Below, piece by piece: positions 1 through 64,000 of a DNA stretch of 64,000 nucleotides; within the stretch, counting starts at the first letter, position 1, and every line of letters begins with the position of its first letter. The translations under genes and the position numbers were made by a program. Source of the DNA: Copromyces sp. CBS 386.78 (lineage: Eukaryota; Ascomycota; Sordariomycetes; Sordariales; Sordariaceae); contig MU839106.1 of the NCBI GenBank assembly GCA_030685235.1, forward strand, positions 62,001-126,000, written 5' to 3'. The notes below the pieces were generated by a model, which saw only the letters and a program-made list of their open reading frames with translations, had not been told where the DNA came from and ran no database searches.

Positions 1-642
1 TCACATCAGTAAGAGCAACATCGCAACCACCACAATGCCCTTCGCCAACAGCTCATCATACAACGGACGATACGTCGAGATCCCAATGATCAAATCGACC
101 AGCACAATTCCTGTTGTCGTGGCGATGCCCACAAACAGAATCCCATCAGCCCAGGCGTGATACACGGTTGGTATCCCGCGCGATTTGCGGACACAAATCG
201 CGATGAACTCGGCTGTGTTCCAAGCGGTAAGAACGGGTGCCTTTCACGGAAGATCAGTCAGCACAACAGTCCCATCCCATTGTTCCCTCTCCTATGTTCG
301 TGTTCCCGGGCAAGGCAAACCTACCACCACAAGCACAGCAATCATCCTCCCCGACACTATATCCCAGGACAGTCGACTTTCCACAAACACCGTCACATTC
401 AGACTCCATGCGATGATGGCAGCAACCGTCGAGATGGCGCGAATGATGACGGAGAAAATGAACCAGGTCCTGTGGGCTGATGATTTGCCGCCTTGTGTGC
501 GGCGCCATTGCTTGATATCCCGGCGAGAGGGCTTTTGGGTTAAGGGCGGGAGGGTGTCTAGCCAGGACTCAACGACAGGGTTGGTTGGATGGCCGAAGAC
601 ATAGGCGGGCGGCGGGTGCCGCAGGGGGTCGTCCCGCGGCAT
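1..642 (-). CDS. small four-helix fungal membrane protein
   Basis: Two exons fit, 642-325 and 240-1, joined in phase 0 across an 84-base intron (donor GTAGGT, branch-like CTGAC, acceptor AAAG). The stop codon TGA occupies the first three bases of the window. The product is about 186 residues: a basic N-terminal tail of some 55 residues rich in Pro and Arg, then four hydrophobic segments (from WFIFSVIIRA, from MIAVLVVV, from DGILFVGIA, and LAKGIVVVAMLLLLM at the C-terminus). This matches the layout of the many small MARVEL-like or unnamed four-pass membrane proteins of ascomycetes, probably in the plasma membrane or endomembranes. No catalytic motif is visible. The start at 642 is the first ATG of the frame; an upstream exon is possible. 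Family assignment is inference. Confidence 0.6.
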
Positions 643-2533
643 TAAGCCGTTAGTTTTGGATGTGCTGGGCGGCGCAGCTGTCCGGTGTTGAGGTTCAAGT
701 TGTTGATGAAGATGGCGATGGAGGCGGCTTCAACTTGAGCATCTCGAGCATGAAGACGAGTTGATAGGGTGGCCAGTTTGGTCGGTCCTTTGAGATGTGT
801 ATTCGTTGCTATCGGTTCGTGTTGTGGCCCTTTGCGCCTCTCGGCCCTTCACGCTCCCCAATCCTCAGGTCTTCCTGGCTCCTAGACCGTGATGGTGCTT
901 GATGGACAGCCAAGGTCGGACCTGTCGTTGAGAAGGTCTCGAACAAGGTGTTTAGCTTCGACCCATTGCGCCGCCGAGTATGGAAAACCTGTAGATATGG
1001 GAAAAGAAGATGTCAAAGCCTGGGCGCGAGTGTTGACAAGGCCAGTAGGTATTAAAAGAGTACGTTGGTAAGTCGCATTGACGGCAGAGGAACGATGGTG
1101 TTCTGGAGAAGAAAGTCTTGTTGCCGTCGGTCAGTAAACTTCCAACACGACCTTGAGAGCAAGGAGCCAATGTGGAGAAATCCACAAGACAGGAATTAGG
1201 CACCGAAATTGGACCCCTGCTCCCCTGTAACGATACAGGGAGAGTCTGGAAGACGGGCATGCGAGACACGGCACCAATCTTTCAGGGGAAGTGAGACTGC
1301 GAGAGTCTGGAATCCTGCCGGCTCCTGATTGGGCGGCTTTCTTTGTGGGAGGCTCTCTTCGGCTCGTGGTAACGGCGGTCGGTCTTCTTTCAATGGAGTT
1401 GAGCAGATGCTTCCTCCCCAGAGTGTTTCTCTGGTAAGTGCTTCCATGCCTGGCCAGATTGACGGCCCTTGGCTCCTTGCTTCCTCCCTTCGAAGTCGAG
1501 AATTCATCTGCCTAGCCTCTGTAATAAGCTCTTTCCAATTTTCATTGACCATGACTGGACCACTCATGCCTCACATACTGGTCCAGCCGGCAACTTCCAC
1601 ACTGATGAATGGAAGGAGCCAAGCTTCCTTGAATTGGGTGATGTCGCTGGGCGGTCCCGAGTTTGGTTGGCGCCTCGGCCCCTTCCTTCCATCAAACTCG
1701 ATCGATTTATGCCTGCCTGGTCCAGCAACACTGCCACATCCATCCACTAGCCCCTTCCCCAGATCTACCTCTATCTCGAGCTCAGAAAGTGCAATTGCGG
1801 CCCACGCCACATGCAGTCAACCAGAGGAAGGTAAATTGACTTGGACGTACCTTCTCGGAATTGGTGCACCAGATTCAGCCAAGATGTTCCTTGTGGTGCA
1901 CTGACCGATGGATGGTGCAATGTCTTGGCGGGCTCATTCAGTGGAGTCGACCCGGGAACAACAGGCACAATCATCCCTGACAGTTGTTGGGCAGCTGCTA
2001 ATAGAGAACGCTAAATGCATGTGATAGAGGGGAGGTGCGTACCTACCTGTACGTCATGCAAGTTGCTCTTTTTTGGGCTCTTGGCGCCTTCCACGGCTTT
2101 CTCGGTTGCAACCACCAGAACAAGTTTGAGTCTCTTGATTCGCAATTCTCGGGGAAAGTGCTCCGTTGCATTGGGTTTTGCTCAGGTACCAATCGTCGGC
2201 CGTTTTCTGCCCTGTTTTTTACTTCCATGGACTCGTCCACTTCCAACCTTCGCTCTAGTTCTACAACACCCATCCATCCCCCTCCCTCCAGTCTACGAGA
2301 GTCTCCGTCTGGCTCTTCATATCGACATTGCTAGCCTTCAACTGCTACCACCGCATCAATCATCCATATCCTATCACATATTTCGAAACACCTTCGTTTC
2401 CATTCATCTACAACCAAACACACACAGCCAGGCACAGCCACCACACCTGGCAGGCCTAGACACAGACGGCATCCTTCCACCTGTTTTAGATTAGCACCGT
2501 GGCCAACTCCTCGACTCTCCTCAAGCCGCAAAC
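643..2533. other. intergenic; weak minus-strand open stretches only
   Basis: No recognisable domain. Three minus-strand open stretches (about 1974-1850, 1810-1571 and 1567-1196) can be strung together with plausible introns (a GTACGT donor near 1850, a GTATGT donor near 1577), but the predicted peptide has no familiar motif and the plus strand is equally open. The last 400 bases before 2534 are C/T-rich and probably contain the promoter and leader of the next gene. Confidence 0.3.
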
Positions 2534-3214
2534 ATGCCCAAGATCCAGCCGGCCCAAGACGAGTCCCTTCTGGGCACCGTCATCTCCAACTTGATCCGCG
2601 CTCGCAACTTTGTGATCCGTCAAACCGCCACTGTTGTCGACACCACTTGCCAATATGTCACCTCGCCCGAATATCGCAGACGAACCCACGACAATGTCAG
2701 ATGCTTCCACAACGAACGTCCCCTTTTGACTGTGCGTTTCTGCCTCACCCTTCCCGAGCGAACTCCAATGTCCCTTCGCGGTCGGATAACATTCCGCTAA
2801 CAATTCCCCATCGTCTAGGTATTCCTTGCCATCCAAGTTGCTCTCGCTTCTATTCCCCTTCTGCTCTTCCTCGGATATGTCCTCTCTACTGCCCTCGTTG
2901 CCTTCGGCTGCGCCCTGGTCTTTTTGCTCTTCTGGACGAGCATTGGCCTCTTCTTCTTCTGCTGCGCCCTCCTCGTTACGGGCTCTATCGGCGCTTTCAT
3001 GTTCATCAGCTTCATAGTGTTCCAGCGCGCCGTCCAGCTGCTCAACGCCTTGACCTCGACCCTTTCACAAGGCGCCCGACCTTCCCAGAAGCAAGAGGAG
3101 CGTGAAGAGCCTCTTCCCAAGGCCGAAAAGATTCTCCGCATCGTGGACGTCAAGCAGGAGGACTGGCAAAATGGCACACAGGAAGACAAGGTCAACGGCG
3201 ACAAGGAGTTGTAG
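2534..3214 (+). CDS. promethin/LDO-like lipid droplet assembly protein
   Basis: Exon 1 is 2534-2731 and exon 2 is 2819-3214, joined in phase 0 over an 87-base intron (donor GTGCGT, branch-like GCTAACA, acceptor CTAG). The product has 197 residues. The first 66 are hydrophilic; residues about 67-130 form a long hydrophobic hairpin region (VFLAIQVALASIPLLLFLGY, then LVAFGCALVFLLFW and SIGLFFFCCALLVTGSIGAF); the tail is charged. This is the topology of the promethin/LDAF1 family, whose yeast members Osw5/Ldo16 and Ldo45 work with seipin at ER-lipid droplet contacts. The assignment rests on hydropathy and overall form, not on an alignment. The TAG at 3212-3214 is followed in the same frame by a long open stretch, described in the next entries. 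Confidence 0.6.
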
Positions 3215-4102
3215 GAGTCTCTCCTTGGGTTAAGGGGAGGTGGCACGCTGCCTCCTGTGGTGCATGAAGATGCGGCCGCTGATCAAACAGTCAAGGATAC
3301 AAAAGAGCCCGAAATAGAAATAATACATACAGAGGTTGACGATATTGAAGACTTGCCACAACCATCCTTTAACAACGAAAACGACATATTACCTACAATG
3401 ACCATTAACGACGAGACGGATGACGAAATGCTTCCTGACGATTTCGTCTTTGGTCTCATTGGCGCTGCGGAGAGCGAGTGGGAGATTACCTCTACCAATA
3501 TCGAACACCAAGAGACAACTACGGCAAACCCTGCTCACCCATTAGCCCCGGCTGAGCAAATTCTTCCTGCTCCCGCAACCGTCACGCTCCCAGTCGACGA
3601 GGACTTGGATCTCCTCCCAACTGTGCCGGAGAGTCGTGCCGTTTCCCCTGGCCCTAGTCAAACAGCCCCTCTTGTTTTTGTCAGCGAGGGCGAGGCTTCT
3701 CCAACTCCCACTAAGGAAGCTCTACCAGCGCAGGAGGCTGTCAATCTTCCAGAGGACATTAAGCTTCCTGTTAATGAGAGTTCGGATCTCCGTCCCGCTT
3801 TGCCTGATAGCGCGGCTGCCTCACCTGCGGTTGAGACCGCGCCCATCCCTCTGCCGAGCTCGGCCCCAGATGTTGCTGAGGAAACGGAAGAGAACAGTCA
3901 TCCACCACCTCCCAAGGACCACGTGAGCTCATTTGCTAGCGATGGATTCATAATTTTAAACGATAAATGGCCCAAAATGCTCCTGGAAAGCGCCATACTT
4001 TTCGGCTTGGTCTTCCCCGGTGTCGGCAAGAAATGCACAAGTAAATTGCCTTCACTTGACCAAAAGAGAATAGATTGGTTTTTTCACATCAGGAAAGAAT
4101 AG
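3215..4102 (+). CDS. acidic disordered open stretch in frame after the LDO stop
   Basis: After TAG 3212-3214 the same frame stays open for 295 codons to TAG 4100-4102. Its first 60 or so codons contain no ATG (first in-frame ATG near 3399) yet already look like protein: an acidic, Asp/Glu-rich start, then a Pro/Ala/Ser/Glu-rich disordered region with repeated LP-E and LPVxE motifs. Coding potential before any ATG suggests that this is an interior part of a larger reading frame, reached by readthrough or unseen splicing, or the relic of one. A candidate intron 3923-4102 (donor GTGAGC, acceptor ATAG, phase 0 on both sides, 180 bases) would remove the second TAG. No clear branch site sits close to that acceptor. 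No family recognised. Confidence 0.4.
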   Translation, partial: ESLLGLRGGGTLPPVVHEDAAADQTVKDTKEPEIEIIHTEVDDIEDLPQPSFNNENDILPTMTINDETDDEMLPDDFVFGLIGAAESEWEITSTNIEHQETTTANPAHPLAPAEQILPAPATVTLPVDEDLDLLPTVPESRAVSPGPSQTAPLVFVSEGEASPTPTKEALPAQEAVNLPEDIKLPVNESSDLRPALPDSAAASPAVETAPIPLPSSAPDVAEETEENSHPPPPKDHVSSFASDGFIILNDKWPKMLLESAILFGLVFPGVGKKCTSKLPSLDQKRIDWFFHIRKE

Positions 4103-7100
4103 GCATCACGCCTGGTGCAAATTGACCAGAAGTGGGTTCAAGATTTCGAATCACTTCGTGACAGAGTGTCTTCAAGCACATCCAACAAGCTGAGCGATGT
4201 TGTGAAGGCGGCGAAGGTAGAGGCCAATCCGCACGTATGGTGGACCATACCACTCTTGATGCACAACAAAACTCAACGCCTTTCCCCATGGGCTGCAGTG
4301 GCTATTTCTTGCGCGGAGGACTTGATCAGATTCCCTTATCGTTCTCAAGGCGTCCCCCCATCTTCGTTTCTGTTTCCAATTCTTTTTAGCGTGCTTCCTG
4401 AAACACCGGACGAAATATTGGAACATCTGGATTCTGTTCGCGCCCTGGCCTTAAAATACCATGAAGATTTTCACCTTGCTTTAAATATCTACGATGGCGA
4501 TGGTGCGAGTACTGAACCTTTTACGAGTTTGGAGCATGCCAACATCTACGCTGAGCGCAGGAAACTGATGTTATTGGTCTCCGACTTAGAACATCTAATA
4601 TATGGAGATGAGATTCCAAAAAACCAGGACGCGCATCGTGCCGGAAAGGTTGCCAAGATGCCAAAGCACAATGGGCCACCCTTCAGCATAAGAGACTATC
4701 TGCTTAAGGTAATTGCCGAGCTTGACCCAACGTTTCCTGACCTGACGGAATACCTCAATCGGCCCAAGAGCAAATCTCCAGAGCATGCGGCCATACCCAA
4801 AACGGACAATGAGGCCGTCTCAGATACGATCGCATCAACCCCAAGAGATGGGGAAATCCTTACAACGGATCAGGTTCTACAACTCCTTGACCATGGCAAA
4901 ACGGGCCCGTTAAAGCATGAAGGCTGGATTGGATGGCGCCGTAAACCACATAACCTCCAAACCGATGGACACCAGTTCGTCTGGATTGGTCTTAAAAAGT
5001 TGGCTGCGAGCAGAGAGGAGTCACCGAGCAATTTGGAACGGGCCAAAACCCGGAAAAAAGCCATCAGAATGCGACTTAATGCATACCTTTGTTCACAACC
5101 TACCGCTCCCAGGAGGTCCACCAATGAAACCCCCCCCTCCGAGACAGTTGATCTGAACGACTTGAGAGAGGAGCCAGCTCGCCCTTCCACAGAAGCTTCC
5201 ACTTCCCAATCACAGGATGAGGGAAACCAGAAGGATGACTCCACCTCCGAGGTCACGGAAAAGCCCATACCCAGGCCATATCTCACTATTGGCGATGCCT
5301 TGGCGGCCGTCCAGGCTGAGTTGAGGGCGGAGGAAGAGGAGCGAGAGTCAGACTATCAAACCATGTGCTTGACTGCCGATCGCGTGCGAGACACCGCAGC
5401 CATTTTCAGACTGAAGACAGAGGATCCAAACGGGCCGTATTCCTCGATCCCTCTCGATGATGTCATGGTCAGGGTAGTCACAATTGAAGCGTTTGATAAA
5501 GTTCTCGCGACGACAAAGCAAGAGGGCGCCTTAAAAATGTGGCTGGACCGTGTGAAGAAGTTAACGAAAGCTGTGCAAATACGGAAAGAGTGGTTGGAGG
5601 AGATGAAAACAATGGAGGCATACAAGGACCGCATTGAGGACTGTGAGAATCTTCTTGACTTGATGGACCACCATGTGCTGTTTGATAAAGCATTTGCTCG
5701 GTGTGCTGCTGCTGAGGAAAAAGCCAAATCCAACGCCGAAGAAGGACCGGAAGGGAAGGGCAAAGGGAAGGTCAAGGGTCCTGCTCCTGCTCCTGCTCCT
5801 GCTCAAGATCATGATGACATTGCTGCTACTGCATGGAGAAAACATGCCCTTTACCTTCTTTTGTGGACGGGGAGTGCTAAGGAAAAATACTTGGCCTCCA
5901 AAGCTGCCGCTAGCGCCGGCGGTTTTGGAACGGGAGCAGATGAAGTGCCAGATGAAGGGTCAAGTTCAAAAAGTGCCCCTGCCCTTGCTGGGCCTTCTCA
6001 GTCTCCAGATCGTGGTGGTGAGAGGGCAGCTGTGCAAGACAGTACCATTATCTCTGCTGCGGAAAAAACACCAAAAGTGGAAGAAGGGATTTTGTGGGAG
6101 AGGCTGCGAGTAATTGCGCAAGAAAAGGGTATCATCGAAGATGAGGGAGATCAATCGGCTTCGTTTGCGAGGCTGCGAGCGCTTGCGAATGAAAATGGTA
6201 TTGGGATGACCTTTTTAACGGGATTTGAAAGCTTGTCGAAGGATACCCGTCGTACTATTTTGAGTTCCTATGCTCGGGCATTCGCTAGTTTCCAAACCAA
6301 TTTTCCAAGCTTTGAGCCGGGCTTAAAAGCTACGGCGACGGCTGTTTGGAGGGATGGGGAACTGGCGCTTGTAAGGAGTATTGCTGCTGGTGAAGGGTCA
6401 AGTTCAAGTGCCCTTGTTGAGCCTGGGCCTTCTCAGTCTCCTCCCGATTGTGGTGAGGAGAGGGCTGGTGGGGAAGACACCTCTACCCTCATATCCGGCA
6501 CAGAGGATTTGATCGACAAGATGAGGACGCTTGCGCAAGAAATGGGTATTGAGGAGACTTTTGAGAAGGGCGTTGAATGCTTGCAGAAGGATGCACCTCA
6601 TGTGTTGGAGTTCCATGTTCTGGGCTTCGCTTTTCTACAGGTGCAAGCTTCTGCGACACGGAGCGCGGAGGATTCTGTGAGGCTGATTGCTTCTGGCGCG
6701 GCCCGCCCCCGTAGTGGTCAGGGTGCCGATAATCCACATGCTGCCACAAACGGTTTTGGTTTTGCAACGGGAGCAGATGAAGGGGGTCCCAGTTCAAATT
6801 CACATGCCCTTACTCAGCAGCCTCAAAGTCATAATAGGCCTGCCGTCGTGGAAGATTCCCTCAGGTCAAGGGCAGAGGAGGAATGGCACTTGATCGACAG
6901 GCTGAGGTTGCGTGCACAAGAAATGGGTATTGGGGAGGCATTCGAAGGGGGCTTGCAAAAATACCTCAAGGGCGAGCCTGGTCTGGTGGAGCTCGTTGCT
7001 ATGGAAGTCGCCGCTGCTCAGATGGAGCCGGGCTTCGCTCCCCCTGAGCTCATGGCTGCTGTGAGAGAAAGGGAGTTGGCTGCTGCGAGACTCATTGCTG

Positions 7101-8098
7101 CTGCCGGTACTGTTGCCGGTACTGTTGCTAAGGATGATGTCGTCGGCGATACTGGTGCTTCTTCGAATGATGTCGTCGGCGATACTGGTGCTTCTTCGAG
7201 TGACGATTCTGACGGCGGTGCACTTCTCGGTCCTGACTTTGTTGGTGGCCCCTCTGCTACTGCTGCTGCTGCGAGAATCATTGCTGCTGCCGGTACTGTT
7301 GCCAATGATGATGTCGTCGGCGATACTGGTGTTTCTTCGAGTGACGATTCTAATGGCGGTGCACCTCTCGGTCCTGACTTTGTTGGTGGCCCCTTTACTA
7401 CTGCTACTGCTGCTGCTGCGAGAATCATTGCTGCTGCCGGTACTGTTGCCAATGATGATGTCGTTGGCGATACTGGTACTTCTTCGAGTGACGATTCTGA
7501 TGGCGGTGCACCTCTCGGTCCTGACTTTGTTGGTGGCCCCTTTACTACTGCTGCGAGAATCAATGCTGCTGCCGGTACTGTTGCCAATGATGATGTCGTT
7601 GGCGATACTGGTACTTCTTCGAGTGACGATTCTGATGGCGGTGCACCTCTCGGTCCTGACTTTGTTGGTGGCCCCTTTACTACTGCTGCTGCTGCTGATA
7701 CTTCTCCTGGCGGTCCGGTCCATTCTCCTTCTTCTTCTTCTTCTTCTGCTACTTCTATGGAGTCTCTTAGAGATCCCGCTGACTTTGAGGCGGAATGGGA
7801 CTTAATTTGCCGAGATGCGGAGTTAGAGGGATTGACTGCAGGTGGTGGTGCAGCCGATGATGATGATGATGCGGTTGGTGATGCTAGTGCTGCTTCGAGT
7901 GGTGATCATGTTGGCGGGCCCTCTGATACTGCTGCTGCTAGTACGTCCCCTGGTGGTCCGGCGAATCCTGATTCTCCTACTTCTCCTGATGGGGAGTCTT
8001 CTGCAAATCCCACTGATTTGGAGAACATTGGAAACCTCAGAGGTGGAGGCATGGACGAACCTGCTTTTCTGGACACGCTGGACGAGGAAGATTCTTAG
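4103..8098 (+). CDS. long repetitive acidic protein segment, in frame with flanking ORFs
   Basis: Open for 1331 codons from TAG 4100-4102 to TAG 8096-8098, in the same frame as the stretches on either side. The first 450 residues look globular, with mixed helix-forming sequence (DFESLRDRVSS, HVWWTIPLL and LRFPYRSQ-like surroundings). Then follow charged linkers and an Ala-Pro repeat near 5780. A helical module built on RLRxxAQExGI...F..G...L occurs about three times between 6090 and 7110. A coding minisatellite follows at 7085-7690 (AAAGTVANDDVVGDTG...PLGPDFVGGP). The tail is rich in Ser, Asp and Gly and ends DEEDS. I recognise no enzyme or binding domain. Base composition is ordinary, so heavy RIP is not evident. 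It could be a fast-evolving structural or regulatory protein, or a decaying gene. Confidence 0.45.
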   Translation, partial: ASRLVQIDQKWVQDFESLRDRVSSSTSNKLSDVVKAAKVEANPHVWWTIPLLMHNKTQRLSPWAAVAISCAEDLIRFPYRSQGVPPSSFLFPILFSVLPETPDEILEHLDSVRALALKYHEDFHLALNIYDGDGASTEPFTSLEHANIYAERRKLMLLVSDLEHLIYGDEIPKNQDAHRAGKVAKMPKHNGPPFSIRDYLLKVIAELDPTFPDLTEYLNRPKSKSPEHAAIPKTDNEAVSDTIASTPRDGEILTTDQVLQLLDHGKTGPLKHEGWIGWRRKPHNLQTDGHQFVWIGLKKLAASREESPSNLERAKTRKKAIRMRLNAYLCSQPTAPRRSTNETPPSETVDLNDLREEPARPSTEASTSQSQDEGNQKDDSTSEVTEKPIPRPYLTIGDALAAVQAELRAEEEERESDYQTMCLTADRVRDTAAIFRLKTEDPNGPYSSIPLDDVMVRVVTIEAFDKVLATTKQEGALKMWLDRVKKLTKAVQIRKEWLEEMKTMEAYKDRIEDCENLLDLMDHHVLFDKAFARCAAAEEKAKSNAEEGPEGKGKGKVKGPAPAPAPAQDHDDIAATAWRKHALYLLLWTGSAKEKYLASKAAASAGGFGTGADEVPDEGSSSKSAPALAGPSQSPDRGGERAAVQDSTIISAAEKTPKVEEGILWERLRVIAQEKGIIEDEGDQSASFARLRALANENGIGMTFLTGFESLSKDTRRTILSSYARAFASFQTNFPSFEPGLKATATAVWRDGELALVRSIAAGEGSSSSALVEPGPSQSPPDCGEERAGGEDTSTLISGTEDLIDKMRTLAQEMGIEETFEKGVECLQKDAPHVLEFHVLGFAFLQVQASATRSAEDSVRLIASGAARPRSGQGADNPHAATNGFGFATGADEGGPSSNSHALTQQPQSHNRPAVVEDSLRSRAEEEWHLIDRLRLRAQEMGIGEAFEGGLQKYLKGEPGLVELVAMEVAAAQMEPGFAPPELMAAVRERELAAARLIAAAGTVAGTVAKDDVVGDTGASSNDVVGDTGASSSDDSDGGALLGPDFVGGPSATAAAARIIAAAGTVANDDVVGDTGVSSSDDSNGGAPLGPDFVGGPFTTATAAAARIIAAAGTVANDDVVGDTGTSSSDDSDGGAPLGPDFVGGPFTTAARINAAAGTVANDDVVGDTGTSSSDDSDGGAPLGPDFVGGPFTTAAAADTSPGGPVHSPSSSSSSATSMESLRDPADFEAEWDLICRDAELEGLTAGGGAADDDDDAVGDASAASSGDHVGGPSDTAAASTSPGGPANPDSPTSPDGESSANPTDLENIGNLRGGGMDEPAFLDTLDEEDS
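7085..7690 (+). repeat. coding minisatellite, about four units
   Basis: Units begin with GCGAGA at about 7085, 7271, 7418 and 7553, so the period is 135-186 bases, in multiples of three. Each encodes AR(I/L)IAAAGTVA..DDVVGDTG followed by SSSDD and PLGPDFVGGP. The last two units are almost identical in DNA, which indicates recent duplication or conversion. The first unit is longer because VAGT and VVGDTGASS are themselves repeated inside it. Confidence 0.9.
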
Positions 8099-8986
8099 GA
8101 AGAAGAACAATCCGTCACCATCGAGGACGAATCAACCTCAACCACAATTCGCCATCCAAAGGAAGTCCGGGAGTACTGGGCAAATATCCGCCGGCAGTTG
8201 ACAATCGATGACAAGTCGGACTACGGTGATGAAGCCAGAGCTCGGAGAGAGGTTAGAGATGCTGGGGATGATGAGTACCTTGACAGTTTGAGGAGGAGGA
8301 ATGGCTCTTCTTCGGCAGCGTTCACTGCACGTGGCGGCTTGTTCGAAAGCGCTTCCAAGGGCGGATTCGTTGAGAGGGCTGATGCACTCATTTCCATGGG
8401 AGGACCGGGTATGGGTGGGAGTAGACGATGGACTCCGGAGGCAGCAGCTGAGCTGGCAAGGCTTACAAACATTGCCAACAACGTCGAAAAAGCCGATTTC
8501 GAGGCAAATACCTCTACCCAGGCAAAAAATTCCCAGACACAGCCCGCCAAGCTTGCTGGTCAAGCGTTTTGGGGCAGGAATTTGTTCCCTACAAGGAGGA
8601 AGTCGGAGTGCGATCTGGATCCTAGGGATTTGAACAGGGAGTTCGAGAAGGAGGCCAAAGCCGCAAAGCGAGCTGAAAACTTGCTGATCCTTGAGAAGTA
8701 TCTTCTCGCCAAAGAGCAGCCCCCAACGCACCTATTGCCGACAAGGAAGTCAGTCACGTTCCTCCTGGGGAATTATTCAAGCAAGGAGTCCAGGGCGTCT
8801 AAGGAGCCTTGTGCGAAGAAGCGCGCCAAAACGTGGCCTAGATTGACTGGTGGGAGCTTGTTTACCATCGCAGAGAGGGAGAAGGAAAACGAGAATCCCA
8901 ATGGCAAGGGCTCGGGCGGGAATTCGCACAGGGAGACTTTCAAGACGTTGGTTCGGAGGCTGACGGGTACTGGGAAGAATCGGTAG
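8099..8986 (+). CDS. C-terminal basic segment, in frame after third TAG
   Basis: The frame continues directly after TAG 8096-8098 with EEEQSVTIEDE, a natural continuation of the acidic DEEDS before the stop. It runs 295 codons to TAG 8984-8986. It opens without ATG for about 100 codons. Visible features are an acidic start, a REYWANIRRQLTIDDKSDYG stretch, an Arg/Glu-rich helix, and a basic Ser/Arg C-terminus (PTRRKSECDLDPRDLNREFE, RRLTGTGKNR). The even match in style across the stop suggests that TAG 8096-8098 interrupts one protein. CAG to TAG is a single C-to-T change. No family recognised. Confidence 0.4.
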   Translation, partial: EEEQSVTIEDESTSTTIRHPKEVREYWANIRRQLTIDDKSDYGDEARARREVRDAGDDEYLDSLRRRNGSSSAAFTARGGLFESASKGGFVERADALISMGGPGMGGSRRWTPEAAAELARLTNIANNVEKADFEANTSTQAKNSQTQPAKLAGQAFWGRNLFPTRRKSECDLDPRDLNREFEKEAKAAKRAENLLILEKYLLAKEQPPTHLLPTRKSVTFLLGNYSSKESRASKEPCAKKRAKTWPRLTGGSLFTIAEREKENENPNGKGSGGNSHRETFKTLVRRLTGTGKNR

Positions 8987-10860
8987 CTTTTGTGCCGTTG
9001 TGCTGTGTCTGGAGCTGGCTGTTTCTAGTGGCTGGTTGTAACCGTAGGTGTGGTCTGGTTGCGTTGAAGCTGTGTCGTTCATTTGGGTTATGATGATGCG
9101 GTGTCTGGTAGCCGTAGAGCGGTTGAAAAGATGTTGACCGAAGATGGAACATGCAACATGGAAGGGAAAGAGGATGGATGTGAAGGTTTAGATGGATGCA
9201 TTCTTTCTTTGAATTCTTCAGGCTTGTTAGATAAGGTAGCTTAAGCGGAATTGTTTGCCGACATAGCAGCGTTGGTAGTATATAGGTTACAAAGCAATGG
9301 TTACTTTACAGGTTCAAGGGATTCACCTTGGTGAATGTGTTGATGGGAAGTGAAGTGTCCGCTCGGTGTCCGCAGATGTGAAGTGCCCGGCCCGGGGAAA
9401 AGTGTCGTGCAAACTGCAAAGACGGCGGTCGGAACTCGGCGAAACGCGGAGGCGAACGGGATTGCGGAGTGAATACAGCGGATGCACTAACAATTACCAC
9501 CAACGTAGAGGCTGAGCGACGCTAACCTACCTGTACCTTAACAAATAGCTGGGAGGCAGGCTACCTCTCTCCATACATACGAGCATGCATCACATCACAG
9601 TAACTTAAACCGCCATGGACATAACATGGATGGCATGTGGATTTCGCATTTTTTATATATTTTTTTTTGTTTTTTTATTTTTATTTTTATTTTATTTTGT
9701 TTGGGGAGGAGGGAGGGGGAATGCGAACCTTCTTTTAGCAGTGTTCGGGAATAATCGGAGGGAAATGAGTATAGTTAAAAAGCGTGCGGTACAAGTACCC
9801 AAGGTAAAGAGTTCGACGATAAGGTGTTACTGTTGGGCGCATGGCTGGCTGGCTGGCTGGCTGGTTGGGACGGGAGAAGCGGACGCCGGAGGTCAACAGA
9901 TTTGGATTCCCGGGAATTGGCATCACCGCGTGGAGGAACAAAATGTGACTACCGTAAGTAGAGGTACACTTCTTTGATCGCTTGAAGCGTTATGAAGGTT
10001 AGTCTAGTTTTCTCTGATAGTAGCCATGTGATGGTGCCGAACTGCTGCTTCGTATCTTGGCTAGACTCACCATAGTAAAGAAGGTGTTGATGTTTTAGTG
10101 CTATGTAGTAGTGTTCTCGTTCTGGTAGCAAACACCGCACTTCCCAGTCCCAGCGTGATTATCATGCGCAAGGGGCCATCTCTCACCGCTTTGGTGTCTG
10201 CCCATGAACGGTTGCTAGATGAAGCAACCTTGCTCAGGTTCTTGGGGTCTGGCGGGACGGGAGTTGTTGTGGTTTAGATTTGGGTCGCCCGGGTTGGGTT
10301 CCGGAGGCGCGGACGGAAGCACGGCCGGACGGCGGGGGGTGCCAGAGCCGGGGCTCAGCATTACGTCCCAGAGAGCATGATCCAACGGCGAGGAAAAGAA
10401 GTATAGAAACTATAACAAGTCTATCAAATTCCATGATACCCTAGAAATACCTATCCGATGAAGCTATAGTCTATATACGGCAGGTACCTTGTCCTCATCC
10501 AGTGACAGCACATCGCTTTTGGATATCATCTTCTCCGTCCAATACTCGATCTGGTCTCCACGCTGACGTTCCACGTTCGATCGAATCTCTTTTGCTTTTT
10601 GGTTCATTCCTAATATGAACAGAGTCATACACAGTACGTAGTCATAACCCAATCAACTGTCAATCCACCCTTTTGTTCATCACAAAGCCATGAATAATAC
10701 CCATCCAGCCCAAGATCATCAAGTTTCCAGTCTAAAAGTAGAGATGAAAGAAGAAAAGACGTGCCCGGGTAAATTAAAGAAGAACGCCGAAACTACATGA
10801 ACAAACACCCTGACATCATCATATCCCGCTTTTCCAAAGCCAATGATTAATTGGCATTCT
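8987..10860. other. intergenic between convergent genes
   Basis: No gene seen. It holds the 3' ends of two convergent genes, a T-rich tract at about 9650-9700, a (GGCT)n run near 9841-9865, and a GC-rich patch near 10290-10370. Confidence 0.6.
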
Positions 10861-12828
10861 CTAGACAGCACCGGAGCTGATCATCTTCTTGCGGAGGTAG
10901 TTCTTGTAATCGGCGATCGAACCGTCCCACACCTTGATGGTCTTGTCCTCGCACACGAGAATCTGCTTGGCAATCTTGTCCAAAAGTCTGTTGTTGTACC
11001 ATGTCAGCAACTGAGTCATGCGGGCGGCAAAATTGGAAAAGGAGCACAACTAACCTGAAATCGTGAGAAACGACGATAACACCACCGGTGAAAGAGTTGA
11101 TAGCATCGGCGAGCGAGTCAATGGTGGGAATATCGAGACCGTTGGTAGGCTCGTCGAGCAAGAGCATGTTGGGGGACTCGATGGCGAGGATGGCGAAGAC
11201 GATACGGGACTTCTGACCGTCGGAAAGGGTACCGATGAGCGAGGTCTGGGACTCGCCGGAAAGACCGTACTTGCCAAGCTGCTGGCGCCAGTACTGGTAA
11301 TCCTGAGACTTTTCGGGGTACTTGTCACGAACGAAGTCGAGAGCCGACTTGGTCAAGTCAAGCTGCTCAGCAGAGTGCTGAGAGTAGAGACCAAGCTTCA
11401 AATGGGTGTGGCGCTGGACGACACCATCGGTGGGCGAAAGCTTGCCGGTCATGAGACGGAGCAGGGTGGACTTGCCAACACCGTTGGGGCCGACGAGAGC
11501 GGTACGGGAGTCCATGTCGAAACCGAGATCGATGTGGCGGTACAGGTCGTCCTTGGGGTCGCCAGAGTACGAAAAGGTGACGTTGTCGAAGGACAAGACG
11601 GGAGGAGGGAGCTTCTCGACATCGGCGAAGCGGAAGGAGAAGACACGATCCTCCTTGACAGGCTGGATGAAACCATCGGCCTCCATCTTGTCGAGAATCT
11701 TCTGGCGAGACTTGGCCTGACGGACCAAGTTGGCGTAGGTACCAGCGCTAGCAATAAACTTCTTGATGTGGGCGATCTCATCCTGCTGCTTCTGGTAGGC
11801 CTTCATCTGGTTGGTCTCCTGCTCGGCGCGGGTCTTGTGGTAAGTGTCGTAGTTACCACCATAGTAGATGAGGGTCTGGAGGCGCATGTCGATCATGCTT
11901 GTGCAGACACCGTTGAGGAAATCCTCGGAGTGAGAAACCAAGACGAGAGTGCGGTCCCACTTCTTGAGGTATTCTTCCAGCCACACGCAGGCCTCGAGAT
12001 CCAAATGGGCAGTAGGATCGTCGAGAAGGAGGAGAGTGGGCTTGACGAAGAGGGCCTTGGCGAGGGCGACACGCATACGCCAACCACCGGACATGTCCTT
12101 GGTCTTCTTCTGGATGGTCTGCTTGTTGAAGCCGAGACCGGTCAGAATGAGGGAAGCGCGGGTCTCGAAGGTGGAGGGATCCATCTTGTCAATGTGCTGT
12201 TATGGCAGAGTTAGTATTGCGAATGCGCCTGTTAATCATAGGAGGGGATACGTACATCGTAGAGGTCCATAAGGACGGGCGAATCGGGGCCCAGGTCCTC
12301 CAACATCTTCTCGGCCACCTCCTCGAGACGGGCCAACTCGTTCTTGGCCTCGGTGACGACCCAGTCAAGGGCACCGAGCTCGCTGGGAGGCGCACCCTCG
12401 TTGAGAAGGTAGATGTCGACGTGCTCGGGAATGGGGTACTCGCGGGCGGCGATGGCCTTGAGAAGAGTGGACTTGCCGCAACCGTTCTCACCCAAAAGAC
12501 CGTACCTGCGGCCGAGGGTAAGCTCGAGAGTGGCATCCTTGATCAGGACGCGGCCGTGGAAGACGAGGGAGACTGAGGTGATCTTGACGTCCTTGGAAGT
12601 CTGGGTAGAGGCCAGGACACCGGTGGTGACACGATCGGAGAGACCGTGCTTGTCCATCTGCTGGGCAAGGCGCTTAACCTCGTCCATCTGCTCGTCCTTG
12701 GTAGCGGGCTCATCCTCGACGACGGGCTTGCCGAAAGCATCGAGCTCGACTTCCTTGACGGGCTTGCCCTTGTTGGCCTTGGCGAGCTTCTCGGCGAGGC
12801 GCTTCTGCTTGGAGGCGGAGGGAGGCAT
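10861..12828 (-). CDS. ARB1/ABCF2-type ABC-F ATPase, ribosome biogenesis
   Basis: Three exons, 12828-12256, 12196-11055 and 10987-10861, give 613 residues; introns of 59 and 67 bases start GTACGT and GTTAGT and end CAG. Yeast Arb1 has a similar length. ABC-F proteins carry two ATPase domains and no membrane part; Arb1 is a shuttling factor for 40S and 60S maturation. Domain 1 has Walker [10 protein letters not shown], signature MSGGWRMRV and Walker [13 protein letters not shown]. Domain 2 has Walker [10 protein letters not shown], signature LSDGQKSR and [11 protein letters not shown]. Between them is the charged helical linker ([20 protein letters not shown]). The N-terminus is the basic tail [15 protein letters not shown]. 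In domain 1 an Asp stands where the catalytic Glu usually is. From memory, fungal Arb1 shares this, but I could not check. An A-run on the plus strand at 12900-12917 lies just upstream of the start. Confidence 0.93.
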
Positions 12829-15800
12829 CTTGAGTGATGAAGGCTGTTATGTTGTTGAAGGTGTGGTGGTGATGATGCACGAACACAAAGGGATACCTTG
12901 AAAAAAAAAAAAAAAAAGAAGGTGTCGAAAGAATCTAGTTCTCTCTAAACAGGGTCACTAACCAAATAGTGATGAGGAGGGAGTCGTGGGCGGACTGCGA
13001 ATGAATCCGATTGAAAAACACACACACTCTGGACAGACAAAAAACCGACCGTCGAAGCACAAGGGGGGAGTGGAAAAGGAAGAAGAGAGCAAGAAGACCG
13101 GAGACGGGTCAGAGTCAAAGTCAAACGTCGGGTCGGTCGAAGGCAAAGAATGCGATGGGTCCAGTTACAGCGCCCTTGGCTTGCGATTTTGCTGTTCCAA
13201 CCAGGCCTACGAGGGCAGAAAGGTGGGGGGTGGGGAGGCGGTCGCACTGTCACTGCCAAAACTTCAAAGCGGGCGGGCGACAGCACTCGAGCCTCCCTCC
13301 TTCGCTTCCCTCTTGCCAGGCGGGCAAATGGTGGGGCTTTGAATTTTCACAAGTGGAAATTCTCCCGTCTGATAACGGTTTGCTGATACCGCTGATAGCC
13401 AGCTGATAGCAGCCTTGGCAATTGGCGGTCAGGCCACAAGGCAGCAAGTGGAACGGAATGATCGGCTTATCATCTGCTTATCGGTTGGTCAGCGCTCCCG
13501 TCAAACGACCAACTGGCAACTGCATCCGACGACTTTTGTATCTTTTTGTTTTTGTTGGACTTCGGGAGAGCAGACGGAGGCTTGGCTGGACCCTCGAAAA
13601 GAACAATGACAAGAACGATCTGCTTTGCCAAAGATTGACCCCATTCCCTCCTTCACCGTCTTCCCCTTCCACCCTATCCCACATTCATCTTGTTCATGCA
13701 CACAATCAATCAAACTCTTTCCATCGGCGGCTTCCACTTGTCGAATGAATGGCTACACGTGTAGGGGCTCGTTCTCGGTTGACGTCACACTCCATCCCCC
13801 CCACCGCTGCATTGGCCGAGTGGCCATTGCTTGCATCGCTTACCTCATCAGACCCCTGGGTGGCTGACCGAACCGTTGGAACTAATCAGACTGAAAGATG
13901 TCAACCGTGATCGTTCGAGTTCACGGCCGTTTAACCAACCCTTTTGCGAATTATCATTCTACTTCTTTGTCGACGAGACGCCGCCGTGATTTTCGTGTGA
14001 GGTAACGACATCTCGGCCATCTGCAGAGTTAGGGTTGTTGCAAGCAAGTGGCCCACAGTTCCCGCCCGGGCCCGGCTCCAAGTCCGGCGCGGTAAGGCAC
14101 CCCCGTCCGGCCGGCCCCGCTTCCGGTCCGGAGTCAAACTCGAGCAATACATACGGGCCAAACTTTGACCAACCCTCTCTCTCCCCAGTTTTGGATCCCT
14201 CGCCGGAGTGAGTCACTGAACTGTAACCATTCATTGGGTCAAAAAGCCGAGAAAGCCCCAAGTATGTATACAACAGTACGTACGTAGCAAATTCAGTTGA
14301 CGACTCGATCGTTATGGCACTGAGCATCTTCCACGTGATGGACACTCGGGCACTGGAGAGAGTGCCGCAGTATATATATATCTCCCAAAAACCAGCACTA
14401 CATACAAGTAGACTTGTTCGGATTTTGGGGTTTGATAAGTGAGAATGACTGCATGATCGCCTTACTCTCGGATTTTCGCAAAACGATAACGGAAACAGAG
14501 AACAATGTGCTCGCTCTCTGAGTCTCTTTAGCTACTTACTAGGTATCTGAAGGACTGAGTATCACGCCTGATCGTCTCACTTGTTCAAGTTGTATGCTAG
14601 TGGGCGTGTGGAAAGCAAGGCTCCCATCTTTGGCTCGAAATAACTAGCTGTCGGGGGAAGCCGTGAGTGTGCGGTGGATATCCAAGATATTTTGAAGAGC
14701 TGCTCCTGGGAAGAAATCCGAGAGTTGTATGCTTGATTTCCAACCTTCAAATTCAAAGATACGGGAAGGTGTATGGCTTCCAACTTCATAAAGAGCGTCG
14801 CTCGGTGAAGGGTCATGGAAGTTGTTTGTGCTAACGGTTGAAGGTGTTTATCACAATTTCAAGTTGCAGGGTTTTCTTTGTGAAGGCTAGGTAGGTAATT
14901 CAATTTTCCCATCGGTGTCAAAGAAACATTGTAGCATTCGATAAACCAAACTCTTTCGGGTCAGGATTGCTGGAGATTGCTCAACGCTTTTGGTCCAAGT
15001 TCCTACCTTGTATCCTGGCTTTGATAACCTTGGGTTGTTTTCCACCTTATTCCCATTTTATGTCATTGGTGTAAACCATGATGCTGAGAGTCCTTCACCG
15101 TTCTCTTCCATCGTGGTGGCTTGCACATTGTCCGCTGTGTGTCCTGCGTGCCTGGTTGACTTGTGATTTGCACAGCTTCAAGGCTTGCCGCCGTGTCACA
15201 CGATGCCAGGGCCATTCGATCCCGTCCCGGCGCATTCAAGGAACTGTCCGGAACTGTCCTGGCCTGGCTACGTGGATACGGCGACGATGGTGTGGTTTCC
15301 GTACGAAGTTCGAAGTTCAAAGTTACAGCGCCAGGCCGGTCGCAAGTCTGGGCTGTAAGTGCACTTCCAAATGTCACAAATCTCTCGTGGGCTCGTAGCA
15401 AGGGGCTGAGAGCCTGAGACTTCTCGGGTCGCTAGCATGGAAGTTGAACCAAGATAGTCGCACTTGAGCACTGGCAGTGTTTCGGTTTTGGGTCTGCAAC
15501 TTGGTTGCCAACTACAGTCTTGCATCGCTGCCGGCCGGCAACCCAGCAGGCAAAAATTCCTGACATCTTGATTGGCAATTCCGCATCGGGTCAGGTACGT
15601 ACCTTTGCGCACGTTACCACCAAGCTGGCAACAGCCAGCGGAAAAGAAGGCGGCTTTCTGATTTCCGACTTCTGATGGGCAAAACAGGGTAGCCAACAGC
15701 AGGGTAGGCGGTCTGCACACAACACCACCCGACGCTGGAAACATTCAGCCGCCTTTTAGTCTAGCTTTCCGGAAGTGTTCAAGAGACATCAGAGAACAAT

Positions 15801-16865
15801 CACAAATTGCATGTCAACTGATAAAAAAAAAGTCAATAATCAACGGTGCAAAGGTTTAAAACCCTCTCCAGTCCCCGCCTCCGGCCCTTTTAACGGACCC
15901 TCTGCTTGCTGGAGGTGAAGAACCTGGGGCCGTTTTGTTTCTCGCGTTCCCGGTCTTCTCCCCAGCTCGCCGGCCGTGACAGGGGTCAGTACGTACCATT
16001 GGGCCGCCCAACCGCCCGCCCCAGCCGGCTGTGTTCCGCGCGTCCACAGTTCTTCGATCGCGCCAAGGCTGGGGATGTCGAAGAAAGATGATGGAAAATT
16101 CTTTGCAAAAACACTCGAATTCCATGTGCAAATATGAAAGGTTTCTCCATGCTGATGCGTGAGATTGAACTTTGGCTCGTGGGGTTGGTAACGGATCACT
16201 GGGAGTGCAGACTCTTTCCAATTGATCATGGGTGTCAAAATGCAAAGATGGTTTGTGGTTGGGCGCTGGTCGTTGTTCTTCATGGCAACCCGGCAAATTC
16301 CTTCGTTCACACAATGGGAGGGTTCAGATGAGAAACATCGTGCCTTGGCTTGGCGTTGTTGGCCTGACCGGACACGACCCGAGCGTCGGGGAGTTGAAAT
16401 ATGTGCCGCCAGCTTGGATTCTGAACCGAAGTAAGGGTTCAAAATACTTAGGCATTAGACATTATAGCCTTGATACAAAAAAGGCATCAAAAACAATGAA
16501 ACAATGACTCGAAGAACTCAAATATTCACTACTTCATGGTGATGTTTCATTCTCGTGATGGATCGATTCAAGCCTCGGGTTCACAGGCTAAGAACAGACG
16601 CGGGCCTGACAGGGACCAAGTCGGTGGGTCTAGCGCGGAGGGCTGACGTCTTTTTGCGGGAGTGCAGACCTGAGTTGCAGGGCACAGGGCACAGGGCATG
16701 GTGCGTTGCAGCGGGTCGTGGTGGTACATGGGACTTGTACTGTGTATCTGGCCAATCAGAGACCCGAAAATGGATCTGCTGCAACGGGGCCCGGGAATAG
16801 GTGGGACGCATCCAAGGTGGTGGACTGGGGTGGGCAGACTGGGCCGGGCCTCTTCCCTAGTAATG
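12829..16865. other. gene-free stretch between ARB1 and the retrotransposon
   Basis: About 4 kb. The first kilobase is probably the ARB1 promoter and leader, with a C/T-rich minus strand and a run of A at 12900-12917. The rest has only short open stretches in all frames and no recognisable motif. A TATATATATA run occurs near 14372. Confidence 0.5.
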
Positions 16866-16870
16866 GATCG
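16866..16870. repeat. target site duplication GATCG, left copy
   Basis: The five bases GATCG abut the left LTR and recur immediately after the right LTR at 22407-22411. A 5-bp duplication is typical of copia and gypsy integrases. Confidence 0.9.
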
Positions 16871-17050
16871 TGTCAGATTAGAGGGTGGATATCTGGGTTT
16901 CTGGCTATACTCAATCTGGGTTAGCCGCCCAGCCCCCTAGATTATTGGATTCTGGGGCCCTCTAGGATACTCCAGCACCCCCCACACCTTTTGGGCGAAT
17001 TAATTATATATACTCTTTAATTAATTAATTCTATATAATTATATTTAATA
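16871..17050 (+). repeat. left LTR, 180 bp
   Basis: Begins TGTCAGATTAGAGGG and ends ATTTAATA, where the intact form in the right copy ends TGACA; TGTCA/TGACA are the terminal inverted bases. It aligns without gaps to 22227-22406. By eye the two differ at 29 positions, all transitions. In the first 95 bases this copy keeps C/G; in the last 60 it has T/A where the right copy keeps C/G. Confidence 0.93.
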
Positions 17051-20000
17051 ATTAATAGTCTGATTTACGTATTTATAATAGAAGCGTTACGATAATCGAT
17101 ATAAATAATATCCCTACGAAATTAATAACGTTAATTATATCTTTATTAAAAGAATCTACTAATAAAGCTATCACAGTTATCCTTAAGACTTAAAATAATT
17201 AACCTAATTAGTACGAAGCCCTTAAGCGACTTACTAGAAATAATTAAGATTTCGGCAATTAGTTACTTAAGGACGGGCCTATAATCTAGAGGGTCTTACT
17301 TCTTAAACCGGAAGATTTCTTCTTTACGAAGCTAGCGAAAGATTATATATTGGCAGTAAAGAAAAAATTTATTAAATTTAATAGAAGGATCCGGGTTAAA
17401 AAAGTAATAGCGACTACTATAATAACTATAATAAATACTATTATAATTTAAACCTAGACTTAAATTTAGACTTAAATTAACGAAGACGGTATTGAAACCG
17501 CCACTATTATTGCTACTATTGCTTAATTCCGGTAAGAATTTAGGGAAGATTTTAACGACGAAGAAGATTTTGAAGAGGAAGATGAATATTATACCGAATA
17601 AAATATTAAGGAGGATATAGTAATTAATTCCGCTATAGACTTTATTATAGGAAGAAAGGCTATTTACAATTAAATTAATAATATATATAATACCTACTAT
17701 AAATATTAGAAAGATTTTAACGATATTAATATAAGAGTCCGCACTTAAATAAGTACTTACATCGTTAGCTACTTCGCCGATACCGCCTTCGAATAGGATA
17801 AATCTACCCGTGAATAGCTAAAATAAATTAAGTACTAAATTAATTACCGCCCTATCGACTAAATTGCCACCGCCCGGCGAAAATACTAAGCCTTTATTAA
17901 GGAGATTACTAAGAAATAAACTAAGGACTTCGAAAAGTAGGTTTTAAATTAGGAAATCTTTATCGCCTACGGTAAGAAATTAAGCATTAACGAAATTACC
18001 TCCCCTACCTTATAATTTACTAATTTTATTAATATAACCCGCAAATATAAACTTATTTAGGCAAATAATATTTAGAAGTTTAATCGCAATTTAGAAGATT
18101 CGTATTTAAACTATAAAGATATATCCATTAACTTTAGAAGGGTCGGTATATTAGAACGTACTATATTATTAGCCAGTAAAAAAACTATAGTTCGTAGCGC
18201 TTAGGGTACTGGTTAGTTTGGTTCGAAAGAGTTTATATTTAAGAGGGAGGACGCTCTTAATTCTAATTATAAAAAGAAGTAGAAAGTATACGTAAAGAAG
18301 AAACGTAGCGCGGATAAAAATACAAATAATTCTTTACGGCCGAAAAAGAGAAGGGGATCCGTACTATTATATAAAGTATACGAACGAAGCCCTCACCTAG
18401 TAATACACTATTAGTATTTAATATTTAAAATTAGAGATAATCTTACTTAAAAATTTAATAACTTTATTTAAAAGCTTATTAACAAAAATTTCGAAAAATT
18501 TCCCAAAATCTATAAAGAGGTAGAGAAAGTTAGGAATTAAATATAGGACCGCTTTATTACTTTTATATAGACCGCTACTTTAAAGATTTAAAAACGATAA
18601 GAAATCAATATTTATAATTTAGCGTTTTTCATTAAATAAGGTACTTTTAATACGAATAACGGGGGGGATATTTATTTATTTAAGAATTTTACAATCTTCG
18701 ATTTTAAGGCTTCCTTTTATATTTTTAACAAAATTAATCGTTTTTCTTCGTTTCGAATAGCGTCCTTAGAAGATTATATTTAAGTTAGAGATTTTTAAAT
18801 ACTTATTAAGGGTTTTAAGACTATTAACGTAGAAATATAGGGAGAGAGGGGAATTCTATAGCTATAGCTAAGAAAAATCGCTTTTTACCTTAACTTTATT
18901 ATAAATCTTATATTTTTATATTTATTTTAAAAGTAGGGTTTTTACTAGGATTACAAACTACCTAACAATTACCTTCGCTAATTAGACAGCTCGATTTTCT
19001 ATTTCCTTTAAGAAATTTATTATTAAACGGTTTTCAAATACCTTCCCTTCTCCTTTAACTATACTACTTTCTTCGTTCAATAAAACCGTTTTAATTCTTA
19101 TATTAGCCGTCGCGTATATAAAATACCCGTCCAATCCTAGTACGAATAGTTCGGTTATTACGGCCCACAAATCTTCGAATACTTTTACAATATTAAGGGC
19201 ACTAAATTTAAAGGACTAATAATTTATTAATATAATACGTACAGTTTATTTAAAATTAAATAATAAATTATACGAAAATTACGCGACCGAAATTTCGGAC
19301 TAAGAGAACGTTTCGCCGTCGATCTTTTCGAATACGAATAAAGGAGAAGAGGTTTTAAATACGTAATATTCGTCACTTATCGATAGATTAAATTCGTTTA
19401 AGATATTTATATAGCGATATATACGGTAGAAGCTATCGTTAAAAGACTATTTTTAATTATTAATATAATTAATTACTAGTATAGCATTAAAGTTAAATAT
19501 ATTAAATATAATAACGAATTTAATAGTTAGTATATTAAGAATAAATTAACTATTCGCTTTATTATTTTCGAACCCTTAATATTTAATATTCAAATTTAAA
19601 ACGGCGGTATTAAGCGTTTAAGGAGTATAATTAAAGAAAAGGCGTACGCTATAGCAAATAACTCCTATTTCCCTTATAACTTCTAGCCTTAAATTATTTT
19701 AGTAGTAATTTACTTTATTAACCAATCGCCTAAGTATTTTTATAATTAGAAATCTTCCTACAAACGGTTTTATATTTTCGTAGCCTACTATAAAGGGGTG
19801 TAAATTAATCCCCGGACATTTGATTTTAATTATCTACGTATTTACGGTTATAAAGTCTACATAATAATAGGAGTCGTTTAAAAGAAGGAATAGCAATAAA
19901 AGAAATTCTAATTAAAAATATAAATTAAATACTTCATCGGCTATATTATTTCGTCTATTTATTAAATTTAAAACCAGTAAATTAATTATATTATTTATAC

Positions 20001-22226
20001 CCGTAATATACTCTTTAATAAGAATTTAATTTATTTAGGGAACTTTAACGAAATTAAAGAGGGGTTGAGATTAATTAGTAATAAAATTTCTAACCTATTT
20101 AATAAGGTCGATTACTTATTTTAATTATCTACGTAATATTTCGAACCCTTCAATACAATTTAAAATATAGAGGATAATAGTATTATTTATTTACTACTAT
20201 CGTTCTTCGATAACGAATTATAAATAAATAATAATAATATTATTAATTATAAATTAATTAAACTTAACGTTCAAAGTAAAATATCCTTCGATTTTATATT
20301 TAAATATTCTACCCCTCCGAATATATTACTAGCCGCTCTTTCTACTAGTCTTATTATTAACTTACTAGAACTTATTTCCTTCCCGACTTTCGAACTATAG
20401 GAAGTTGCTTTTAATATTAGGAAATTCGTTCAATTAGTAGGCTAAAAATAAGGTAAGGTTATTACAAAGGTAGAAATTAATCGTTTAATTATTAAAGGTA
20501 GTAAGTTAAACTTTATTAAACGTTAAAATCTACCCCCGGTCTTAAAGACTGATTACGATTTCGAATATTATAAATTAGGAAACCTCTTTAAATAAGTAAA
20601 AGAAATATACTTCAATAACTATAAGGAGATAAAGTTGTAGGTAAAAATCGATGAGGATATCCCTCGTATTAAGGGTGCCCAGATCCTTAATTATATATAA
20701 GTATATATATATAAATTCAATAAGTACGGCCGCTTTTAAAAAGTAAAGGCTCGCCTTATAGTTAGAAGGGACTAATAGTATTATTACGGAAAAGAAATAT
20801 ATACTTCTATATTGGTTAGTCGTTCTTTCTAATTTATTATTATTTATACCGCTAAATTTAATTTCGAATTTATTTAATACGACGCTATAAATACCTTCGT
20901 TTACGCTTATTTTAATAAAGAAATTTATATACGTATACCACCTAAATATTAAAAATATTATATAGTACTAAAGCTATTTAAGGCCTTCTATAGTTTGTAA
21001 TGTGCTCTTCTATTTTAATAACGAAAATTTAATAGTATTTTTAAGAATATAAGTTTTTAATTATTATTCGAAGATTCGTATATCTTCAAATACAGTAGGA
21101 TTTTAATCTTCTATTACGTTAACGATATCGTATTTACCTTCGATTAAAAACTATACAATAAAGTTAGTTAAGTAATAAAAAATTTAGAGGAAAAGTATAA
21201 ATTTATAGGAGGTAATGACTTCTAATAGTTTTTAGGTATTAAAATTATTCGAAATCGAAAAGTAGGATTAATTTAATTATTTTAACGGGAATATATTTAT
21301 AAAATTACTAAGCTTATTAAAAATCCCTATACCTTCGCCTTTATCCCGATAAATAATAAAGAACTTCTACCCTATAATAGTATAATTACTTTCGATAAAA
21401 TATAGGATTATTAAATTGTCGTCGGATTGATAATATACGTTATAGTAATTACCCGAATAGATATCGCTTTTATAGTTAGCTATTTAATTTGCTACAATTA
21501 CAATCCTAGTCTTTAATATCGTAAGGCTATTAATAAAGTATTATACTACCTTCAATTCTACTTAAATCTCTCTCTCTATTTCAGATTATTATTAAAGTTC
21601 GAAATAGTTTCAAAAACTTTATACGCCGATAATACGTTAAATCGGAAAAGTTTATATAGCTTTATAATTAAATTATTTAGTAGTCTCGTCTATTAGGGTG
21701 CTACTAAGTAAAGAATAGTATTAACTTTAATTACCGAAGTAGAATTGCTGTCGATTTCTAATATAGTAAAGGAAGCTATCGCTATTATACGTCTATATAA
21801 GGAAATTGAGATTCCCTTTGATTAGGAAGTCCCTGTAATCAGTTATAATAATATTTAAACGATTTATATTTTTACCATTAAAGCGTTACGGCTAATGATT
21901 AAATTTAAATATATTAATATTTATCGTTATTAGTTATAGTAGGAAATTATTAAAGGAAGGATTGTAGTAGAGTATTTGGAAATAAAGAAGATACTAGTAG
22001 ATAGTTTAATAAAAGTATTAGGATAGTTAGATTACGAGAAATTCTGGGATTTAATAGGGATAGCGAACGTACCTACTCGAAAAGAAATAAGGATTAGGAG
22101 GGAAATTGCCGACGATATTTTAGAAAATATTTATAGTTTAATTGGGGAAATTAACGTACTAGAAGAAAGAAAATTGTAAATAGTTTTACTTTTACCCTAT
22201 TAAAAAGGTCTATAAGTAAGGGGGTG

Positions 22227-22406
22227 TATTAGATTAAAGGGTGGATATTTAGGTTTCTAGCTATACTTAATTTAGGTTAGTTGCCCAGCCCCCTAGATTA
22301 TTGGATTTTGGGGCCCTCTAGGATACTCCAGCACCCCCCACACCTTCTGGGCGAGTCAGTTATACATACTCTTCAATCAATCAATTCTGCACAGTCACAT
22401 CTGACA
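22227..22406 (+). repeat. right LTR, 180 bp
   Basis: Begins TATTAGATTAAAGGG (RIP-changed) and ends ACATCTGACA (unchanged). Compared with the left LTR it is mutated in its inner half and clean in its outer half. Confidence 0.93.
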
Positions 22407-22411
22407 GATCG

Positions 22412-23434
22412 CTCACCCTTCCTCGCGAGAGGTGAGCGAGAGAGGGAAACCAGCAGAAGCCAAAGGGGCACATTTTCGGGGCGTTGAGAGCAGAGGGCAG
22501 AGAGGCCGAGAGCGTGAAGAGTCTGCATTTTCACTCATGCGCGCACACAACCCAGACCAAAACACGTGTAGATGTGGCCATGGAACAGCCGAAATAGAAC
22601 GGGCCAGCCGGGCAACCACCATCGTCGTCGTCGTCAACAATCACTGATGGGGTCTCGACCATCATTACCTTAATCCTCGCATTCAAGTCATCCAACACCA
22701 TCGCCGCTGCCCGAGTCTTCCATCCGCCATTTCTCCCTTTCCATTGTGCTGTGTCATCTCAACCACCTTACAATCTGGCTTCGATCCAGTCTTCCCCCCG
22801 GGCCGTCATCCGACGATTCCACATCACCACCACCAACAACAGCAGAACCACCACCCACAGCCATTACTCGCTGCACATCAAGACCGTCACCATCTAGTAG
22901 TGTCTTTCCCGTGACGACTGCAACTACTGCCTACCTTAGCGACAACCACATTGCGACAGCTCAAGTTCCCGACAAGCTTCGAATAGCTTCTGCCCCTCCA
23001 GCTTGTCATCTCGAACCACCCAGCCGAGGTCGCCGCCCTTGTGTCCGAACAACCGCGACAATCGATCGCTTATAGCAGCCAAACCATCCGACCGATCAGC
23101 CGCAACGGCAAGACGATTCAAGTCACCGCGCGTTCGAGCACCTCTACAGATTCGACTAGAGCATAACAGAGCAAGCTCGCCAGTTCTGTTGCGCCGCGCT
23201 TTCCTTGTTTGAATCGCGCCCAAAGTACCAGCAAGGCAGTGTCGAAATAGGAACACGCCGGCAATCGTCTCGTCCGATGGGATACCGATAACACGTAGAG
23301 ATCATACACGCAAGCTAGAAACAGAAAGAAGAACAAGCCCTTGTCGTTGTTTGGTACTATACGTTTGGACTGGAATTTGAGGGGGACCGGTACACGGTAG
23401 ACAAGCAGAAGACACCAGACACCATCAGCCCAGC
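22412..23434. other. promoter and long leader region of INO80
   Basis: No separate gene seen. The region is C/A-rich with several short upstream ATG frames; the 5' UTR of the following gene probably lies here. The retrotransposon sits about 1 kb upstream of the INO80 start codon. Confidence 0.45.
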
Positions 23435-26400
23435 ATGGACCACCACTTCTCGACGGTGCTGCAGCGACCTCCTCATTTTGACGAGGATGGAACAGAAGGG
23501 GGAGATCGAGGAAACGGCGGCGGGCCAGCACCACCACCACCACCACCACCACCACGCGGAGGTATGCGCGACATTCTCAACCCAGTGAGCAGCAACAGCA
23601 GCGCCGTGCAATCATCCCAAGCAGCACCACCACAAGCAGCAGCGTCGTCATCATCATTGCCCCATGGAATTGGAGGACCAGTGCCGCCGCCGCTCTCGAC
23701 GAATTCCATGCGCGCGACGACGCACGGCTCGTCCTCGTTCAATTTGCGATCGCCAACGCAGCAGCAACAATCATCGGAATACCGTCGTCATCCACTTTCC
23801 TCCCTGGCGACTCCAGCACACACTGCACCACCACATCCAGGACCCTTTTCGGCCTCGCCTCCCAACGCCAACAAGGCGCTAGGTGCCGCCGGCAATCTGA
23901 GCAGTCAACCACCACCACCACCCACGGGTCCGCGCTCAATTCTCAACCCTCCAACAACAAGCCAGCAACAACACCAACAACACCACCACCCAAATCCCTT
24001 TGTCGCAGCATCCGCACCCTCGCTGCCACCGCCGCCGCCGCCGACCTCCTCGTTGCAAGCTCCACCTGCCATCACACCAATTGCCGGCCTATCAGCTCCG
24101 GCCCCAGCATCGAGATCGCTACTACCTCTGTCAGCAGGAGGCATTGGAAACTCCATCACGGTCTCGTCGTCGAGCTCGCAACAACCAGCCCGAACATCGC
24201 AACTGCACGCGCCGTCGGCCTATTATTCGCAGGCTGAATCGTTCCGCGATCGGGATTCGTCATTACGCGAAAAATCATCGACAGGCGGCAGCTTTTACGA
24301 CCCAACCGCCGAGGCCAGCAACAACAGCTTCAGCATTAGCGGCCTAAGCCCACGAAAAGATCGAGATCGCGACAACCGCGACCACCACCGGTCTGATACA
24401 ACAAGGCAATCACAGCGCATGGTTTCGGGTCATTCTGACACAGCCTCCTCCTCCCACCTCTCCACGGGAACAAGCTCCTGGCGAAACGCGACCCATACTT
24501 CCGCTTCGGGCTCGGCCACGAACAAGGTAAGCCAACATTTGACATTCACTTGTACTGCAAATGGAATCCACCGAATCACCACACACGCTAGCAATCACCA
24601 CGCAAAAGTCATTGAACCACCAAACCACACTGCAACGCACAACACAACCGAACACGGTCGAGTGGCCATGACAAACTTTCCACTCCCAACACCACAAACC
24701 CCGTCACGTCGTCCTTTATTCACCGCCCGCATTCCCATTCCTTTCCCTTTCTTTCAACACCACCATCCACACATCACCTACACCATCCCCGTCCCCTTCC
24801 ATCTCTTCGCCCACCCTGCCCCCAAGGTTCTCAATGCAGTGACCCTCAAAAGTCAACACTCTAAAAACCTTGGCCCATGGGCGCTGGTCTGAAAATTTAC
24901 AAGTGCACGCCGCCACCACAACAGCTACCACCGATTAATACTGCTACTTCCGCTGCCTCATCCCTTGCCTCCTGGAACACGAAACACCAACACCAACAAT
25001 AACAAAGCTTTGCTGGCACTTTAATTGTTCCAACATCAACTGACCCAACCTTTGCTCTTCTGCAATCATTAGACACGCGATCCGTACAACTATTCCCAGT
25101 CGTCGACCGATTACTACAGAAAGAAAGAAAACTACCCGGCCGACCATACATCGCCTCGATCGATTGCAGCTCCGTCCAACTTTACTGTTGCGACGCGTAG
25201 TCCTATTGCCGCCCTTTCCCATCCGGCATCAGTTGCTGCACCAGCCAGTATCGGAACTGGAAGTGTTGGCAGTCTCGCCAGATCCATCAGCCCCAGGCTT
25301 TCACTCAGACCACCGAGCATGGCCTCTCCCACGATACGAAGCGCCGTCTTAGCTAATCCCACATCCAACGGCACCACCGCACTACCGGCCCTAGGCAGGA
25401 ACGAGTCGCCACCATCCAAGATGTCTTCCACTACATCAACCGTAAGCTCTTTCGCCTTCCGCCCCCATGTACCAGTTGGCAATGTCCATCCTCCTTCCCT
25501 TTGTCCTTCCCCCTCTTTCACGTAACAACCGCTGACAGTAATTGTCGCTTCCAGAATACCAGCCGCGCCGCCGGTGTCATGTCTTTTTCCAACATCCTTT
25601 CTAGCTCCGAGCCTGTTTCCAGGCCCCGCCCAACTTCACCCATGATGGATGACGACGACGACATCCCAATGAAGGTCGAGCGCGCCGATTCATCCGAGAA
25701 GTTTGTCAAGGAGAAGAAGGAGAGGAAACCACGCCAGCCCAAGCAGCCACGCATCTCCGACATCAGGCATTCCGAGTCCACTCCCAAGGGGCGACGAGGG
25801 CCATCGAAGCAAGAGAGTCCTCTGCCCAACATGCGCATTCCAGCCAAGAGAATGGCCAACGGCGTCCTCAAGCAACAGAAGGTGTTTTCGGCCGAAAACG
25901 AGGAGAAGATCAGGAAATGCATGGATAGAATCGAAGCGCGAGAGCTTCCTGATGAATCCGACTACGAGGAGGAGCTGCGCGAGTGGAGGGAGCGACGCGA
26001 GCAGCGGAGGCAAGAGATGAACAATCGCGATCTTCGCCTGCGCCGACTGAGGAGAGCCGAATACACAGAGATCGAGACCCAGAAACTCAAGCTGCATGCC
26101 GACTTTGGAAAGCGTCGATATGACGATCTTAACTACGACGATGCATTGCAAGAGGTCCGGGAGCGTGAGCTCTTTGCCGAGAAGGAGCGCAAGAAGGACA
26201 TGCAGCGTAAGAGGCGGCGTGAGAAGTCCATGGCTACTACTATGGAGGCGAAGGCTGCCGCCTTGGCCAGGGCCTCTGCAGCGCAGGACGAGGCGGAAAG
26301 GCAGAAGTACATGCGCGAAGCCGAGCGGGCCAACAAGAAGGTACAGCAGACCCGACTTATCTTGCAGAAGGGTATCAAGGGCCCGGCTAGGAACCTGAAT

Positions 26401-29400
26401 CCCATCGAGCCGAACCTGGAAGGCGGCACTATGGCTACGTTCCAGGCGGAGAACATGGAGCCTGGCAAGACGAAGGGCAAGGGTCGTGCCGGCACGAGAC
26501 CCAAGAAATCCAAGGAGCAGAAGCAAGCCGAGAAGGATGCCGCCGAGGCTGCCCAAGCCGCTCTTGATGCTGGTCTGGAGCTGCCGCCCAAGGAAGAGAC
26601 CAATAAGATCCGCATCAAGCTTACCAAGACCAAGGCGCCCAAGGAGGTTGACGCGGACAAGGATAAGGAGCCCAAGGAGCCTCAAGAGCCGAAGGAGCCC
26701 AAGGAGCCCAAGGAAAAGGTCAAGGAGAAGGTTGTGGAGGAACCCAAGGATCCGTTGGAGCTCAAGTTCCAGTCCAAGGGCTTCAACCAGATCTATGACC
26801 AGATTTGGCGTGATCTCGCCAGGAAAGACGTCAACAAGGTGTTCAGACTGGCGATCGATTCGTATTCCACAAAGTCATCCAACCTCAAGAAGACCGCCAT
26901 CCTCGCGTCGAAAGAGGCCAAGAGATGGCAGCTCCGTACCAACAAGGGCACCAAGGATCTGCAGGCTCGCGCCAAGCGTGTCATGCGTGACATGATGGGC
27001 TTCTGGAAGCGCAACGAGCGTGAGGAGCGTGATCTGCGGAAGGCAGCTGAGAAGCAAGAGCTGGAGAACGCTCGCAAGGAGGAAGCCGATCGTGAAGCCG
27101 CTCGTCAGAAGAGGAAGCTCAACTTCCTTATCTCGCAGACCGAGCTGTACTCCCATTTCATTGGCAAGAAGATCAAGACCAATGAGGTTGAGCGCAGCAC
27201 GGATCACCCCGATGAGATCGCGGCTAATGAGAATAAGATTCCGGAGAACGACATGGATATCGAGGTGCCCACCGGTCCCATTGGCGCCAAGGTCACCAAC
27301 TTTGAGAATCTAGACTTTGACGCTGAAGATGAATCGACACTGCGGGCCGCTGCCATGGCTAATGCGCAGAATGCCATTGCCGAGGCCCAGAGGAAGGCTA
27401 GAGAGTTCAACAAGGAAGAGTCCAAGCTGGATGAGGATGGCGAGATGAACTTCCAGAACCCGACCATGATGGGCGACGTCGAGATCGAGCAGCCCAAGCT
27501 CCTCAACTGCCAGCTCAAGGAATACCAGCTCAAGGGTCTCAACTGGCTGGTCAACCTGTACGAACAAGGCATCAACGGTATCCTGGCCGATGAAATGGGT
27601 CTTGGAAAGACGGTGCAGTCCATTTCCGTCATGGCCTACCTTGCCGAGAAGTACGATATCTGGGGTCCCTTCTTGGTCGTCGCGCCTGCGTCCACCCTGC
27701 ACAACTGGCAGCAGGAAATCACAAAGTTCGTTCCCCAGTTCAAGGTGCTCCCTTACTGGGGTACTGCGGGCGACCGTAAGGTGCTGCGCAAGTTTTGGGA
27801 TCGCAAGCACACGACTTACAAGAAGGACGCTCCCTTTCATGTCATGATTACCTCGTACCAGCTTGTCGTCTCTGATGTTGCGTACTTCCAGAAGATGAAG
27901 TGGCAGTACATGATTCTTGATGAAGCCCAGGCTATCAAGAGTTCACAGAGTTCCCGTTGGAAGTGCCTGTTGGGTTTCCACTGCCGTAACCGTCTCCTGT
28001 TGACGGGTACGCCTATCCAGAACAACATGCAGGAACTCTGGGCCCTGTTGCATTTCATCATGCCTTCACTCTTCGATTCCCACGACGAGTTCAGCGAGTG
28101 GTTCTCCAAGGACATCGAGTCTCATGCCCAGAGTAATACAAAGCTGAACGAAGACCAGCTGAAGCGTTTGCACATGATCCTCAAACCCTTCATGCTGCGT
28201 CGTGTCAAGAAGCATGTCCAAAAGGAACTCGGCGACAAGATCGAGTTGGACGTCTTCTGCGATCTTACCTACAGACAGCGTGCCATGTACGCCAATCTGC
28301 GCAACCAGATCAGCATCATGGACCTCATCGAGAAGGCGACGCTGGGCGACGACGATTCTGCTAGTCTCATGAATCTCGTCATGCAGTTCCGTAAGGTGTG
28401 CAATCACCCTGACCTCTTCGAGCGTGCGGATACCGCTTCGCCGTACTCGTTCGGTTACTTTGCCGAGACAGCCTCGTTCCTCCGCGAGGGTAATCCGGTT
28501 ACTGTCGGTTACTCTACGCGCAGCTTGATTCAGTATGAGCTGCCTAGACTGCTCTGGCGCGACGGTGGCCGGCTGTACAAGGCTGGTGAGGACAACCAGG
28601 TCGCTGGGTGGCGGAACCAGTGGCTGAACGAGAAGTTCAACATCTGGACTCCGGAGCACATTCGCGAAAGCCTGGCTGGTGCGGACAACTTCTCGTGGCT
28701 GCGCTTTGCCGATACGAGCTACGAGGAGGTCTACCGGGCCAGTCACATGGACCTCTTTGCTCGGGCTGTTGAGATGTCCACCAAGAAGAACCGTCTTGCG
28801 GAGATCAAGATCGCTTACGATGGGCCGGAGGACTCGAACTTCACTCCCGCGCATGCCCTCTTTAAGATCAGGGAGCGCGAGGACAGGAAGCCTTTGGCTG
28901 ACATTACCGAGCAAGGCATTCTAAGTAGGTTGATGAACGTCTCCCACAGTGCATTCTCTGAGACCGGTCTCGGCCGCCTCGAGCAGGCCGCTTGTCCAAA
29001 GACCTCGGCTCCTCCTATCGAGGTTGTCTGCGATAGCCGCGCCTCAGTCGTTGAGCGGGAGAACATCATGTTCAACGCCCCCATGCGCAAGGTCCTCTTC
29101 GGACCTACCCTGGCCGAGGAGAAGGCACTCGTCGTACAGAAGGTGCCGCCATCACGCTACCCGCCTCCAGCCCTGCTTCCTGCACCAGACAAGGAGAAGC
29201 AGAAGTTCACCAACATCACCGTCCCTTCGATGCGCCGCTTCGTCACCGACTCAGGCAAGCTCGCTAAGCTCGACGAGCTGCTCCGCGAGCTCAAGGAGAA
29301 CGGCCACCGCGTCCTTCTCTACTTCCAAATGACCCGCATGATCGACCTCATGGAGGAATACCTCACCTACCGCAACTACAAGTACTGCCGACTCGACGGT

Positions 29401-30234
29401 TCCACCAAGCTCGAAGACCGCCGCGACACCGTCGCCGACTTCCAGACCCGTCCCGAGATCTTCATCTTTTTGCTGTCCACCCGCGCCGGTGGTTTGGGCA
29501 TCAACCTCACGTCCGCCGACACAGTCATCTTCTACGACTCGGATTGGAACCCGACCATCGACTCGCAAGCCATGGATCGCGCCCATCGTCTGGGTCAGAC
29601 CAAGCAAGTCACCGTCTACCGTCTCATCACACGGGGTACCATCGAGGAACGTATCCGCAAGCGCGCCATGCAGAAGGAGGAAGTCCAGCGCGTGGTCATC
29701 ACTGGCGGCTCGTCGGCTGCCGGTGGCGGTGTGGACTTTTCTGGTCGTCGTGCGCCGGAGAACAGGAACCGCGATATCGCCATGTGGTTGGCGGATGACG
29801 AGCAGGCGGAGATGATTGAGAAGCGGGAGCGCGAGCTTCTTGAGAGTGGAGAGATGGAGAAGTTGGCCAAGAAGAGTAGGGGAGGTGCCGGCAGCGGAAA
29901 GAGGAAGAGAGGAGGAGGGGGAGAAGGAGGAGGGAAGGAGGTTAGTTTGGATGAGATGTATCATGAGGGTGAGTACCTTTTGCCTCCTAGTACTAACGGA
30001 ATGGACGTGGGGCTGACAATGACAAAAACAGGCGAGGGTAACTTTGATGATGGTGGCAATGGTGGCATCAAGGGTAGTGGAACTGCTACGCCTAATGTCA
30101 ATGGAGAAGCGGGAGGTGAGGGGAAGGGTGTTGTAGGAGGAGCTGCCAAGAAGAGGAAGACGACGGGTGGTGGTGGAAGCAAGAAGGCTAAGACTACCAA
30201 GCAGAGGTTGGCTATTGCTGATGGGGAGATTTGA
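23435..30234 (+). CDS. INO80: INO80 chromatin-remodelling ATPase
   Basis: Four exons fit, 23435-24526, 25073-25441, 25555-29968 and 30032-30234, with introns of 546, 113 and 63 bases; the last is in frame, so retention would not break the protein. The product has 2025 residues. It is the catalytic subunit of the INO80 complex, which slides nucleosomes and edits H2A.Z in the nucleus. Residues 1-490 are disordered, with Pro, Gln and Ser runs (PPPPPPPP near the start). A DBINO domain lies at about 900-1040 ([16 protein letters not shown] to [10 protein letters not shown]). The SNF2 core has DEMGLGKT at about 1166, DEAQ at about 1276 and [10 protein letters not shown] long insertion of roughly 280 residues separates the lobes, as expected for INO80. 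The second lobe has [39 protein letters not shown] and [11 protein letters not shown]. The C-terminus is a basic, Gly/Lys-rich tail. The start is the first ATG of an exon that stays in frame. Confidence 0.95.
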
Positions 30235-33200
30235 TATCTGGTCCTGATGGATGTTCGCGTCTCCCGGTTGGTTATGCGCCTCCCACCAGCCTCTCTCCCG
30301 TCTTCAGAAGGAACTTATGGAACGTGTTAAAAGCATGATAGGTATCGAAGCGCTGAATTCGTGGTGGAACAGAATCAGGAGGGGAGAGCAGGAGGAGGAG
30401 GTGGAAACTGCATTCTTTGTATTGTTTCGTTTGTACTACTAGATGGTTGGGAAGGTCGGTTAAGCATTCGCTGCACTTACTTGCATGTTACGGTACGGGT
30501 TGACACCACAATGATCTCAGAGATCCGGAAAAGCAGCAAGAGAGAGAGAGAGAGCAACTAACTGTCCGGTAATGAGCGCTTCGGACGGTAGAAAAGATGT
30601 ATGAGGTGGATATAGCATAAGCAGAATAAGGTACAGAGTTACAGGTAGACTACACAGTTCACAGCTTAAAAGCAATTAAAGAAGGGAACATTGGTGAGAA
30701 GCAGCGGTGCAACACTGCAGTCAGTTTAACGTGGAACAAGCTCCGAAACACATGAAGAGCTCGAACACAATAAGGTATGTTGGAAGATCTTGCAAGGCTC
30801 GGCCGGCGCCGGTTAGGCGTTGAAAATGATGGGATGGATGGAAGGAGAGAACGGGAAGGGAAGTATACCGGTAGTAAAGAAGGATACTGGCAAGTGAACA
30901 GGTTAAGAACCAGATGGCAAAATATTTCATCGGTGACCTTTGATATTGTGGAGCATGGTGGTTGATGTGCCTGATGTGTTGGAGACTGGAGGTCACCAGA
31001 GGGACACACACGTAACGGAGAGGATGTTAAGTCTAATAGTTGAAGCACGCCGCCGGCCGGCTCGGGATTGCTGAAAGTCGGGAAGGACAGTCTGGCTGAG
31101 ACGCGGTATCGGGTATGTTGTGTTTTACCTTACCAACGATTCGCTCTTCGGTTGGCCTAGCTGGAGAGCCATCATGCCCCATTCGTTCGATCTTCCCGTG
31201 GCACTTATTCACATATATTTTGTGTCCTTCCTCTTCTTCTTGGTTGTTTCGCGCTTGTTCATGTCGATTTAGGTTGTCGGGGCGGCGATGCGGCGATGCG
31301 GCGATGCGGCGATGCGGAGCACGAAGTGGCCCGGGAAACGTGGGTCAAATTCAGGATGTGGACATGTTAGTGCAGTGCGTGTATGGCCTGTAAATACCCG
31401 GTAAGCTGCAGGCTGCCTGCGGCCGATTCTAACAAGTAAACGCGTCGCATCAAATCACGGGAACACGTGGGGAGGCATCTGGCATGGAAGCAGAGCCCGT
31501 CACTTCTGTGTAGATGAAGGGCATCCATCCATCCATCGTACAACACTTAACAACACCGAACCAAAATGTCACGACCAAAAGCGGCTACACTACAACGAAC
31601 GAGTCGAGAGCTTTTTCTTGGGCAGCGATGTCTGCACTACATAGGGAGTTTTCATTCTCGCAGTCTTACAGCACTACTGGACTTGGGGGTGAACCGGGCC
31701 GGTCTGGATGAAATGTCCCCAGCTTGCCAGAGCACCGAGACACGCTAACACTTCCACGGTGGCAGGGACGAAAAGCTCGTCCAACAGAACGTCACTGGCG
31801 CTACCAAGGTTTTTACCACCGTAGGAAATTGGTAAATATATAGGTAAATCCAAGCAAGTCCTGTCACATCCCTTCCAATTGCCTATGCTGTTCTTCTGGG
31901 CCGTCGAACAACTATTAAGGGGCACGACGTGTTGGGCTGGCTGGCTGCTGCTTGATGGCACTTTATTGTTAGTGCTCGTTATATCTTGCTGTGCTTGACC
32001 CCGCTAATACACCCCTCCGGTTACTTCCTAACGTCACTTGATTGTTAGTGCCCCTTATCGGACATCTTGCTTGACCCGCTCATTTATGTGACGCTAACAT
32101 TTAGATAGGTAGGTTCCACCGCAGGGCCCTAGACATAGAAAACATCATCACGACAGCCATCGAGCCTCTTACACATGATGAGCGTGGTATTTGCAAACTT
32201 GAACGCTCTCTCTTCCATTCATGAGTCTGGACTGGTTTCTCAGGCACCGAAACACGGATTCAACTGGAGAAGGGTGCACTGTTGATGGCTGATATTGGGG
32301 TGTTCTTGTCGCTGCTCTTTTCTTATCAGCTATCGCTACACCCGACCCACCACCACTGCAGGCCCGAGGATGTTCAAAGCAACATCTCTATCACCATTCA
32401 TCACCTTATACCAAAAGAGACTCGTATGTGTGAAGTTGGACAATGCTGCTACCTTCGATGACCCTTTGGTTGGTTTTCAAATCCTCTGATGACCTCGAGA
32501 AAAAAAAGCAAAGCATGCAGTCTCAACTGTCGATACGTTATTGGAGTGCTGTTGTTTAACACATCTACCCCTGAGCACACACCCTTTGTTCATTCGTGCC
32601 TCAGTCACTCCCCATGGTTGACCAATATCTCATGATGTAACTGGTCCTTTTCGTCTTTGGCGTAAATGAAGCTCTATACCGTTAACTGCCTTCACCAGTT
32701 AGTTGTCTTTTCATCCCATCCTGTTTGCTCATCTGTCCTGCCTGTCCTTGGGACCTTGGTACCTATCCAGAGCGAGCTGGAGCTAACGCCCGATGCCCCT
32801 GAGGCCTGGCCAGTTCGGAATGGTCTGAAAGGAGGGAAGTCTGGTTAGAGAAGCTGAAGGACGCCATGTTGGCCGAGACGCATGGCCAGTCAACGAGATC
32901 GGGTTTCAATAAGCATCGCCGTTGTCTACACCTAGACTACCCCATAGTTGTTCACAGGTTAGGTAGCAGATACTTTACGCAAATCGCAACCTAGAAGCAA
33001 CTTCGGTGAGTCTTCTTGCACCATTTTCCCCTTCCAAACACTTTATCCGCCTGACAAAATCATGAGGCTTTCCAGGAAATTCCATTGTAGTGGCATTTGG
33101 ATCTTGAACTGAGCATATCCCGAGGGATACATACCTCTTTGGCTCTTGTCCATCCGCAACCCAGCAACAAATTCCCGAGGTTTACCAGCAACCGGCAACA

Positions 33201-33910
33201 GCCAAACGAAGACGAACCCTTTGTGATGAACCTTGGTCTTTGCCCAATCGTCCTTGTAGAGCACCTAGATACCATGCGTGCTCTTGCTTATCTCTTCCTG
33301 ACATGCACATCCACTTCACTCGCTCTCGGTTTGTGCGAATCCAGGTGTTTCATACATCAGCCTGCGGTGGCACCAGCTGTCGCTTGTGGCAACAGCCAGG
33401 TTTCCTTGTTAGGTTACTTGGCTTTCCGGGCTCGTTGTGCTTCGCGTTTACTTCTCCTCTTTGTCTTGCCTTCAATCGTCCGCGGGTTCGTACAACCATG
33501 AGTGAAACGCACTCACAACTATCCCAGTCCGGGAAGTGTCCACTTCATCGACGACAATGCCAGCAATAATAAATTTGGTGCCTAGGGACAAAAGCCTCGC
33601 TTTCATCTCCTTCGTTGTTTCAGGCGTTTCTGCTTCGCTGGCGGCAGGATGGACGGGATGATTCCTCCTAGCACCCGGACGGCAGCCATGTCAACAATGA
33701 GTTCATCACAAAGGCACAAGCAACAGCCGCGATAACCGGGAAAAGAACAACACAAGGTGTCTTCTTAAGGCCCGTTCGGTTGCACGTTAGTACGTTCCCA
33801 GGTTAAGATTTTGTATGTAGGACGTACTACCGTAATACTGCGATTTTTCGTGTTCGGCTCAAAAACCTTATTTTCCATGCACACCTTGCAACCACCTGTA
33901 ACCACCTGCC
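30235..33910. other. gene-poor stretch after INO80
   Basis: No supported gene. It contains INO80 3' sequence, a (GGCGATGCG)n tandem repeat of about four units at 31277-31318, and two related copies of a short segment (TTGTTAGTGC... ATCTTGCT...GCTTGACCC) at about 31966-32005 and 32041-32083. Confidence 0.5.
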
Positions 33911-35130
33911 CTCTAACTCGAGACCTTCAAAATGGCCTTGGCCAGATCAACCTTGTCGTTGACCAGCAACCCGAGACACTCCTCCCAGTCTACTACATGG
34001 TGGCTCTCCTCCTTGAAGCCCCAGTTGTACAGCTTCAAAGTGACGATCACGCCCGGGTCGGTGATGGTGCCATCAAAGAGGGCAACCGAACCTTCTGGTT
34101 GCCCTCGTTGATGTTCGACTCGATCATGACGGCCTTTCAAGTGTCCCGAACCTGACTGCGACAAGACCCTTGAACGACAGGACGAACTTCTAGGCAAGGA
34201 AAACAGATGTTAGCTGGGGCACATGGGCAAAACGAGGCAAAAGGGATGGCGTTGGGGACATCTACCTCAACGACAACGAGAAGACGGTCGTCCTTGCCCA
34301 TAATGACATTTACGGCCTCCTTCCGTTTGAACCAGGGTCCGGTCGCCAGGTGCTGAGGGTAATCTTGTTGACGGGGTCCGTATACTGCTCGTTGATGTAC
34401 TGCGCAGAGCATTGCTGGAGGTCTGTTTGTGTGGACTAATGTCAGCTTATGTGAACATCCGCCGAAGGGTGAGTTGAAGGACAACTTACACATGGACACC
34501 GCCAGAGCAGGCCCAAGAAGGATGAATAGTTCCTGTATTGTCATATGCGTGGAGCCCATGTGATAGAGCGGGACAGTCGTGGCTGTGGATGGTACCACCG
34601 GTGGAGAAGGCGGGAAGAGAGTGGAAGCCCAAGCACTCGCAGACGATACCCTGGCCAGCGACGGCCAGGGCATCAGGGTGTAACGTGAGCGAAGGAGAGC
34701 GGAGGGAGCGTGAGTCTGTGGAGCAGAATTGATGGCTTCAACTGCTGCGGCTTGGAGAGACGTGGTTCTCTGAGAACCATCGGACGGAGTTCCTTCTGCG
34801 CTCAACTCAGCTGGCGCTGACTGCCCAAAGGCTTGAGCTCTGCATCGACGTCGACAGATGGTGGAGCCTGCGTGCAAAGAGATAGGTACAGTGTGAACAG
34901 AAATGTCCAAAGATAGAGGCCGTTTGCCGTCCTGTCCCAGTCGATCAGAACTTGGAAAGGTTGAGGATGGCTAGGCTGCCCTCTGGTCTCGAGGTGCCTG
35001 ACGTTGGACTTACCGAATAGGAAGTCGTCGTTAGGGTACTTGGTGGCAAGGAAAGACTCGAACCTGGAGGACCAGCTGTGGCGTCGATGATCTGTTGTAG
35101 CCACTTCTCCAGGAGGCTGTCGGCAGTGAA
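33911..35130 (-). pseudogene. decayed mosaic with 2-oxoglutarate dehydrogenase E1 pieces
   Basis: On the minus strand, 35066-35012 reads SSRFESFLATKYPNDDFLFG, close to the RFExFLxxKxPxxKRFGLEG block of OGDH E1. After an intron-like GTAAGT, the strand at 34690-34573 reads LTLHPDALAVAGQGIV followed by CECLGFHSLPAFSTGG. This matches the LLHGDAAFAGQGxVYExLxFxxLPxxxTxGT block of E1, but about 130 residues expected between them are absent and the following thiamine-site region (VNNQIGFTT) is not recognisable. Further down (34440-33911) the strand encodes protein-like sequence of no family I know (STWRPDPG, VNVIMGKDDRLLVVVE, DGTITDPGVIVTLKLYNW), with a frame change between neighbouring pieces near 34090. 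I read this as an unspliceable relic or composite. A badly sequenced real gene is the alternative. Confidence 0.4.
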
Positions 35131-35420
35131 GGGCCGGAGGATCGATGAAGCATATGTCGAAGTGAACGGGGTGAACATAGAAACAAGGCACAAAGGCATG
35201 GTGGTGAAGTTGTTGGTTGAACAAGAAGTGAGAGAGAAGAAACAGGAGAAAGCGAGGGTGGGCGACCCTCGATATATGTGAAGTTGTGAACGCGTTGAAT
35301 CGAACCAGTGCCAAGAGGACCATCTTGCTCAACAGCAGAATCACGGCGAAAATGTTAGGCCGGCGAGCAATACCCCGCCGTCTAGACTCCTGGATGAGCT
35401 GCGTCCCTCCTCCTCGAAGG

Positions 35421-35711
35421 ACACTTCCTTCCTCGCAACAGACAACAAGCCACATCACTTTGACATTACGCGGGGTCAGACGAGTCGTCAAAGAGGACAT
35501 ACCCTTGTCCTGAGCAAGTTGCCCGTCCACATGAGCCAGTCACTTAAGCCTTGGGCGTGAGAGGAAGGAACCACGAGTTAGAGTGGAAAGCACACTTCCT
35601 TCCGCGCAACGGGCAACGAGTCACAGCTTACTGGAGATTACACGGGGCTAGACCAGCGTCACCGGCCGGCAGAAGAGGATGGATCCCTGCCCGGGCCCGT
35701 CCACATGAGCC
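35421..35711. repeat. diverged direct repeat, two copies of about 118 bp
   Basis: Copy 1 is 35421-35537 and copy 2 is 35592-35711. Both begin ACACTTCCTTC and end CCCGTCCACATGAGCC; in between they share blocks such as GCAAC, ATTACRCGGGG and AGAAGAGGA-like text with many substitutions. Function unknown. Confidence 0.75.
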
Positions 35712-36665
35712 GAACGCAGTATTAGGGAGTCAACCGAGAGTTAAGAAGGGAAGGAGGCAGCCTCCAGCCACGGCTACGTGCGCGTTCAGTCGGTCACAAG
35801 TGGCGCAATACCGTAGACGGCAAATATACAGGTACTTCATCGATGTACCTTGGCCGGAACCGGAGAGCGCACAATTCCCCCTCCTTCGGCTGATTTCTTT
35901 TCCCTCTCCCTCTTCTGCCCCTCCTAGCCCTCCATCTCACACTTCTTCGCATATTTCCTTCCATCAAGAACTTCTTTCACCACCTCCTTCAACGGCAACG
36001 GCGAAGACACTCTTTTTCCACCTCCAACAAGCATTCGTGCTCCTCCAAACGTCGCAGCGATTGCAACCAGACGAGATTTGGGACCGCACCAAAAGTATAT
36101 ATGCCGTATCTCCTTGCCTTCCCTCATCACCACCATCGTCCTCATCTTCTTTTGAGGCCATAGAGGTACTGACAAAGCCCCCATTCTTTCAGTCCTACTT
36201 GCATCAACAAAAGGTGCAGAGTGCTTCCGTCAGCTCTCACGGCTCCCAAGCCGTCTAGGGTTAGTGCCGGTCTCTTGTCGTCGCAGGCGGCGCCGTACCC
36301 TATGCCCAAATGTGACATCAATCTGACTGAAGCCAACAGCTCAAGTCCGTTGTCCCTGCTCTGCCGCAGAGGGCGCCCCGATTTTCAGATTTCAAGGTGA
36401 GTTTGTATCATCGGCGAAATTGCTTTTCCCTTTCTTGCTGCTTGCGTTTGAGTCCACGTTCTGACAGAAACCAGCAGAGCCCGGCTCTCTCGCCGGCCGT
36501 TCGCGGACTTATCACATCGCGCCCCAGGCACCCCGGCACCGCCCAGGATTCTTTTTCTGAATTTTCAGGTCAGTTATCTTTCTCTTCCTTTTGTTCGCTC
36601 CAATTCTAACACACCAGAAGACCCCAGCGCGCTGGCCGTGCTCCTAGCACCGCCCCGGCCTCCCA

Positions 36666-37133
36666 ATGCTCACCCACTGCATTTCGCGCCGCCTCGCACA
36701 CATCATCCCGGCTCTTCTCTTGCTTCTGTTTGTCTACTGGCTTTGCCTGTGGGTGAAGATGGACAAGAGTCTGCGCCTGACTGGGACGCCCTTGTGTGTC
36801 AACATGGGCAGTGGTGTCGCTGGCGATGCGGCGGGAAACGGCACCAATTGCATTGCCGCCGCCGCCGCCGCCACTACTGAGCCGGTCACCACTGCCGACG
36901 TCCCCGCCGAGATCACCGGTGCTGCCGCCCCTGCTGCCGAGGCCGCCAAGGTTGAGATTGCTGAGAGGCCCAAGCCCGAGGAGAAGGCCGAAAAGAGCGA
37001 GGAGGCTGAGGAGGCTGGTGACAAGAAAAAGCAGAAGAAGGCAAAGAAGGAGGAGGAGGAGGAGGAGGAGGATGATGATGCTGAGGAGAAGGTTGTCGCC
37101 AAAGATGTTGTAGCGTGGTGGAAGCAGATGTAA
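36666..37133 (+). CDS. small membrane-anchored protein with acidic tail
   Basis: 155 residues. A single N-terminal hydrophobic segment (IIPALLLLLFVYWLCLWVK, residues about 13-31) precedes an Ala/Thr-rich linker and a highly charged Glu/Lys tail (about 95-145) ending VAWWKQM. This would suit a type II or signal-anchored protein. Two intron-like gaps lie upstream in the presumed leader (36397-36467 or 36474, and 36569-36617, the latter with TTCTAAC and CACCAG). A second frame (36638-36880) is also open across the same exon, so the exact start is not certain. No known family. Confidence 0.4.
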   Translation: MLTHCISRRLAHIIPALLLLLFVYWLCLWVKMDKSLRLTGTPLCVNMGSGVAGDAAGNGTNCIAAAAAATTEPVTTADVPAEITGAAAPAAEAAKVEIAERPKPEEKAEKSEEAEEAGDKKKQKKAKKEEEEEEEDDDAEEKVVAKDVVAWWKQM

Positions 37134-37559
37134 TAGGAAAGAGGAAGGAGTGACCGGCTCCAAGGTTCACATGTATGTCATGGTTCTCCAATTCCAACGT
37201 TCCATCCCAACCTGAATACACCATCAAACTGCACTAACATTGTTGTGCTAACCCTCTACTTACATCCAGAGCCCCAAACCCCTCTTCTCATTTACCTGCC
37301 ACCACGCCCAACTTACCGTAGGGGGAAAAGATGTTTCGAGACATGCGTCGTGGCTGTTGGACAATAACCACAATCAATGTCTGGAAAGCAATTACTGTTT
37401 TCTAAACATTGATTGTCTGTCAGACAACGCTTGTTGCGACTCGGGATTTCCCGAGACGCTTAGAATGCGTCCAAGCGGAATGGTTCTCGCTCTGATGCGA
37501 CCCCAGAGCCGCTGCTGCCCAGGCCCAAAAACAAGCACAAGAACAACAGCATCGCATCG

Positions 37560-37647
37560 CGATACCCCGACCAGAAGCACAGCGGACAGAATCATCCCGG
37601 CTCTTCTCCTGCTCCTGCTCGTCTACTGCCTTTTCCTGTGGCAGTAG
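37560..37647 (+). other. second copy of the hydrophobic-anchor coding segment
   Basis: 37590-37647 encodes RIIPALLLLLLVYCLFLWQ and a stop. Its DNA is closely similar to 36704-36760, which encodes the anchor of the previous protein. Here the anchor is at the C-terminus of an open stretch beginning at 37357 (97 codons), which would make a tail-anchored peptide. Whether it is expressed is unknown. Confidence 0.45.
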
Positions 37648-38783
37648 TCTGCTTGGTCAGTCAAGTGGAAGTTTACCAACAAGGGGTTGATAGCGTACCC
37701 GGGGATGCATCTTCTTGGTTGACAGTTGAACTTTGTAGGGTACGTGTAGGAAATCGTAGGGTGCGGGTAGGTTTTCTCTTAGTTAGATCCGTAGTTCTTG
37801 TTTAGCGATCAAACCTTTCTCCCTTTGAACACATCTGTGCATGAATTGCCTTTTGCTATCTCTTGGAATTGTTCGTCGTGGTTGTTGAATGTTCGTTGTG
37901 GTCTTACTGCAGCCAATGATCATGCCGCAACACAACCGTGCAAAGATCCATCTCAGACTGGACACTCCGCTTGCACAAAAGTCCATGGCAATGCAACAAG
38001 TTTGCAAGCTTTTAGAAATATAAAAAGAAGATAAACAATGAACCGACGAATCCTTGTTGGGTTGCATTGTGCTGCTTGGTGGTGAAATCGTTGAGTGTCA
38101 TCGGGTGTCCGGATGGAGTGGAGAAAGAAACCAAGGCCGGAATCAAATGCACATGGGACGAAAATCCCAACTCTTTGCAAAGACGTCAAAGATTTGTTAC
38201 CCCGGTCAGAAATCGACGCGGAAAAGCATAATTGGCATTTCGTTTGCTGGGATGTCTTGACATGGAAGGGTTATCGTCAAGTGTCATTTTCACTGAGCTA
38301 TGGGTTGGCTCACTGGGATCGGACATAGACGCAGCATAGGTAGATGCGCGGAATGATTGAAACCGCTATGCGATTGATGCAAGTCTCTTTATAACTCACA
38401 AAGTCACAAGAGAAGCAACAGCTCGTCAAGACATGGTTCACATAGAGAATATACCTTAGAGGTAGATATAGCTTCCCGAATGGCCGTCATCGGATGGAGT
38501 TCCTTAAGATCTCTTGGTCGGTCGACCGGGAATAGCAAAATCGTCAGGGCACAGTGGAGGGCAAGACTGGTTGTCATTTGAACATCTTCAGCGTAGGGGT
38601 AAAGTTACATGTCACAATAATCACCGTAAGAAAAACGGGGGGACACGGAAGTGGTTTGAAGTTGATTGACTAAGGTACCTCTACACTACCTGCTACCTAA
38701 AGGAGAAGGTGAAGAGGAAAAGAAAAGAAGAGAAGCAAGAAGAATGACAAGAAGAATAACAGGAAGAATAACAGGAAGAAGTG
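37648..38783. other. no gene seen
   Basis: Only short open stretches. A purine-rich run of GAAGAAGAATAACAGGAAG-like repeats occurs near 38720-38780. Confidence 0.5.
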
Positions 38784-39436
38784 TTAAATCTTCAGATCAA
38801 ACGCCGCCTTTGCAGCCAGCAACTCCGCCTTGGCCTTTTTGAAACGCTTCCTTTCCTCCGCAATGGAGGAGGGGTAGCTCCTTTTGTAAGAAAAAGTTTC
38901 CACCCAAATCGACTGGAAAGACAACAGTCACAATCAATGTCTGGAAACAGATTTTCCCACTACGGTAAACCGTAGAGATAACAATGGACCAAAAACGGAA
39001 TAACAATGGAATAACAATGGAACAATGCTGATAAAACGACGAACACGGCGTCCGAAATCGGCCAACTGGAGAATCTTCTTGTGGAACACCTGTAAGCCGG
39101 AAGAGGACCAGGAAGTGTATTGCGACCTCCCCTCCCCCCCTCTCCTCCCACTCTCGCGCTTTTCTTTCCTCTCGCTCTCACTCTCACTGCCTTGCCTCCT
39201 CGAGTCACCCTTCCTGCCCTCCAGATTGGCCTCCTCTTCTCTCGGTTCCAAAACTGGTAGGCCATCTGGAAGGTTATCGTTTGGCCCTGTTGCTTGAGGT
39301 TGCCTCTCGGTGCTGGCTCTCCGCGACGTACCGGGAAAATGATTGATGAAGACAGTGAAAAAGAGGTTGAAATAGGGATGTTGGTAAGGATGAGATAAAT
39401 AAGACCCAAAAAGAACCAAGAAACTGCGGGAGCCAT
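38784..39436 (-). CDS. candidate small three-exon protein with signal-like start
   Basis: Exons 39436-39332, 39089-38964 and 38912-38784 all join in phase 0 and give 119 residues. Introns are 242 bases (GTACGT to TTACAG) and 51 bases (GTAGTG to TTCCAG, with TGTGACTG as branch). The N-terminus MAPAVSWFFLGLIYLILTNI is a signal peptide or anchor. The middle contains LQLADFGRRVRRF and another hydrophobic stretch; the end is a charged helix (IAEERKRFKKAKAELLAAKA). Consistent phase in three exons and a well-formed C-terminus favour a real gene, but there is no recognised family and the model is by eye. Confidence 0.35.
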
Positions 39437-40002
39437 AGCTCAACCGCCAAGGGTATTCTACGAAAAGGGGTATATGGTATGATATGCGGAATGGTCTTGT
39501 CGGGATTCGGGTCAAGCCGCGTGCCTGGCAGCCCACAGCAACATCAGACGGATACGACAAAGGTCGTTGCCATCCTCATCGTGGAACCCCCAAACCGCAT
39601 TGCTCTTCATAGACCAGAAAATGCAAGATTCGAACCCTTGCGTTCAAAATCGACTGAGCAATGTCTCCTGCAGCCATGGAAACGTTGAGCTTGTTTCCCT
39701 CGGCATCGACTCCCACCTCATGAGACAGTGTCCCGTCTCCGCCAAGGCAGCAGACCTCCCTTGCCTGGTCTGTCTTCGGCCTGGCGAGGCTACAGCCTCC
39801 TCCTGTGTGGCAGCCCCCGGCCTTGAGCGGGTTATTTCGACTCTTCGAGTGTTTGGTGGGCTGACATTGGCACCCTCGCTCGCAGATCCAATGTTCCCTG
39901 GTAAAGCTAAAGCTGCTGGCCGTTGATTCGGTTGGTCCCCCGTTTGAATAACAGATGGTGCATGTGTGCTCCGCATGAACATGTTTGTGAAGTGGGTGCC
40001 GG

Positions 40003-40516
40003 CGCCGGCGCCCTAGTGTCGTTTGCTCTTTGAGCTAGTCTTGCTGGCCTCGACGCCAGCTGGCGCAAAGTGGAAGCCACTTCGGTGACTCGGGTGGTGT
40101 TATCGATGATGCTAGGGATGTTGGTATTGATGATATTGATGTTGAAGCCCGGTGGCATGGACTTGCTTCAGTGGTAGGACCGGAAGAGGGGGTCGTTCGT
40201 CATGCTGAGGTGGTTGTTTCAGCTGGAGGAGCTGTGGCGGAACGAGTGGAAGAACCAAGTGTTCGACCACTTTGTCCAGAGGCAGAAGCACCTGTCAATG
40301 CCTGTCGACGGGAGGTTGTCCCACTGCTGTGTTTGCCTCTTCAAGTGGTGTCCAGCTGGCGCCGGCGCCCTAGGCATTGTTGTTGTGGCTGTCCTCCCCG
40401 GCGCCAACTGGAGCAAAATGGAAGCCAATTCTGTGGCACGGATGATGTTATCGATGATGCTTGGGATGTTGTTATCGATGATGTTGATGTTGAATCCCGG
40501 TGGCAGGACATGACTG
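40003..40516 (-). repeat. duplicated segment, about 155 bp per copy
   Basis: Copies at 40003-40164 and 40361-40516 both start GCCGGCGCCCTAG and end near CCCGGTGGCA. Read on the minus strand both encode PPGFNINII(N/D), NIPSIIDN, TE(V/L)AS and LxQLA, so the duplication preserves a protein-like pattern. Splice-like signals nearby (GTATGT near 40850, CACGCAG, GTCAGT) suggest a minus-strand transcript between about 41100 and 39900, but I could not build a convincing model. Confidence 0.6.
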
Positions 40517-41349
40517 CGAGGCGCTCAGCGACGGCCATGGACAGGCTCTGCGGTTCTATGACCTGTGTTGCGGTGGTGGTCAGCATGCGAGCGTTAAAGC
40601 CAAAGAGAGAGAAGCAAAAGACCGAAGTCTTGCACCTGGAGGAACATGAAACTGACCGTGCAATCGATACTGGCAATCACAAGCTGGGCGGTAATGACCA
40701 GCATAGTTGCTTCAAAGTACCTCGAGGTAAATGTAGGCCATCATTACAAACGAGGGGCTGCGTGACGCGACAGAGCGAATGTCAGAAGATGCCACAAGAC
40801 TTCGACCTCTCCAGGAGGAACCAGCCGGAGGACTTGACATACCTTATGTCAGGTGGTGAGACATGAGCCGAAAGCGAGAGGACTGGAAGATGCCGTAGGT
40901 TGAAGCAGGTGATAACAAGCTGTTGGACCAAAAGCGACGATAATGGATGGAGAAATGATAGTAAGGATGGACCAAAAAGAGGTAATAATGAGGCGGCAGC
41001 CCAAAGGCAAGCCGAGCTTGGAGGTATGTCGGGCGCTGGATGGGGCGCGAGGCGGGTGCTGGAAGCAAAGAGAGAGAAAAGTGGGCCATTGTGCCATTGA
41101 AGAAGTGGAGTTGAAGATGGTTGAGTGTTGGGATTGTTTGAAAGACTGGAAGATGGGATGATGATGTGAATGGAGGAGAGAAAAAAAGACCAGAGAAGCA
41201 TGGGGGCATGGACTATCTTATAGGAATTCTTGGACCATCTGGGAGCATGCAACTCGCGCGCGCCCTTGACTGCCCTGCACCTCTTTGTAACAGTGCCCCC
41301 GACGTGCCTGCACTGTCCAACGCTGCACGCATTTTCGTCTTGCAGCAAC

Positions 41350-42260
41350 GTTTTTGGTCCCGATTTAGGTACCGTCTGAGCCTGGCAATTCCATCAACAT
41401 CATCTTGTTCAAAGAAGGGACAGCAAACAGTGAACTTGCTCTAAGCAGCCACGGACTGCTTGGAATGGAAAGGACATGACCGTTGAAAGCTGGTGGGCGC
41501 CGAGGATGGAAATTCAGAGCTTCACGTCCGAGAAAGCAAGATGATGTTGTCGGCACTGGGTTTGGCAAAGAAACCAAAGAAAGAGAAGGCGTGAGCTCAG
41601 ACTTTGGCCAAGCTCGGCTCACTTGCAAGCTGGATTTTGCGATCCCGCGTTAGTGGACGAGCAGGCACCGTGGTCAAGTACCCGTGTTAGAACGGCAATA
41701 CGAACCAACAGAACCGGACTTGACTGGCGTTAGGCACTGCTAGGCTCTGGATTACGAGAGGTGTAGAGGCATCAAGGGGGAACCCGGAAGGTGTCCAGAG
41801 GCGTCAAGAAAGAATCGGAGAAAGTCCTGAACCAAACACCAACGTGATCGTGAGAAGTATCAGGAAGCATCTACGTCTCTGACAGTCACACTATTCCTTT
41901 TTTTCTTATTTTGTGTCGCTCGGTTGGAAGGCTTCCACGTACTTTCATGCGAGAAACCTGGAGGGGAAGCAATGGAAGCACGCCTGAGGCAGTCCGGACT
42001 GAAGAAAGAAGCCACTCGAGATGGAAGGCTTGCAAGAGCCCATCGCCGGGAAGAAGTGCATATCATCACGTACACTACCGTCAAGGCGAGCACTTTCTTT
42101 TGGGATTTTCGTGGAGAATCCAAGTGTTCAAGAACGAGAGCCTTCCACGTTCGCCTACGAGCAAGATCACCGTGCAAGGGATCACGACAGAGTTACGATG
42201 GAAGCAGGAGTTTGAATGGCACGGGACGAAACAATGTTGTTTTTTTGCAGGTGACTAGTC
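41350..42260. other. no gene seen
   Basis: Short open stretches on both strands, none with a recognisable motif or clear splice structure. Confidence 0.4.
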
Positions 42261-42261
42261 G

Positions 42262-42574
42262 TCAGTGAGCCCTTTTTGGCCCCAGAAATTCTCTCGTGTC
42301 GATTGTGACCCGGCCTTCGTCCTCCCCATCCTCCATCTTGTCCTTGTGCGAATTGTGTCTGGACTCAGAGGTAGAGGGTTTCCCCTCTGTGGATTCTGGC
42401 TCCCGTCCCCGTCCCCGTCCCCGTCCCGGCGATATTGGCCACGCCTTTCTCTTGGTGGTCCAGGGCCGCCGCAATGTGGTCCGAATACACCTGCCACTGG
42501 CGAAGTTGCTGGGTGGCCCACCAGGCCACTACGAGGGCACCGAGGAGCAGTCGGAGACGACGGACTCCGACCAT
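42262..42574 (-). CDS. candidate signal-anchored small protein split by a GGGGAC repeat
   Basis: From ATG 42574 the minus strand encodes MVGVRRLRLLLGALVVAWWA, a signal anchor, then QWQVYSDHIAAALDHQEKG. It enters a (GGGGAC)n repeat at about 42430-42405 and stops at 42365. The neighbouring frame runs through the same repeat and gives a protein-like hydrophilic tail (PESTEGKPSTSESRHNSHKD to REFLGPKRAH) ending at 42262. A one- or two-base change in the repeat would join the two. This may be a frameshifted gene or a coincidence. Confidence 0.25.
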
Positions 42575-42599
42575 GGTGATGGTGTGATCTGGAAATGAT

Positions 42600-43403
42600 G
42601 TAATCGGGTCAGCTGGTGTTCAAGGTCATGACTTCCACTTCTTTTCTCTGGCGGCTCGATGAGCGAGATGCTTGCAAATGATCCGGGGATCGAGGGGTGA
42701 GTAAGGGAAGTAACTGCCTACCGTGAAGAGGGCTTTGAGGTGAGGTGGAACTGAACGGAAATTACAAGTCAGCAGGGATGCCCTCACAGCGACAACTCAA
42801 AGACGCAAAGGTGTTCGCATGGAAAGTGCTGCTTCCTACAAGGGGTACAAAGTGACTTACTGCTTGTGTGTTCTTGAAGGGCTTGGAAGTGTCGTGATGG
42901 CTTGTGCCTTCTTCTTCTTCTTCTTCTTATGCGGTGGAGTTCTTTGGGAAACCTGCAGCAGGAAGTTTGGGATGTGCGAGGAAAGTACTCTTTCTTTCGA
43001 TTTTTGTTGGGCAACGATGGGGACAAGAGAGTGTCTGAAAGCTGGACAGGCGACGTGGAGTTTGTTTTCACTTTCAGCAGAGGCTTTGCCCGTTATTCAA
43101 GCTCAAGAGATCATTGTTCGTAATGGCAGCCTTGTAAAAGTCTTCTTCCTATTCTACAGAATACCTTACCGATATCAGATGAAATAGGCCTCGAACAGTC
43201 CGAATCCCATATCGACGGGGTATTTGCACCCTCGATATCCACTCGCGGCTTCTCAACACTGCAAGAACCCCTATGGCTGGCTCAAGAACACAAAACAAGC
43301 CGTAGAGGTTCTTGCAAAATGACGGGGAAGTAGGTAGGAGAGAAGTTGCAAATGCCCAAGATCATGCGGGCAGCGGGAGCCGACATGGGCTAGCCCGAGA
43401 CTG
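42600..43403. other. no supported gene; CTT microsatellite
   Basis: Contains a (CTT)n run near 42911-42929. An open stretch at 42819-43187 (122 codons) spans it and has no recognisable features. Confidence 0.35.
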
Positions 43404-43716
43404 TTGAGAAATCCTTCATTTGCCAAGAAAAGTGCTCTTGCCAGGGAATTTTTGCGACCCGTTGCGGACGAGTGTCTCGGTAATGTCTGCTCGTTGTACC
43501 TTCGTACCTTCACTTGTATGGCGTGGTACCTTGGCAAGACTTCCAGTCTACTTTTCGCCCTTTTTGCCCCCGTTGTGTGCTGGTACATCTGGCGGAGAAG
43601 ACGAGGGTCATACTTGAGTGCCATATTTGAACGAAGCTTCACCCCCAACCATCACTCTGCTACCACTTCTTCCATTTTTTCATACCAGTCCAACACACAA
43701 TCCTTTCCAAGCTGCT

Positions 43717-44130
43717 TTACCGCTCTTCAGCAGCTTCACGAGCTGCCTTTCGTTGCGCCAACATCCTATTTTCAGTCTTTGGCACCACCGTTTTTGATAC
43801 CACTGGAGAGCCGGCCCTCGCTCTTTGATGTTGTCTAATCCGCACTCTCCTACCACTCCCAGAGAAAAAGCAACATACAAGGGAAGCGTCTCGACCAGCA
43901 GTGGTCTCCTGATCTTGGGTCGTGCTGCCGCCACGGGAAATCTCCAGAACCCGACTTGCCACGACAAGGCCATTCCACAGGTTGAGCTCTGACTCCCGCG
44001 GTTTTCTTTCCGGGCTCTTTTTTCGCCCTCTTCTTCTTATCATCGCTTTTCTGGGGTATTTTACACCACCACTACCACACCCGGAGGCCAACGAACCGGT
44101 TATCAGACAGAACTTCTTCAAAATCGACAA
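43717..44130 (-). CDS. weak candidate basic protein
   Basis: 137 codons open from ATG 44130. The N-terminus MSILKKFCLITGS could be a presequence; a basic region RRRGRKKSPERKPRESEL follows, and the end NRMLAQRKAAREAAEER is a charged helix. The plus strand is also open for 132 codons over 43922-44317. I recognise neither, and only one can be right. Confidence 0.2.
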   Translation of the reverse strand: MSILKKFCLITGSLASGCGSGGVKYPRKAMIRRRGRKKSPERKPRESELNLWNGLVVASRVLEISRGGSTTQDQETTAGRDASLVCCFFSGSGRRVRIRQHQRARAGSPVVSKTVVPKTENRMLAQRKAAREAAEER

Positions 44131-44468
44131 GGTGGTAAGTCGCAGTCCCAGTGAAATTCAAGTCCACGAGGTCTCGGACTTTGCTAACTTTATCTTGAAG
44201 GAGCGCCGCTCCCCAAATACCTTACCAAGATCTGATCACCAGCGCATTAAGGCACCCTCCTTCTCTAAGACCAGGAGATATACCGCCTATTCGGTGTGGA
44301 GCGCCTGGGCACCGTAAAGTACGATGATTTCCGCCGCCTGTACGAGCTCAACAAGGGGCCAGAAAGCATCCCATTCGATTGGGACTGTGAACGTTAGAGC
44401 CTTCCAAAACATGATTGAGGAAATGGACCTGGTCGATTCTTCTCTGGGCGGTGATGGTGTATCGATGA

Positions 44469-44708
<240 letters not shown>

Positions 44709-44759
44709 ATTGAGGCGGAGGAAGAGGGCGAAGGATAAGGAGGAATGTTGAGTTGAGCA

Positions 44760-46690
44760 CAACGATTGTTTGTTGACATTTGGTTCGGTTCATCCATGCA
44801 TGGATTAGTCTTGTATTTATTTCTTCAAATAATCAGGTTCACAACTCATTTATCCGTGCCGCGTATCCAGCTTTACCCCATTTGCAACGAGGCCCTGGAC
44901 GTGATGATATTCCAAAGAAGAAGTGGCGAGGAGGATGAACCTTCTTGGCCTGTCTGTGGGAGCACAGAAGGCTGTGCTCGAAGCCTTCCCAAGCTGCGCG
45001 GTGTTGATCCTTGTGAGGGCATTCGGTCTGCATCGTGGCTTTAGTCCATGTTCGAGATGAGAGATTCCGTGCCCTATATATGGGATGTTGGATAGCCGGC
45101 ATGGAGCTGTGCATTAATGCACCAAGTTCCAACATCATAGTCCAGCTAACCTCCGTCTACGGGTCGGATCACACGCAGCACCAGTAGTCCAGTACCGTGC
45201 CGCTGCCTTTGGCGACCGAACAGGTCAATACGCCGTGCCTCTGAGCCGAGCTCTTTACGTCCTTCGTCAACGAACAGCTATGGTGACCGACATGGCAAGT
45301 CTGTTTGGTGTATTTATGCCAGGCCAGAACCTGAACCTTTCTGTTCCTTCACGTGAGCCAGCTACGCTGAATATACGTCAAAGCCTTAAAGAGGCATAGA
45401 ACCGCGAGGAAAAAGCGATCCAAAATGACCGGAAACAAGAAGCGCAAGGACCACAATAATGTGCCTTTTATTCAGCAGTGCTCTTTTAGGATAGCGTACA
45501 ACCAAACGGGCCAGCGCAAGAGAGAAAGCAAGGGAAATTCAAAGTATGGGGATACAGTATGGGATTTGAAAGTGCAGATGCGCCTTTGGATTTGGTATTC
45601 TGCAGACTTGTCATATGATCTTTTGTCTGCCAAAGATTTCCATCAAATTTCAACCTGGGATAGCTCATGCAACCCCCTCCGTGCTTGATTTGTTTGAGCA
45701 TTGCACGAGTTTCCGAGTTTTCGGCGCAGAGCACGCCCGGCTCGTCATTTCCGCGCCATGTATAGCAACCGGGGCCGGCTTATGTCGGGAATGCCGCGGA
45801 GCCCTCTTGAGGAGCAGAAGCATGCAACGAAAGGGCAACAGATATCCGGCCATGAGGTGCATGCAGGTAAGATGTTGAGCTCCAGTTCTGCAAGGAACAA
45901 TGTTTGCGATGACGCAAATGATGGAGGACATGGACCTTTCAATGGGAATGAGAAGGTTGGCAAGCCAGCAACGCAACTAGAGGCTCAGCCCAACTACACC
46001 CAAGGTTTTTTCAGGCCAACCACATAGCGCAATCAACTAGAACTCTTGAACACGGGAATGATTCATTTTCAAACCGTTTCTCGATCTTGAGGCTATTTGA
46101 TTCCCAATTTCGTTTTTGGCAGGCAGCAGTGTCTGGCCAGCCTCAGGGGCTGACATCATCACTCGCACCCGGGCAGGCAGTCTGGTCCAGACCGGGGTAA
46201 TCCAAGCAGGGGCTTGCAACGGAAACACACAGTAATACCAAAAGGGAAAGTCACGAGTGGATTCAATAGATCAGGAAAGTACAAGCGGTAGAGAACCTGG
46301 AAGTCATGAAATGGAAGTCTGTCTCCCGCTTGTGAAGGCCCATATGACCTCTTATACCTCATGCACCCCCTCGAGTGACTCAGGACCTCGTGCCACCTTT
46401 GACTGAGTGTTGCTCTTTCCCTGAAAGTTTCGGTACATGACAAGAGAGGGGCTCTGTGGTACAAAGGTACAGGCAAATTTGGTGGCCGGCACAGAAAAAG
46501 TGGAACAGTTTGCTGGAAGTTACGCGAAGGAAAGCCGCCCATTTTCCGTTTGTGACCCCACCTTTGTTCCTCAAGCAGTCTGTCTCTCACAAATTTCGCA
46601 CTTTCAATCTTCATCATAACGACAAAGCTCAAGCGAAAGCATCACCACACAGCACAAGGAACAGCAGTCTACTCGGAGTTTAGGACACCG
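44760..46690. other. no supported gene
   Basis: The longest plus-strand open stretch is 45701-46027 (108 codons), without recognisable motif. Nothing else of note. Confidence 0.35.
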
Positions 46691-46708
46691 TTGCCATTTG
46701 CCTTCATC

Positions 46709-46963
46709 ATGGCTGACGATCCCAGCAACTCGACTGCCACTGACGGCGACTCACAGCCAGAGCATACCCTCTCCGATGAGTCTGGCCCCAACGCCGAGTC
46801 TGATGCACCGACCACGCAGACTGCACACATGCAGCGCTTGGAGCGCGAGAACTACACAGCGGCACAAAGGCTGGAACATGCAATTATGATGGTGCGATTC
46901 ATGCGAAGCCAGGGGCAACTTCCCCGTGAGCGTGAACCTTCAAAGCCGGCGGCGCAGCCAAGG
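46709..46963 (+). CDS. candidate first exon, acidic protein of unknown function
   Basis: ATG in good context (CATCATGGCTGAC) opens an acidic Ser/Asp-rich start, MADDPSNSTATDGDSQPEHT, followed by a helix (HMQRLERENYTAAQRLEHAIMMVRFM). It reaches a donor-like AG|GTAAGA at 46963/46964. A possible next exon begins after CCTTAGCCAG at 47142 (preceded by CGCTAACG) and could run to about 47580, where two frames are open. No family recognised. Confidence 0.3.
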
Positions 46964-47599
46964 TAAGACATTCCGACAGCCCTCAAGACTTGACACCCTT
47001 CTTCAATCAACATTACCGGGCTTTGCAAGTTCACGGTCGTGATGGGAACAACAAAGCACACCGCCCCTGGATCACTTCCTCAACACTACATCAGACCTTG
47101 GAAATCCTCTGATTCCAAAGACGCTAACGCGTTCCTTAGCCAGGAAAGAGAGATCTCGAACGATACAGGCCTGGCAACATCGCATTTATGGCTTTTTCGG
47201 CGCCATGAGGTGTCCTCGCCTCCTACTTTGTCTTCTCCGGCTCCCGCGCGGCCTTCCTCAGCGCCACCTTTGAGCACGGCAACCAGCCAGCCTTCAAGCT
47301 CCGGTACCGAGGATTTGCCATCCGAGGACGCCATCACCTCCATCGTCAAGAACATCCCGGGGGCGCGGCTGAAGAAGTAGACGGCAACGACGTCAACACC
47401 TCCATGATCTCCATCGCTTCCGACCAACCAACCGCCACTCCTCCAGCTGTTGCACTCGCGTGCTGGCTTCCCCTCCGATACCACCGGAGGAGTGGCCAAA
47501 CTCTCCCACGGGTTGTCGCTAACACGGCCGGCCTCTTGACCTTGTTGTTGTGCGAAGCGAACATGACCTTCCTGGCTTTGTAGCCATATCACAACCGGC

Positions 47600-48971
47600 G
47601 GTGGCGTGGTAGACGATCAAGAGATGTGGCAAGTTCGAAGAGAAAGCGCGCAGCGGCGCGGGGACATTGATGTTGCAGGACATGGAGAATGAAATTCGGA
47701 CACTATGTCATATACCTCTAGGCAGATGGTCAAGGAGATTATGTTCTTGTGGCTCGCTCACCCATTCAAAGACAGTTGACGATTTCTAGGCCTTGTGCCT
47801 CTTTGCCGTACTTGCTGGTGTTGTTCGCTGTCAGTGGTTGTTGTTGATGGTGTTCTATTTGTTGACTGCTGACCATCCAAAATCCCACGAACTTCCCACA
47901 TCATCTCAATCACTTTTCCCTTGTGTTGTCGTCTCATCAACACAATTTTCTAACCGTTTGCTTCTAGGTTCATTGTCATCGCACCTTATTGCCTTGGTCG
48001 CTGTGTCGCCCACCGTAGCGCCGAAGATCACCCAACTCACCAATCATTAGCCGCTACCGGACCCACTTTCAACGACATCAAAACGACCGCAGCCCCTTTT
48101 CCGTGTAAACAAAGCATTCCGATCATTGTGAGAAAGCGGAAATCAACGAATTTGATATCAAAGTGTTCGGAGAAATGGCGGTTTCCTGATCAAGTGGCCC
48201 AGGAAGGTAGGAAGAATGGGGAATATGGAAGGAAACGGGAGAAAACGTCATGATGTCAAGTAAACGGCGATCCAGTTTGTGTTTGAGTTCTGCTACGGCG
48301 TTCGCGCTTGACTTCAGGAACAAAGGGTGGCAGATATACGAGAACACGGCTCAACAACAAATAGTGGAAGCCTTGACAAGGAGTTTTGGCATTTTATTTC
48401 ACAATGAGAGACATAGAACTAGAAAACCAAGCTTGCACTCACGAACTCGAGAGAATGGCATGGCATGTTGCAGGCCAGGGACCAAAAGAGCCAGCTCGCT
48501 AGCATAATGCCTGGCCATGGCCTCGTAGCGCTCCTGAGTGCCGCGGGTGCTGCGTCCCGGAAGGCTCCTCTCCCAGTAGAGCCGAACGTGATGCTCGAGG
48601 TCCTCGATCTCGAGCTGTCTGTCGACAAGCTCTTGCTCGTTCAGAAGGGGCTGGGAGGCTTCTTCACAGTCGGCTACTGGCGAAAGAAAGTGGCGTAGAG
48701 GACTCGCATCAAACACTTTTAGAAAAAACTGTCCAAGTCGAGTGGAAATGTTGTTAATTTCCATCTTGTCGAAGTTCAGGATAAGTGCCAGATAATGCTA
48801 CTGAGGGTGGTAATGCGCCTTGAAAGTTGAAACGTGATTTGCACCGCGCTATCTGCCTTCGCTGGTGGGAACGCCGACTCAATACGGGAAGATCAGATAT
48901 GGACTTGGTAACAAACTTGGCTCATTCTGAACGGATATGTACCTGTTGGTGGTCCTGAACAGTGATCTACA
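47600..48971. other. no supported gene
   Basis: Several open stretches of 60-120 codons on both strands (for example 48764-48399 minus, 121 codons), none with a recognisable motif. Confidence 0.35.
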
Positions 48972-49423
48972 TAAATCAAATCAAATCAAATCTAGGTTCT
49001 AATTTGATTTATTTAATAATTTTGAAGTTAGATTTGATTTGTTTATATAGATATTTGATTTGATTTAGTAGATTTGACCCGGAAAATTAATTTTCCGGTA
49101 CATACGAAACCCCCGGAACAATAGAAACCACTATATCTACTGCCAGTTCTTAGAGGTATATAGAGCAATGCGTTCGATGGTTATAATATTTTCTTTATTA
49201 ACGCTCTTACATCTGCACCCGAAATTCTGCAACAAAAGTTATACTACACGCACCGGAGAGGTATATATACCAAAAATATTATATGTTACTAACGAAACAA
49301 ATCTAACAAATCAAATATGGCATCACATTTGCGTTGATTTGACTCTTTTTTACCCGTATTTGATTTGCTAACCAGATGGTAGATTTGCTTTGATTTATTA
49401 AGATTTGATTTGTGTGGACCACT
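48972..49423. mobile_element. short AT-rich insertion with GATTT repeats, MITE-like
   Basis: An abrupt AT-rich block. The left end is AAATCAAATCAAATCAAATC and the right end GATTTATTAAGATTTGATTT, so the ends are loosely inverted. The flanks 48951-48971 (GGTCCTGAACAGTGATCTACA) and 49424-49445 (GGTCCTGAA...GATCTACA) are near-identical direct repeats, as expected if a duplication of about 21 bases accompanied insertion. A perfect 16-base palindrome GGAAAATTAATTTTCC lies at 49081-49096. No coding capacity. Confidence 0.5.
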
Positions 49424-49445
49424 GGTCCTGAAAGCATGATCTACA

Positions 49446-51300
49446 CTGCAATGACTGTGGTAGTTCCTCGATAATTCCTCATCAACACGACGAATCGCAA
49501 TATGATGGTATCGATCTGAGGGAATATGTTCCAACAAACTGAACGCAAAAGTGACTTCCAAGGCCATTTCATACAGGAGCAACATCCGCGAAGTAGTGTA
49601 TCAAGGTTTATGCGTGCTCGAGGTGAAAACCAGCTGGTATAATGTACTTTCCATCGAAGCAACCGGCCGCAATGAAATTTTGAAGCAACAAGTTATCGAT
49701 CCTACAACAACATGATGTCAAGCTCATAGACGTGTCCTAAAAATGTCAATGACTGGAGGAGAGTAATAATCCTTGAATAATGAATACCAGTGAGTGAACC
49801 GGTCATGACCCTGGGTGTTGCTTTCCAGGGCCGAGCAATAGGACATGATTTCAAGGTCGCAGAATCTGGCAATTTGGTTTCAATGAGCCCAACACAGCAG
49901 TCACTTGCAGATAACTTCGGCTTTAAGCCCGATAACAATACAACATGTACACTCCCAGGAAGAGCTCAACCGGGGCTTCATCCTTGTGTGCATTTCGTCT
50001 GCGCAGTCTTTTCCTCGAAGTGAACATCACAAAATACCTCTATGCTTCCAACAAACTCAACGGTACAGTCACTTGCAAATAACTTCCGCTTCAACAGAGA
50101 TAACAACACGATATCTTCATCACCAGAACCAGCACAGCCAGGGCTCACTTCTCGCTCACTTGTTGCCAGCCCAGTGCCCCTCCAAAGCGGTGAAAAAAGA
50201 AAAAGTCAAAGCTCGGTCCCTGTGCCGGATGGCGTACCTTCCAGCCGGCAACCTGTCGCGTCATCATGCCCGGAGTAAGGCAAACGGTCTCGGCCACCAA
50301 ACAAAAGCACTGACCCACAACAGCTGCTCCAACTTGTCGTGCCAGCCGTCTCAACAGACCAAAGTCCCTGTTGCTTCCCGTCCCATCTAGTCACGTCATC
50401 CTCCTTTGAGGCCAATGAGATGATTCCCTCGAGGCATAGGGCTATCCACCGCAATTCTCTTGCCATCTACGACAGGGGTATTGATCCCGTGTGACTCGAT
50501 ATTGTTTTGAGATCCCGTATTTCTTGCTCAAGATACCTGCAGGTGACGGGACGAGTGACCGTCCCTTTTGCTCGTCTCGTTGTTGACGGAGACTCGAAAA
50601 GTACCGTCGAGTGATAAAACCCTTGTCTTCGTGCTCTTCAGCCTACCAGAGGACTGCTTTCTTGGGTTTGTAACCCCAGAGGTACTTGCTTCTTCTCACA
50701 CATCCCAACTTCTGGACTTGCTGGGCAACGGGACGGGCAAGTTATTCGTCCCAAGCAATTCAAGATGTGAATAGAACCCCGCAGAAGCATGTCCAGCCCA
50801 TCTTCCCCCTCCTCGACGAACCAGAGGGCTCCGTTGCCGTAGAGATACTCCCACTGTGCCTTCGTGACCACCATGAGTTGACCAGCTGTGGGGCCCTGCC
50901 CATCTCCCAGTCGTCGTCCGGTCTTCTTTGCTGCCTCTTGTGCTGGCCCAGACCGTCCAGACTGCCCCGCCTTGCGACAGATTCCCTTTTTGGACGGTTG
51001 GCATAGCAGCTTTTGGTTTTAGTGTGGACCCTTTTAGACAGCCTGCCACAGTTGCCCTGCCAATAGGCAGCCTCGTTCAGCTGGTGGTCGCACAAACAAC
51101 GTCAGAATCAGCCTGCCTGGCCAAAAATTGCTTGGGCACTTCGCCCTATCTTCCTCGTCCCATCTTCTGAGTGCCCCCCGCCTTATACGATTGTTTGCTT
51201 TTCCTTCGAGTACCTTCCTCTTGTCCTTTCCCCACCGGGAATTTCTGGCCAGGAAGACTGATTCTGTCACCTCGTGGCCCCACCTGTTCTCCCTCCTTCT
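49446..51300. other. no supported gene; promoter side of the snoRNA host
   Basis: Open stretches up to about 160 codons on both strands without recognisable domains. The last part should hold upstream control sequence of the transcript starting near 51330. Confidence 0.35.
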
Positions 51301-51304
51301 CCTC

Positions 51305-51312
51305 TATTTAAA
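51305..51312 (+). promoter_or_regulatory. TATA-like box of the snoRNA host
   Basis: TATTTAAA is followed within about 20-40 bases by a very pyrimidine-rich stretch (CCCCTCCTCCTTCACC onward). That arrangement suits a start site with a 5'-terminal oligopyrimidine tract, as in other snoRNA host genes. Confidence 0.5.
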
Positions 51313-51503
51313 CCCCTCCTCCTTCACCTTTTTCCTTCTTCGCAAACTCTTCCTCTTTCCTCATCTCTCGTCACACTCACCTTCTTCTCCTTCTTCTTTT
51401 TCTTCACCTCTTTCATCATCATCTTCTTCTTCTTCAACCATCACGCTCATCATCTTGAGCTTCACATCTTCAGGTAAGAACAGATACTAGCACAAACAGA
51501 GTC

Positions 51504-51624
51504 GCTTCGTGATGAAATGTGGCCGCGTCAGTATTCCTGGTCCGTTCTTGCCAGGTAACGCTGGCGTTGCTGGTAACAGCCTTAGCCTTGAATGGAAGAA
51601 ACTGCCACTATCTGAGATGGAAGC
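51504..51624 (+). ncRNA. box C/D snoRNA, host intron 1
   Basis: C box GTGATGA 51509-51515 and D box CTGA 51612-51615, closed by GCTTC just before C and GAAGC shortly after D. About 115 nt. Confidence 0.7.
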
Positions 51625-51838
51625 AAGAAACACCTCACCTAACCTGACACCATTCGCGTTGTCAAGCAGTTTACTGACGTGTTCTTGTTTTTTTTTTCAA
51701 GGTCAATCATCATCATCACTCATTCGGTCTTCAACTTGCGACGCGACACACATCTTTTACACTTCAACACATTTCAACTTCAAGGTGAGTCACATTGCAC
51801 GGCGTGCTCCTCACTTAGTCCATCTCCCCATTCATCGC

Positions 51839-51905
51839 TGGCAATGATGATCACCCTTACCTTCTTAGCTGTTACTATGAAGACAACTTGTGCCTTCTGA
51901 GCCAC
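51839..51905 (+). ncRNA. box C/D snoRNA, host intron 2
   Basis: C box ATGATGA 51844-51850, D box CTGA 51897-51900, stem TGGC/GCCA. About 65 nt, the shortest of the set. Related to the RNA of intron 3. Confidence 0.75.
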
Positions 51906-52112
51906 ATAGCAGTGTTTGGGTTGACTAGTCCCTTTCTTACCATGATAATGACAATGATGTCAGTTGGGCTAAGTGATTCAGTGTTCACAGGTTTTCATCT
52001 TCATCACTTCGACATCATCAACAACTTCAACTTCATCAACTTCATCAACTTCAACAAGGTCAAGGTGAGTCACATTGCACAGCGTGCTCGCTTAGTCCAA
52101 CCCCATCCATCG

Positions 52113-52183
52113 CTGGCAATGATCATATCTCTCATTGTGTCCTGATGCCTCATGAAGTCCTGCGTGCCACCATCTGAGCCAGC
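52113..52183 (+). ncRNA. box C/D snoRNA, host intron 3
   Basis: C box ATGATCA 52119-52125 (one base off consensus), D box CTGA 52174-52177, stem GCTGGC/GCCAGC. The intron ends resemble intron 2 (GTGAGTCACATTGCAC), so the two arose by duplication. Confidence 0.65.
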
Positions 52184-52408
52184 GGTGTTTGGATTTTCCT
52201 GACCGGTCCCTTTCTTACATCATGACAATGACAATGACAATTTCGGTTGGGCTAAGTGATTCAGTCTTTCACAGGTTTCTTGCTTTTTTCATCACCTCGA
52301 CATCATCATCATCGACATTATCGCGACTTCAACTTCACACACACACACACACACACACATTCAGGTAGGTCCGATCCCTACTTAGCTTCTCCTTGTGCGC
52401 GGCAGAAC

Positions 52409-52526
52409 CCCCCATGTGGCGATGAAGACAACCCATCGGCTCCTTAATGTTGACTGCTGGTCCAGTCACGCCTCTATGTGACACTGTCTCTGTGGGCGAG
52501 GTGGAGATGGTACTGATGTCACGGGT
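52409..52526 (+). ncRNA. candidate box C/D snoRNA, host intron 4
   Basis: C-like GCGATGA 52419-52425, D box CTGA 52513-52516, weak stem GTG/CAC. Supported mainly by its close copy in intron 5. Confidence 0.45.
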
Positions 52527-52699
52527 TTTGTTTCGTCTTTGTCTTTGGACTTTGACTCGTGTGTTCGGTTTTGCTAACCCGCGTTGCGGTGATCTCAGGT
52601 TTTCATCATCTTCGGTCTTCGACACTCATCTTCAACTTCTTCTTCATCATTTGGTAGGTCCTACTCCTACTTAGTTTCATTCCTTGTGCGCGGCAGGAC

Positions 52700-52819
52700 C
52701 CCCAATGTGGCGATGAAGACAACCCATCGGCTCCTTAATGTTGACGGTGCCACGCACGTCACGCCTCTAAGTGACACTGTCTCTGTGGACGAGGTGGAGA
52801 TGGTACTGATGTCACGGGT
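52700..52819 (+). ncRNA. candidate box C/D snoRNA, host intron 5
   Basis: C-like GCGATGA 52710-52716, D box CTGA 52806-52809. Strongly similar to intron 4 over its whole core, including ATGTGGCGATGAAGACAACC. Confidence 0.45.
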
Positions 52820-54071
52820 TTTGTTTGGTCTTTGTCTTCAGACTTGGATTCGTGTGTTCGGTTTGGCTAACCCGCTTTGCGGTCATCTTTTCAGGTCTTC
52901 GTCATCGACACCATCGGTCTGTGGTCTTCAGCCTTCGGCTTGCTCTCTCTTTCATGCACATCAGGTAGGTGCACCTACTTAGCCTTGCCTTGGGATGTGG
53001 GATCAGTATCAGGACCACGGTGTGCACACCAGGTTGGAGGTGGCTGTACTTGAAGACATGACAATGACAATAACAACAAGACCCTCCGGGACCGAGTCTG
53101 GGGTGACCAAGGAGGATGGGCCTTGGCTAACTTTTTCAGTCTTCATTGCAGGTCTTTACCATCTTCTCCGACTCGACACATTTCAGCGACCGAGACAGCA
53201 CAACAATTGTTCCATGTCATGCAATCATCGTCAGGTGAGTTCATTGCACAACGAATTCACTCAGTTCAGCCGGGTCGGTGTCATGACTGTCGGGCGCCGC
53301 TTGCGAGTGCCTGTGGTCTCTGGGGCTTGCCACCTCAGGGAAAGCGGCCATTCTCAGGGGGGCTGTGCCAGGCCTCTCTGGGGACGTTTGCGGTATAAAG
53401 ATCCTTCCCTTCCCAGCCTGGCGCCGCGCAGGACCCAATCCGGGCACCCTGCGGGCATCTCTCATTGGGACACCATGAACAGATTGGGCTGACACTTTCA
53501 GACTTTGACAACAGGTTTCGGGACTTCGACTTCGACTTCACACATTGGTGTGGGCAGCTTTCAATCTGTGCGACTGGGCGCTGCGGGGGGGCTGACGGGG
53601 ACTTTGTCCTGGGCACCTCCCCGCGGTTTCTTCTCTCCGCGACTTTTGTCTGTCAACATGACAACAACAACAACATGAACTTCAAATGTGAGTAGGCCTG
53701 CCACCCTGCTCACTTAGCCCAGCCAGCCTTCTTTCCTTGCATGCCAAAGCTTGGAGAGGTTGTCTGGTGTCTGTGCCTGTTCCGAGAAGTAGTGACCCTT
53801 GGTTCAGGAGGACTGTTGGAGATGCCACTTCGGGATTGATGCCCCCGTTGCTTCACAGTCGACATCTATCATTCAAGACTTCGTCCACCTTGTTTCATGG
53901 ATTGGGCTAACATTATTTTTGTGGCGGTCAGGTTGTTTTCGCTGCCATCATTCAGTCCCGGTTTGCAGAGTTCAACGACACTTGACACCTCAGCGACAAG
54001 TCAACATGTCATCTCTCGACACCTCTTTGCAAACGTGTAAGTGTTTCCCGGTCACCTGTGTTCTGCCTTTC

Positions 54072-54270
54072 CTGCCGATGATGAGAACGAGTGGTCACAC
54101 ACGATCGTTTCGACTTTCGTCCCTGTGGCATGTACACAAGTCTGAAATTAACAGGGTGTTGTAAACTGGTCTGGTGCTTGCATCTGGACTCAGCATTCCT
54201 CGCTGATGCACAAAGCCACTCTGCCGTAGATAGCGAGGGGTCGGCTTTTCACTCTTAACTCTGAGGCACC
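54072..54270 (+). ncRNA. long box C/D snoRNA, host intron 9
   Basis: C box ATGATGA 54078-54084, D' CTGA 54142-54145, C'-like CTGATGC near 54203, D box CTGA 54261-54264, stem TGCC/GGCA. First of four related copies (introns 9-12). An internal CCTCGCT/AGCGAGG hairpin is present. Confidence 0.65.
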
Positions 54271-54429
54271 TTTCATTGACATCAGTCTTTGACTTCATCA
54301 TCTCACTTGAGCTTTCAATGCTGACCGTTTCCGTCATCCAGTTTCAAACGAACTTGGAAAGAGGCCATTCTTTGCGACAAGTCTTTGCGTACCGTAAGTA
54401 CCTGATTCTTCTCCTGTCTTCCATTCCCT

Positions 54430-54592
54430 TGCCAATGATGAGAACGAGTGGTCACATACGCTTTTCGTCCCTGTGGCGCATCTGATATTAGCTGGGTGCT
54501 GTGCATAAGCCAGCATGTCCACGCTGATGTACGACACCACTCTACCGTAGATAGTGTTGGGTCCGCTCTTTTCACTCCAACTCTGAGGCTTC
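54430..54592 (+). ncRNA. long box C/D snoRNA, host intron 10
   Basis: C box ATGATGA 54435-54441, D' CTGA 54482-54485, D box CTGA 54583-54586, stem GCC/GGC. Copy of the intron 9 RNA with a changed sequence next to D'. Confidence 0.65.
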
Positions 54593-54753
54593 TTTCATTG
54601 ACACCAGTCTTTGGCTCTCCATCATCCACTTGGACATTGCTAACCGTTTTAGCCATCAATCTTGCAGACAAACACGGCCGACGATGACATTCTTTGCAAC
54701 ATCAGAAAGTCTGGCGCGTAAGTACCTTGTTCTTCTCCCGTCTTCCTTTTCCT

Positions 54754-54977
54754 TGCCGATGATGAGAACGAGTGGCCATCACACGATTGTTTCGACTTTC
54801 GTCCCTGTGGCCATTGTCTGAAATTAACTGGGGTGCTTGCGGCCTTGTGCTTTGGAAAAGGGGATTCGGCACTTGTGCTTACCAGATGAAGGGCAGCACT
54901 TCCTCGTTGATGCACAAAATCACTCTGTCGTAGATAGAGCGGGGTTGGATCATTTCACTCAAAAACTCTGAGGCTCT
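54754..54977 (+). ncRNA. long box C/D snoRNA, host intron 11
   Basis: C box ATGATGA 54759-54765, D' CTGA 54818-54821, D box CTGA 54968-54971, stem GCC/GGC. Carries an extra block (GGAAAAGGGGATTCGGCACT) shared with intron 12. Confidence 0.65.
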
Positions 54978-55142
54978 TTCATGGACATTTGTCTTTGCTT
55001 CTTTCGGTCTTTGACCTTCTCACTTGAGCAATGCTGACCATTTCTGTAGAAGGTATCATGACCATCACAGACTTCCACTGTGAACAAACTTCAGCGTAAG
55101 TCTCAGTCTTTTTCCTGTCCTGGTTTCATTCATGCCTCTCTT

Positions 55143-55358
55143 CGCCGATGATGAGAACGAGTGGCCACATACGATCTTCGTCCCTGTGGCTTGGAGCTTC
55201 TGAAACTAGCTGGGTGCTTTGCGGCGCGGTGCTTCGGAAAAGGGGATTCGGCACTGGTAGCTTACCAGATGAAGGGCAAGCATTTCCTCGCTGATGGACA
55301 ACACCACTCTCCCGTAGATAGCGTGGGGCCCGATCTTTCACTCTAACTCTGAGGCGTC
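55143..55358 (+). ncRNA. long box C/D snoRNA, host intron 12
   Basis: C box ATGATGA 55148-55154, D' CTGA 55200-55203, D box CTGA 55349-55352, stem GCC/GGC. Closest to intron 11. Confidence 0.65.
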
Positions 55359-55545
55359 TTCATGGACACCAGCTGGTCTTTGAGTCTTTTGAACATCTCG
55401 CTTGAGCATTGTTAACCATCGGTGTTGATCATCGTGTTCACAGACTTCCACTGCCAACGCAGGCTTTTCAGGCTCCGCAAGAGAGATCACCGCAGCCCCC
55501 CGCAGAGTAAGTCTCAATCTTTGTTCGACCCTCCTTCTTCCCTCT

Positions 55546-55656
55546 TGGCCGATGATGAAAACGCAACCAATTTCTGTTCTTCTTTTGAGGGTGCCAACTT
55601 TTCACAGTCGAGGACTGTCACGGCTCAATGAGATCAAAAAAGCGTACTGAGGCCCC
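55546..55656 (+). ncRNA. box C/D snoRNA, host intron 13
   Basis: C box ATGATGA 55552-55558, D box CTGA 55647-55650, stem GGCC/GGCC. Shares with introns 14-16 the internal block ACTGTC.CGGCTC.ATGA. Confidence 0.75.
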
Positions 55657-55833
55657 CGGAAATCTTTCAACACTTGTCAGGATTTCTTTTCTTGGTTCTT
55701 TGCTAACATGGACAGTTCTCGTCACAGATCGCTTCGTCCCCGTTAGAGGTGCCGGTCGCTTGAGAGTAGCCTAGGTAGCAATACAATCCATTGCCATTCA
55801 GTAAGTCATACAGCCCTTTTCCTCTTCCCGCCT

Positions 55834-55940
55834 GGCCGATGATGACAAAATCCCTTTTCCTTGAATCGAGAGCGCAAAGCTTCCACAGTCGAGGACTGTC
55901 CCGGCTCAATGAGATCAAACATGCGCACTACTGAGGCCAT
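55834..55940 (+). ncRNA. box C/D snoRNA, host intron 14
   Basis: C box ATGATGA 55839-55845, D box CTGA 55931-55934, stem TGGCC/GGCCA. Same family as introns 13, 15 and 16. Confidence 0.78.
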
Positions 55941-56101
55941 CACAATCCTCTCAACACTTGTCTGCGTTTCTTTGTTTGGTCTCTTTACTGACATGACCAT
56001 TGCAGGTTTTCGGTCTCGGCAGTCCTCTCAAGCTCTTGCTGCAATTGAGGCTCAGAAACTTGAGTAAGTCAGACACCCCCTTGCTTCTCCTGCTTCCCGC
56101 T

Positions 56102-56213
56102 TGGTTCATGATGACCACATAACATAATCTGCTTTCGAGAGCGCAAAGCCTTCACAGTCCATCAACTGTCACGGCTCCATGAGACAAAACTCTACCAAAT
56201 GGCCTGAAACCAC
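56102..56213 (+). ncRNA. box C/D snoRNA, host intron 15
   Basis: C box ATGATGA 56108-56114, D box CTGA 56204-56207, stem TGGTT/AACCA. The stem has changed on both sides relative to intron 16, a compensatory pattern. Confidence 0.78.
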
Positions 56214-56360
56214 CAGCATTCGTTCAACACTTGTCGGCATCTCTTCCATCTCTCTGGCCCTTTGCTGACGTTGTTCATCACAGGTCACTTTGTGTTCAGC
56301 ATCCACCGCAAATTCTGCCAGAAGCTTGAGTAAGTCAGACACTTCTTCCTCTACTTCCCT

Positions 56361-56469
56361 GGCCAATGATGACGAAATGTCGAGGTTGTATTGAGAGTGC
56401 AAAGCCTTCACAGTCCAAAAACTGTCACGGCTCCATGAAATCAAACAATAGCAAATGCACTGAGGCCAC
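56361..56469 (+). ncRNA. box C/D snoRNA, host intron 16
   Basis: C box ATGATGA 56366-56372, D box CTGA 56460-56463, stem TGGCC/GGCCA. Confidence 0.78.
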
Positions 56470-56632
56470 CAGCAACCGTTGTTCCAGTTCTTGTCAGATT
56501 CTCCCATGTCTTGGGTTGTCCGCTAACGGGTTCAGGAAATGTTGCAGTTTCTCTCTCTTCCACTTGGTCGTTTGGTCGCAGCTCAACCACTTGGTAAGTC
56601 TGTCACTTCTCCCTCACCTCCATCCTACCACC

Positions 56633-56738
56633 GCTTGCACATGATGATCAACCAAAATATTTCATGTACATTTGCTTCTGAGAGTGCAACAACTTCGACT
56701 CCTTCATGACGCAAACAACCAATGCCTGAGGGCAAGCC
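56633..56738 (+). ncRNA. box C/D snoRNA, host intron 17
   Basis: C box ATGATGA 56641-56647, D box CTGA 56726-56729, stem GCTTGC/GCAAGC. Near-copy of intron 18; the two differ chiefly just before D, where the guide lies. Confidence 0.78.
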
Positions 56739-56891
56739 ACACTATTCGCACTTGTGTTCGAGGCTCCAACTCTGACAGGAAACTGACCGCTCTTTTCCTT
56801 TCAGGCACTTACCAGGTCTTTTTCCTCCGCCAAAAAATGTTGCACCTTGGTAAGCCAACCACTCCTTTCACACCTGCACCACAACCCACCA

Positions 56892-56996
56892 CTTGCATCT
56901 GATGATCAACCGAAATATTTCATGTACATTTGCTTCGGAGAGTGCAACAACTTCGACTCCTTCATGACGCAAAAAATCAAAAGCCTGAGGGCAAGC
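56892..56996 (+). ncRNA. box C/D snoRNA, host intron 18
   Basis: C box CTGATGA 56899-56905, D box CTGA 56985-56988, stem CTTGC/GCAAG. Paired with intron 17. Confidence 0.72.
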
Positions 56997-57170
56997 AAAA
57001 ATCTCTGCACTTGCATACGAGTCTCCCATGTTGACAGAAAGCTGACTGCCCTTCGTATGGATTCCAGGCACTTGCCCGATTGCCCGTCTTCTTCCTTCGA
57101 CAAAGAATAGCCACACCTTGGTAAGCCAGTCACCGTGCCCCTCTCTTACTCCCCTCCACACCACCTAAGC

Positions 57171-57274
57171 TTGGATATGATGAAACAGGACCAAGCCAAT
57201 GCTTGAGACCCAAACACTTTCGACTGCTCAATGACAGAGAAAAAAAAGTCCCATGCCGTTGCTCTGAGACCAAT
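57171..57274 (+). ncRNA. box C/D snoRNA, host intron 19
   Basis: C box ATGATGA 57177-57183, D box CTGA 57264-57267, stem TTGG/CCAA. Paired with intron 20 (shared CACTTTCGMCTGCTCAATGA). Confidence 0.7.
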
Positions 57275-57437
57275 AAACTTTTTCTGCACTTGCAATCACT
57301 TTCGCATCAATTGTATTTGATCTTGGCTAACCGTCAAGTCCTTTCAGGCACTTGCCACCCAGTCCTTCTACCGGCCGACCGGACTTCGACCGAGCAGCGG
57401 TGGTAAGTCAAACTCCTCTCGCCTCCACCAGACCCCA

Positions 57438-57542
57438 AGCTTGCCAATGATGAAATAGACCTGCCATATTCTTAGAACCAAACACTTTCGCCTGCTCAAT
57501 GACAGAGGAAAAGAGTCCCATGCCGTTATTCTGAACCAGCTT
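57438..57542 (+). ncRNA. box C/D snoRNA, host intron 20
   Basis: C box ATGATGA 57447-57453, D box CTGA 57531-57534, stem AAGCT/AGCTT. Confidence 0.72.
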
Positions 57543-57867
57543 CATTCACTTTCACGCACTTGCCCTTCAGTCTTTACCTTTGACACGAAGCTGACCACTT
57601 GGCATTATGGATCTCAAACAGGCATCACGACCTCTTTCGCCTTCGTGACACCACATAAAGAGCGCATTGAAGATGACGCGACACTCGCCGACACACCTCG
57701 ATCTCAGGGACTCCTTCGCTGCTCCCCAACGCTTTGAGCGACGCGACCGAGCAGCGGCCAAGGCAACAACCGGCGCGGAACAAGGCGTGGAAACGCAGTC
57801 AAAGAGAAAGAAAGGTAAGCCAGCCAGCTGCCCGCCTTGTCCCGCACAAACACATCAACAACAACAA

Positions 57868-57977
57868 CTTCCAATGATGAAAACATCTTCAACTTCAAGT
57901 GAAGGCCGAACCCAAAAGCATACTTAGTGGTAGACATGAGGAGAACAAGACTCGTACTCATTCCAACTGACTGGAAA
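57868..57977 (+). ncRNA. box C/D snoRNA, host intron 21, probable 18S guide
   Basis: C box ATGATGA 57874-57880, D box CTGA 57967-57970, stem TTCCA/TGGAA. The 13 bases before D (GTACTCATTCCAA) are complementary to the conserved 18S rRNA segment TTGGAATGAGTAC. By the box D plus five rule the methylated base would be the first A after TTGG. From memory this corresponds to yeast 18S Am541, guided there by snR41; the numbering needs checking. Confidence 0.78.
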
Positions 57978-58185
57978 CACCATGCGGCGATCTCTAACCC
58001 AAACACTTGTCTTTAAGAGATCTTTGCTAACCTGCTACAATCGCAGAAAGCTCCAGAGAGGGCACGGGCAGACGCGCCACGGCCTTTGAGTCTTTCGTGG
58101 AATTTGCCGCTTCGGACGCCATGAAACAAGCGGGTTGATCGAAAGGTACGTCGTTCACATCTGCTAGTTCCTTCGTCAGCTCTCC

Positions 58186-58296
58186 TCCTTTCCATGATGA
58201 CAAACGTGAAGATTCTACACCTGTCAAAGAAAAGGCCATTCCTCCATGGCCGGTTCAATGAAGATGAAATCCATGAGCTGTCTTCTGATTCCGGAG
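58186..58296 (+). ncRNA. box C/D snoRNA, host intron 22
   Basis: C box ATGATGA 58194-58200, D box CTGA 58285-58288, weak stem CTCC/GGAG. Related to introns 23 and 24. Confidence 0.65.
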
Positions 58297-58477
58297 CATT
58301 CATCTCGTTCCTTGGAAAACGCAACCTTCAATCAGGGATCATTGTTGCTAATCATCTCTTGTTGAACGCAGGCAACCAACTACCTTACCTCTCTCCGATG
58401 AGAGCGCTCTTTGATCCCGTTTGCATCCATGGTAAGCCGTTCCCGTGTCACCTCCCTTCGTGTTGAGTTAGCTCTAC

Positions 58478-58593
58478 TCCAGTCCCTGCCATGATGACAC
58501 CAGTCGTCAAGAGAACTACACTTACAAAGAGAAAGTCACTTCCATTGATTGTTGTGACGGGCTCCATGAAGACACCGAGATCTGATTTGGATG
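58478..58593 (+). ncRNA. box C/D snoRNA, host intron 23
   Basis: C box ATGATGA 58491-58497, D box CTGA 58582-58585, stem TCCA/TGGA set back from the boxes. Confidence 0.65.
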
Positions 58594-58755
58594 GGGACAC
58601 TCACCGCGCGTATAAAACCGGGTACCTCCTCTGGAAAGCATTGCTGACCATCAAGCTTGACAGCGGCACCGCCTGTAATCCTTCCATAGAGGGTCAGAGA
58701 CTTCCGTCGAAACTGCGAAGGTGAGCGGTTCTTCTTCTGCCTACCCGTTCCATCA

Positions 58756-58868
58756 GCTCCCCTTCCACGATGATTCCCAAACCTTAGACAAACCTGTCAA
58801 AGAGCCTTCACTTTCCATGTGATCAGCTCAATGATGACACAGAGTTGCTTAAATCTGAATTTCGGAGC
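58756..58868 (+). ncRNA. box C/D snoRNA, host intron 24
   Basis: C-like ACGATGA 58767-58773, D box CTGA 58855-58858, stem GCTCC/GGAGC. Shares CCTGTCAAAGA and TCAATGAWGA-type blocks with intron 22. Confidence 0.6.
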
Positions 58869-59429
58869 ACTCACCACGTTGATAACCATCACTTCTTCCT
58901 CAAGACCTTGAGGCTAACCATCTGCCATGCCCACCAACCTCCAGGTTTCCGTGCGCGCTGCCGCCTCGTGCATCCCGTCGTTATGCTCATCGACTTTACC
59001 CAGTGCCGACCGGTCTCGAATTCCCTCCGACTTGCGCCCGAAGACGGCACCCCTACTCCCTGTGCTCCTCCAGGTTGGTAGGCGCCTGAGGGCCAGTCTG
59101 GAACCCACTTCACAACTCTCAATCACCGCATCACATTTCAACCTGTGGTGCGGTCGCCCAGCTTGCGAGCTTAAGGCCCCGTTGCTTCTCTCCCTATCAA
59201 CTGGGGTAGAGTCAAGCGGGCAGCGACCGCAGGCTGGGTCGGGCTGGGCCGCCTTTGTGCCGACCGAAGTTGTCCTTCTCCTCCGAGTTCCTCTCATGCC
59301 GAGTCCGTTGCAGCCTCGCCCTCACCTCCCTGAACCGCGCAAAGCCCACGACGACAGCGAAGCCTCGTGCTTCTTACCTGTCTGCTTTCTGTTGTGGCAA
59401 GGCTCGCCCAGCAGCAAAGCCAGCCCCGA

Positions 59430-59525
59430 AGTGGAAGCCAGAGCCGTTGACCCTGTTGCCCTCAACATCCCGACTTACCACAAGGTTGTCAAGAAGCCGA
59501 TGGACTTGGCGACCCTCTTGTGGTA
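59430..59525 (+). pseudogene. bromodomain fragment, Bdf1-like
   Basis: 59440-59517 reads VDPVALNIPTYHKVVKKPMD then LATL and hits TGG TAG. NIPxYHxVIKKPMDLxT is the core of the second bromodomain of Bdf1/BET proteins. The acetyl-lysine Asn helix that should follow is absent. Flanking sequence upstream is Arg/Pro-rich and not bromodomain-like. Confidence 0.55.
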
Positions 59526-59729
59526 GGATAGGCCGGGAAGTGTACAACATCTGTAAACCAAGGTCAGTCATGAAACATGCTGTTGTGGACCTCGAGACTT
59601 TGGCTCTCTTCGGAGCTTGTACTAACCTGCTGTTTATTGCAGACGAAGACTTTGATCACGGCAGGCAGGTATTGGCACTCGTGAAATCGTCACCTGGATC
59701 CGTCGTCCGACCTGGCACCTCTAGACTTG

Positions 59730-59790
59730 GTTACATTGAAGTCTCTCCCCACCGCTGTCAAGCGTCGTGTTGCTGGCCTGAAAGGGCATC
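59730..59790 (+). pseudogene. NAP1-like fragment
   Basis: The plus strand reads LKSLPTAVKRRVAGLKGI, matching the LPxxVKRRVxALKxIQ block at the start of the nucleosome assembly protein fold. The next expected residues are missing. Only this short block is recognisable. Confidence 0.4.
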
Positions 59791-59942
59791 CATCCAGAAG
59801 ACGGAGACCGCTGGCCGCTCCATTGTAATTGGACTGCTAGAACGCCTGGCCAATACAGCCGGAGTAGTTTCCTGTCTGTCGACACAACAATCTGAGCCAT
59901 GAATGGAGGAAAAATAACCAGCTGTGATCACCGCCCAGACGC

Positions 59943-60450
59943 TCGCCGGTTGCATTCCCTCCAAGTCGCTCCTCAACAACTCCCATCTCTAGGTACCGCC
60001 AGATCCAGATCCTCCACGACTCGAAACATCGCGGTATCGAGGTCGGCAATGTCAAGCTCAACCAGCACCACGGGACAGCCGAGCCAAAGGTGTCAAGCCC
60101 AACGTCACCAGCGAGTCCACCGGTGGGATCAGTCTTCGCCCTGCTTTCGCAGGACACCTCGACCGTCGCAGCAGGGGCTACCGTCTCCCGCGTGCAGTCT
60201 ACGGAACAAGAAGCGTTGTCATCTGCTTCCTCCTCGGCCAACAGCGGTTCATCGGCGGCAACGCGAGCATTATTTCCATTCTGGGTCATCAACATCCCCG
60301 AACACTCCCTCCTCGGCATTGAAGAAAAAGCCCCAAAGAAGCCCGCTTTGGCGGCGCACCCGCCTGAACGTCGGCTGCATTCCCTCCAAGTTCGCTCCTC
60401 AACAACTCCCATCTCTACCACCAGATCCTCCACGACTCGAAACAACCGCG
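59943..60450 (+). pseudogene. two fragments of dihydrolipoyl dehydrogenase (E3)
   Basis: Fragment 1 (about 59943-60060) reads GCIPSKSLLNNSHL, then after a frame change ILHDSKHRGIEVGNVKLN. Fragment 2 (about 60337-60450) reads TRLNVGCIPSK and, one base out of frame, SLLNNSHLYHQILHDSK. Both match the redox-active disulfide region of E3 (GTCLNVGCIPSKSLL), whose first cysteine has become Arg in fragment 2. Each is frameshifted and neither continues into the NAD or dimer domains, so they are broken copies with no enzyme activity. Confidence 0.7.
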
Positions 60451-60840
60451 CATCCGTTGCCCGATGCTGTCAAAATGCATGTGGCATATGTCGCTGTGGA
60501 GTTGGGCCGATATATCCTCCTTGTGACCCGACATCCATAGGCTTGAATCGAGCTGAGGGAGAGAGGCATGGGGAATGTTACTGTTGGGGGTCGGGGTCGA
60601 GTGCCGGTAGTCGTGCTTCTGCTTGCCCATCTGCGGTATCGAGTGTCGACGATGTCGAGCCCAACGTCACCAACCATTCAGCTTTTGCCAGTCATCGACT
60701 CCAAGGGCAACCAGCACGAACTGGATGTCAAGACATTCATGGATGAGCATTGCTGCCATGGTTAGGGAAGCACTCCAGGAGCAGTGGTCATCGTTTGACG
60801 ACGACTACGCAATCGACAACGACGACGGAGAGCCTGGACC

Positions 60841-60912
60841 GCCCTTCTACCCCGGCATGAACATGTACCAGCAACAAGTAAATAACCCCTTCCATTGCCG
60901 GGGTAGAAGGGC
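60841..60912. repeat. 17-bp perfect inverted repeat, hairpin
   Basis: GCCCTTCTACCCCGGCA at 60841-60857 and its exact complement at 60896-60912, with a 38-base loop. Purpose unknown. Confidence 0.85.
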
Positions 60913-61039
60913 CATGTGCAGGCTGAGAGCAACAAAATCAACAAGTTTCGAAGGTCGGCTTCGGTGGCGGCTCCCATCGTTTCCAGCTTGGGTTCATCGT
61001 CTGTTTCGGCTCGGCTGGCCCCCAGGAATCTGTCAGGCT

Positions 61040-61185
61040 GAAAGCAAAAAAAGAAAAAGAAAAAACGTAAAAGAATAACAAAAAAACTTGAAAACAAACC
61101 CCAAAAAAACAAAGGAGAAAACCAATAACCAAAAAAAAAAAAAAAAAAAGAAAAGAGAAGAAAAAAAGAAGAAAAGGAGCAGCTG
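61040..61185. repeat. A-rich tract
   Basis: A long run of A with scattered G and C, including about 19 consecutive A near 61131-61149. It follows the block of gene fragments. Confidence 0.85.
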
Positions 61186-62069
61186 CCTAGCAGCACCCAC
61201 AACATAAGCAACAGCACTCATATGGGAACCATCGCACAACCGGCAGTCGGTTCATGTTCGCTCCAATTGTTGACTGGACCTTCCACAGGAGACAGAGTAC
61301 CAGAACCACCACGTCCAAATCTCCGAGACACATTGAATGAAAGAGACCGCGGGCACACCGACACGGGACGGACATTCTTCTTGTTGGGCCAAGCTCGAAC
61401 TTGACCTTCCTGCTCTTGCACTTGAAGGCCAAGGGATTGGTGGTGCCACGGGTGGTGGACTTCTTCTTCTTCTGCATCTTCTTGTCCTCGGCGGACAGGC
61501 AGGATGGATGGGGCTGGCAGCACGAGAACAAACGGCCCGCCAAAGGGTATCGGCAGCCACGGCTGGAGGGCGCCGGTGTCATCAACCTATGGCACCTATA
61601 CTGCCGGTGTCCATAGAGTAACCGAACCAATGCCCATGTTCATGACCGCCATCACCTCGCTGTGGCGCTCATTGCTTCATTGCTTCAGTCGCGCCAGCTG
61701 CACTTATCGGGCCACGACGCGGCTCAGATCTGCCACGGCTTTGAAGACGACGTCGAGAAGTACGCCAAAGCCAGAGACTATTGGACCAGTTCGACCGATG
61801 TGTTGGGCCCTCAACCGTCACCGTAGGCTGGGTTTGCTCGCTCGCCAAATAGCTTGGAGTTGCCGCTTCCCTTTGGGCAAGTCGAAGAAGCCCGTCCATT
61901 GCCGGTGGGTGTCAAGGTGCGCGAGCTGGAGAATATGCGGGCCAAGTTTGAGGGTAATGGATACCTGAGTCATTCAGTCAGTGGTAAGTAAGTATTTCCT
62001 TTCTCCATCAGTTACCTACCATAGTGTACTTCTTTCACCAGCCTTTCCCTTCCACTACACACACTTTCT

Positions 62070-62562
62070 TTACACACATCCGTCCGGCAAGCCTGGTCCT
62101 TCCGGTCTCGAGTCCACGACCGGGAGGGCTATGGCCAGATCGCAAGGAAATCCCACACGCCGAAGAATAATGTATCGTGTCTCCAGTGATGCAAAGATCT
62201 GTGTCCCAAAAACATCGACGATCAAGTTTCCTTCGTCGTATGGAATAAACAGTTCTTACATTTCCCCATTTATCACTTTATCTCTCTCCCTGGCTGGTGA
62301 GTACTGAGAAACTGGAGTTCTGGGGGTGCACATCTTACACACTTGTCCGGCAAGCCCAGTCCTCGCGGTCTAAAGTCCACGACCAGGAGGGCTGTAGGAC
62401 CCTAGACCATAGCAACCATGCCGAAGAAAAACGTGTCGTTGTCTCCAGTGATACAGAGATCTGTAAATTTTACATCGGCGATCAAGTTTCCTTCGTCGAA
62501 TGGAATCCCAGTTCTTACATTCACCCGTCCACTTCCCCATTTTGTCATTCCTCTCCTGGCTG
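62070..62562 (+). repeat. tandem duplication, two copies of about 230 bp
   Basis: Copies at about 62070-62300 and 62335-62562 share GTCCGGCAAGCC, GTCCACGACC.GGAGGGCT, GTCTCCAGTGATRCA, GATCAAGTTTCCTTCGTCG and TTCTTACATT. Copy 2 lies in an open frame 62418-62690 (90 codons, MPKKNVSLSPVIQRSV), but copy 1 does not keep it, so coding is doubtful. Confidence 0.8.
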
Positions 62563-62690
62563 TTGAGGATCTGGGGGAACAAACAGCATTTGCTTCAATG
62601 ATGAAAACCCTTGATACACAACCAGTGAAACAACCACTCGCTCACAAGGCGAGAAGGGGGTTCATGAACACCATACTGAAAAGAATCTGA

Positions 62691-64000
62691 TATGAAGCAA
62701 GTGCTTGGACTGCTGCGAATGATCGACGCATTGGGTTGGAAGAGCAGATGCTAACACTTGATTGCAACGCAATAGAAGACGACTGCCCAATGCCCAACGA
62801 CAACTGCCCCCGGTAGACTCAACTGCAGTCCCGGCCGAGACGGCGATGCAGTTACATGGCCATCACAACTGCAACGGGCGACCTTCGATGCATCAGTTCT
62901 CTTTCTTCAGCAAAAGGGCATGTTTATGTAGTTGTAACGGAAGAGGAGGAATGAAAACCAGGGCAGCCTAGAGATACTGGAGGGTAGTGCCAATGAAGAA
63001 TAGAGCAATGCCAATGCTATCACAGCCAACAAGGAATTAGTAGTGTCCCAGTAGCGGTGTTCGAGGTCAGACGGTACCAGGAAGTTAACTTTCGTTTAAA
63101 CCTCTAGTGTGCCCGACGACCGAACAGCCCTGCCCCGGCGGATTTCATGATGAGCACCCTGCCATATGACTACTCCCGAGTTGCTTCGGGACTATGAAGG
63201 TAAATATTGCCTGAATCTGATAGTAACGGCATCACCACTTGATTGTAGCACTTCCTCTCCTTTGGGAGGACGCTGCTAACAGAGAATACTTTCTCTCGGT
63301 AAGGCTTCTCGACCATCACTCGGGCCCTTGGTCCTGGCTACTGTCATCAGCCAGCACCATAGCTTGATACTAAGCAGAGAACTTCCCGCTAGAGTAGAGA
63401 CTTGCTCCATAATGAATACCTCTGCAATCCACATGTGAACCAAACGGCTGATGATGACGGGCAAATAAACCAAGATCTGAGAGCAAAACGAATATGCGTG
63501 TCCTTGTAGACCACCGTATCCTTGGGAAGTACGGATGCTAACCGTGTTTAACCACGGTTGAAGCAGGACTCGTCACCTGTGTAGGCGGCTGGAACACTTG
63601 CTCGGAGCAATGCTCCAAGCTTGAAGCCCTACCCATTAGGCCCGGGATACGTGAGTTGGAACAGAGCTGCGGCATTTTGGAATATTCAACCAGGGAAGAC
63701 TAGTTGGACAGGGAAAGCAGGCTGGCTAGGGTAGATAAATCGAGATGGGAAAGGCTTCGTGAGAAGGGCGTCATCTTGATGCTGGATGGACATGCGAGTG
63801 AACCCTTGGGCTGTGGAATGAAGATGTCTCTCCCGGTCCGAGCTTTCATGCGGGATCTTTGTGAAAATGTCCCTGTATGGATTTGAAGGAGTAGGTAAAG
63901 CATGAATACAGGAGGCTGGTGACGAGAGGGGATAACTGTGCAAACTCTAAGCATTGATGGGCATGGACGTGGCAGCATGGCTTGGGGGGTTGATGATGTG
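62691..64000. other. no supported gene
   Basis: Only short open stretches on both strands and no recognisable motif up to the end of the window. Confidence 0.45.

Follow-up and report, generated by a model that had tools for sequence, protein, structure and literature searches.

A single, apparently non-coding gene in the 64,000-nucleotide stretch of Copromyces sp. DNA analyzed here (the window) would, on our reading, release a box C/D RNA from each of 21 introns, mostly as orphans, meaning that no rRNA guide adjoins the D box. We assign this reading, a spliced host of the UHG/GAS5 type, a probability of roughly 0.7, judging from the sequence. The presence of 21 intronic box C/D RNAs in a non-coding host is well supported by the sequence. 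The product of the locus is probably a family of C/D RNPs that are structural or directed at targets other than rRNA, perhaps with one rRNA guide among them, and not a ribosome guide set.

We predicted 24 introns from donors, branch sites, and acceptors between 51474 and 58944 on the plus strand (Table 1). The introns are 187 to 353 nt long and separate short internal exons of 25 to 193 nt, the donor-to-donor distance is 256 to 453 nt, and ACTTG elements precede the branch point. The initial annotation had described a non-coding host with about 24 introns and regular splice signals. The intron count, the donors, and the acceptors agreed with our prediction, while the branch sites of introns 2 and 3 (CTAAG), 12 (TTAAC), and 22 (CTAAT) proved to be off consensus. 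The spliced exons total 1985 nt, and a protein-coding gene was rejected because their longest ATG frame, at 108 amino acids, falls inside the range of shuffled sequence (mean, 93; 95th percentile, 146). Having no notable reading frame, the exons apparently belong to a non-coding host of the UHG/GAS5 type, as had been proposed.

Table 1. Predicted host gene, intronic C/D RNAs, and donor hairpins, in window positions.
Feature	Position	Strand	Basis or remark
TATA-like TATTTAAA	51305-51312		upstream of the host gene's CT-rich start; by eye
Predicted spliced non-coding host gene, 25 exons/24 introns	51330..59077	+	splice signals; both ends approximate
Intron 1 C/D RNA (C to D box)	51509..51615	+	box positions, stem test
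5' splice-site hairpin plus T[TC]AG opening introns 2-8	51785..53717	+	
Hairpin-bearing donors of introns 2-8	51785, 52065, 52365, 52654, 52965, 53235, 53688	+	
Intron 2 C/D RNA	51844..51900	+	short, 57 nt; D box 72 nt from branch A; stem, position
Intron 3 C/D RNA	52119..52177	+	assigned D box at 78 nt before branch A; C box degenerate (ATGATCA); 10-bp terminal stem
Intron 4 C/D RNA	52419..52516	+	C box GCGATGA; terminal stem no better than chance
Intron 5 C/D RNA	52710..52809	+	paralog of intron 4; stem no better than chance
Introns 6, 7, 8	52965-53151, 53235-53514, 53688-53931	+	no C/D pair in place
Intron 9 long C/D RNA	54078..54264	+	
Intron 10 long C/D RNA	54435..54586	+	
Intron 11 long C/D RNA	54759..54971	+	
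Intron 12 long C/D RNA	55148..55352	+	
Intron 13 C/D RNA	55552..55650	+	
Intron 14 C/D RNA	55839..55934	+	
Intron 15 C/D RNA	56108..56207	+	compensatory changes in terminal stem
Intron 16 C/D RNA	56366..56463	+	
Intron 17 C/D RNA	56641..56729	+	
Intron 18 C/D RNA	56899..56988	+	C box CTGATGA; C/D region 92% identical to intron 17
Intron 19 C/D RNA	57177..57267	+	terminal stem p 0.06
Intron 20 C/D RNA	57447..57534	+	terminal stem p 0.072
Intron 21 C/D RNA	57874..57970	+	sole D-box guide candidate
Intron 22 C/D RNA	58194..58288	+	terminal stem p 0.058
Intron 23 C/D RNA	58491..58585	+	terminal stem p 0.092
Intron 24 C/D RNA	58767..58858	+	C box ACGATGA; terminal stem p 0.052

Both boxes could be placed in 21 of the 24 introns (all except 6, 7, and 8), which bears out the earlier count of at least 21. 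There the C box lies 35 to 59 nt past the donor, and the CTGA, as scored, lies 53 to 72 nt ahead of the branch-point A. The scoring criterion, set up once the pattern had already been noticed, asked for a C-like motif (at most one mismatch to RTGATGA) 30 to 62 nt after the donor together with a CTGA 52 to 80 nt before the branch-point A. In 2000 mononucleotide shuffles of the intron interiors, a mean of 0.12 and at most 2 of the 24 introns passed, and none of 15 pseudo-introns elsewhere in the window did so. Intron 3 passes through an incidental CTGA at 53 nt, its assigned D box sitting at 78 nt. When position was scored for the CTGA by itself, 20 of 24 introns had one 52 to 66 nt ahead of the branch-point A (intron 3 again through the incidental CTGA), compared to a mean of 2.5 and a maximum of 8 in 1000 dinucleotide shuffles. 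An RTGATGA followed by CTGA 50 to 210 bases later had been reported; such pairs are found in the 21 introns, spanning 57 to 213 nt from C to D, with a C box that is exact in only 16 and has one mismatch in 5. Intron 24 has a second ATGATGA at 58831, in the C' position. RTGATGA by itself is unspecific (71 matches on both strands of the window versus 17.8 expected, 11 being on the minus strand of the array region); it is position relative to the splice signals that bears the evidence.

The distance between D box and branch point is nearly constant. The assigned D box lies 56 to 66 nt ahead of the branch-point A in 19 of the 21 units, the exceptions being introns 2 and 3, and this constancy holds across RNA lengths of 88 to 213 nt. 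Canonical intronic snoRNAs of the same genome behave alike, with distances of 58 nt for U14 and 60 nt for snR52 (L033 and L040), and the U14 intron also shares the ACTTG before its branch point. An optimum of ∼50 nt ahead of the branch point, the placement expected of intronic box C/D RNAs, is quoted for splicing-dependent assembly in part of PMC8162545.

Most of the units had also been described as closed by a stem of 3 to 6 bp. This is the case when a few unpaired bases are tolerated, since 14 of the 21 then have a stem at p ≤ 0.05, which we count as the terminal stem of a box C/D snoRNA, and five more fall between 0.052 and 0.092. With the assigned boxes, only 10 of 21 close on a flush stem of at least 3 bp; intron 18 has one if its C box is read in another register. 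In introns 4 and 5 the terminal stem is no better than chance even with a few unpaired bases allowed; these two stems and the degenerate C box of intron 3 are the weak points of the set. Relative to introns 13, 14, and 16, the stem of intron 15 carries two compensatory changes (CC/GG to TT/AA).

Many of the units are paralogs in tandem. Whole-intron identity is 0.63 to 0.88 within introns 2-3, 4-5, 9-12, 13-16, 17-18, and 19-20 (88% between introns 4 and 5), against a maximum of 0.54 in 60 shuffled pairs, so that paralogous C/D RNAs occupy consecutive introns in the manner of SNORD115/116. Introns 22 to 24 share 0.59 to 0.63 with one another and are no closer than some cross-family pairs, which reach 0.61; the family borders within introns 13 to 24 are therefore soft. 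Exon identity between paired units is 0.27 to 0.68. Among 19 paralog or neighbor pairs, 18 have a C/D core more similar than the exon that follows, and one is a tie. Measured against both intron flanks, the core is the more similar in 12 of 21 pairs and ties in one, a flank exceeding it in the remaining eight (2/3, 9/10, 10/11, 10/12, 13/15, 14/15, 16/17, and 18/19); because the pairs overlap, these counts are not independent. A covariance model of introns 13 to 16 recovered its own four members and intron 17 only weakly (E 0.93), implying that the model is narrow. A DNA search with the whole array found this locus only, and a search with one unit found array copies only, although such searches score only the best candidates and distant copies would escape them.

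Repeat-induced point mutation (RIP) was rejected as the source of the paralog divergence, since neither the RIP indices of the array (0.45 and 1.33) nor the transitions and transversions in the four pairs counted (10/12, 21/20, 27/21, and 13/25) show it. Given that 16 of 20 small contigs sampled from the genome are RIP-like, the best reading is that the array is free of RIP within a genome that RIP has affected. Its repeat units mostly measure under 400 bp.

We searched the array RNAs for antisense elements adjoining the D box with rRNAs from other species (complete 18S and 5.8S and much of the LSU), at a strict setting of one GU pair and a relaxed setting of up to 3 GU pairs and one mismatch. 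Among controls from the same genome, U14 and snR52 were recovered, snR60 was recovered only with one mismatch allowed (the strict one-GU setting misses its D guide), and an snR190-like neighbor of U14 in the same gene scored nothing. Twenty of the 21 array RNAs scored 16 to 23 and, at this incomplete LSU coverage, stayed under the 95% level of the null in three settings; intron 21 scored 31. At the relaxed setting that level is attained by the controls U14, snR52, and snR60 and, from the array, by intron 21 alone. The 13 nt adjoining its D box pair perfectly with 18S 507-519, and the RNA may direct 2'-O-methylation at 18S A511 (both in yeast numbering); it is a candidate only, because 21 tests were made and its match is not always above the null maximum, which is 34 (of 250) in one setting. 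The best D' match (27, in intron 11), scored without a null of its own, is not common to its paralogs. At the gathering cut-off Rfam gave no match in the window, the best weak snoRNA matches falling below it. No complementarity of the array RNAs to U6 was found. The other parts of the window's plus strand, likewise rejected as targets, gave best scores of 18 to 28, from a larger search space judged without its own null, and a pattern aimed at the snR74 cluster had one match, without a C box, which we took as chance.

These results do not sustain the expectation in the initial annotation that the locus could supply a large share of the rRNA methylation guides, given the many tandem paralogs and the 20 RNAs below a level that U14, snR52, and, with one mismatch allowed, snR60 reach. 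The check it had suggested against rRNA turned up one candidate, in intron 21, and no D guide in the other 20, as judged with rRNAs from other species.

U3, U8, U13, snR4, and snR45 are models for C/D RNAs that serve as chaperones of rRNA processing or folding, or as acetylation adaptors. That the array RNAs, notably the long ones of introns 9 to 12, do so through internal pairing to pre-rRNA is conceivable, though we think it unlikely. The RNAs of introns 9 to 12 (152 to 213 nt) retain invariant internal blocks. For one of these, TTCGTCCCTGTGGC, pairing is possible in introns 9 and 11 with a conserved LSU stretch that is also matched by the snR60 D guide. Shuffles did as well in 1 of 100 cases for intron 11 and 9 of 100 for intron 9, whereas the block is at shuffle level in introns 10 and 12 (41 and 47 of 100). 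The consensus fold pairs the D-side sequence of these four RNAs with the C side, but it has one compensatory pair and an unfavorable covariation term. In a free antisense search, moreover, 3 of the 21 RNAs (introns 4, 11, and 21) outscored each of the four shuffles made from them, which is about the chance expectation.

It is rather improbable that the array is an ordinary cluster of rRNA methylation guides that went unseen for want of the species' own rRNA, chiefly LSU domain V. The snR190-like control, whose lack of a score fits the LSU gap, speaks for such a cluster, as do the candidate in intron 21 and a C'-like ATGA found 16 to 33 nt ahead of D in the 11 RNAs inspected (introns 13 to 20 and 22 to 24), which leaves room for a guide. 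The other 20 RNAs nevertheless stay below the null level across complete 18S, 5.8S, and much of the LSU, even with 3 GU pairs and one mismatch, and the 18 nt ahead of the D box are kept at 72% identity versus 70% for the rest of the RNA (15 pairs), which is not what isoforms of real guides would lead one to expect. As this pooled guide identity is not lower than that of the body, we rejected hypervariable guides in the paralogs and do not claim them. A rich rRNA guide set was rejected on the free antisense and D-box tests, although the term orphan may be overstated, given rRNAs from other species, the missing part of the LSU, and the snR190-like control without a score.

A predicted hairpin masks the donor in all seven of introns 2 to 8 and in none of the 17 others (2000 shuffles: mean, 0.03; maximum, 2), and donor positions 3 and 4 covary with the opposite hairpin strand. 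Among the introns without C/D boxes, only intron 7 has a fold somewhat better than that of its shuffles (z −2.2), unlike introns 6 and 8; the folds of all three show no clear H box by eye, and there is no Rfam H/ACA match at E ≤ 3. The tandem duplication, this run of three introns, and the donor hairpins are absent from the initial annotation. The hairpins and the ACTTG before the branch point suggest splicing control, and the host introns are long beside the N. crassa median of 76 nt given in part of PMC3951366. Both would suit C/D-like folds with a function in cis, whereby long introns are made shorter for splicing or splicing is delayed, and no stable RNAs are released. We hold this very unlikely, because the boxes and branch spacing match those of U14 and snR52 of the same genome and a cis structure has no need of RTGATGA and CTGA. 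That the units are decayed snoRNA pseudogenes or chance is scarcely credible, since the weak boxes or stems of introns 3, 4, and 5 belong to a set for which the box-position and stem tests exclude chance and whose core is kept above the exons.

Following established biology, the 21 introns of such a UHG/GAS5-type host would each give rise to one box C/D RNA by splicing-coupled snoRNP assembly, the D box lying at a fixed distance ahead of the branch point. The debranched intron would be trimmed from either end while the C/D k-turn proteins shield the core, again as established for such RNAs. The array probably grew by tandem duplication of exon-intron units and subsequent divergence, the C/D core being retained better than the exons.

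Arrays of orphan C/D RNAs are best known from the mammalian Prader-Willi region. Like SNORD115/116, the array has one non-coding host, consecutive introns with one C/D RNA each, tandem paralogs, and, on the rRNA tested, no evident rRNA target; it differs in being fungal, in holding several families in one host with units of 256 to 453 bp, and in having one unit with an rRNA guide candidate. The best reading is convergence with these mammalian arrays. SNHG14 carries 29 SNORD116 and 48 SNORD115 introns, as stated in part of PMC11608373, and the SNORD116 RNAs are described as divergently placed in part of PMC8162545, while the D boxes here are at the usual branch distance. The spliced non-coding host, short reading frames, and intronic C/D RNAs also recall the UHG and GAS5 hosts and N. 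crassa clusters I to V (PMC2780460, in part). Fungal clusters hold distinct rRNA guides, for example the seven of snR72-78, the largest cluster named in the portion of PMC3596301 used; the array exceeds it with 21 units, many of them paralogous and only one with a guide candidate. Unlike the array RNAs, U14 and snR52 have one Rfam match each in the genome and are clear 18S guides. Table 1 of PMC2780460 lists two N. crassa orphans, CD53 (212 nt, LG IV, intergenic) and CD55 (137 nt, LG IV, intron). Both resemble the array RNAs by description, not sequence, in being orphans, and the length of CD53 falls within the class of introns 9 to 12; their orthology with array RNAs is a lead only. In the parts of the open-access literature searched, we found no fungal tandem orphan array of this kind.

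We offer a wider proposal tentatively. The locus might be an orphan array of the Sordariaceae lineage, still diversifying and independent of SNORD115/116, with targets other than rRNA and with splicing of its first half gated by the donor hairpin of introns 2 to 8. Since most of its duplicated units fall short of the ∼400 bp needed for detection by RIP, it could have escaped that process.

To our knowledge, it is mainly in mammals that arrays of orphan C/D RNAs have been described, and what they do there is contested and difficult to investigate. The array reported here is compact and lies in a close relative of Neurospora; should N. crassa carry the locus too, single units or all of them together could be deleted in a haploid organism. 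The snoRNA genes of N. crassa are for the most part singletons, a finding that its authors relate to RIP (PMC2780460, in part), and only 23 (1.6%) of N. crassa lincRNA genes are spliced (PMC5738166, in part). The array bears on both statements, that snoRNA genes are mostly singletons and that spliced lincRNAs are few.

Donors, branch sites and acceptors across the array define a predicted host gene with 24 introns of 187 to 353 nt (median, 226.5 nt) and internal exons of 25 to 193 nt; the median intron of N. crassa is given as 76 nt (PMC3951366). Intron borders were curated manually, with alternative acceptors present in, e.g., introns 6, 7, 16, and 23, and the 5′ and 3′ limits of the gene are both approximate. 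With these assumed ends, the spliced exons amount to 1985 nt and their longest ATG frame is 108 amino acids, compared to a mean of 93 and a 95th percentile of 146 in 300 shuffles, in line with the noncoding host proposed in the initial annotation. In N. crassa, 23 lincRNA genes (1.6%) are reported as spliced (PMC5738166).

Counts of RTGATGA alone are weak evidence, because this motif occurs 71 times in the window (17.8 expected), including 11 occurrences on the minus strand of the array region; positions relative to the splice signals are decisive. We found a C box 35 to 59 nt past the donor together with a CTGA scored at 53 to 72 nt before the branch A in 21 of the 24 introns; 2000 interior shuffles averaged 0.12 such introns and never exceeded 2, and 0 of 15 pseudo-introns elsewhere qualified. 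The earlier estimate of about 24 introns, at least 21 of them with C/D boxes, is thus borne out. When an exact C box, a CTGA, and a flush stem of at least 3 bp were required within a span of 50 to 230 nt, 9 C boxes remained in the array's 7.5 kb and 0 on its other strand; the rest of the window (56 kb) yielded 0 on one strand and 1 on the other. The C/D pair is missing from its expected place in introns 6 to 8; intron 7 (280 nt), whose fold is somewhat more stable than those of its shuffles (z, −2.2), may contain an RNA of another class. The anatomy of the locus is evident at the level of the DNA, from which we infer that the predicted host gene is spliced and that the RNAs are released and form RNPs.

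The D box lies 56 to 66 nt before the branch A in 19 of the C/D RNAs, while their C-to-D length ranges from 88 to 213 nt. Intron 2 has its D box at 72 nt; intron 3 scored positive in the placement test on account of a CTGA 53 nt from the branch A, but its D box as assigned from a 10-bp stem lies at 78 nt. The spacing of 56 to 66 nt matches that of splicing-dependent intronic C/D snoRNAs, which are described as located ∼50 nt upstream of the branch point (PMC8162545), and resembles that of U14 (58 nt; Rfam score of 62.3, just below the cutoff of 64) and snR52 (60 nt), both located in the same genome with Rfam models. The corresponding distances are 69 nt for snR60, also from its Rfam model, and, by our own reading, 78 or 82 nt for an snR190-like RNA beside U14, identified as such by its position in N. 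crassa cluster V. The U14 locus also contains an apparent intron without a C/D RNA. As for the stem said to close the C/D units, it held at p ≤ 0.05 in 14 of the 21 RNAs and fell between 0.052 and 0.092 in 5, but it did not stand in introns 4 and 5 (∼0.4).

Many of these introns are paralogs. Whole-intron identity was 0.88 for introns 4/5, 0.78 for 17/18, 0.75 for 2/3, and 0.69 for 19/20, and it ranged from 0.63 to 0.74 among introns 9 to 12, from 0.66 to 0.70 among 13 to 16, and from 0.59 to 0.63 among 22 to 24, compared to a mean of 0.49 and a maximum of 0.54 for 60 shuffled intron pairs. Because pairs from different groups reach identities of up to 0.61 (18/20 and 15/17), introns 13 to 24 may represent one older family. 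Of 21 pairs, 12 had a C/D core of higher identity than either intron flank (1 tie; below one flank in 8), and the core exceeded the following exon in 18 of 19 pairs (1 tie), which suggests that selection on the core is visible mainly relative to the exons, with the flanks partly kept as well. In pair 17/18, for instance, identity was 0.92 in the core, 0.67 and 0.64 in the flanks, and 0.68 in the exon; the values for pair 19/20 were 0.80, 0.62 and 0.55, and 0.27. Across paralogs, the C and D ends are 84% and 83% identical, the body 70%, and the 18 nt before D 72%. Introns 13 to 16 keep an internal hairpin, and two inner pairs of their terminal stem change from CC/GG to TT/AA in intron 15.

Two exact rRNA patterns and one 18S query gave 0 matches in the assembly. 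Our rRNA targets (12,287 bases) were drawn from eukaryotic rRNA in GTDB records and 300 nt of locus L039; they comprised a complete 18S and 5.8S (presumably yeast), a second, fungus-like 18S represented by its first 1170 nt, and partial LSU sequences from several eukaryotes, with coverage of LSU model positions ∼2310 to 2711 extending little beyond L039. Seven GTDB bacterial records (L026 to L032) have eukaryotic rRNA genes inside, including apparent yeast rDNA in a Planomonospora assembly; all five checked by Rfam were positive, and we read these genes as contamination.

A strict D-guide test (duplex start 0 to 2 nt from the D box, at most 1 GU) recovered U14 (score, 35; 18S 410-424) and snR52 (28; 18S 416-427), found snR60 at its D′ box alone (28), and recovered no guide for the snR190-like RNA in the 12,287 bases. 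Intron 21 scored 31, with 13 perfect pairs to 18S 507-519 and, by the D+5 rule, a predicted target at A511 (yeast numbering), compared to 16 to 23 for the other 20 array RNAs. In a widened test (up to 3 GU and 1 mismatch), the snR60 D guide appeared too (34; LSU), and intron 21 alone in the array reached the 95% level of a null of 250 random guides (95% levels of 24, 25, and 26 and maxima of 34, 30, and 32 in three settings). Given 21 tests and null maxima of up to 34, intron 21 is a candidate rRNA guide rather than a proven one; Table 1 of the N. crassa study lists no 18S site near 508-511 (PMC2780460). A degenerate D′ search peaked at 27 (intron 11), a match not common to its paralogs; nothing was found with U6 as target; and in a free antisense search, three RNAs (introns 4, 11, and 21) outscored each of their four shuffles, a number close to chance for 21 RNAs. 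The block TTCGTCCCTGTGGC, invariant in introns 9 to 12, can pair with the LSU stretch targeted by snR60, with shuffles doing as well in 1/100 (intron 11), 9/100 (intron 9), 41/100 (intron 10), and 47/100 (intron 12) cases, a weak lead. Since 20 of the 21 stay below the 95% null level, most array RNAs look like orphans with respect to 18S, 5.8S, part of LSU, and U6. The large share of rRNA methylation guides considered possible initially shrinks, on partial LSU, to one candidate, intron 21.

The splice sites show two further patterns. In introns 2 to 8 (7/7, versus 0/17 others), the first five donor bases are paired in a hairpin (GTGAG with CTCAC, CTCGC, or TTCAC; GTAGG with CCTAC) followed immediately by T[TC]AG, and donor positions 3 and 4 covary within it. 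Shuffles gave a mean of 0.03 and a maximum of 2 of 2000 for this pattern, which was set after being seen; the hairpin considered by itself is not unusual (11/24 introns; shuffle mean of 4.5, maximum of 14). Introns 2/3 and 4/5 are pairs of paralogs. Introns 6 to 8 carry the pattern though they are without C/D boxes. Such a hairpin would mask the 5′ splice site. Half of the introns (12 of 24) have ACTTG 10 to 45 nt upstream of the branch A (shuffle mean of 0.9, maximum of 5 of 500), as does the U14 intron. This element might base-pair with the GTAAGT donor, and its distribution reflects shared descent in part, because many of the 12 introns are paralogs.

Positions of features in the array, elsewhere in the window, and at the U14 locus
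Feature	Introns	Position
Donor hairpin followed by T[TC]AG	2-8	donors 51785, 52065, 52365, 52654, 52965, 53235, 53688
ACTTG	5, 9-11, 13-15, 17-21	15-42 nt before branch A
Introns with no C/D pair in place	6, 7, 8	52965-53931
INO80 frame		25597-30234
Possible bromodomain remnant directly downstream of array (Pfam E 0.069, under cutoff)		59464-59517
U14 locus (L033), also with C/D RNA read as snR190		G000:C51:221838-221944

The assembly around the window spans 49.8 Mb in 273 contigs. In a protein search, residues 700 to 1000 of the INO80 frame (the N. crassa gene is NCU08919) matched proteins of Sordaria macrospora and Neurospora tetraspora at 99% identity, which suggests a close relative within the Sordariaceae; the top row by E value was a bird-labeled record (68%). 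The N. crassa study reports 55 C/D RNAs, 45 of them intronic, with six clusters and mostly singletons (PMC2780460). Its computational screen was restricted to 75 to 130 bp, so that cDNA cloning would be the main route to long orphan RNAs; two such orphans, CD53 (212 nt) and CD55 (137 nt), both map to linkage group IV (PMC2780460). In layout, the array comes closest to SNHG14, described with 29 SNORD116 and 48 SNORD115 introns (PMC11608373). A genome-wide search, which scores its best candidates and would miss distant copies, found no copies of the array beyond this locus, and the array has no RIP signature (dinucleotide indices of 0.45 and 1.33). Sixteen of 20 small contigs sampled (C254 to C273) have RIP-type indices (product index of >1.1, substrate index of <0.7), which indicates that RIP has acted in this genome. 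RIP is described as acting above 400 bp (PMC2780460), and donor-to-donor spacing is <400 bp in 20 of 23 cases; short repeat units may have let the array escape RIP.
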